Of a stretch of 34,321 nucleotides of DNA, positions 1 through 34,321 are shown piece after piece. The notes under the pieces are model-generated. The model was not told the DNA's origin, did not search any database, and saw only the letters and a list, made by a program, of their open reading frames with translations. The DNA lies in assembly GCA_021772455.1 (NCBI GenBank), contig JAJFLY010000014.1, positions 1 through 34,321 on the forward strand, read 5' to 3'. Every line of letters starts with the position of its first letter. Position 1 is the first letter of the stretch. The translations under genes were made by a program, and so were the position numbers. This DNA is from Chlamydiota bacterium (lineage in GTDB: Bacteria; Chlamydiota; Chlamydiia; Chlamydiales; JAAKFR01).

Positions 1-141
1 AAATTGTGCAGATTACTTTAAGTAAAAATTCGCGCTCTGTCCTTACTTTTAGATACCTAGGTAATAAATTCGCTATTGAACTAAAAGCCGTTTCTACTAT
101 CTGCCGCCTACTGCTGATTTCACGCTCTGCTTGTCTAGAAC
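1..141. repeat. Terminal direct repeat, left copy
   Basis: These 141 bases are identical to the last 141 bases of the window (34181-34321). The repeat is AT-rich, includes a short palindrome (TACCTAGGTA at 54-63), and carries no convincing gene; an open frame at 6-188 has no ribosome site and no recognisable product. An exact terminal repeat of this length is what an assembler leaves when a graph path closes on itself. The sequence should therefore be read as continuous from 34180 into base 1. Confidence 0.95.
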
Positions 142-218
142 GTAGGCGTTTTTTCCCAGACACGCCGCGTTTAGCTAACAATTTATAGGGCGATTTAGAA
201 GTTGCTTTTTTTTTGGTC

Positions 219-224
219 TACAAT
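219..224 (+). promoter_or_regulatory. Candidate -10 box for the autotransporter gene
   Basis: TACAAT matches the bacterial -10 consensus at five of six positions and lies just after a run of nine T. No good -35 box is visible at the usual distance (best is TTAGAA-like around 195-200). Transcription would begin near 231, at the first copy of the duplicated leader sequence. This is a weak call made from sequence alone. Confidence 0.3.
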
Positions 225-229
225 TAAAC

Positions 230-275
230 CTAGATTTTAGGTGTTAAATTTCAACTAGACTTTAGGTGTTAAATT
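230..275 (+). repeat. Tandem duplicated ribosome-binding leader
   Basis: Two 21-base copies, 230-250 and 255-275, differ at one base (T or C). Each starts CTAGA and ends TTTAGGTGTTAAATT, separated by TCAA. The second copy runs straight into the ATG at 276 and supplies its Shine-Dalgarno sequence (AGGTG at 264-268, spacing 7). The first copy carries the same AGGTG but no start codon after it. Copy number of this unit could tune ribosome loading on the surface-protein gene; that role is inference. Confidence 0.7.
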
Positions 276-2219
276 ATGAGAATCATTTTTACTGTACTTT
301 CTATTGTATCCATTTCTTTTTCAGTTTACTCTCTTACTTTTACAGTTGATCCAGGTGAAGTGCGTACGACTACACTTCCGTTGCCTGACCCTGGCGATCA
401 TGCAGTTGTGTCGGAAGGCGGCTCTATCACGACGATTGTTACAGCTATAACAATGGGTTCGGATGATCAAACAGCTGTCAATAATGGAGTCATTTCAACG
501 TCGGTAGGTGTTAATGCTTTTGGAATCGACAATAATGGAGGTGATCGTGTTGTGATGTTAAACAACGGGCTTATCACAACAACTGGTTCAGGTGGCCATG
601 CCATGCGGAGCACAAATGGTGCAGATGTTGTAATCAGGAATAATGGGAATATTGCCACTACAAATGCAGCGGCCTCCGGAATTAATCAGGATGGAAGCGA
701 CAGAGCAAGGCTTATAAATAGCGGTTACATTACAACTTTAGGGAGTATAGCTCATGGAATTGACAACAACGGTGATGATGTTGTCATCTTAAATACAGGT
801 CACATCTCGACTGCGTTTGATTTCACTAGTGGCATTCATAATTTTACAGGCAATAGGGGGATGATCACAAACTCAGGTCGCATTATAACCTCGGGTATTT
901 TTGCGGATGGGATTAACCATAGAGGCGATGACACTCAGATCATCAATAGTGGTTTGATTTTTGTTACAGGAAATGGCGCTAATGGGATTCAGGTTCCCTC
1001 TGGTGTTGGATCATTAGCTGACAACTTACATATTATTAACTCTGGAACGATCATATCGACAGAATCTTTTGCCATCGCTCAAGATGTTGGGTTAAATCCA
1101 ACCTATACTTTGCTTCGAGGCTCTAATCTACAGGGTGGAGTATTAATAGCAAATTCGAATCAACTCAATTTGAACGTCGAAACAGGCTTGAATCTTGCCC
1201 TCACGCTTGATCCCCTTAGCACCACTCCCTTTGGAAATTTTGGAATTGAGGCTCCTTTTATTCATGTTGGGGATACAGTTGGTGTAATCGATCCAACAGG
1301 CTTGGCCTTGCAGTCCGATGTGATCGCTGATCTTTCAGATACAATCCTAAATGGAATTTATCGCCACAGTCTTGGATGCTGCACCCCATGTGGGTGTGGA
1401 GTATGGGCGCAAGGAATTGGCAGCTACCGAGCACGTAGTCATGCTCACGACCATGTTGGGTATGACAACTGGCAAGCTGGTTTTCTTGTTGGGTATGATA
1501 GAAATGTATCGAAGGGCTTTTTCGGGCTGTTTGCTGGTGCCACATATGGCGAGGCAGTTGTTGATCAACACACCCAAAAAGCTTTTATCAATAGCTATGT
1601 TGCTGGTTTGACCTATGAAACCTGTTTCTGCGATAACTTTATTGGGTTGGCAATCACAGCTGGTTATATAGACTGGGATAATGACCGCTTTGTGATGAAT
1701 AACTTGGCTTCTGGAGGAGTCGAAACAGCACATGCTGATATCAATGGCCTCTTCCTGTCTCCAGAGCTCACAATAGCACGTCAATTTTCATGCTTATGCT
1801 TGGAACCGATCACGACGTTTACACTTCGTTATGCGGGATTTTTCCCAGGAGACTACCATGAAAATGGGTCTTTAACCGATTTATCTGTTGATAATCGCTA
1901 TATCAACCTACTCACAACCCGTCTTGAAGCAGCCCTTCCTTTTGCTAATACATGTGGCAGATGTTGTTGGAGCTTTGAGCCGTACGTAGGCGTTTCTGGA
2001 CGCTATCAAATTGGAAATTATGGAGTTGATGGAGAGTTGTTAGGGCAGTCTTTGAATTTTAATCAGGGTGGCCCCCGTAACGTGGCAGCCTTCCTCACAG
2101 GCTTTCGCGGTATCCAGTCGTTTGGCTGCCTCAATCTTTTCCTCAACTTAGAAGCGAGCTTTGACTCTCATAGCAGCGCTCGCATTTTAGGTGAAGGTGG
2201 GGTTAGTCTCAGTTTTTGA
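276..2219 (+). CDS. Autotransporter-type outer membrane protein with Cys-rich barrel
   Basis: The 647-residue protein starts with a signal peptide (about residues 1-19, hydrophobic, ending SVYS). Residues 60-270 are a passenger of about 25-residue repeats built on N-N/S-G-x-I-x-T ... A-x-G-I-x-x-x-G-D-D, typical of a right-handed beta-helix. From about residue 365 to the end it reads as an outer-membrane barrel with alternating aromatic strands and a C-terminal phenylalanine (SLSF), the hallmark of autotransporters and of chlamydial Pmp proteins. All 12 cysteines fall in the barrel half (from Cys368, motifs CCTPCGC, CFC, CLC, CGRCC) and none in the passenger. That fits the disulfide-linked envelope known in Chlamydiae. 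It lacks the GGAI and FxxN repeats of classical Pmps, so I do not give it a pmp name. Its 3' end overlaps comEC, which runs the other way, by 33 bases. Likely role: surface adhesin. Confidence 0.85.
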   Translation: MRIIFTVLSIVSISFSVYSLTFTVDPGEVRTTTLPLPDPGDHAVVSEGGSITTIVTAITMGSDDQTAVNNGVISTSVGVNAFGIDNNGGDRVVMLNNGLITTTGSGGHAMRSTNGADVVIRNNGNIATTNAAASGINQDGSDRARLINSGYITTLGSIAHGIDNNGDDVVILNTGHISTAFDFTSGIHNFTGNRGMITNSGRIITSGIFADGINHRGDDTQIINSGLIFVTGNGANGIQVPSGVGSLADNLHIINSGTIISTESFAIAQDVGLNPTYTLLRGSNLQGGVLIANSNQLNLNVETGLNLALTLDPLSTTPFGNFGIEAPFIHVGDTVGVIDPTGLALQSDVIADLSDTILNGIYRHSLGCCTPCGCGVWAQGIGSYRARSHAHDHVGYDNWQAGFLVGYDRNVSKGFFGLFAGATYGEAVVDQHTQKAFINSYVAGLTYETCFCDNFIGLAITAGYIDWDNDRFVMNNLASGGVETAHADINGLFLSPELTIARQFSCLCLEPITTFTLRYAGFFPGDYHENGSLTDLSVDNRYINLLTTRLEAALPFANTCGRCCWSFEPYVGVSGRYQIGNYGVDGELLGQSLNFNQGGPRNVAAFLTGFRGIQSFGCLNLFLNLEASFDSHSSARILGEGGVSLSF

Positions 2220-3584
2220 GCCTCGAATCATGCCAACGACACACAGCGCAGTGATGTAAACGACAATCACCATTGACGGAATATTTTCTACATAGACAGT
2301 TTTAAGCAAAATCGGGGGCGACTCTGTGAGCATAAGCAACTTCTCGCAGTACCAGCTGTTGATTGGGTGGAGTAGACCTCCTGTTGCCACCCCTAACAGA
2401 AATAGGAAGAGGGCGATACTCGAGCAAAAGGGGAAGAAGAGGTTGTAAAAGAGGCTGCTTAAGGGAAAGGTATGAAAATAATAGAGCAGGAGGGGGAGTA
2501 GTGCGAGGTGGACGGCGACGGTGAGGGCCAGGACATCGCGGAAAAGTGTTGCAGCAAGGTAGCCGTGTTGCCAAAGGAGAGGGTGCTCGACCACTTCCTT
2601 AGTGGAGAATTTAGGAATCCACAGTTGGAGCAAGCGGTTCATGGGGTTGTAAAGAAGAAGGATGCCTGCTGTGGCAAGGAAGCTGAGCTGAAAGCTGAGT
2701 GTAGTGGCTGATAGGGGGTTGAGGAGAATGGCGAGTAAAACGGCGAATCCTAGCGAGTTAAGGGCTTGGGGAGGGCGCTCACAAAGTTGTCCGAGAAGAA
2801 AAATCATGGCGACGATCCACGCTCTTTGGATCGAGGGGCTATCTCCGATAAAGAGGAGGTAGGTGGTTAGAAGGACGATGAGGAGAACGGCCTCCACTTT
2901 ATAGGGCAAAAACAGACGAAGGATAAGGTGAAAGGCGAGGGTAAGGAGGGCGAAGTGAAAACCTGATATCGCCATGATATGAGAGAGGCCGAGGTTACCA
3001 AATTCTTGTAGCATGATCCGGTCTTCAAGGGCGCCTGTAACCATTCCAGTTAAAAAGTGGGCAGATCGCCTCTGCTTGATGTGCCTTTGGATATAGCTGC
3101 CGACCCATTTTTTTGCGTGGTAACGGATTTCAGCGAGCGAAAAACTCTTTTCGATAGGTTCCCACTTGAATGCTTTTAGTGAGTAAAATCGGCCGTTTTG
3201 TGAGTAGGTAATTCCGGTAATTTTGTAGGCTCTGTTTGCGGGGTAGCGTATTTTGCTGTGGATGTTACAGTGAATGCGTCCCTCTTCTGTTTTGAGCACA
3301 CCGCGGTAGTTCCAACCTTTGGTAAAGCCGCGGCTATCCCGTACCGATTGGATATGAAAGTTTCCAGTGACGACGTCCTTTGAAGGTGGAAAGGTGTAGA
3401 AATGGTAGAGGTAGGCGATCGGCAGGATAAAGAGAATGGTTGCTTTGACTACATGTTTTTTGCTTAATAGGAGCAAAAATGGGAGGAGCGCCAGGGGAGA
3501 CTGTAAGACAAACAGCGTTCCGAGTAGGAGAGCGAGTCCGTACAAAAGAGCCGGGTTTTTATCCCAAAATTTCAATAGTTTCAT
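2187..3584 (-). CDS. comEC: ComEC/Rec2-type DNA uptake channel protein
   Basis: This 465-residue polytopic membrane protein has two N-terminal hydrophobic segments (residues 10-60), a soluble stretch (about 65-150, OB-fold-like DUF4131 region), then the competence domain. The hallmark GLSHIMAISGFHFAL is near residue 204, followed by many transmembrane helices including SPSIQRAWIVA. ComEC carries single-stranded DNA across the inner membrane during natural transformation. Full-length ComEC (about 750 residues) has a C-terminal metallo-beta-lactamase-like nuclease domain; this protein stops after the membrane domain, as I recall for the chlamydial homologue (CT339). It starts at ATG 3584, 32 bases from the divergent SUKH-like gene, with which it may share promoter DNA. 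Its last codons overlap the autotransporter gene. Confidence 0.88.
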   Translation of the reverse strand: MKLLKFWDKNPALLYGLALLLGTLFVLQSPLALLPFLLLLSKKHVVKATILFILPIAYLYHFYTFPPSKDVVTGNFHIQSVRDSRGFTKGWNYRGVLKTEEGRIHCNIHSKIRYPANRAYKITGITYSQNGRFYSLKAFKWEPIEKSFSLAEIRYHAKKWVGSYIQRHIKQRRSAHFLTGMVTGALEDRIMLQEFGNLGLSHIMAISGFHFALLTLAFHLILRLFLPYKVEAVLLIVLLTTYLLFIGDSPSIQRAWIVAMIFLLGQLCERPPQALNSLGFAVLLAILLNPLSATTLSFQLSFLATAGILLLYNPMNRLLQLWIPKFSTKEVVEHPLLWQHGYLAATLFRDVLALTVAVHLALLPLLLYYFHTFPLSSLFYNLFFPFCSSIALFLFLLGVATGGLLHPINSWYCEKLLMLTESPPILLKTVYVENIPSMVIVVYITALCVVGMIRGSKTETNPTFT

Positions 3585-3598
3585 ATTTCTTTGAAAAT

Positions 3599-3606
3599 TG
3601 TATACT
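3599..3606. promoter_or_regulatory. Shared bidirectional -10 box between comEC and the SUKH-like gene
   Basis: GTATAC is a palindrome, so the same bases read TATACT on the plus strand (3601-3606) and TATACA on the minus strand (3604-3599). Both are good -10 boxes for the divergent genes. Plus-strand transcription would start near 3613, only about four bases before the ATG at 3617. No strong -35 boxes were found, so the call is tentative. Confidence 0.35.
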
Positions 3607-3616
3607 GATTAACTCT

Positions 3617-4411
3617 ATGAGTGAATATTTTCCTGAGCCAAAACAACATTTTAATCGCGTGATCGCACTGCATGAGGAGCCGGATCTAAATTGGGAGGAG
3701 CTCTCTCAAATGATCCCTTTGCTTCCTCGTGGGTGGTTTGAACTCAGTCGATTGCCGACAGAAGATCGGATAGAATTTACGCGCGAATTTTGGCTTTCTA
3801 AACTCCCATTTATCTCACCTAATGAAAGCTATCTTGAAGAGAGACTCGACACGTTTTTTGAAACTCTTGAGGAGATCGAGTTTTTTGCCACGCAAATAAA
3901 AGCCGATCAGCCATTTGATGTGCATATGGTGTATGGATTGAAGGAGGCGAGCGGCTTTTTTCATGGCTCTCCCCCTGCATCCGAATCTGCAATGGCTACT
4001 TTGTACAAGCAATTTGCACATGTGAACTTGCCGCCCGATTATCTCGCCTTTTTACAAATTCACGATGGGTTTAGCAAGTATACCGATACAGGTATACTTA
4101 AATCTCGGGATATGGCGCGCATTTTTCAACATCTTCAATTACTTTTATCAGATGAAATTTTGGTGCGCCCGGATGGGCAGGGGATCGACCCTTCGAGTAT
4201 CATTCCTTTTTACGAGTCGTTTGGGCTCCATTGCTATCAGTGTTTTTATGCTGACTGGTATCCACAAGGAGAGATGGGCAATATCTACTTTTCCGAACAC
4301 GATCGAACGATCAGTAATTTTCTTGATCGCAATCATCTAGAAGATAATCTAGCCTTTTCTTCCTTTCTTGGGTGGCTTGTATTTTATCTTGAGGATATTT
4401 GGCATAACTAA
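3617..4411 (+). CDS. SMI1/KNR4 (SUKH)-like protein of unknown role
   Basis: A 264-residue soluble protein without signal peptide. The middle contains LPPDYLAFLQIHDGFSKY (about residues 138-155), which resembles the start of the SMI1/KNR4 (SUKH) fold, L-P-x-D-Y-x-x-F-L-x-x-H-D-G. A Trp- and Asp-rich tail follows (FLGWLVFYLEDIW). SUKH proteins are often immunity partners of polymorphic toxins, but this gene lies between comEC and hprK/ptsH/ptsI, a position I recall being held by a conserved hypothetical (CT338) in Chlamydia, so a housekeeping role is more likely. The open frame continues upstream to 3479 inside comEC antisense; the ATG at 3617 fits the intergenic gap and the -10 box. The stop and the hprK start share one base (TAATG), which suggests coupled translation. 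Confidence 0.65.
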   Translation: MSEYFPEPKQHFNRVIALHEEPDLNWEELSQMIPLLPRGWFELSRLPTEDRIEFTREFWLSKLPFISPNESYLEERLDTFFETLEEIEFFATQIKADQPFDVHMVYGLKEASGFFHGSPPASESAMATLYKQFAHVNLPPDYLAFLQIHDGFSKYTDTGILKSRDMARIFQHLQLLLSDEILVRPDGQGIDPSSIIPFYESFGLHCYQCFYADWYPQGEMGNIYFSEHDRTISNFLDRNHLEDNLAFSSFLGWLVFYLEDIWHN

Positions 4412-5349
4412 TGTACTTGATTAAGGAGTTATATCAGAAACATGGTGAGATTTTAGAACTTCAACTAGTTGCAGGAAAAGAGGGGATGGGAAGAAGTGTG
4501 TATGTCCCGGAAGTTCAACGGCCTGGATTGAGTTTGGCGGGGTATCTAAAAAATCATGCTGAAAGAAGAATCCTTGTTTTTGGAAAAGTTGAAGTTGAAT
4601 ATTTAGACCATTTGGCAGATTCCCTACGTGTTACGCGCCTAGAAGCGATTTTGACAGATAAAACTCCTGCGGTGATTGTGGCTCGCGACTATCTTCCCCC
4701 AAAAGAGCTTTTAGAACTATGTCAGAAGCGTGATATCCCTCTTTTTCGTGCAAAGATGACGACAATGAATTTGATGAGCAGGCTCACATTGCTCTTAACG
4801 GATGAATTTGCCCCCACACACTGTTATCACGGCTCTTTGGTCGAGGTTTTTGGAGTTGGTGTATTGATTAAAGGAGATTCTTCTGTAGGAAAGAGCGAGG
4901 CAGCTTTGGGGCTTATTGAGCGGGGACATCGCTTGATTTCGGATGACCTTGTAAAAGTTCGCCTTCGAGAAGGGGTCTTGGAAGGATTTGGAGCAGAGCT
5001 TTCGCGTCACCATATGGAGGTAAGAGGGATTGGAATCATCAATGTAGCTAATCTCTATGGCGCTGTATGTGTACGAGAAAAGAAAAGTCTTGATGTGGTT
5101 GTGAGGCTAGAAGTATGGAATGAGGGATATAATTATGATCGTGTCGGAATTGAAGAAAAAACTGTCATGATTTTAGGGGTTGAGGTTCCCCATCACCTTC
5201 TCCCAGTTAAACCTGGACGCGATGTTGTGTTGCTTCTTGAAACGATTGCACTGAATCATCGCTTAAAAAAGATGGGCTACCATTCCGCGAAAGAGTATAC
5301 TGCCAAATTAACCTCAGCAATTGCTCTGAAGGGTAAGGGTCATCTATGA
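4411..5349 (+). CDS. hprK: HPr kinase/phosphorylase
   Basis: This 312-residue enzyme phosphorylates HPr on its regulatory serine with ATP or pyrophosphate and removes the phosphate in the reverse reaction. Visible motifs are His140 in the HGSLVEVFGVGVLIKG stretch, the Walker A loop GDSSVGKSE at 155-163, the HprK signature MEVRGIGIINV at 202-212, and the C-terminal KPGRDVVLLLETIALN stretch needed for phosphorylase activity. The N-terminal domain (1-130) is the usual HprK_N fold. Length is normal for the family. It overlaps the preceding stop by one base and the ptsH start by four (ATGA), so kinase and substrate are made from one message. Confidence 0.95.
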   Translation: MYLIKELYQKHGEILELQLVAGKEGMGRSVYVPEVQRPGLSLAGYLKNHAERRILVFGKVEVEYLDHLADSLRVTRLEAILTDKTPAVIVARDYLPPKELLELCQKRDIPLFRAKMTTMNLMSRLTLLLTDEFAPTHCYHGSLVEVFGVGVLIKGDSSVGKSEAALGLIERGHRLISDDLVKVRLREGVLEGFGAELSRHHMEVRGIGIINVANLYGAVCVREKKSLDVVVRLEVWNEGYNYDRVGIEEKTVMILGVEVPHHLLPVKPGRDVVLLLETIALNHRLKKMGYHSAKEYTAKLTSAIALKGKGHL

Positions 5350-5636
5350 GTGAAGAAACACTTGTCAAAAAAGTACGTGTGATCAATGAGCTTGGTTTGC
5401 ATACGCGTCCCGCAACATTGATTGTAAAACTTTTACAAGAGTGTAAGAGCGAGGTGACTTTCACGTGCAAAAAAGAGACGATAAATGCGCGTAGCATTTT
5501 GAATATTTTGATGTTAGCAGCTCAAAAAAATACCTTGATTACGATTGCCGTGAAAGGGGTTGATGCTCAAGAGACGATGGATCGTTTGGTGCAGAGTTTT
5601 GAAAGTCGGTTTGGGGAGGATCAGAAAGATGCCTAA
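5346..5636 (+). CDS. ptsH: Phosphocarrier protein HPr
   Basis: A 96-residue HPr, slightly longer than the usual 85-90 because of a charged C-terminal tail. His19 in NELGLHTRPA is the residue phosphorylated by enzyme I. Ser50 in NARSILNILMLAA matches the regulatory serine targeted by HPr kinase, whose gene directly precedes and overlaps this one. Ptr-type transfer from HPr to the two EIIA-Ntr proteins encoded at 22287-23457 is the likely use, since no sugar-specific EIIBC is present in the window. The stop overlaps the ptsI start by eight bases. Confidence 0.95.
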   Translation: MSEETLVKKVRVINELGLHTRPATLIVKLLQECKSEVTFTCKKETINARSILNILMLAAQKNTLITIAVKGVDAQETMDRLVQSFESRFGEDQKDA

Positions 5637-7380
5637 GAAAAAAGAGATTCGCCTTCGTGGTTATCCCATCTGTCCAGGGATTGCAATCGGCCGCCCGGTT
5701 TATTTTGAGATTGCAGAGGAAAATATTCCCGAATTTTCAGTTCCTGATGACAAGATTGATCACGAAGTTAGCCGTTACTACAGCGCCTTGAAAAATTCGC
5801 GCAAAGATCTCCTCTCTTTACAGCAGCTTATGGAAAAAGAGGGTGGAAATGAAGCAGCGGCGATTTTGGGGGCGCATCTTGAAATTATGCGCGATCCACT
5901 TATGACGGTGGAGATGGAAGAGGCAATCCGCGAAAAAGGGAAAAATACCGAGTATGTCTTTTCGACGGTAATAGGGGAGTATGCCCTTAAATTCCAAAAA
6001 ATTACTGATGTTTTTTTTCGCGAACGTCTAAGTGATGTTCAAGATATTTCCCGCCGTATCATCGGCCACCTGCGCCAGCACGATCGGCGCCCTCTTTCTC
6101 AACTTGAGTACAAATCGGTTATCTTTGCCCATGAACTCTCTCCATCCGATACAGCTGATGCGAATACCGACGTTATTGAAGCATTTGTTACCCGAACTGG
6201 CGCTGAAACATCCCATGTTGCAATCATGGCGCGCGCGAAAGGAATCCCCTTTGTATCTAATGTTGATTTTCCCGATTTTTCCATTTCGGCTCCTCCATAT
6301 GTCATTGTGGATGGGCGATCAGGAGAAGTGATCATCAATCCGACCAAAGAGACCTTTGACTTGTATCAAGAAGAGGGGAAAAAATTAAAAATTCACGTAA
6401 AGGGCTTACAGAAGTCGGGTTCTTTGGCAGCCGAGACGTTGGATGGATGCAAGATACGCTTATCTGCCAATATCGAAATGTTCAATGAATTAGATGCCCT
6501 CCATCAGTATGGTGGGGAGGGTGTCGGGCTTTTTCGCTCAGAATACCTCTTCTTGGCACGCGATGCCTTCCCTTCCGAAGAAGAACAATTTTTAGTTTAC
6601 CGAATGCTTGTCGAAAAAGTTGGTGGTCATCCAGCTGTTATTCGGACCTTTGATATCGGAGGGGACAAACTCGGAAATGTTCATATGAATCGCAGTGAAA
6701 AAAATCCCTATCTAGGCTGTCGAGCGATTCGCTTAATGTTAAAGGAGCGCGCCCTCTTTAAGACGCAGATTCGCGCGATTTTGCGTGCAAGTGCATTTGG
6801 TGAAGCGTGTATTCTCTTTCCTATGATTTCAGGTGTTTTAGAACTTCGAGAGGCTAAGAAAATCGTAGAGGAAGCGAAGCTTGAGCTGCTTGAAAAAGGG
6901 GTTCCTTTTGCCCGAAATCTTCCGATCGGTTGCATGATAGAAGTTCCTTCAGCGGCAATCACATGTGATCTTATTGCAAAAGAGTGCGACTTTCTTTCGA
7001 TTGGAACCAACGACTTGGTGCAATATTCTCTTGCTGTTGACCGAGGGAATCCTACTATGAGCTATCTCTATACTGCTGCCCATCCTAGTATTTTACGGTT
7101 GATTAAGATGGTTGTAGATGCAGGAAGGCGGGCAGAAAAAGCCGTTTCTATTTGTGGGGAGATTGCCGGTAACCCGCTCTATACTCAATTACTTCTAGGT
7201 CTTGGGGTTCACGATTTTTCTGTTGCTACCCTCTCCTTGCCTGTCATTAAAAACGTGATCCGCAGCCTTTCAATCAAAGATGCGTGCAAGCTTGCAAAGA
7301 GTGCCCTCTCCCTCTCTACAGTAGATGAGGTTGAAGAGCTCTTACAAAAGTCCTATAGCAAATTGCAACTTGACGCTTAA
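5629..7380 (+). CDS. ptsI: PTS enzyme I (phosphoenolpyruvate-protein phosphotransferase)
   Basis: Enzyme I takes phosphate from phosphoenolpyruvate and passes it to HPr. The 583-residue protein has the HPr-binding N-terminal region, the active-site His196 in TGAETSHVAIMARAKGIPFV, and a C-terminal PEP-binding barrel with GEGVGLFRSEYLF, TFDIGGDK and the active Cys in SICGEIAG. It lacks an N-terminal GAF domain, so it is EI rather than EI-Ntr (PtsP). The start at 5629 is chosen because GGGGAGGA lies at 5612-5619 with good spacing and because family members begin near the KEIRLRGYPICPGIA segment; an upstream in-frame ATG at 5560 would add residues of the wrong composition from inside ptsH. It meets ybaB tail-to-tail with a four-base overlap. 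Confidence 0.95.
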   Translation: MPKKKEIRLRGYPICPGIAIGRPVYFEIAEENIPEFSVPDDKIDHEVSRYYSALKNSRKDLLSLQQLMEKEGGNEAAAILGAHLEIMRDPLMTVEMEEAIREKGKNTEYVFSTVIGEYALKFQKITDVFFRERLSDVQDISRRIIGHLRQHDRRPLSQLEYKSVIFAHELSPSDTADANTDVIEAFVTRTGAETSHVAIMARAKGIPFVSNVDFPDFSISAPPYVIVDGRSGEVIINPTKETFDLYQEEGKKLKIHVKGLQKSGSLAAETLDGCKIRLSANIEMFNELDALHQYGGEGVGLFRSEYLFLARDAFPSEEEQFLVYRMLVEKVGGHPAVIRTFDIGGDKLGNVHMNRSEKNPYLGCRAIRLMLKERALFKTQIRAILRASAFGEACILFPMISGVLELREAKKIVEEAKLELLEKGVPFARNLPIGCMIEVPSAAITCDLIAKECDFLSIGTNDLVQYSLAVDRGNPTMSYLYTAAHPSILRLIKMVVDAGRRAEKAVSICGEIAGNPLYTQLLLGLGVHDFSVATLSLPVIKNVIRSLSIKDACKLAKSALSLSTVDEVEELLQKSYSKLQLDA

Positions 7381-7688
7381 AAGCCCATGCCAGGGAAGCC
7401 ACCTGGAAGACCGCCAAGACCAGCAGATGAGCTCTTTTCGATCTTTTTAGCAGCGTCTGTATAGGCTGCGCGGATAAGATCTTCAAGACCTTCGATATCG
7501 TCGGGATCGACACAATCGGGTTTGATCTTGATATCAACCATCTCATGCTCTCCATTTAACGTGATGCTTACAAGTCCATTGCCAGCTGTTCCTTCAGCCT
7601 TCTCATCTTTTAGCTTCTCTTGCATCTCTTCGAATTTCTTTTGAAGCAGTTTGGCTTCTTTTTTCTTTTTGGCGTATCCACTACCCAT
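7377..7688 (-). CDS. ybaB: YbaB/EbfC nucleoid-associated protein
   Basis: A 103-residue protein of the YbaB/EbfC family, small dimeric DNA-binding proteins of the nucleoid. The N-terminal helix is charged (KKKKEAKLLQKKFEEMQEKL), the core has the family strand pattern VSITLNGEHEMVDIKIKP, and the tail is Gly/Pro-rich (GLGGLPGGFPGMGF) as usual. A clear AAGGA ribosome site precedes ATG 7688. It lies just downstream of dnaX, the pairing found across most bacteria, and is probably cotranscribed with it (17-base gap). Confidence 0.92.
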   Translation of the reverse strand: MGSGYAKKKKEAKLLQKKFEEMQEKLKDEKAEGTAGNGLVSITLNGEHEMVDIKIKPDCVDPDDIEGLEDLIRAAYTDAAKKIEKSSSAGLGGLPGGFPGMGF

Positions 7689-7705
7689 AATATAAATCCT
7701 TATTA

Positions 7706-9040
7706 TTAAATTGTTTTAAGAGCTCCGTTCAGCTCCTTGGCGGCAAAACGCATCAACGTATCATAATGGTTTTGCTCCTGGACGGTCACCGGTTTTGTTT
7801 TTGGAGCTGGTGGTGGGCTCTTTTCGACGTGCACTTTGGGAATAGTTACAGGCTTTGGTTTCGGGGGCGCTTTTTTAGGCTCAGGAGGAGGAGGTGGAGT
7901 GTCAGCAGCTACCCGCGCTTCTAAAGAAATCAGACGCTCCACTAATTGATCGAGCGAGACGCGGGTGTGTGTACGTAGAATCCTGAGCAGCAACATTTCA
8001 AGAGCTGTTTTTTCGGATGTAGCGAATTTAAGTGTTTGCGTCGCTTCAGTAACCAATTCAAGTATCTGCAAAAGCTGGTCGTTTCGATAGATTTGCGCAG
8101 AGTGGGCGTACTGTTTTTGATTGCGTCCCTGAACAGGCGCGCCGTTTTTCAGCAAAAAGAGCGTACGGAAGTGTTGTGTGAGCTCCTCAAGGAAAAAACC
8201 GAGATTTTTGCCAGCGCTAAAGACTTCTTCTGCAATGAGAAATGCAGCGGTCAGATCTTTTTTGCCGCCCGCTTCATCGAGAGAAAAGAGTGTTTCTCGA
8301 GAAGGTAGTCCAAGTACATCGATAACAACCTCTTGGGTAATCGGTGTTTTTTGATAGGCGATTACTTGGTCAAAAAGTGATTGGGCATCTCGCAAACTCC
8401 CTTCACTAAGCTCAGCCAAAGTAAGAAGCGCCTCATTATCAACTTGCAGTTCCAGGTCGGTTGCGATTTCGGCTAGTTTCTTGCACATTTTCTCATACTG
8501 GATGCGTCCCAGGTTAAAACGTTGGCAGCGGCTTAAGATCGTTGCAGGGATTTTATGTGGTTCGGTTGTGGCAAAAAAGAATTTTGCATGAGCAGGTGGT
8601 TCTTCAAGCGTTTTTAAAAGGGCGTTAAACGCCTCTTTTGTGAGCATGTGAACCTCGTCGATCAAGTAAATTTTGTATTTACCGTGTGTCGGCATAAATC
8701 CGATCGTCTCATTGATCTGCCGGATGTCTTCGATCCCGCGGTGTGAGGCGCCGTCTATTTCAAGCACATCCATCGCGTGGCCAGCGGCAATCTCCTTGCA
8801 GGAGGAGCAGGTGTTGCACGGCTCACCCTCATTCGATAGAGAAGAGCAATTGAGTGCCTTGGAGAAGAGGCGTGCGAGGGTCGTTTTCCCTGTTCCTCTA
8901 CAGCCACAAAAAAGATAGGCGTGGGCTGTACGGTGCATGCGAATCGCATTGATCAGCGTTGAGACAATCGCCTCTTGGCCGACGACATCGGCAAAACGCT
9001 GGGGACGGTATTTTCGAGCTAAAACTTGATATTCAGACAT
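7706..9040 (-). CDS. dnaX: DNA polymerase III subunit gamma/tau (short form)
   Basis: The clamp-loader ATPase subunit. The 444-residue protein shows the AAA+ core LARKYRPQRFADVVGQE, Walker A GCRGTGKT at 46-53, the zinc cysteines 65, 75, 78 and 81, Walker B LIDEVHML and the sensor region TILSRCQRFNLG. After about residue 375 there is a proline/lysine-rich linker (PPPPPEPKKAPPKPKP) and then a short tail. The tau-type domains that bind polymerase alpha and DnaB are not present at the usual length, so the protein resembles gamma more than tau; chlamydial DnaX is short as I recall. The start at 9040 follows a TATAAT box by only nine bases and has no ribosome site. Confidence 0.93.
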   Translation of the reverse strand: MSEYQVLARKYRPQRFADVVGQEAIVSTLINAIRMHRTAHAYLFCGCRGTGKTTLARLFSKALNCSSLSNEGEPCNTCSSCKEIAAGHAMDVLEIDGASHRGIEDIRQINETIGFMPTHGKYKIYLIDEVHMLTKEAFNALLKTLEEPPAHAKFFFATTEPHKIPATILSRCQRFNLGRIQYEKMCKKLAEIATDLELQVDNEALLTLAELSEGSLRDAQSLFDQVIAYQKTPITQEVVIDVLGLPSRETLFSLDEAGGKKDLTAAFLIAEEVFSAGKNLGFFLEELTQHFRTLFLLKNGAPVQGRNQKQYAHSAQIYRNDQLLQILELVTEATQTLKFATSEKTALEMLLLRILRTHTRVSLDQLVERLISLEARVAADTPPPPPEPKKAPPKPKPVTIPKVHVEKSPPPAPKTKPVTVQEQNHYDTLMRFAAKELNGALKTI

Positions 9041-9049
9041 AGTGGGGTC

Positions 9050-9080
9050 ATTATATCAAAGTTTGCTTAAATTAGTCCAA
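9050..9080 (-). promoter_or_regulatory. dnaX promoter, possibly leaderless
   Basis: On the minus strand TTGGAC (9080-9075) and a perfect TATAAT (9055-9050) are 19 bases apart. The -10 box ends nine bases before the dnaX ATG, so the transcript would start within about three bases of the start codon. The bases between (GACCCCACT) hold no Shine-Dalgarno sequence. Confidence 0.5.
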
Positions 9081-9091
9081 TCTCCTATCTT
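9063..9091 (+). promoter_or_regulatory. Promoter for the HD-domain phosphodiesterase gene
   Basis: TTGCTT (9063-9068) and TATCTT (9086-9091) are separated by 17 bases, a good fit to the housekeeping consensus. The ATG follows the -10 box by nine bases. An AAGG at 9093-9096 looks like a ribosome site but would lie at or before the transcription start. The promoter overlaps the divergent dnaX promoter. Confidence 0.45.
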
Positions 9092-9100
9092 TAAGGTTAA

Positions 9101-11290
9101 ATGGATGATATTTCTTCTGAAAATGGCGAATCTCCTGAAGAGGAGGACTTAAATGAGCTGCGTTTCTCGCGGGCTCAGAGCTATTTTGATAAAAGTTTAA
9201 CGATCCGTCTTCTAATCGGCGGTTTTTTTGTTCTTTGCCTCTTCCTTTTTCTGCATTTTCGTGAGACATATGTAGAAAAATTGGAGCTAGGAACGGAAGC
9301 TAGCCGCTATGTGGTTGCCCAAACCGACTTTGCCTTTCCTGATGAAGAGGCGACGATCATTCTTAAACAAGAAGCTGCTCACGAAATTGGAGCCATCTAC
9401 CGGATTAAAACCGATCAAATTCACGATAAGGTCACAGACTTTCAAAAATATATCACTCGCAATGAGATTGGGATAAAAAAATGGGAGAAGGTGAGTGAAG
9501 AGAGTGAGTTTGAAGATGTTGCTCTTGTATTAAGCCTTATTGCCGATGGACTTGGGCAGAAACGCTTTACCGATACAAAAACAATTCAGGTGATTGATCA
9601 ATTCCCTATTGATGAGCTAACGATTAGCCCAAGTGAGTTTTTTCCCTATTACCCCTCGATTTATTCTGGGCCTCTTCCCCCCTCATTTTGGTCGAACTTC
9701 GGAACCAACTCGTTATCGGGTCTCGATGTTCCCCCCTCTGTATCGGTATTTATTATGGACTATTTCGAACCTGTTAAGTGGGAATTTGAAATGGATCAGG
9801 GGATGGAATACACTTTGCGCAAACTCGCGCAAAAAAGAATCCCTGAAACCTACACGCGTGTGCGCTCAGGAGATCGGCTGATCGACCAGGGAGAAAAAGT
9901 TTCGGCGCGTCATGTCGCCATGCTTAAAGCTATGAAAGAGAGTATGAGCCAAAAACGGAATCTGCTCGATCCTTTCACGATTGGGGGCACTTTGCTGATG
10001 ACTTTGCTTCTCGTTGGAGTGGCTGTCGTTTATCTGGCTGAAAACCATAAAGATATTTTCCGATCTAACCGCAAAACGGCTTTACTTGCATCGATTCTTA
10101 TTCTCTCGCTTCTTGTAGCAAAAGGGGTTGAGTTTTTCTTGATTCAAACACCTTCAAATGTCCTCGATCTGGTGCGCTTTCCTCTCTTTGTTCCTTTTGC
10201 AGCTATCTTACTTGCCAGCTTGATGAATGTGCGAATCAGTGCATTTGCGTCGGTCTTTTTAGCCATTGTCTATGCAATGGCGCTTTCTGTTGAGAGCATC
10301 CCCTTTTTAGTGATTAATCTTCTAACAGCAATGGTTGTGATTCTAATGGTTCGGCGTATCCGCAGACGCAAAGAGGTTTTTGTTGTATGCGCCAAGGCGT
10401 GGCTGGTCAGTGTTTTAGTGATTTTAGCTTTTAACCTATATGCGAACACAACGCTCTCAATCAATTTTGTTGGTGATCTCACAAGCACTTTTTTCTTCAT
10501 GGCTATGACAGCTATTTTAGTGGTTGGCTTGCTTCCTGTTCTTGAGTCGATCTTTCGAATTATGACAGATATCACATTGATGGAGTTCATGGATCCAAGC
10601 AATGAGCTCCTACGTCGTTTGACAATTGAGGCGCCAGGTACATATCAACACTCGATGGTTGTAGGCAATCTTTCTGAAGCAGCCGCTTCGGCAATCGGTG
10701 CAAATGGACTTTTTTGTCGGGTTGCTACCCAGTATCATGACATCGGAAAACTGGCCAATCCGCATTACTTCACCGAAAACCAGCTTGGCGGATTGGATAT
10801 GCACCGACTTCTAACCCCACTCGAGTCGACGCAAGTGATCATCGCTCACGTAAGCGAAGGTGTTGCCCTTGCTCGAAAAATGGGTCTTCCTGAACAGTTT
10901 ATCGATGTCATCAAAGAGCACCACGGCACCACCCTTGCCTACTATTTCTACCACAAGCAGATCGAGCTGATGGAAGGGGATAAAAGTAAAATCGATCAAG
11001 GAGATTTTCGCTATAGCGGGCCAAAACCGCGCACCAAAGAATCGACGATCATTATGATTGCCGATACCTTGGAAGCCGCTTCACGTTGCCTCGATGAGTT
11101 TAATGAATCGACGGTCATAAATCTCGTTGAAACGCTCATCGCGCAAAAAATGGAGGATGGGCAATTCGATGAATCGCTTCTCACTTTTGAAGAGCTTGGT
11201 ATTGTTAAAAACACGATTGTTAAAAACCTGCTTGCCGCAAGTCACCCACGAGTGAAATATCCACCGCACCACCCTGGAGAAGAGGGTTGA
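9101..11290 (+). CDS. PgpH-like membrane HD phosphodiesterase (probable c-di-AMP hydrolase)
   Basis: The 729-residue protein has the PgpH architecture: a cytoplasmic acidic N-terminus, one membrane span (about 37-55), a large external 7TMR-HDED domain (about 60-285), a block of about seven helices from near residue 290 to 490, and a C-terminal HD domain. The metal-binding HD residues are visible: His517 (YQHSM), His546-Asp547 (QYHDIGK), then IIAHVSEG and KEHHGTT. PgpH of Listeria and Bacillus, of similar length (about 710-720), hydrolyses the second messenger c-di-AMP; Chlamydia trachomatis makes c-di-AMP, so the assignment is plausible, but substrate cannot be read from the sequence. The stop shares bases with the TTG start of the SDR gene. 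Confidence 0.85.
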   Translation: MDDISSENGESPEEEDLNELRFSRAQSYFDKSLTIRLLIGGFFVLCLFLFLHFRETYVEKLELGTEASRYVVAQTDFAFPDEEATIILKQEAAHEIGAIYRIKTDQIHDKVTDFQKYITRNEIGIKKWEKVSEESEFEDVALVLSLIADGLGQKRFTDTKTIQVIDQFPIDELTISPSEFFPYYPSIYSGPLPPSFWSNFGTNSLSGLDVPPSVSVFIMDYFEPVKWEFEMDQGMEYTLRKLAQKRIPETYTRVRSGDRLIDQGEKVSARHVAMLKAMKESMSQKRNLLDPFTIGGTLLMTLLLVGVAVVYLAENHKDIFRSNRKTALLASILILSLLVAKGVEFFLIQTPSNVLDLVRFPLFVPFAAILLASLMNVRISAFASVFLAIVYAMALSVESIPFLVINLLTAMVVILMVRRIRRRKEVFVVCAKAWLVSVLVILAFNLYANTTLSINFVGDLTSTFFFMAMTAILVVGLLPVLESIFRIMTDITLMEFMDPSNELLRRLTIEAPGTYQHSMVVGNLSEAAASAIGANGLFCRVATQYHDIGKLANPHYFTENQLGGLDMHRLLTPLESTQVIIAHVSEGVALARKMGLPEQFIDVIKEHHGTTLAYYFYHKQIELMEGDKSKIDQGDFRYSGPKPRTKESTIIMIADTLEAASRCLDEFNESTVINLVETLIAQKMEDGQFDESLLTFEELGIVKNTIVKNLLAASHPRVKYPPHHPGEEG

Positions 11291-12027
11291 GAGCTCTTAT
11301 AACGGGAGCGACGTCAGGGATTGGAAAAGCTCTTGCTCATCTACTCGCCTCCAAGGGGTATGCGCTGATTTTATCGGGCCGAAATGAGAGCCGTCTTCAA
11401 GAAATTTCTCATGCCCTCAAGACAGACTATGTGACTGCCGATCTCGAAGAAAAAGAGGGGCGCCAGAAGCTCATTGAGGTCGTGAAAAATGAACTTCCCG
11501 ACCTTTTGGTGAATTGTGCCGGTTTTACTCAGTATGGAGAAATGATTTCCTCTTCTGTCGAGGAGCAGATGGCGGTCCTTGAGGTAAATGGGGTCGCTCC
11601 TATAGAATTGACGCTTCAAACTGCCCACGCCTTGATTAAAGCAAAAAAAAAAGGTGTTATTCTCAACGTCTCCTCTGCAGCTGGAGATTTTTGTTCGCCG
11701 GGGATGGGACTTTACGGACCTGCTAAAGCGTGCTTGACCAATTTTTCACGTACTCTCAATACCGAGTTGGCTCCAAGAGGGATCAATGTGCTGGTGAGCC
11801 TTCCTGGGATGGTCGATACCGAGTTTGCAGGGCGGGCTGCAGGTAAGCACGTAAAGCCCAGTGGTGTGGTTATGACCCCTGAATTTGCTGCGCAGCAAAT
11901 ATGGAAGCAGATAGAAAAAAGGCAGGAAAAACGGACCTTTAATTGGTTTTATCGCCTCTCGGTCTTACTTGTTCCCGCCTCACTTGCGAAAAATATGATA
12001 TGGAGACGCATTAAACAACGCCTATGA
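11287..12027 (+). CDS. Short-chain dehydrogenase/reductase
   Basis: A classical SDR oxidoreductase of 246 residues. It has the nucleotide-binding TGATSGIG at 6-13, the NCAG motif, a catalytic Ser in NVSSAAG and the YGPAK active-site Tyr/Lys pair. The substrate is unknown; the fold and PGMVDTEF resemble the DltE/YqjQ group. The C-terminus is basic and partly hydrophobic (VLLVPASLAKNMIWRRIKQRL), which may attach it to membrane. The start is TTG at 11287 with GGAGAAGAGGG just upstream, overlapping the stop of the preceding gene by four bases (TTGA). It ends with a four-base overlap (ATGA) into the helicase gene, so the three genes form one translationally coupled unit. Confidence 0.85.
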   Translation: MRALITGATSGIGKALAHLLASKGYALILSGRNESRLQEISHALKTDYVTADLEEKEGRQKLIEVVKNELPDLLVNCAGFTQYGEMISSSVEEQMAVLEVNGVAPIELTLQTAHALIKAKKKGVILNVSSAAGDFCSPGMGLYGPAKACLTNFSRTLNTELAPRGINVLVSLPGMVDTEFAGRAAGKHVKPSGVVMTPEFAAQQIWKQIEKRQEKRTFNWFYRLSVLLVPASLAKNMIWRRIKQRL

Positions 12028-13145
12028 CATTCCAAACTTTTGATCTCGATCCTTTGATCCTCGACGCTCTCCGTGAGCTTGGCTATGAAAATGCCACACC
12101 CGTACAGGAAAAAGCCATCCCTGTTATCTTAGAAGGGAAAGATTTGATCGCCTTGGCCGAAACAGGTTCTGGTAAAACAGCTGCTTGCGCGATCCCCGTC
12201 TGCAATAAGGTCGATCCAAACCTCAAGCATATCCAAGCTCTGATCGTCGTTCCCACAAGAGAGCTCGCTTTGCAGTATGCGACAGAAACGCAAAAGATTG
12301 GCCGTTTTAAGGAAGTAAAAGCCTTTGCCCTTTTTGGGGGTGAGGATATGGATATGCAGCGCGCTAAATTAAAAGGGGGCGTGCAAGTGCTAGTTGCCAC
12401 GCCGGGTCGTTTAATCGACTTTGTTTTTTCCCGTTCCATTGATCTTTCCAAAGTTGAGACGCTTGTTCTCGATGAGGCCGATCAGATGCTTGGCATGGGG
12501 TTCTATGAGGATTTGGAGTTTATCATTAATTGCTTGATTCATGACCACCAGACCCTTCTCTTCTCGGCAACGATGCCCAAGCAGATTAAACAGATCGCAA
12601 AAAACCACATGAAAGATCCGCTTGAGCTCACTCTGATCTCAAATTTGCCCACTCCTGAGAATTTGAAGCATCAATTGACTTTTTGCTCCAACCCTGGACA
12701 AAAACGCGAGGAGCTTCTCTGGCTTCTAAAAGAGCTCAATCCAGTCCAATGCTTGATTTTTGCAAACTCGCGCCGTGAGGTTGAAGCTCTTTATCGCGAT
12801 TTGAAATCCAAACTCTCAGCAGTTGATTTTCTCCACGGAGGATTAGATCAAAGTCTCCGTTCGGTGATCACCAATAAGTTTCATCGGGGAAAAATCCGTT
12901 TTTTAGTTGCAACGGATATTGCTGCGCGCGGGCTTGATTTTTCTAATGTCACGCATGTAGTCAATTATCACTTTCCCTTTGAGAAAGAGACCTACACGCA
13001 TAGATCAGGACGTACAGGCCGATCAGGACGGGATGGAGTTTGTGTCACTTTGGTTACTCGTAGGGAGCTCTCGAAAGTGGGCGAGCTCTTTAAAATGCTC
13101 AAGCGCGAGCCCGAATGGCTCAAAAAACCTCCTTCAGGTCATTGA
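12024..13145 (+). CDS. DEAD-box RNA helicase, minimal RhlE-like
   Basis: An ATP-dependent RNA helicase of 373 residues, close to the minimal two-RecA-domain core. Motifs in order: the Q motif TPVQEKAIP, Walker A AETGSGKT, PTRELA, TPGRL, DEAD (Walker B), SAT, then IFANSRREVEAL, FLVATDIAARGLDF and HRSGRTGRSGR. There is almost no C-terminal extension, unlike DeaD or RhlB, so partner binding and substrate choice probably rest on the core. It overlaps the SDR by four bases and abuts the convergent sugar-phosphate mutase gene with no spacer. Confidence 0.92.
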   Translation: MTFQTFDLDPLILDALRELGYENATPVQEKAIPVILEGKDLIALAETGSGKTAACAIPVCNKVDPNLKHIQALIVVPTRELALQYATETQKIGRFKEVKAFALFGGEDMDMQRAKLKGGVQVLVATPGRLIDFVFSRSIDLSKVETLVLDEADQMLGMGFYEDLEFIINCLIHDHQTLLFSATMPKQIKQIAKNHMKDPLELTLISNLPTPENLKHQLTFCSNPGQKREELLWLLKELNPVQCLIFANSRREVEALYRDLKSKLSAVDFLHGGLDQSLRSVITNKFHRGKIRFLVATDIAARGLDFSNVTHVVNYHFPFEKETYTHRSGRTGRSGRDGVCVTLVTRRELSKVGELFKMLKREPEWLKKPPSGH

Positions 13146-14912
13146 TTAGGAGCCAACGAGCATTTCCTTCATCAGATGCAAAATCTCGTCGAGACGGCGA
13201 TCACACTTCTCAAGCGCTTTTTCCATGTCATGTTGATCAATGTGGTGGTGCTTCTCGTGAACAGCGCAGTAGAGCTTGATCTTGGGCTCGGTCCCGGAGG
13301 GGCGCACAACGATTTTTGTCCCATCCTCTAGCCAAAAACGCAATACATCCGATTTGGGCAGAACAAGCGTCTCTTTTTTGCCCGTTTCGAGATGGAGCTT
13401 GGTATGGGTGAGATAGTCTTCCATTACGGTCACAGGCTTGTCTGCAAGGATTTTAGGAGGTGTTTCGCGTAAGTGACGCATCATCTCTCTCATCTTATCG
13501 GCTCCTTCTTTCCCCCCAAAGGTGAGCGAGAGTAATTTTTCGCGGAAAATGCCATGCGTGCGGTAAATCTCATAAAGCAAATCAACAAGCGTCTTCCCTT
13601 CTCGCTTGAGCTGCAAAGCGGCTTCGCACACGCATGTGGCTGAAATAATGGCATCCTTGTCACGCACGTGTGTTCCTAGGAGGTAGCCATACGACTCTTC
13701 GCCACCAAAAATATAGTGGTGCTCAGGGACTCCTGATCCTTTCTCCTCTTCCCACTGTGCAATTTTCTCGCCAATATACTTAAAACCGGTCAGAACATCG
13801 AGACAGGTCCCTCCATGGTGCTCGGCAATTTTGCGAAAGAGCTCTGTTGTAACGATTGTTTTTACGAACATCGATTTCGAAGGCATCGAGTGGGTTTGAT
13901 GGAGGGCGCGGCAGACATGCTCTAAAAGGATGCACGCCAACTCATTGCCGTTAAAGAAAAAGGGTTTGTTTTCATGCATGACCACAACACCCAAGCGATC
14001 GGTATCGGGATCGGTCGCGAGCAGAACATCACCGTTTACTTTTTTGAGCAGATCGATCCCCATCTCAAGGGCAGCATGCTCTTCAGGATTGGGGGATTTT
14101 ATTGTGGGAAAGCTCCCGTCAGGTGTCTCCTGTTCTTTTACGATTGTGAGGTTGGTAAATCCCCAATCGCGCAGCGCTGGCGGGACCATTGTGATTCCAG
14201 CTCCATGGAGGCTCGAATAGACGACGTGGAGCTCCTTTCCGTGGGTATGGTTATCTCCTGGGTGGAATTGCCAATCGTGAATCGCTTTGAGGTAGGCGAC
14301 ATCGATCTCCCCATTCACTTCGTGCACAAGGGGGTGGGGGAGGGCGACTGTTTTGACCATCTTGTTTGACGTGATTTGATTTACCTCATCGATAATCCCT
14401 TTGTCGTGAGGGGGAAGGACCTGCCCTCCATAATCCCAATAGACTTTATAGCCATTATATTCGGGGGGATTGTGCGAGGCTGTCACCATAATTCCAGCAA
14501 TTGCTTTCTTATAGAGCACGCCGAATGAAACGACAGGAACGGGGCGCAGGGCGCTATAGAGAAAGACTTCAATTCCACCCGCAGCTAAAACTTTTGCCGC
14601 TTCTTCGGCAAACTCACGGGAATGGTGGCGGCAATCGTAACCAATTACAACCGAGCCTTTAGAGGTTTGAGTTTTGATATAATTAGCAAGACCTTGGGTA
14701 GCAGCGCGGACGTTATAGGCGTTCATCCGATTGGTTCCTACGCCCATGATCCCACGCAAGCCTCCTGTTCCAAATGAGAGGGAGGTATAAAAGGCGTCGA
14801 GCAGCTCTTCTGAATTTTCACGCTGGAGGCGTCGGATTTCCTCCTTTGTCTGCTCATCGTAATCGCCGTATAGCCAGCTGTCGATATTATTTTGGGTCTT
14901 ATTGTCGACCAT
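13146..14912 (-). CDS. Phosphoglucomutase/phosphomannomutase
   Basis: An alpha-D-phosphohexomutase of 588 residues, interconverting hexose 1- and 6-phosphates for glycogen and sugar-nucleotide synthesis. The phosphoserine loop is IMVTASHNPPEYNGY with Ser146. The metal loop is ATDPDTDRLG, the sugar-specificity loop is FGGEESYGYL, and the phosphate-binding loop RPSGTEPKIKLY is near the C-terminus. Length matches the PgcA/PGM2 type (about 580) rather than GlmM. An in-frame upstream ATG at 14933 exists, but the start at 14912 is preferred because GGAGG lies six bases before it. The gene overlaps the end of the Mrp gene by 14 bases and is the last gene of the leftward run. I recall the Chlamydia homologue as CT295 (mrsA). 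Confidence 0.92.
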   Translation of the reverse strand: MVDNKTQNNIDSWLYGDYDEQTKEEIRRLQRENSEELLDAFYTSLSFGTGGLRGIMGVGTNRMNAYNVRAATQGLANYIKTQTSKGSVVIGYDCRHHSREFAEEAAKVLAAGGIEVFLYSALRPVPVVSFGVLYKKAIAGIMVTASHNPPEYNGYKVYWDYGGQVLPPHDKGIIDEVNQITSNKMVKTVALPHPLVHEVNGEIDVAYLKAIHDWQFHPGDNHTHGKELHVVYSSLHGAGITMVPPALRDWGFTNLTIVKEQETPDGSFPTIKSPNPEEHAALEMGIDLLKKVNGDVLLATDPDTDRLGVVVMHENKPFFFNGNELACILLEHVCRALHQTHSMPSKSMFVKTIVTTELFRKIAEHHGGTCLDVLTGFKYIGEKIAQWEEEKGSGVPEHHYIFGGEESYGYLLGTHVRDKDAIISATCVCEAALQLKREGKTLVDLLYEIYRTHGIFREKLLSLTFGGKEGADKMREMMRHLRETPPKILADKPVTVMEDYLTHTKLHLETGKKETLVLPKSDVLRFWLEDGTKIVVRPSGTEPKIKLYCAVHEKHHHIDQHDMEKALEKCDRRLDEILHLMKEMLVGS

Positions 14913-15663
14913 TAGAAACCTCCGATTTGCCACACTCTAATAGATTAATGAGATTGTCAGCAAGGGAGTGGAAGGGCCCGGCGCAAGGAATTCCGTTGTC
15001 GCCTCCCTCTCGGATAGCCTCTTGAAGGGGAATTTTTGCTAAACAGGGGAGGGATAGGTTTTCTGCCAATTTCTCGCCCAAGCCTTCTCCAAAAGGGAAA
15101 TAGCGCTTCCCATCGGGCGCATCATACGCTGAGAAGTTTTCAATCACGCCGAGCAGCGGCGTGTTGAGTTGATCAAAGGCATTAATCGCTTTGATCACAT
15201 CTTGAAGGGCGACGAGCTGGGGAGTTGTCACGACAAGTGCGCCGTCGACTTTTAAGAGTTTTTGGATTGAGAGGGGAACATCGCCGGTTCCAGGTGGGAG
15301 ATCGACAAGTAAGATGTCGAGCTTAGGCCACGCCACCCCTTCGATCATTTTTTGGAGCATCTGGTGGAGCATGGGACCGCGCCACAAAATAGAGCGGCTC
15401 TCCTCAAGAAAAAACCCGAGCGAAATTGTGTGCACACCAAATTTGGTAAAGGGAATCACATGACCCTCGCCTTGGGTGCGAGGGGAGAGCTGGCGTAGGC
15501 CGAGCATAATGGGAATAGAGGGACCGTAGAGATCTGCATCGAGAAGACCTACTCGCAAACCTTTGTCTGCCAAAGCGCAGGCTAGGTTAACAGTGACAGT
15601 TGATTTCCCAACCCCTCCTTTTCCAGCGCCGATTAAGAGTGTCTTATCAGCTATTGTCTTCAT
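14899..15663 (-). CDS. mrp: Mrp/NBP35-family P-loop ATPase lacking the CxxC motif
   Basis: A 254-residue MinD-like ATPase of the Mrp/ApbC family, iron-sulfur cluster carriers. The deviant Walker A is GKGGVGKST at 14-22, followed by LLDADLYGPSIP and LLVDLPPGTGDVPLS. In typical Mrp proteins a CPxC pair follows the VENMS segment and binds a bridging Fe-S cluster. Here the matching stretch is VIENFSAYDAPDGKRYFPFG, with no cysteine. The FSC7-like N-terminal domain of long Mrp proteins is also absent. It may therefore be a carrier that lost its cluster site or a protein with another cargo. ATG 15663 is chosen over an in-frame TTG nine bases upstream; neither has a strong ribosome site. It overlaps the YkgJ-type gene by 17 bases. 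Confidence 0.85.
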   Translation of the reverse strand: MKTIADKTLLIGAGKGGVGKSTVTVNLACALADKGLRVGLLDADLYGPSIPIMLGLRQLSPRTQGEGHVIPFTKFGVHTISLGFFLEESRSILWRGPMLHQMLQKMIEGVAWPKLDILLVDLPPGTGDVPLSIQKLLKVDGALVVTTPQLVALQDVIKAINAFDQLNTPLLGVIENFSAYDAPDGKRYFPFGEGLGEKLAENLSLPCLAKIPLQEAIREGGDNGIPCAGPFHSLADNLINLLECGKSEVSNGRQ

Positions 15664-16084
15664 TGCGGCCAATTTGGATCAGTTCTTGCTCTTGTATAGT
15701 CTCAGTAGGGACAAGTTCGGCTTCATCATTAATCCCTTCGCACGAGTAGGCAGCTCCTTTCCAAGCTTTTTCTGAGCTGATATTTTGTGGCCACCAGGGG
15801 AACGTTTTACATTGGGTAGGGCGCGCTCCGTAGACTCTGCATTTGTTGTCTTTTAAGAAGATACACGAGTAGGTCTGTTTCATTTCAATCAGTGAGAAGC
15901 GACTCCCGACTCTACGCGTATACTTGCGCTTAAATTCATCGAGGGTAATCGCGAGAAAATGGGCCATTTCCTCCATCTCCTGGGTGTTTACCCAGACATA
16001 ACCGGGGCTGCCTGTGCAACATTTTCCACACTCGGTGCAGGAAAATTTTAGCCCTTTTTTATACCAGGTTTCACTCTTCGTCAT
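15647..16084 (-). CDS. YkgJ-type zinc/iron-chelating Cys-cluster protein
   Basis: A 145-residue protein of the YkgJ (UPF0153) family. The signature cluster CTECGKCC lies near the N-terminus (about residues 17-24). Later cysteines in YSCIFLKDNKCRVYGARPTQCKTFPWW complete the expected metal site. The biochemical role of the family is not established; metal binding is inferred from the cysteine pattern. The start at 16084 is chosen because AAGGA precedes it directly; an extension to a TTG at 16177 reads through a different small gene. It overlaps the small membrane protein gene by 14 bases. Its neighbour is Mrp, also linked to iron-sulfur chemistry, which hints at a shared metal-related role. Confidence 0.85.
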   Translation of the reverse strand: MTKSETWYKKGLKFSCTECGKCCTGSPGYVWVNTQEMEEMAHFLAITLDEFKRKYTRRVGSRFSLIEMKQTYSCIFLKDNKCRVYGARPTQCKTFPWWPQNISSEKAWKGAAYSCEGINDEAELVPTETIQEQELIQIGRNEDNS

Positions 16085-16181
16085 CTTTCCTTCGGATAAT
16101 ATCGCGCACGCCGGCAACCACAAAAAGGGTAAGGACGACGACGCAGATGATAAAGATGACAACAGCTTCGCGATCAATCAT
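16071..16181 (-). CDS. Small single-span membrane protein (36 residues)
   Basis: This gene is too short for ordinary length cut-offs. ATG at 16181 opens a 36-codon frame: N-terminal MIDREA, one strongly hydrophobic helix (VVIFIICVVVLTLFVVAGV, residues 7-25), then a basic and acidic cytoplasmic tail RDIIRRKDDEE. It fills exactly the space between two genes of the same strand. Its start overlaps the stop of the CT296-like gene by eight bases and its end overlaps the YkgJ-type start by 14. No Shine-Dalgarno sequence is seen, so translation may depend on coupling to the upstream gene. The positive-inside layout (N-out, C-in) is a reading of the charges. Function unknown. Confidence 0.7.
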   Translation of the reverse strand: MIDREAVVIFIICVVVLTLFVVAGVRDIIRRKDDEE

Positions 16182-16617
16182 TATAAACGATGGGGTTATT
16201 CACGTAATTTGCAGTAAAAACAATGAGAAGATAGCACGCTTCTTTCTCGTTGTAAAGATGGGAGGGGTCTGTAAAGAAAAGCCCCTTGCCTGACTTTGAG
16301 ATGAGAAGGCCCACCTCTCTCTCTTCAATCTCTCGAATCCCCTCTAGGTTCTCGATGAATGCATCATATGCAAACCGAATCGGTTTTCTGTCGAGCAATC
16401 CGGATGCGATGCCCCCTTGTTTCCGCGCAAGGGTCAGGATGTTTGGGATGGAACGGGAGAGGTTTTCATGGGTAGATTCTGAAAGTTCCGCGCGTCGCTT
16501 CAGAATCAGCTTCCATAACTCCTCGATTTCCTTTGAAGAAATAAGTCCATCAAAGGAGATATAGCCGTTGATCTGAAAAAATTTTTTGTGCTCAGGGGCA
16601 AGCGCGGTTCGTTTCAT
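16174..16617 (-). CDS. CT296-like protein (degenerate 2-oxoglutarate/Fe(II) oxygenase fold?)
   Basis: A 147-residue protein of unknown function. Its N-terminus (EHKKFFQINGYISFDGLISSKEIEELW) resembles the opening of phytanoyl-CoA dioxygenase-like proteins. Its place between the hexose-phosphate mutase and rnc matches CT296 of C. trachomatis, once called DcrA (a proposed iron-dependent repressor) and later found by structure to resemble non-haem Fe(II)/2-oxoglutarate enzymes. I see no HxD...H metal triad here; TDPSHLYN near the end is the nearest candidate. At half the usual PhyH length it may be non-catalytic. The ATG at 16617 is used; an in-frame TTG at 16626 is the alternative. It ends inside the start of the small membrane protein gene. 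Confidence 0.6.
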   Translation of the reverse strand: MKRTALAPEHKKFFQINGYISFDGLISSKEIEELWKLILKRRAELSESTHENLSRSIPNILTLARKQGGIASGLLDRKPIRFAYDAFIENLEGIREIEEREVGLLISKSGKGLFFTDPSHLYNEKEACYLLIVFTANYVNNPIVYND

Positions 16618-16646
16618 GCCCAGCAAGTTTATCTCAAACGGGATCT

Positions 16647-16871
16647 TTAGTCTATAGGTTGGCTAGGAAAAGGGCGATCTTTTGGTCGCTTCATCTCAAC
16701 AACCATAATTTCAACGGGGTCTTTGCCTAGGTCGTTTTCCTCGATTTGTTGGAGATTTCCTCCATTTAAGCCGATCAAGATGCGATCTTGGCTAAATTTA
16801 TCAAGTGGTTGACCCTGTGAAATAACGGTTTTCCACACGCAGACATGTTCGTTTTCAAATTGTAGATCCAT
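16647..16871 (-). CDS. Small cupin-like protein without metal-binding histidines
   Basis: A 74-residue frame whose sequence follows the first half of a one-domain cupin: E-N-E-H-V-x-V-W, then a Gly turn (SQGQPLD), then ILIGLNGGNLQQIEEND, ending with EIMVVEMKRP. In typical members the turn is followed by H-x-H-x; here it reads KFSQDR, so no metal site is formed. It stands 29 bases upstream of the CT296-like gene on the same strand and is the first gene of the leftward run, divergent from rnc. The ribosome site is weak (AGGCC). The call as a real gene rests on its cupin-like pattern and its position. Confidence 0.5.
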   Translation of the reverse strand: MDLQFENEHVCVWKTVISQGQPLDKFSQDRILIGLNGGNLQQIEENDLGKDPVEIMVVEMKRPKDRPFPSQPID

Positions 16872-16942
16872 AAATGTTGGCCTAAAAATCCCCTTAGTTC
16901 TATTCTTCCACCCTCTATTACTCTTAATTTTCTTTCAACAAA

Positions 16943-17647
16943 ATGCAAAAATTTTTTCAAAATGAGATCGTTGAGAAGAAACTGAAGTGCTCTTTTAAAG
17001 ACCCCTCGCTGCTCCTTTTAGCGTGTGTTCATCGTTCCTTTTGGAATGAAAATCAAGAGCTTGTGTCTGATCATAATGAGAGGTTAGAGTTTTTAGGGGA
17101 CTCTGTTTTGGGGTTATTAGTTGCAAGCTACCTCTACCAGCAACATCCCGAACTTGATGAGGGGATTCTTTCAAAGCTTCGTTCTCAGCTTGTCGATGCT
17201 CCCGCTTGCTCCCAATATGTACAGAGGCTTGATATCAGCGAGCATTTGCTTCTTGGAAAGGGAGAGCAGATGAATCAAGGAAAAGGGCGCGAGTCGATTA
17301 TGGCAGATCTTTTTGAGGCGGTTATCGGCGCCATCTATCTAGATCAAGGTTTAGAGGCTGCACGCCATTTTTTCTTTTCCCATTTCAAAAAAGAGATAGA
17401 TTGCGTGATCGCCTCGCCGCAAAGAAACTGGAAGGCTGAGCTTCAGGATTGGGCGCAGAAAAAATACCAAGAGACACCGGAATATAGAGTTCTTGAAGAG
17501 TCAGGTCCTGCCCATCAAAAGGTGTTTCGTATCGCAGTGTGGATTCAATCTGAGAAAAAGGGTGAGGGGAGTGGTTCCTCGAAAAAGGAGGCTCAAACGT
17601 TTGCTGCGCAAGATGCCCTTTTACAAATAGAGAAGGAAAATGGCTAA
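16943..17647 (+). CDS. rnc: Ribonuclease III
   Basis: RNase III cleaves double-stranded RNA in rRNA and mRNA processing. The 234-residue protein has the nuclease signature NERLEFLGDSVLGLL (about residues 45-59), the second catalytic segment MADLFEAVIGAIYLDQG, and a C-terminal dsRNA-binding domain from about residue 158 (NWKAELQDWAQKK ... GSSKKEAQTFAAQDAL). Length is normal. No Shine-Dalgarno sequence precedes ATG 16943 (CAACAAA). The last eight bases overlap the radA start, and a coupled rnc-radA order matches Chlamydia (CT297-CT298 as I recall). Confidence 0.96.
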   Translation: MQKFFQNEIVEKKLKCSFKDPSLLLLACVHRSFWNENQELVSDHNERLEFLGDSVLGLLVASYLYQQHPELDEGILSKLRSQLVDAPACSQYVQRLDISEHLLLGKGEQMNQGKGRESIMADLFEAVIGAIYLDQGLEAARHFFFSHFKKEIDCVIASPQRNWKAELQDWAQKKYQETPEYRVLEESGPAHQKVFRIAVWIQSEKKGEGSGSSKKEAQTFAAQDALLQIEKENG

Positions 17648-18986
17648 GACAAAAACAGTTTGGCATTGTAACGAGTGTGGACATAGTGAACCTAAATGGG
17701 CAGGGCAGTGTCCGAGCTGCAAGGAGTGGAATTCGTTCCATGAAGAGATGCATTTCGAGGCGCGTTTTGAATCTCAGTTGAAACTTCCAGCAGCTCCAAT
17801 CCGTTTGACTGAAGTTTCCGAAGAAGAGACGCCTCGTATGCAAACTCATATTAAGGAATTCGACCGCCTGCTCGGTGGGGGGCTTATGCAAGGATCGCTC
17901 TCGTTGGTGGGGGGGGAACCTGGAATCGGAAAGTCGACACTGCTGATGCAGGTTTCTAATGCGATTGCGCGCCAAGGCCTGGTTGTCCTTTATGTGTGTG
18001 GAGAAGAGTCTGTTTCGCAAACCTCGCAACGGGCCAGGCGCCTCGGAATCTCGAGCGAAAATCTCTTACTCCTCTCTGAAACCAACTTCTCGTTGATCAA
18101 AAAGCAAGTGGAAAAGGTCAAGCCCGATCTTGTGATTGTCGACTCGATTCAGATTATCTATAAAAGCGAGCTTTCATCGGCACCGGGATCTGTCACTCAG
18201 GTACGGGAAACGGCGACCGAACTGATGCATCTGGCCAAACAGAATGACATTTCGATCCTACTCATTGGACATGTCACTAAATCAGGTGAGATTGCAGGTC
18301 CGCGGGTGCTAGAACATTTAGTCGACACCGTTCTTTATTTTGAAGGGGATCGCCAACACAACTACCGGCTGATGCGCGTTGTGAAGAACCGGTTTGGATC
18401 GACAGATGAGATTGCTGTGTTTCAAATGGGAGAGGGGGGGCTCAAAGAGATTCCTAACCCCTCTGAGCTTTTTTTAGAAGAGCGTATGAAGGGAAATGCG
18501 GGGTCTGTAATCATTCCGACCGTTGAAGGGTCGCGTCCTATTCTTATTGAAGTGCAAGCACTTGTAACTGATACCGCTTATAGCACACCTTCTCGTCGTT
18601 GCGCAGGGCTCGACTCAAATCGCCTCGCCCTATTGCTCGCAGTTATGGAAAAACGGGTTGGGTATCAACTTCACAATCGCGATGTTTTTGTTTCTGTTGC
18701 TGGCGGGATGAAGATTACCGAGCCAGCGATTGATTTGGGAGTTGTTTTGGCCGTTGCCTCCTCGTTGATGAATCTGACTGTCGATCCAGAAACAATTGTG
18801 ATTGGAGAAGTGGGGCTTGGAGGCGAAATTCGCAGCGTTCCCAGATTAGAAGAGCGTCTAAAAGAGGCTGTCCATATGGGGTTTAAAAAAGCGCTTATTC
18901 CCAAAAAAGGGTATCTAGAACACAAGCAAATTGAAACAGTAGGGATGGAACGTGTTGAAGAAGCAATCCGAGCCGTTTTTAATTAA
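17640..18986 (+). CDS. radA: DNA repair ATPase RadA (Sms)
   Basis: RadA promotes branch migration in recombination and repair. The 448-residue protein carries the N-terminal C4 zinc finger (Cys10, Cys13, Cys24, Cys27), the RecA-like core with Walker A GGEPGIGKST at 91-100, Walker B DLVIVDSIQ, the RadA-specific KNRFGSTDE, and a C-terminal Lon-protease-like domain (from about residue 300: SRRCAGLDSNRLALLLAVMEKR ... VGEVGLGGEIRSV). A ribosome site (AAGGA) lies within the end of rnc. The 3' end overlaps hemC by 35 bases. Confidence 0.96.
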   Translation: MAKTKTVWHCNECGHSEPKWAGQCPSCKEWNSFHEEMHFEARFESQLKLPAAPIRLTEVSEEETPRMQTHIKEFDRLLGGGLMQGSLSLVGGEPGIGKSTLLMQVSNAIARQGLVVLYVCGEESVSQTSQRARRLGISSENLLLLSETNFSLIKKQVEKVKPDLVIVDSIQIIYKSELSSAPGSVTQVRETATELMHLAKQNDISILLIGHVTKSGEIAGPRVLEHLVDTVLYFEGDRQHNYRLMRVVKNRFGSTDEIAVFQMGEGGLKEIPNPSELFLEERMKGNAGSVIIPTVEGSRPILIEVQALVTDTAYSTPSRRCAGLDSNRLALLLAVMEKRVGYQLHNRDVFVSVAGGMKITEPAIDLGVVLAVASSLMNLTVDPETIVIGEVGLGGEIRSVPRLEERLKEAVHMGFKKALIPKKGYLEHKQIETVGMERVEEAIRAVFN

Positions 18987-19593
18987 AGTAGGCGCGCGCA
19001 GCTCCACCCTTTCTCGGCGTCAGGTTGAGGAGGTGCGGGCTGAGTTCCCTTACGTTAAATTCGATCCGATTTTTGTGAAGACGCATGGTGATCGTGACCG
19101 TGCAACCTCATTACGCGCCTTGGAAAAGACCGATTTTTTTACCCGTGAAATCGATGAGATGCTCTTACGAGGGGAGTGTCGCATTGCCATTCATTCCGCA
19201 AAAGATTTGCCCGAACCTTTGCCTAAAGGTCTTGAGTTAATTACTTTGACCAAAGGGGTTGATCCTTCCGATAGCCTTGTTCTGCGAAAAGAAGAGCACT
19301 TGTCAGAAGGATTTGTTGTGGCAACCTCTTCGGTGCGGCGCGAAGAGATGGTGCGCGAAATTTTGGACGATGTGAGGTTTGTCGATATCCGTGGGACGAT
19401 TGAAGAGCGCCTTGCAAAACTGGAAAACAAAGAATTTGATGGTGTTGTCATTGCCGAGGCAGCACTTATTCGTTTAGGCTTAACCAGACTCAATCGGATC
19501 CGTTTGCCGGGAGAGACAACACCTCTTCAGGGACGTCTTGCCATTCTAGCTCGCTCTGGAGATAAAGAAATGTCTTCTCTGTTTGCGCTATGA
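18952..19593 (+). CDS. hemC: Porphobilinogen deaminase, short form without domain 3
   Basis: Hydroxymethylbilane synthase joins four porphobilinogens in haem synthesis. The 213-residue protein retains domains 1 and 2: the N-terminal GARSSTLSRRQ, THGDRDR, FTREIDEMLLRGECRIAIHSAKDLP with catalytic Asp85, and SSVRREE, DIRGTIEERL. Family members are about 310 residues; here the chain ends after [22 protein letters not shown]. The third domain, which carries the Cys that holds the dipyrromethane cofactor, is absent. The only cysteine is Cys76, in another place. Chlamydial HemC is short as I recall, so this is probably lineage-typical rather than a frameshift. GTG 18952 has AGGGA six bases upstream. 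It overlaps radA and, by four bases, hemD. Confidence 0.88.
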   Translation: MLKKQSEPFLIKVGARSSTLSRRQVEEVRAEFPYVKFDPIFVKTHGDRDRATSLRALEKTDFFTREIDEMLLRGECRIAIHSAKDLPEPLPKGLELITLTKGVDPSDSLVLRKEEHLSEGFVVATSSVRREEMVREILDDVRFVDIRGTIEERLAKLENKEFDGVVIAEAALIRLGLTRLNRIRLPGETTPLQGRLAILARSGDKEMSSLFAL

Positions 19594-20201
19594 AAACCCT
19601 CTATTTTGGACTCGACCCGAGCCGGTATCAATCCTCGGATGAAGTGACCCATTTCCCTTTAATCTCCACCCGCCCGTTTTCTTACGAAAATGTAAAAGCT
19701 TTCTTTGGTGTTGCCCATTCACACGTCTTATTTACAAGCCGCACCGCAGTTACCTACTATTTTGATTACACCGATGTGCGCGATAAAGTGTATCTGTGTG
19801 TTGGAGAGGCAACGGCAGCTAGGCTTGCCGATTTCGGGGTGAAAGCGACTCATACTGCTGAAGAGGCGTGTGGAGAAGGTGTGATTACTTTATTAAAGCA
19901 GCTCGATTGCGACCATATTCTCTATCCTCACTCAGCTCAAGCGCGCCGTCTGCTTCCCGACTACTTGAAGGGTAAGGGAACGGCTTTTGCCTTATACGAC
20001 ACCTTTGCAAATACCAAGACCCTTCCCGATCTTTCGCAATTTGATCGATTCGTTTTTACCAGCCCCTCTACGGTAGAGGTCTTTCGCTCTTTGTGTGCAG
20101 CGCTCCCCCATAGAGATAAGTGCGAAGCGATTGGTCCTGTAACCCTAAACGCATTGAACATTTTATTCGAATCGGCTAACCTACAGCCCAACAACCTTTG
20201 A
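19590..20201 (+). CDS. hemD: Uroporphyrinogen-III synthase
   Basis: HemD closes hydroxymethylbilane to uroporphyrinogen III. At 203 residues it is shorter than the usual 240-260 and diverged, but the two-lobe pattern is there: [13 protein letters not shown] in the first lobe, [17 protein letters not shown], then [16 protein letters not shown] and [12 protein letters not shown] in the second. The start overlaps hemC by four bases (ATGA), and the pairing with hemC supports the assignment of a weakly conserved family. sodA follows after 14 bases. Confidence 0.85.
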
Positions 20202-20215
20202 ATACGAGGAGAACC

Positions 20216-20851
20216 ATGGTCAAGAAATTTACCCTTCCAGATTTGCCCTACGCTTATAACGCCCTTGAGCCTGTCATCAGCGCCGAAATCATGGAGTTGC
20301 ATCACAAAAAGCACCATAATGCTTATGTGACCAAACTCAATGAAGCGCTTGAAAAATACGCAGAGGCCGAAGCAAAAGAAGATCTTTCTGCCATGATCGC
20401 CCTTCAGCCAGCCATTCGCTTTAACGGCGGCGGACATATCAATCATAGTATTTTTTGGACAAATCTTGCCCCTCAAAGCAAAGGTGGAGGCACCCCCCCA
20501 ACAGGAGAGCTTGCCGATGCCATCAACGAGCGGTGGGGAACATTCGAAAAATTTGTTGAAATTTTTAATGCTACAGCCGTACCCGTACAAGGTTCGGGGT
20601 GGTGCTGGCTTGGTTTTTGCAAATCGACCCATCAATTAATTATTGAAACGTGTTCAAACCAAGATCCTCTGCTTGGGACAAAGAATGCGATCCCTCTTCT
20701 AGGAATCGATGTATGGGAGCATGCCTACTACTTGCAGTATAAGAACGTTCGTCCTGACTACTTAAAAGCGGTTTGGGGCGTTGTTAACTGGTCAAATGTG
20801 AGCGAGAGATATGGCCAAGTGAAAGAAACTTGCCCCGCTTGTGCCAAGTAA
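20216..20851 (+). CDS. sodA: Manganese superoxide dismutase
   Basis: The 211-residue enzyme dismutates superoxide. Metal ligands line up as His29 (ELHHKKHH), His76 ([10 protein letters not shown]), Asp164 and His168 (DVWEHAYY). Gln148 in SNQDP is the position used by manganese enzymes. The stretch [19 protein letters not shown] and the tail [18 protein letters not shown] are close to mitochondrial SOD2, a trait I recall for chlamydial SodM. A short C-terminal tail ends CPACAK. ATG 20216 follows GAGGAGA; an in-frame TTG at 20198 is less likely. In Chlamydia sodM neighbours the hexose mutase gene; here it follows hemD, so a local rearrangement has occurred. Confidence 0.95.
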
Positions 20852-20862
20852 AAAGTTTATTA

Positions 20863-20897
20863 CCATCTTTTTAATTAAAAAGATGGACTGTTTTTAG
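20863..20897 (+). terminator. Palindrome and T-rich tail after sodA
   Basis: A perfect 24-base palindrome lies at 20863-20886: arms CCATCTTTTT and AAAAAGATGG around AATT. It is followed by ACTGTTTTTAG. It begins 11 bases after the sodA stop and ends before the accD promoter, so it can act as an intrinsic terminator. The stem is AT-rich, so it might instead be an operator or a weak bidirectional terminator. Confidence 0.6.
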
Positions 20898-20913
20898 TTT
20901 AATAAAATATAAT
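20884..20913 (+). promoter_or_regulatory. accD promoter, possibly leaderless
   Basis: A perfect TATAAT lies at 20908-20913, with TGGACT (20884-20889) 18 bases upstream as a moderate -35 box that overlaps the palindrome end. The ATG of accD follows the -10 box by only seven bases. No ribosome site is present, so the mRNA probably starts at or next to the start codon. Confidence 0.55.
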
Positions 20914-20920
20914 AGTTGGC

Positions 20921-21820
20921 ATGCGTTTATTTTCAAGAGACAGACCTAAGATCAAAGTCGAATCATCAAAAGCTGACGGGTTCAGCGGTTGGTTAAAGTG
21001 TACCCATTGTCACGAGATGATTCACACAAATGAGCTTGCCGAAAATCGGAATTGCTGTCCGAAGTGCGACTACCATTATCGCCTCTCTGCTCGGGAGAGG
21101 ATCGATATGTTGGCTGATCCGGACACATTCGAAGAATTATTTGACGACCTACGTTCTGTCGATGCCCTTAACTTCCAGGATTCGGAATCGTATCCAGACC
21201 GCATCAAGCGGGCAATGGAAAAGTCGGGTAGTACCGAAGGGGTTTTTGTTGGCACATGTACACTAAGTGGGCACAAAATCGCCCTCGGAGTCCTTAATTT
21301 TGCGTTTATGGCCGGTTCTATGGGGTCGGTTGTCGGAGAGCGTTTAACTCTTATTATTGAACTTGCCTTGGAGCAAAAAATTCCTTTAGTTATTGTCTCC
21401 GCTTCGGGAGGAGCGCGGATGCAGGAGTCTATTCTCTCGCTCATGCAGATGGCAAAAACCTCTGCTGCGCTTGCCAAGCTTCATGAAGCAGGGGTTCCCT
21501 TTATCTCCGTATTGACAAACCCGACATCGGGCGGAGTCACAGCTTCATTTGCCTCTCTTGGCGATATCATTATCGCCGAGCCCGAAGCGCTAATTTGCTT
21601 TGCCGGCCCGCGCGTCGTTGAGCAGGTTATTCGTCAAAAACTTCCTGAGGGTGCACAAAAATCAGAGTTCCTTCTCAAACACGGAATGATCGATAGCATC
21701 GTCAAGCGCCATCAAATGAAAGAGCAGCTCGCTCAGTTCCTCGACTTTTTAACAGGAAATGAACGCGAGTATGTTACGATGGACACAAATCAATTGTTTT
21801 TGTTGACAGATGAAGCATAA
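20921..21820 (+). CDS. accD: Acetyl-CoA carboxylase carboxyltransferase subunit beta
   Basis: AccD with AccA transfers carboxyl from biotin to acetyl-CoA, the first step of fatty-acid synthesis. The 299-residue protein has the N-terminal zinc ribbon (CTHC and CCPKC, about residues 27-50) and the crotonase-like core with [19 protein letters not shown] and [17 protein letters not shown]. Length is typical. It begins a rightward run accD-dut-ptsN-HTH-ptsN with short gaps, in the same order as I recall for Chlamydia (CT293 to CT290). Confidence 0.96.
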
Positions 21821-21840
21821 ATAGTGATTATCGCTTCACT

Positions 21841-22284
21841 ATGGAAAAAGAAATTGAGATTCCCATTATAACCGATACTGAGCGTTTGCCAGAGTATGCC
21901 TCCGAAGAGGCTGCTGGTGCTGACGTCCGAGCTCATCTCGATTCCCCCTTAATTATCCCCCCAGGCCAAACGGCACTTGTCCCAACAGGATTATTTTTTG
22001 AAATCCCCAATGGATTTGAAATTCAGGTACGTCCTCGCAGTGGGCTTGCCTTTAAAAATCAAATCACCGTTCTCAATACACCTGGCACAATCGATTCCGA
22101 CTATAGAGGAGAACTTAAGGTGATTTTGATCAATCATGGACAACAAGAATTTGTTGTAGAGCCTGAGATGCGGGTTGCTCAAATCGTTATCGCGCCTGTT
22201 GTTCAGGCACGCTTTGTAAGAGTGGAGTCTCTCGCTCAAAGTGAGCGGGGTAGTGGAGGCTTTGGCCATACAGGAGTCCATTAA
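21841..22284 (+). CDS. dut: Deoxyuridine 5'-triphosphate nucleotidohydrolase
   Basis: dUTPase hydrolyses dUTP to dUMP and pyrophosphate, keeping uracil out of DNA. All five motifs of the trimeric family are seen in 147 residues: [30 protein letters not shown] with the catalytic Asp, RVAQIVIAP, and the C-terminal GSGGFGHTG loop that closes over the substrate. It starts 20 bases after accD with no clear ribosome site and ends two bases before ptsN. Confidence 0.95.
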
Positions 22285-22286
22285 TC

Positions 22287-22775
22287 ATGTTCCCATCGAA
22301 GCACCCCTCAAAGCGCAAAGGACCCCAACTTTTAATATCCAAATATCTGAATCCCAAATTAGTAAAGCGTTTAGAGGTTGATGAGCGTGACGCAGCTCTT
22401 CAAGCACTCGTAGACCAACTCGACAGCGAAGGAATGCTAAAAGATAAAGAGGCTTTTTATCGGGCGATTTTGGAGCGTGAGCAGATTGTTTCGACGGGTA
22501 TTGGAATGAGTGTTGCCGTTCCCCACGCCAAGCTTCCAGGATATGAGACCTTCTTTATTGCAATAGGGATTCATCCCAAAGGGATTGCTTGGGAGGCATT
22601 GGATGGCGTTCCAGTGCGACTCGTCTTTATGATTGGTGGTCCCGATGACAAGCAGACAGAATATCTTCAATTACTTTCTCGTCTCACATTAGCGATCAAG
22701 GATGAGGAGCGTCGAAAAAAAATGTTGCAACTGACCAAGCCGGAGGACATCATTGCCCTCTTTGGGGGGATATAG
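22287..22775 (+). CDS. ptsN: Nitrogen-type PTS enzyme IIA
   Basis: An EIIA-Ntr (PtsN) protein of 162 residues. His80 in GIGMSVAVPHAKLPG is the phosphorylated residue; GPDDKQTEYLQLLSRL is a family-typical helix segment. PtsN receives phosphate through EI and HPr and regulates other proteins instead of carrying sugar. It has a short basic N-terminal tail (SKHPSKRKG). The gene starts two bases after dut and is followed after four bases by a second EIIA gene fused to a DNA-binding domain. Confidence 0.93.
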   Translation: MFPSKHPSKRKGPQLLISKYLNPKLVKRLEVDERDAALQALVDQLDSEGMLKDKEAFYRAILEREQIVSTGIGMSVAVPHAKLPGYETFFIAIGIHPKGIAWEALDGVPVRLVFMIGGPDDKQTEYLQLLSRLTLAIKDEERRKKMLQLTKPEDIIALFGGI

Positions 22776-22779
22776 GACT

Positions 22780-23457
22780 ATGGACTTAAAAATTAGAGAT
22801 GTCGCCGAGTTATTAAATATTTCTGAAACCACAGTGCGTCGGTGGCTTTCAGATGGAAAGATTCCTGCATACCGCATCAATCGGCAGTACCGGTTTAGTC
22901 GATCGGAAATAGAAGACTGGCTCATTCAGCAGAAGCTGGATGGAGATTTTGGGGCGCAGCAAGAAGAGGTGCCCCAGAAAGGAAACATGCAGTTTAGTCT
23001 CTACCGAGCGCTCTACCGAGGTGAGGTCATAGACGGCATATCAGGGGAGACCAAGGAAGAATTGATTCGGAAGACGATGCAGCATATGGGGCAGCACTAC
23101 GACCTTGATCCAGAGGTTTTGACCGATTTATTTATGGATCGAGAGCGTATGATGTCAACAGCTCTTGGGCACGGGATCGCTGTTCCACATACGCGTGATT
23201 TTCTGTTAGACACCCACTATGATGTGATGACAGTTGTCTATCCCAAGCATCCAATCGACTTTGCTTCTCTTGATGGAGAGCCTGTCCATTCGCTTTTTTT
23301 CCTCTTTGCCAGTGAGGATCGCCACCATCTCAATCTTCTTGCGAAGGTTGCGCATATCAATGCAGGTGAGAAGGCTCGGGCGTTTTTCCGCACCAAGCCC
23401 TCCAAGGAGCGACTCCTAGACTTCGTCAAGCACTGGGAAAGCTCTTTGAATGGTTAG
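22780..23457 (+). CDS. ptsN: HTH-EIIA-Ntr fusion (second PtsN)
   Basis: The 225-residue protein joins two domains. Residues 1-50 are a MerR/excisionase-type helix-turn-helix (IRDVAELLNISETTVRRWLSDGKIPAYRINRQYRFSRSEIEDWL). A linker (51-70) leads to an EIIA-Ntr domain with the phosphorylatable His137 in GHGIAVPHTRD. Such a protein could bind DNA or another partner as its histidine is phosphorylated, a direct route from the PTS chain to gene control; that is inference. The start at 22780 is taken because GGGGGGA lies upstream at 22764-22770 and because the HTH begins here. As I recall, Chlamydia has the same HTH-bearing ptsN (CT290). Confidence 0.92.
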   Translation: MDLKIRDVAELLNISETTVRRWLSDGKIPAYRINRQYRFSRSEIEDWLIQQKLDGDFGAQQEEVPQKGNMQFSLYRALYRGEVIDGISGETKEELIRKTMQHMGQHYDLDPEVLTDLFMDRERMMSTALGHGIAVPHTRDFLLDTHYDVMTVVYPKHPIDFASLDGEPVHSLFFLFASEDRHHLNLLAKVAHINAGEKARAFFRTKPSKERLLDFVKHWESSLNG

Positions 23458-23527
23458 GAAGCGTAGCTTTTGTAGGGGCTTTTGAACGCTCTCTCGCCTA
23501 CACTATCTTCAGTTCTATTTTATTTAC

Positions 23528-23556
23528 TTTAAAATTATTAGGTTATGTTTTATACT
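23528..23556 (+). promoter_or_regulatory. Promoter for the CHLPS-type gene
   Basis: TTTAAA (23528-23533) and TATACT (23551-23556) are 17 bases apart. Transcription would start near 23563, 20 bases before the GTG at 23583. The promoter lies within an open frame that continues upstream of that GTG, so it also bears on where the protein starts. Confidence 0.4.
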
Positions 23557-23582
23557 GTCCAAAAAAAAACTGGGTATTATTT

Positions 23583-24671
23583 GTGGGCATAAAAGATGTT
23601 TTAAGTGGAGACAATGCCTTTTATAATCGTCCTGATTATGAAGAGATCACGAGGCAAGCGATGGGCGCACATGAGCCTCCAGAAGACTTTGTCTACACGC
23701 ACAATACCGAATATCCAGCTTGGCGAATTGCGAAGGACATCATTAGCATTGTGGTTTTTCCGATCGGAATCTGCCGAGTTATTCACTCTGTAGCGGCAAA
23801 ATTCGGGATTCTTCCCGCCTCTATTTCACTCGCATACAGGGGGGAATCGCATCCAACTCATCTGCGTAGCAGTATTCAGCTCAATAAAGAGTTGAAAATG
23901 AAGCGCCTTTCGGTGAAAGTTGATGGCTACACAATCGATGCAGCTATAATGGGCAAGGCGTCAACCCTTGGGAATGGACGTTGGGTTGTCTATTCCAATG
24001 GTAATGGTGAGTTATATGAGCACAATCTTCACCGTTGCTCTTTCGAGCAAATTTTGACAGAGCTTAATGGAAATGCCATTGTTTTTAACTACCCAGGCGT
24101 TGCAGGAAGCAAAGGAATGCCAAACCGGGCGGCTATGGCTAAGGCTTATCGTGCGATACTCAATCTTATTGAGGATCAAGAAAGTGGAATTGGAGCGCGC
24201 GAGATCATCGGGTTTGGACATTCGCTGGGTGGTGCTGTGCAAGGTGAGGCGCTCCGATCACACCAGCTGAAGCAGAATATCAAGTATTGCTTTGTTAAAA
24301 GCCGCACATTCTCCGATCTTAGTTCAACTGCTACAAACATCACGGGCCTGAAGATTTTTGGTTTCTTAGTCAGATTTTTTTGTTGGAATATGAGCTCTAT
24401 AAAATCCTCAATGAATCCGGATATACCAGAAATCATCATGCAAACCGCGGGCGTATATGAACCAACTGACATTGGACGACAGCCAGATTTAGTTGTAGAT
24501 GATGATGTCATTGGTGCTGATGTCTCACTTGTAAAAAAACTCCTCGAATCAGGGCTGCAACCTTCTTCGAATAAATATTTTATGGGGATTCCTGAGCATC
24601 ACAATGATCCCCTAGAGGATTTATCACGCGCACACTTGGTTAATCAGATCAACCATATGCTGGCTCTATGA
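23583..24671 (+). CDS. CHLPS-type alpha/beta-hydrolase-like protein
   Basis: A 362-residue protein that I recognise as belonging to the chlamydial CHLPS (DUF818) group, linked to alpha/beta hydrolases. The nucleophile elbow GFGHSLGG places Ser214 as the likely active residue; an Asp/His-rich tail (PEHHNDPLEDLSRAHLVNQINHM) could supply the rest of the triad. A hydrophobic segment lies near 48-70. Substrate and location are unknown; a lipase or esterase is possible. The start is GTG 23583 with a weak ribosome site. The frame is open without a stop back to 23370 and encodes a hydrophobic stretch just upstream, but no ATG, GTG or TTG occurs there, so the true N-terminus is uncertain. It overlaps mnmA by four bases. 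Confidence 0.75.
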   Translation: MGIKDVLSGDNAFYNRPDYEEITRQAMGAHEPPEDFVYTHNTEYPAWRIAKDIISIVVFPIGICRVIHSVAAKFGILPASISLAYRGESHPTHLRSSIQLNKELKMKRLSVKVDGYTIDAAIMGKASTLGNGRWVVYSNGNGELYEHNLHRCSFEQILTELNGNAIVFNYPGVAGSKGMPNRAAMAKAYRAILNLIEDQESGIGAREIIGFGHSLGGAVQGEALRSHQLKQNIKYCFVKSRTFSDLSSTATNITGLKIFGFLVRFFCWNMSSIKSSMNPDIPEIIMQTAGVYEPTDIGRQPDLVVDDDVIGADVSLVKKLLESGLQPSSNKYFMGIPEHHNDPLEDLSRAHLVNQINHMLAL

Positions 24672-25702
24672 AGACTGTAGTTGTAGGCATGTCTGGTGGG
24701 GTCGACTCGTCGGTCACAGCTCTTCTTCTAAAAGAGCAGGGGTACCGTGTCATAGGTCTTTTTATGAAAAACTGGGAGGAAGAGGGGGCGTGCCCTGCTG
24801 AGGTCGATTATGAAGACGTCGCCTGTGTCTGCGCGCACCTCGATATTCCCTTCTATACAGTCAATTTTGCAAAAGAGTATTGGGATAATGTCTTTTCCCA
24901 CTGCCTCAAAGAGTATGCTGCCGGTTTTACGCCCAATCCCGATATCCTTTGCAACCGTGAAATCAAATTCAATGTCTTCCTTGATAAGGCGCTAGAACTT
25001 GGGGCTGACTATCTTGCAACGGGCCATTATTGTCGGAAGATAAAAGTAGATGGTAAATGGCAGCTGGGGCGGGGGCTCGATCCGGGAAAAGATCAAAGTT
25101 ATTTCCTCTATACCCTCAAAAGTTCGATTTTGGACAAGGTTCTCTTTCCGATCGGAGAGCTGGAGAAAACCGAAGTGCGTAAGCGAGCCCATGAATCGGG
25201 ATTGATCACGGCACAAAAAAAGGACAGCACCGGAATTTGTTTCATCGGAAAGCGCAATTTCAAGGAGTTTCTCACTAGATTTATCCCCAATAAGCCGGGG
25301 AATTTTGAGCAGTTAAATGGCAAGGTTGTAGGGAGCCATGATGGAATTGCCTACTACACCATTGGTCAGCGTCGTGGTCTCGATATTGGGGGGCCGGGAG
25401 AGGCTTGGTATGTCGTTGGTAAGGATGGAGCGCGCAATGTTGTCGTTGTGGAGCAGGGCGATGAGCATCCAGCCCTCTACAGCTCAGAACTGACCATGGG
25501 AGAGGTGAGCTGGGTTGCTGAACCTCCGATCTTCCCAGCTCGTTGTACGGCCAAGGTGCGCTACCGTAGTCCCGATGTTGCGTGTACGATCGTTTCTAAT
25601 GAGCGCGTTGTTTTCGATGAACCCCAAAAAGCAATCACCCCTAGGCAGTCGATTGTCTTCTACCAAGGGGAGATTTGTTTAGGCGGCGCTATTATCGATT
25701 AG
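24668..25702 (+). CDS. mnmA: tRNA 2-thiouridylase MnmA
   Basis: MnmA puts sulfur on U34 of tRNAs for Lys, Glu and Gln. The 344-residue protein has the PP-loop [10 protein letters not shown] at 7-16, Cys95 in [14 protein letters not shown], Cys191 in [12 protein letters not shown] (the catalytic cysteine pair), and [14 protein letters not shown] before the C-terminal barrel. The start overlaps the previous stop by four bases. It meets clpC tail-to-tail with a four-base overlap. Length is slightly under the usual 360-370. Confidence 0.96.
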
Positions 25703-28173
25703 TTAGTTTCTTGTTTCACTAAGCTTTCTAGTTCTTCGAATTCGAGTTTTTCGTCTTTTACTTTCACAATATAGCGACGCTTTTCGCCTGGATGGCTGAG
25801 GAGCTTTTCAGCAAGAGGGTCTTCGATGTACTGCTCGATAACCCGTCTTAGCGGACGTGCTCCCATCTCTGGCATATTGCCAAGCTTCACAAGAAGTTGG
25901 ATCGCCTCTTCGGTAAGCTCAACATGGATTTCGTGCTTAGCAAGACGCTGCTCGACCTTATCGATCTCTAGGTGGACGATATCAGCCAAAGCTTCTTCAT
26001 CGAGTGGACGGAAGATAACAGTCCCATCGACTCGGTTGAGGAACTCGGGCTTAAGGTGCTTTTCCATCGCCCCTTTGATTTTCGTTTGCATAGTCTGGTA
26101 GTCAGGGATGCCAGATTTTGTGCCAAAGCCAATTTCTGTTGAGCGGCGGATTAAATCGGCTCCCAGATTGGAGGTCATGATCACAATCGCATGGCGGAAA
26201 TTGACCTTACGTCCAAATGAGTCGGTCAGCCGTCCCTCTTCGAGAATCTGAAGAAGAAGATCCATCACATCAGGGTGCGCTTTTTCGATTTCATCAAAAA
26301 GAACGACACAATAGGGGCGCTGGCGGACCCGTTCTGTCAGCTGGCCACCCTCTTCGTGTCCCACATATCCCGGAGGCGAGCCTGTCATCCGGCTGATGGC
26401 AAACTTTTCCATGTACTCAGACATGTCAACCTGAATCAGCGCATCTTCGCCCCCATACATATGAGTGGCAAGAAGGCGGGCAAGGTGTGTTTTTCCAACT
26501 CCGGTTGGTCCAAGGAAAAGGAAAGAACCTGTAGGGCGGTTGGGATCTTTGATCCCTGTGCGTCCACGGCGAATTGCTCTGCAGACGATATCAACAGCAT
26601 CGTCTTGACCGATAATTTTAGAGCGCAAGAGCTCTTCCATTTTCAGTAGTTTTTGCGTCTCTTCCTCGGTTAGTTGGGTTACAGGGATTCCTGTTTGGGC
26701 AGCGACAACTTGTGCTACAGACTCTTCATCAACAGGGATTTGATGCTCCTCTTTATGGGTCTCCCACTCAGACCGGATCGCTTGCAATTTCTCGCGCAGT
26801 TTTTTCTCTTCATCTCGCATCCGGGCAGCTTTTTCATACTCTTGGGTACTAATAGACTTCTCTTTAGCGCGGCGAGTCTCTTCAATCTCGCTCTCAAGAG
26901 CAGAGATGTCTGAAGGCTGACTCATTGTCGCAAGGCGCATGCGCGCACCCGCTTCATCTAACAAATCGATCGCCTTGTCTGGTAAAAAACGGCCGTGGAC
27001 ATAACGATCGGATAAAATGGCTGCTGCTTGGAGCGCCTCGTCGGTAATCGTCACATTGTGGTGGTCTTCGTACTGTTTTTTCAATCCCCGTAGGATCTCA
27101 ATGGTTTCGTCGACACTCGGCGGTTGGACGACAATCTTTTGGAAACGGCGTTCTAAAGCGGCATCCTTTTCAATATGCTTGCGGTATTCATCAAGAGTGG
27201 TTGCGCCGATACACTGGAGCTCTCCTCGAGAAAGGGCAGGCTTCAGGATATTTGAGGCATCGATCGCTCCCTCTGCAGCACCTGCTCCAACAATCGTATG
27301 GAGCTCGTCGATAAAGAGTAGAACATTGCCGTGCTTTTTGATCTCATCCATCACCGCTTTAATACGCTCTTCGAACTGGCCGCGGTATTTGGTGCCCGCA
27401 ATCATCAATGCGAGATCAAGGGTGATGAGTTTCTTTTTCCGTAAGTTATCGGGGACCTCGCCGCGCACGATCCGTTGAGCGAGCCCTTCGACGATTGCCG
27501 TTTTTCCAACACCAGCTTCTCCGATGAGTACCGGATTGTTCTTGCGGCGACGGCAGAGGATCAAAATCAGACGCTCGACCTCATCGTCCCGCCCAATTAC
27601 GGGATCGAGCTTACTTTCGCGGCTCATCTCGGTCAAATCGTAGCCATACGTACGCAGCGCGGGGAGTTTTTCCGACCCTTTTTCATTAGGTTTCCCACCA
27701 CCACCCGATTGGCCAGCAGGAGGAAGTTGTAAGTTGAAGGTTTCAAGCTCCTTCAAGACCTCTTTGCGCACCTCTTGCAGATCGACGTTTAGATTTTCAA
27801 GAACCTGCGCCGCAACGCCATCCATTTGGCGAAGTAAGCCGAGGAGGAGGTGTTCGGTCCCTACATAATTATGGCCCAGGTTTGTGGCTTCTTCGTTTGC
27901 ATATTCAAAGACTTTTTTTACGCGTCCGGTGAGAGCTGGATCTCCGTAGACCTGGATTTCTGGGCCGTAGCCAACGAGGCGTTCGACCTCTCCGCGCACC
28001 GTTTCAAAATCGAGCCCGAGGTTGCGCAGGACATTGACAGCAACACCCTGTCCGAGTTTCAATAAACCAAGCAATATATGTTCGGTACCCAAGTAATTGT
28101 GGTTGAGTCTTTGAGCTTCTTTTTTTGCGAGTTTTATTACTTGCTTTGCACGATTTGTAAACTTTTCAAACAT
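25699..28173 (-). CDS. clpC: ATP-dependent Clp protease ATP-binding subunit ClpC
   Basis: ClpC unfolds proteins and feeds them to ClpP. The 824-residue protein has two Clp N-repeats (1-70 and 78-145), a Gly-rich linker ([11 protein letters not shown]), AAA-1 with Walker A GEAGVGKT at 218-225, a UVR-type coiled coil ([19 protein letters not shown]), AAA-2 with [15 protein letters not shown], the ClpP-docking EIGFG loop, and the C-terminal small domain. Length and the short middle domain fit ClpC, not ClpB. Start ATG 28173 has a weak ribosome site (GTGAGAAACC). A dyad in its leader (28214-28237) may be an operator. Confidence 0.96.
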
Positions 28174-28722
28174 CGGTTTCTCACTGGTTCACTGTAGAAG
28201 ATCTAGGATATACGGTAACAAGAATAATTCTGCTACCCCAAATCAATTTTTTTCTCGATAAAGCGCTGTTTCTATGGGAATTATTAAATAGATAATATTT
28301 TGTTAATTGTTTACGATTAGTGATTTATGTCATGCAGCGTTTTTATGAATTCAGTATCACCCTTTCCTTTTGATCAATTTAAAATTAGCCGTGAGGCCCC
28401 ACATTTAATCTCCATCCTCTCCTCGCTACCGAAGGACACGGATGCGACTCTGTTGACTCTTCCAGTGGGTCTAGGTATCGACATATTCATTTTGGTAAAC
28501 AAAAAATTTAAAGACTCAGAGATCTTTAGGCAAGAATGGTCTTCATCTGCGGCTATTTACGCAACATGGCCGTGAGTTTTTGATCCAGCTCCGATAACAT
28601 GGGAATAACCCTTGCCTCGTCGACTCACCTTGTATCTATACCACCGCAAAACGCCGATATTACCGCTAGATGGTAACTTAAGTTTGAAACTATTTGTGTG
28701 ATTCCTTACCCTTTTAAACCTT
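28174..28722. other. 549-base intergenic region between clpC and lplA
   Basis: This is the longest gene-poor stretch. It holds the leaders of two divergent genes. A plus-strand frame at 28327-28575 (82 residues, starting MSCSVFMNS) and a minus-strand frame at 28557-28739 (60 residues) show no recognisable domain and no ribosome site. They could be remnants of a lost gene. No tRNA fold, no MITE copy and no strong terminator was seen. The base composition becomes AT-rich near 28240-28330. Confidence 0.6.
28214..28237 (-). promoter_or_regulatory. Candidate operator upstream of clpC
   Basis: An imperfect dyad reads GGTA, three bases, AGAAT-A-ATTCT, two bases, TACC. The inner 11 bases are symmetric around 28226. 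It lies 41 bases before the clpC start. It does not match the HrcA (CIRCE) or CtsR operators known for stress genes, so if functional it binds something else. Confidence 0.3.
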
Positions 28723-29433
28723 ATGGGATGGAAACACATCGATACAGGGATCCGAAGTGCAGCTGCGAATATGGAGCTTGATGCTGCCCTCCTGTCAGAC
28801 CTAAAGGAAGAAGAGGATGCGATCCTTCATCTCTACGAATGGGAAAAGGATTCTGCGACCTATGGCCATTTCATCGACCCCAAGAATTTTCTAAATATGG
28901 AGGGGGTGAAGAGCTCCTCTCTTGACCTAGCCAAGAGGCCAACAGGTGGGGGGATCATCTTCCATAACTGCGACCTCGCCTTTTCTGTCCTTGTTCCTTC
29001 AACCCATCCAAATTTTTCGGCCAACCCTCTCGAGAATTACGCTTTTGTCAACAATCGGGTGATTGGGGCGATCGAGCAAATGGTCGATTTTTCAGCCGAG
29101 TTGCTCCCTGAAGAGCCCTCCCCCCTTGATGAACATTGCAAAAGTTTTTGCATGGCCAAACCAACCAAATATGATGTGATGATTCAGGGGAAGAAAATCG
29201 GGGGCGCAGCTCAGCGTAAAACGCGTGATGGCTATCTCCATCAAGGATCAGTTTCGATCGGTTTTTTGTCTGAAAGCTACTTGCGTGAAATGTTAGCTCC
29301 TCAAACTCAGGTTTTTGAGGGGATGCGTGCGAACAGTTTTTCCCTTCTAGGGGAAAAGTGGACCTCAAAAGAATTGGAGGAAGCCCGCAGGGAATTGCGT
29401 GCCCATTTTGTGAAGGCTTTTAACGATTTATGA
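28723..29433 (+). CDS. lplA: Lipoate-protein ligase A
   Basis: LplA attaches lipoate to a lysine of carrier proteins. The 236-residue protein carries the family motifs LAKRPTGGGIIFHN (lipoyl-AMP binding, about residues 70-83) and QGKKIGGAAQRKTRDGYLHQGSV with the catalytic lysine. It lacks the extra C-terminal accessory domain of E. coli LplA, as do many bacterial ligases. It overlaps the next gene (PLD-like) by four bases (ATGA). gcvH, a lipoyl-carrier protein, ends the same directional block about 4.2 kb downstream. Confidence 0.93.
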   Translation: MGWKHIDTGIRSAAANMELDAALLSDLKEEEDAILHLYEWEKDSATYGHFIDPKNFLNMEGVKSSSLDLAKRPTGGGIIFHNCDLAFSVLVPSTHPNFSANPLENYAFVNNRVIGAIEQMVDFSAELLPEEPSPLDEHCKSFCMAKPTKYDVMIQGKKIGGAAQRKTRDGYLHQGSVSIGFLSESYLREMLAPQTQVFEGMRANSFSLLGEKWTSKELEEARRELRAHFVKAFNDL

Positions 29434-30797
29434 AACACGCACTATGTCTTTGTCTCTTCGTCTTCGCAAGTTTTTCGGTCGATGCAGAAGAGACAAATTC
29501 TATCATCGTATGTGAAAATAGCCTGGAAATGTTTGGGTGGGACCTCGAGTTTATCCGCCATGCCCAGCACTCAATAGACATCTCTCCCTGCTTTTTTGGG
29601 GGATGCATCGCGCGCGAGCTTCTTACTGAAATTGAAGCGCGCATGGAAGAGTGTCCAACTCTTCAGGTCAAAGTTTTAACGACGCCCATTCATCTAGAAG
29701 ATGAAGATTACGTGATCATCAATCGCCTAAGAACCAAATATCCCGATAATTTTCAGCTTGTTCATGCGACAAATGTCACAATCGTTTGGCCCGATGTGAC
29801 CGGAATTGATAACCATGTAAAGATGTGTGTCGTCGATGAGCACTATTTTTCTATGGGTGGAACGAATTTAGAGACCTCTCATTGTACCAATGGTGCCTAT
29901 ACGCCCCCCAAAAAAAATGATAAGACGAACACGATTGCAAATGGTGTCTCTGCCGGTACGCGCGACCAAGATATTGTTGGAAGAGGCCCTATGGCTAAAG
30001 AGCTTAGAAAGACCTTTTGCAAGCTCTTTGCGCTGTGGCACCACTACAATACCACCAACATTTTCGAGCGTAATCCAAATGCGTTTGAAGATAACCCCTT
30101 CTATTTTGAGATCTCAGAAAAACCCTTTGTCATCCGTTATGAGGCCTCGAAGCAGCCTTCCACCCTTGAAGAGGGACAAATGGAGCTCTTGCTTGGCGGC
30201 CCATTCCAAAAGAAAAACGTCATTACCTCAAAATATGTCGAATTGATTCGATCTGCAAAAAAAGAGATCAAAATAGCAAACCTCTACATCAATCCCACCG
30301 ATGACATTTATGATGCGTTGCTCAATGCGGTCAACCGTGGAGTTAAGCTCTCGGTTATCTCAAATGGAGTGACTGATATTTCCCCCGATTATACCAGATA
30401 TTTCGGGTGGGCAAATCGGCTCAACTATGTCCCCCTGCTTTATGGTGAAAATTTTCATTTCTGGGACTACTTCAGCGTGAAGGACAAAGCTCCTAATAAG
30501 ACAGAGATTTACGAATATTATGTGAAAAATGTCTTGTTACATAAGAAAGTCATGATTGTAGATGATAAGACATCAGTGATCGGAAGCTATAATCTGGGAA
30601 TGAAAAGCCATGTCTCTGATTATGAGATGATTATGGTGATTCATTCTCCTGAGATCGTCAAAAAATTCAATAAGATTTTTCAACTAGATTTGACCCACTC
30701 TCGGCGTGTGACGCTTGATGAGGCTCACGACTGGTATTTTGACCCAGTCACCTCATACATAGGCACCCTCCAAAAGCGCTTTGGTGGTTTGCTTTAG
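29430..30797 (+). CDS. Secreted phospholipase-D superfamily protein
   Basis: A 455-residue protein with a short signal peptide (residues 1-19, LCLCLFVFASFSVDA). It has two complete HKD motifs: His129, Lys131, Asp136 (DNHVKMCVVDEHYFSMGGTN) and His371, Lys373, Asp378 (LLHKKVMIVDDKTSVIGSYN). A pair of HKD motifs makes one active site, so it should be able to cleave phosphodiesters (phospholipid or cardiolipin-type). It is periplasmic or secreted. It is translationally coupled to lplA. The same order, lplA beside a PLD-like gene, is what I recall for Chlamydia (CT285-CT284). The substrate is not known. Confidence 0.9.
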   Translation: MKHALCLCLFVFASFSVDAEETNSIIVCENSLEMFGWDLEFIRHAQHSIDISPCFFGGCIARELLTEIEARMEECPTLQVKVLTTPIHLEDEDYVIINRLRTKYPDNFQLVHATNVTIVWPDVTGIDNHVKMCVVDEHYFSMGGTNLETSHCTNGAYTPPKKNDKTNTIANGVSAGTRDQDIVGRGPMAKELRKTFCKLFALWHHYNTTNIFERNPNAFEDNPFYFEISEKPFVIRYEASKQPSTLEEGQMELLLGGPFQKKNVITSKYVELIRSAKKEIKIANLYINPTDDIYDALLNAVNRGVKLSVISNGVTDISPDYTRYFGWANRLNYVPLLYGENFHFWDYFSVKDKAPNKTEIYEYYVKNVLLHKKVMIVDDKTSVIGSYNLGMKSHVSDYEMIMVIHSPEIVKKFNKIFQLDLTHSRRVTLDEAHDWYFDPVTSYIGTLQKRFGGLL

Positions 30798-30860
30798 AGG
30801 GTACTATTTTCCACTTTTGGCTGTTTTTTGCCCCTCTCTATGTTCTCTCTATGCTCTATG

Positions 30861-30966
30861 ACCCTGATTGCTATCTAAACTTGTTGTTATAGTGCCCTAC
30901 CAAATCCGCAGTTGTATCTGTCGCACTCAAACGATTCCTAGACGAGGTTTAGGTAGCAATCAGGGT
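30861..30966. mobile_element. MITE-like element with inverted ends and target duplication
   Basis: A 106-base non-coding element lies between the PLD-like and PpiD-like genes. Its ends are inverted repeats of 20 bases, ACCCTGATTGCTATCTAAAC on the left (30861-30880) and the reverse complement with one mismatch on the right (30947-30966). The 5-base direct repeat CTATG flanks it exactly (30856-30860 and 30967-30971), as a transposase leaves a target duplication. The right 57 bases match the region 34032-34088 in opposite orientation, with three differences. It carries no transposase and would depend on one elsewhere. Confidence 0.8.
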
Positions 30967-31007
30967 CTATGGTTAATTTCCTGAAAATCAAAAGACGTTT
31001 TAAACAC

Positions 31008-31036
31008 TTGAAAAGTGGGTGAAAATGGCATATGAT
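31008..31036 (+). promoter_or_regulatory. Promoter for the PpiD/SurA-like gene
   Basis: TTGAAA (31008-31013) and TATGAT (31031-31036) are 17 bases apart, each one base off consensus. Transcription would start near 31043. A good ribosome site, AAGGGA at 31051-31056, stands eight bases before the ATG at 31065. The promoter begins 37 bases after the MITE target duplication, so the insertion separates it from the gene upstream. Confidence 0.6.
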
Positions 31037-31064
31037 TCCGCCTTTATTATAAGGGATCTCTCTC

Positions 31065-33062
31065 ATGCTCCATTTTTTTAGAAAACACCAGAAATACTTC
31101 TTTCTCTTCACGACAATTATCATTGTAACAAGCTTTGCTTTCTTCGGGAGCTACCAAGCTTTTGCCCCCTCTCCGGGTGGTAAAAAGGGAAGCGATCCTG
31201 TCGTTTTTCACTCCGTTGATGGCAAACCGGTGAAACAGGCCTATCTCGAACACATGAGCTTATTTCTTTCTCGTGAAGATTGGATGCAATCTGCGAAGAT
31301 TTTTGATTCTAACTATCTAAATGACGGAATTGTCTCTAAAGACATCCTTGAAGGTGGCCTTAGCCCGATGCTGTTTGCCCATTTCAAAGACCACTATCTC
31401 GAAGAGCTTGAAAGGCGCCAAGCAAAAGAGCAAAACTACAGACCTTACCTCCATCCCTACATTCCTTCCCTTTCTGCTGCGACTGTTTGGGGACTTTTTG
31501 CTCCGGAGATTCCTGAAAAACTTGCCGCTTTTCAGCAATGCGAAGATCCAATTGCCTCGTTTGACGCCCGCGTTGAGCTCTTTTTGGCTGAAAGAAACTT
31601 TCCACCTGCTTTTTTAACCCAGGTACTACGCTACCAGGAAAGGGATCAGCCACGAGCTCCTGCCGATCCACGGCTTATGAAAGATGTAATCAGCTTGTTT
31701 GGGTACCACGATCTAAACGATTGGTTTGGCGAAAACTTTGTCCAAAGTGTAGCTGAGGTGGTGATTAATACCGCGGCCCTTGCAAGACAAAAAGGGTATT
31801 CAGTCTCCGAAGCAGAGCTACGTTCTGAGCTACTTTATAAAAGCGAAAAGACCTTTCAGGCTATTTCAGCCAATATCGATATCCCTGTCGAGAGTGGGCA
31901 GGAGTTTTTCCAAGTCTATTTGAGATCTAAAGGGTTAGATGAAGTAACAGCTCTGCGTATCTGGGAGGATATCTCCCTATGTAGAAGGATGATGCAGGAT
32001 GTGGGGTCAGCAGCTCTTGTAGATGCTCTCCCTCTTGAGCAATTTTACAGCTTTGCAAATGAGCATGCCACGATTGATCTCTATCAAATGGCGCCTGAGC
32101 TCAGGTTCAAATCTGATGAGGAGTCGCAAATTTTTACCGCTTATCTTGAGGCTGTAGCACCGAACTTCTCCGGTTATGAGATTCCGACTGAATACGCCTC
32201 AGTTGAGACAGTAGAAGCAAGAGCACCTCAACTTGTGGGCAAACGGTACCGCATCTATGTCGGGGCTATAGAAAAACAAGCACTTGGTGCAAAAGTGAGC
32301 GTGAAAGAGACGTGGGATTGGGAGCTTGCAAATTGGGATGCGCTTAAAAGAGCTTTTCCTGAACTAAGTTTTCAAGCAGGGACGCCTTTTGAGATTCTAG
32401 AGAAGATGGAAAACCGCAAAAAGATCGATGCTTACGCACGCGCAAAAATTGTCGAGTCCCATCCTGAATGGATCGAGGATAGTGTTAAGCAAGCTTCGAT
32501 GCGCGAGACCGAACTTTTTGTCTCTGCCTCTGGAGAGGGTGAGTTGCTTCCTGGAATCACTGACCGCGTTGCTTTCCAAAAGATGCTCGACACCGAAGAA
32601 GAGGTCGTAGGATTTACCCAAGATAAGAAACACTACTACCGCATTCTTGTTTATGAGCGTTCGGACACAAAAGAAATACTATCTTTTAAGGAAGCCAAAG
32701 GTCTTTTAAACCCTTCTTCCGATACTTCTGCTGTTTCTTTCGCCTCCTACCTGGAAAAATACCGCGATACGCCTGAAAAGGGGCTCTTTGGAATTGAGAA
32801 AAAAGAAGTTGTTGTGACACGGGCAAAACCAGGGGTGGTTTCACTCGATGAGGCCCTTGCCCTTGAGAAAGAGATCTACTCTTCTGTCGCTGTCGATGAG
32901 AATGAAGGAACCTATTGCTTTCGCTTGAAAGAGGTGCTCGTCGATACAACGATTCCGATGCAAAAGTGGATGGAAGCGCAAGAGCTACTCGCAAAAGAGA
33001 TGCGTGCGCAGTTTTTTGAAAACGTACTTGGTCAGTTATGCTCGAAGAACTCGTCCCTTTAG
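31065..33062 (+). CDS. PpiD/SurA-like membrane-anchored periplasmic protein
   Basis: A 665-residue protein with a short cytoplasmic start, one membrane anchor (about residues 12-31, FFLFTTIIIVTSFAFFGSYQ) and a long periplasmic part rich in helices. The opening and the anchor followed by V-x-G-x-x-V-x-x-x-x-Y resemble the SurA-N/PpiD chaperone layout (HSVDGKPVKQAYLEHM). No clear parvulin active site is visible, so it may be a chaperone without isomerase activity. It has its own promoter and ribosome site. Its end overlaps the DOMON-like gene by 25 bases. The placing is by overall layout, not by a strong motif. Confidence 0.6.
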   Translation: MLHFFRKHQKYFFLFTTIIIVTSFAFFGSYQAFAPSPGGKKGSDPVVFHSVDGKPVKQAYLEHMSLFLSREDWMQSAKIFDSNYLNDGIVSKDILEGGLSPMLFAHFKDHYLEELERRQAKEQNYRPYLHPYIPSLSAATVWGLFAPEIPEKLAAFQQCEDPIASFDARVELFLAERNFPPAFLTQVLRYQERDQPRAPADPRLMKDVISLFGYHDLNDWFGENFVQSVAEVVINTAALARQKGYSVSEAELRSELLYKSEKTFQAISANIDIPVESGQEFFQVYLRSKGLDEVTALRIWEDISLCRRMMQDVGSAALVDALPLEQFYSFANEHATIDLYQMAPELRFKSDEESQIFTAYLEAVAPNFSGYEIPTEYASVETVEARAPQLVGKRYRIYVGAIEKQALGAKVSVKETWDWELANWDALKRAFPELSFQAGTPFEILEKMENRKKIDAYARAKIVESHPEWIEDSVKQASMRETELFVSASGEGELLPGITDRVAFQKMLDTEEEVVGFTQDKKHYYRILVYERSDTKEILSFKEAKGLLNPSSDTSAVSFASYLEKYRDTPEKGLFGIEKKEVVVTRAKPGVVSLDEALALEKEIYSSVAVDENEGTYCFRLKEVLVDTTIPMQKWMEAQELLAKEMRAQFFENVLGQLCSKNSSL

Positions 33063-33661
33063 TCCCTGTTCACTTCGTGCAGATTCAGGCTGATTGTTTT
33101 GCTGGAAAGCGTCTATCAGATAAACATCGTTTGCCTGATCTCTCCAAGTTAAATGGGCTGCGTTCCTTTGCGGATCTCTCTATAGGGTGGAGTGAAGAGG
33201 GGGTACGTATGCGTGTTGTGATTGAGGGGGCTTTTAATGAACCCGATTTCCCGAATTTCCAGACAGCCGATTCGATCGAGCTATTTTTCGATACGCGCGA
33301 TGTGAAAACAACAGGTTACAACACTAGATTTTGCCATCACTTTTATTTTCTTCCTGAGGCCGTGCAACATGATGGAAATCGTATCGTGGCTGGTGAGGCG
33401 ACTCGCTTCCGAACTGAGGATGTCCATGCATTGTGTGACGGCGATAAATTGGAGATTAAAAAAGGAAAAAAAGGGATTTTTGAAATTTTTATTCCCGCAG
33501 AATGTTTGCATGGGTATGATCCTGGCCAGTTTAATCGGATGGGGTTCACCTATCGGATCAACCGAATAAACAACACCTCGCAGTATTTTTCTGCAAATGA
33601 TGAAGATTTTTCGATAGAACAACAACCATCGCTTTGGGCGAGTTTAAAGTTAGTCAAATGA
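33038..33661 (+). CDS. DOMON/CBM9-like protein of unknown role
   Basis: A 207-residue protein with beta-strand character. The segment ADSIELFFDTRDVKTTGYNTRFCHHFYFLP resembles family-9 carbohydrate-binding/DOMON-like domains (S-x-E-L-F-x-D-x-R). The closing FNRMGFTYRINRINN fits the same fold. There is no signal peptide. In Chlamydia I recall a hypothetical (CT283) next to gcsH, which this may match. It starts inside the preceding gene, and its stop overlaps the gcvH start by four bases (ATGA). Function not known. Confidence 0.55.
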   Translation: MLEELVPLVPVHFVQIQADCFAGKRLSDKHRLPDLSKLNGLRSFADLSIGWSEEGVRMRVVIEGAFNEPDFPNFQTADSIELFFDTRDVKTTGYNTRFCHHFYFLPEAVQHDGNRIVAGEATRFRTEDVHALCDGDKLEIKKGKKGIFEIFIPAECLHGYDPGQFNRMGFTYRINRINNTSQYFSANDEDFSIEQQPSLWASLKLVK

Positions 33662-34023
33662 AATACACAGAATCGCACGAATGGATCACATGTGAAGGGG
33701 ATATTGCCACTGTAGGGATCACCGATCACGCCCAAAAAGAGCTTGGAGACATCGTCTACGTCGAGCTCCCAGTCGAAGGACACCCCGTTAAGATCGGAGA
33801 TGAGGTGATCGTTTTAGAGTCTACAAAAGCGGCTGTCGATTTCTACACACCACTCACAGGTGAAATCACAGCGATAAACACCTCGCTTCGAGAATTTCCC
33901 GAGAAAGTGAATGCTACTGCACAGAGCGACGGGTGGCTTTTCAAAATAAAACTCACAAATCCACAAGAGTTAGATCTCTTGATGGATGAAAAAGCTTATT
34001 ATAGTTATATAAAAAATCTTTAG
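33658..34023 (+). CDS. gcvH: Glycine cleavage system H-like lipoyl carrier protein
   Basis: A 121-residue H-protein. The lipoylated residue is Lys57 in VLESTKAAVDFY; YTESHEWI at the start and LTGEITAIN after the lysine are typical. The start at 33658 is used because it overlaps the preceding stop (ATGA) and matches family length; an upstream ATG at 33634 is in the same frame but lies in the previous gene. No P- or T-protein gene of the glycine cleavage system is in the window. Given lplA in the same block, it may serve as a lipoyl carrier or relay rather than in glycine breakdown. Its stop runs into a small hairpin (34022-34036). Confidence 0.93.
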   Translation: MKYTESHEWITCEGDIATVGITDHAQKELGDIVYVELPVEGHPVKIGDEVIVLESTKAAVDFYTPLTGEITAINTSLREFPEKVNATAQSDGWLFKIKLTNPQELDLLMDEKAYYSYIKNL

Positions 34024-34036
34024 GGTCTAAGACCCT
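34022..34036. repeat. Short hairpin at the gcvH stop codon
   Basis: Seven-base arms, AGGGTCT and AGACCCT, surround a single A. The left arm includes part of the gcvH stop codon; the right arm overlaps the first bases of the altered MITE copy. No T run follows, so it is not a standard terminator. Confidence 0.45.
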
Positions 34037-34145
34037 GATTGCTACCTAAACCTCGTCTAGAAACCGTTTGGGTGCGACAGATACAACTCCCTTGCCTTTG
34101 GCGATGCAGGCAGTAGATGGCGTGCTCAAACGGTTTCTAGACGAG
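34032..34145. repeat. Altered copy of the MITE-like element, with long inverted arms
   Basis: Bases 34032-34088 match the right half of the element at 30861-30966 in the reverse orientation with three differences, starting ACCCTGATTGCTACCTAAAC. It then departs. A perfect 19-base inverted repeat, CTCGTCTAGAAACCGTTTG at 34052-34070 and its complement at 34127-34145, encloses about 56 bases. The second end of the original element is not present, so this is a fragment or a rearranged copy. It lies 36 bases before the terminal repeat at 34181. Confidence 0.75.
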
Positions 34146-34180
34146 TGAAGGGTTGCAAATACACGAGAAACTGTAGGCCA

Positions 34181-34321
34181 AAATTGTGCAGATTACTTTA
34201 AGTAAAAATTCGCGCTCTGTCCTTACTTTTAGATACCTAGGTAATAAATTCGCTATTGAACTAAAAGCCGTTTCTACTATCTGCCGCCTACTGCTGATTT
34301 CACGCTCTGCTTGTCTAGAAC
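34181..34321. repeat. Terminal direct repeat, right copy
   Basis: Identical, base for base, to 1-141. Joining the copies gives a closed sequence of 34,180 bases in which gcvH and the altered MITE copy come just before the autotransporter gene. The gene-free stretch across the join (34024-34180 then 1-275) is about 430 bases of repeat-type DNA without a supported gene. Confidence 0.95.

Follow-up and report, generated by a model that had tools for sequence, protein, structure and literature searches.

A 106-bp element of probable IS982-family descent in a Chlamydiota genome, and hairpins within the ends of its parent elements

The element and its genomic setting

The window analyzed here, a stretch of 34,321 nucleotides that forms one contig of a Chlamydiota genome, carries a 106-bp element situated between a gene encoding a PLD-domain protein and a gene whose product is weakly SurA-like (Table 1). 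A sequence-only reading had described the element by its length, its 20-nt inverted ends with 19 matching positions and the CTATG on both borders, and all of these are borne out: the left end reads ACCCTGATTGCTATCTAAAC and the right end, reverse-complemented, ACCCTGATTGCTACCTAAAC, identical at 19/20 positions. The inverted-repeat search reported arms of 21 nt at 95% identity for the element at 30861-30966, one position longer since it also takes in the flanking G/C pair. When the element and its duplications were folded as a single strand, the structure lay at z -7.9 relative to 200 dinucleotide shuffles, and the inverted-end structure is thus well above chance. The same reading had placed the element right before the promoter of the next gene. 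That placement depends on a single sigma-70-like match, which is at chance level (1 found, shuffled mean 0.7). Each end of the window contig lies within a copy of an IS982-family element of this kind, and the truncated copy at the contig start is adjoined by an autotransporter beta-domain gene (PF03797; window 276-2219).

Table 1. Features of the window, with strand (a dot where none applies) and the basis of each assignment
Feature	Position	Strand	Basis
IS982-family transposase 3' fragment, at contig start	5..181	-	G000:C6:5-181:-, 63% to G028 protein residues 206-264
Target duplication, left copy CTATG (5 bp)	30856..30860	.	sequence, flank statistics
Left terminal inverted repeat, starting ACCC	30861..30880	+	86 related ends in genome
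Parental IS982-family left end, 47 nt, variant without left hairpin	30861..30907	+	own-genome search, query 1-47
Deletion junction TCC, 3-nt microhomology common to both parental segments	30905..30907	.	segments 1-47 and 45-106 overlap
Parental IS right end, 62 nt, including outer arm of right hairpin	30905..30966	+	at least 10 other places 100% over query 45-106
Right terminal inverted repeat	30947..30966	-	inverted-repeat search
Target duplication, right copy CTATG (5 bp)	30967..30971	.	sequence, flank statistics
Sigma-70-like promoter match TTGAAA-17-TATGAT before next gene	31008..31036	+	consensus match only
Downstream gene, 665 aa, weakly SurA-like	31065..33062	+	PF13624 23.2 bits, below cut-off 27.2
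Longer IS copy, right end, cut by contig end; hairpin with shortened loop	34032..34321	+	R1 103 bits at 34031-34147

Parentage and origin of the element

A search of the whole genome carrying the window (1,726,812 bases) with a 21-nt end pattern, allowing up to three mismatches, located 86 ends, and the reversed pattern, used as a control, gave 0 matches in that genome; as far as the ends go, the refuting condition of a sequence without other copies is not borne out. Classified by the sequence behind the repeat, the 86 comprise 33 right ends (type B), two kinds of left end, 15 that carry a hairpin (A1) and 29 that lack one (A2), and 9 others. A contig end is faced within 750 nt by 46 of the 86, so the repeat often breaks the assembly, and no full-length parent copy was found in it. 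The transposase, likewise, is present as fragments, of which one of 138 aa scores 88.8 bits against NF033520, below the whole-protein cut-off of 130; intact relatives occur in genomes G028 (279 aa, 144.7 bits) and G137 (274 aa, 185.4 bits), in complete elements of 1147 and 1169 bp, respectively, set against a length range of 845-1282 bp for the family.

The available text of PMC7335449 describes the IS982 family, which includes ISPasp1-3 of Parachlamydia, as elements of about 1 kb whose ends begin with AC, with 11-32 identical bp in the end repeats and target duplications of 2-10 bp. The parent resembles this description in its NF033520 transposase, its AC-starting ends (ACCC, 19/20 identical in the window element and recurring in the 86 ends) and its 5-bp duplication; the Parachlamydia entries there, at 952-1023 bp, are shorter than the relatives in G028 and G137. 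An IS with the same ends and a 5-bp target, which had been proposed as something to look for, is therefore at hand in the same genome, and these sequence features assign the parent to the IS982 family of insertion sequences; it is very abundant and has spread to dozens of sites. At one locus (L015, G000:C10:151-3171) other reading frames lie behind an IS right end, one of them IS3-type-transposase-like by eye, so elements have become nested or recombined.

The flanks of the ends define the target. Position -4 is C in 80 of the 85 flanks long enough to be read, position +1 is G in 83 of the 86, and CTNAG is found in 37 of the 85. The sequences support a target of 5 bp, mostly C-NNN-G and often CTNAG, with the element starting at ACCC, because base frequencies are similar on the two sides and IS982 elements mostly start with AC (57 of 69 in the available text of PMC7335449). 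The alternative of a 3-bp TNA duplication, with the G...C inside the element, is disfavoured by the G028 element, which stands between two copies of CTGAA and has A, not G, as its outer base. In the genomes G137, G139 and G096, all but one of the paired elements read have equal flanks (TAATA, TATTA, TAGTA or TACTA; 10 of 11), the exception (L153) having TATTA on one side vs TATTT on the other; among the paired elements of the window genome, the 5-bp flanks are equal in 5/11 and unequal in 6/11.

The window element is composed of the left 47 nt and the right 62 nt of the parent, with a 3-nt overlap. A search of its own genome with the 106 bases matched at least 42 places (40 of 79 candidates scored), among which the window alone matches over 1-106, at least 15 over about 1-47, at least 24 over about 45-106, and two over shorter or partial stretches. 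Among the 86 ends, the 20-nt sequence spanning the TCC junction is peculiar to the window element, and within 77 loci of the genome it was found in only two, both of which hold the window site. The genome has ten other short elements with paired ends, measuring 61 to 643 bp by pattern ends, and every one is a mosaic of that IS with deletions of its own.

Elements of a related kind were found elsewhere in the phylum. Units consisting of end, hairpin and end, 156-158 bp long or, counting the outer base pair, 158-160, occur in G028, G096 and G139. In G139 (L151-L158), four sites hold copies that agree throughout their 160 nt, and another three copies, 159 nt in length, show two base differences; the same genome has a form of 377 bp that carries both hairpins. 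Judged from this repetition the G139 elements are true MITEs, in multiple copies that the window element lacks. The latter shares with the G028, G096 and G139 elements the kind of end, the 5-bp duplication and the lack of a gene, but whereas these retain one hairpin between their ends, it keeps nothing of the right hairpin except the outer arm. A further comparison is offered by MITECca01, an IS982-derived MITE present in 169 copies in a Cardinium endosymbiont (available text of PMC9769881). Like it, the window element is short, lacks a transposase gene and shares its ends with an abundant IS982 element resident in the genome of an intracellular symbiont; unlike it, the window junction is found once, and the short elements of the same genome all differ. 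The sequence-only reading had held that such small elements are seldom reported from chlamydiae. No paper on chlamydial MITEs, nor on hairpins at IS982 ends, was found among the titles and the beginnings of abstracts listed from the open-licence literature, yet elements of this sort are present in several chlamydial genomes.

Both same-genus genomes (G001 and G002, drafts that are 94% and 98% complete) lack the element, a comparison that had been suggested as a check, and neither shows the end pattern or a transposase match. Gene order is kept in both, where the spacer separating the two genes measures 31 and 66 nt vs 267 in the window genome; an exact empty site was sought, and alignable intergenic sequence was seen in neither. 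Within the 39 genomes searched, six contain the end pattern: the window genome itself (86), G028 (9), G006 (2), and G010, G030 and G037 (1 each), the last three being single matches with three mismatches that are perhaps due to chance. G006, of the same family and 59% complete, carries two relics of about 46-60 bp with the same ends, as seen by eye. A plasmid collection held no match for the G028 element.

How the 106-bp element arose is the first point on which readings diverge. The earlier designation as a MITE stands as far as it denotes a short, non-autonomous unit without a transposase gene, having inverted ends and a 5-bp target duplication and deriving from a resident IS, but it fails in that multiple near-identical copies are wanting, the junction being found once among 86 ends. 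A true MITE, formed elsewhere as a 106-bp unit and inserted by a transposase acting in trans, as the sequence-only reading had supposed, would account for the intact ends and the perfect 5-bp duplication, and has a precedent in G139, where MITEs with related ends have multiplied to four identical copies at four sites. However, deletion in place would leave the same duplication, and the ten other short elements of the genome, like the window element with its solitary junction, do not share a junction; we consider this origin rather unlikely. The element could also be thought of as serving the SurA-like gene, either as an ordinary conserved leader or as a regulatory hairpin, in view of its intergenic location before that gene and its favourable folding (z -7.9). 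This was rejected and retains a negligible probability, since the ends occur 86 times in the genome and the much narrower spacers of G001 and G002 include no such leader, as was asked of relatives beforehand; Rfam, too, gave no match to the element up to E 1.

Shrinkage in place explains the element as well, because the junction is unique, the interior has the form of a short-repeat deletion of the parent, and the ten other short elements all differ. By this account, a full-length copy of the variant lacking the left hairpin would have inserted between the PLD and SurA-like genes, duplicating CTATG, and its interior of about 1 kb would later have been removed from the inserted copy by deletion between short repeats. 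On the sequence evidence, the 106-bp element is a one-off internal-deletion derivative of the parent IS, and a fairly ordinary one. As 6/11 paired elements have unequal flanks, rearrangement between copies happens too, and so small deletions and rearrangements are wearing down the IS copies of this genome, with the window element as one product.

Conserved hairpins inside the parental ends

A hairpin of about 118 nt lies just inside the end repeat in the long parent copies, in the G028 relative and in other Chlamydiota. In this the parent departs from the IS982 family as described in the available text of PMC7335449, whose main text uses the word hairpin once, in a sentence on frameshifting. 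Predicted folding energies are -76 and -81 kcal/mol for an A1 left end and a B right end, and -71 and -77 kcal/mol for the left and right ends of the G028 element; a truncated piece of the right end of the latter, folded on the opposite strand, gave -29.4 kcal/mol (z -3.1), as compared with the -77 of the whole inward-reading sequence. In one copy (L007, G000:C5:17775-20795, minus-strand end at locus position 1521) the left hairpin is inverted relative to other copies, so the palindrome can flip.

Six sequences representing four end types, from the window genome and G028, align with few gaps, and 29 of 44 pairs have changed on both sides. A model built from them (R1) was run against 151 Chlamydiota genomes under strict filters, with the matches per genome capped; 32 gave matches at E <= 0.001, and setting apart the two sources leaves 30 of the 149 others. 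Its E-values are rough, and weak matches near E 1e-3 were partly inspected. We inspected by eye 57 of 78 R1 matches, leaving aside the model's own ends, reverse-strand matches, duplicates and a few partial ones, and 53 of the 57 start with the ACCC...TTG...CC end repeat, in some cases degenerate (as in L159 and L186). The four matches that start without a recognisable end repeat (L182 and L183 in G156, L184 in G131, L188 in G060) possibly belong to another type of element. An IS982 transposase match accompanies the hairpin in 14 of 47 loci, the 33 loci without one including many short stretches, and in G137 the complete element runs from hairpin through a 274-aa transposase to hairpin.

Conservation was assessed in a separate alignment (A4) of 38 further ends, all outside the model and drawn from 16 genomes. 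It drew on 33 of 53 sources, after exclusion of the model's sequences together with L177 (L011, L030, L092, L177), of duplicates or near-duplicates (L146, L147, L152-L156, L158, L173, L174, L176) and of L181-L184 and L188, with E 1.2e-8 as the upper limit for a row. Because the rows had been fitted to the model, the alignment leans towards pairing, and near-duplicates from a single genome are among them. Two-sided changes affect 40 of 44 pairs vs 36.8 in shuffles, a count that alone says little; paired cells, by comparison, make up 89.3% vs 57.6% in shuffles, and covariation reaches 0.814 vs 0.216, with slid controls at 0.08-0.12. Folding without any alignment gave z -7.7 to -15.9 for 14 hand-picked ends that include the model's four types, and four ends of two ordinary IS982 elements (G023, G026) gave z +0.8 to -3.8, with no comparable hairpin. 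A symmetric tandem G-A (GA/GA) loop is kept in 32 of the 38 ends. On the inward-reading strand, 132 cells are of the G-U type vs 48 of the C-A type; this strand, whose 5' end is at the tip of the element, folds better in 35 of 38 ends. The hairpin loci had no Rfam match up to E 1, and by eye no obvious U-run follows the hairpins, which are therefore not canonical terminators. These patterns indicate that the hairpin is conserved through compensatory change in many Chlamydiota. A conserved end hairpin of an IS982 parent was not found described in the open-licence titles and abstract openings listed, though novelty is not thereby proven.

Possible roles of the hairpins

All 29 hairpin-less left ends share one common junction, at 29 different flanks, and for that reason the left hairpin seems to be dispensable for transposition. 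The hairpin-less form could alternatively have been spread by gene conversion between copies; it may also have arisen more than once, given that both forms, the one with the hairpin and the one lacking it, include T as well as C variants next to the junction. Because G-U exceeds C-A and the inward strand folds better, the sequences point to a hairpin formed by one strand alone, for which RNA from transcription running into the element is the simplest candidate. Our best guess is an RNA insulator. Transcripts entering from outside would fold the hairpin and then be cut or stalled, and neighbouring promoters would thereby be kept from driving the transposase (on the left) or its antisense (on the right); loss of the left hairpin may have freed the transposase gene and aided the spread. 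Dispensability on the left fits, as an insulator is not expected to be needed for transposition. Considered as a whole, the explanation in which an IS982-family internal-deletion derivative has shrunk in place, from a parent whose hairpins insulate it, appears to us probable.

Other roles can be set against this one. The hairpins might act at the level of DNA, as cruciforms or single-strand hairpins that are bound by transposase or shield the ends, and it is in keeping with this that they adjoin the end repeat at both ends, that the best-folding strand has its 5' end at the tip, and that short MITEs in G028, G096 and G139 retain one hairpin between two ends. We nevertheless regard it as somewhat doubtful, since 29 left ends at as many sites do without the hairpin, the four ends of ordinary IS982 elements have nothing comparable, and the G-U excess over C-A fits RNA better. 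Arms kept alike by template switching during replication, with no function at all, form a distinctly less probable explanation: the inverted left hairpin of one copy (C5:19295) does indicate that the palindromes recombine, but the mismatched tandem G-A loop, kept in 32/38, is just what such correction would erase, and strand bias would not be expected of it. Structured ends are known from IS200/IS605 elements, and IS110 elements employ bridge RNAs, though their transposase chemistry differs from that of IS982. The hairpin-ended IS982 elements have in common with both the presence of secondary structure borne on the IS, of which the available text of the IS982 accounts contains no record. That end RNAs themselves take part in transposition, binding transposase or joining the ends and so constituting an RNA-assisted DDE element, would be compatible with the covariation, the conserved purine loops and the strand bias, yet we deem it very improbable.

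If, as we favour, the hairpins insulate the transposase gene, they would represent a widespread device for self-control among chlamydial IS982 elements, and the left end that occurs without its hairpin at 29 sites would amount to a natural experiment on the restraint that the hairpin places on transposition. For the genome examined, what had been taken as a single MITE gives way to a picture of IS erosion in a symbiont, in which one element has undergone many different deletions and flanks have been rearranged as well.
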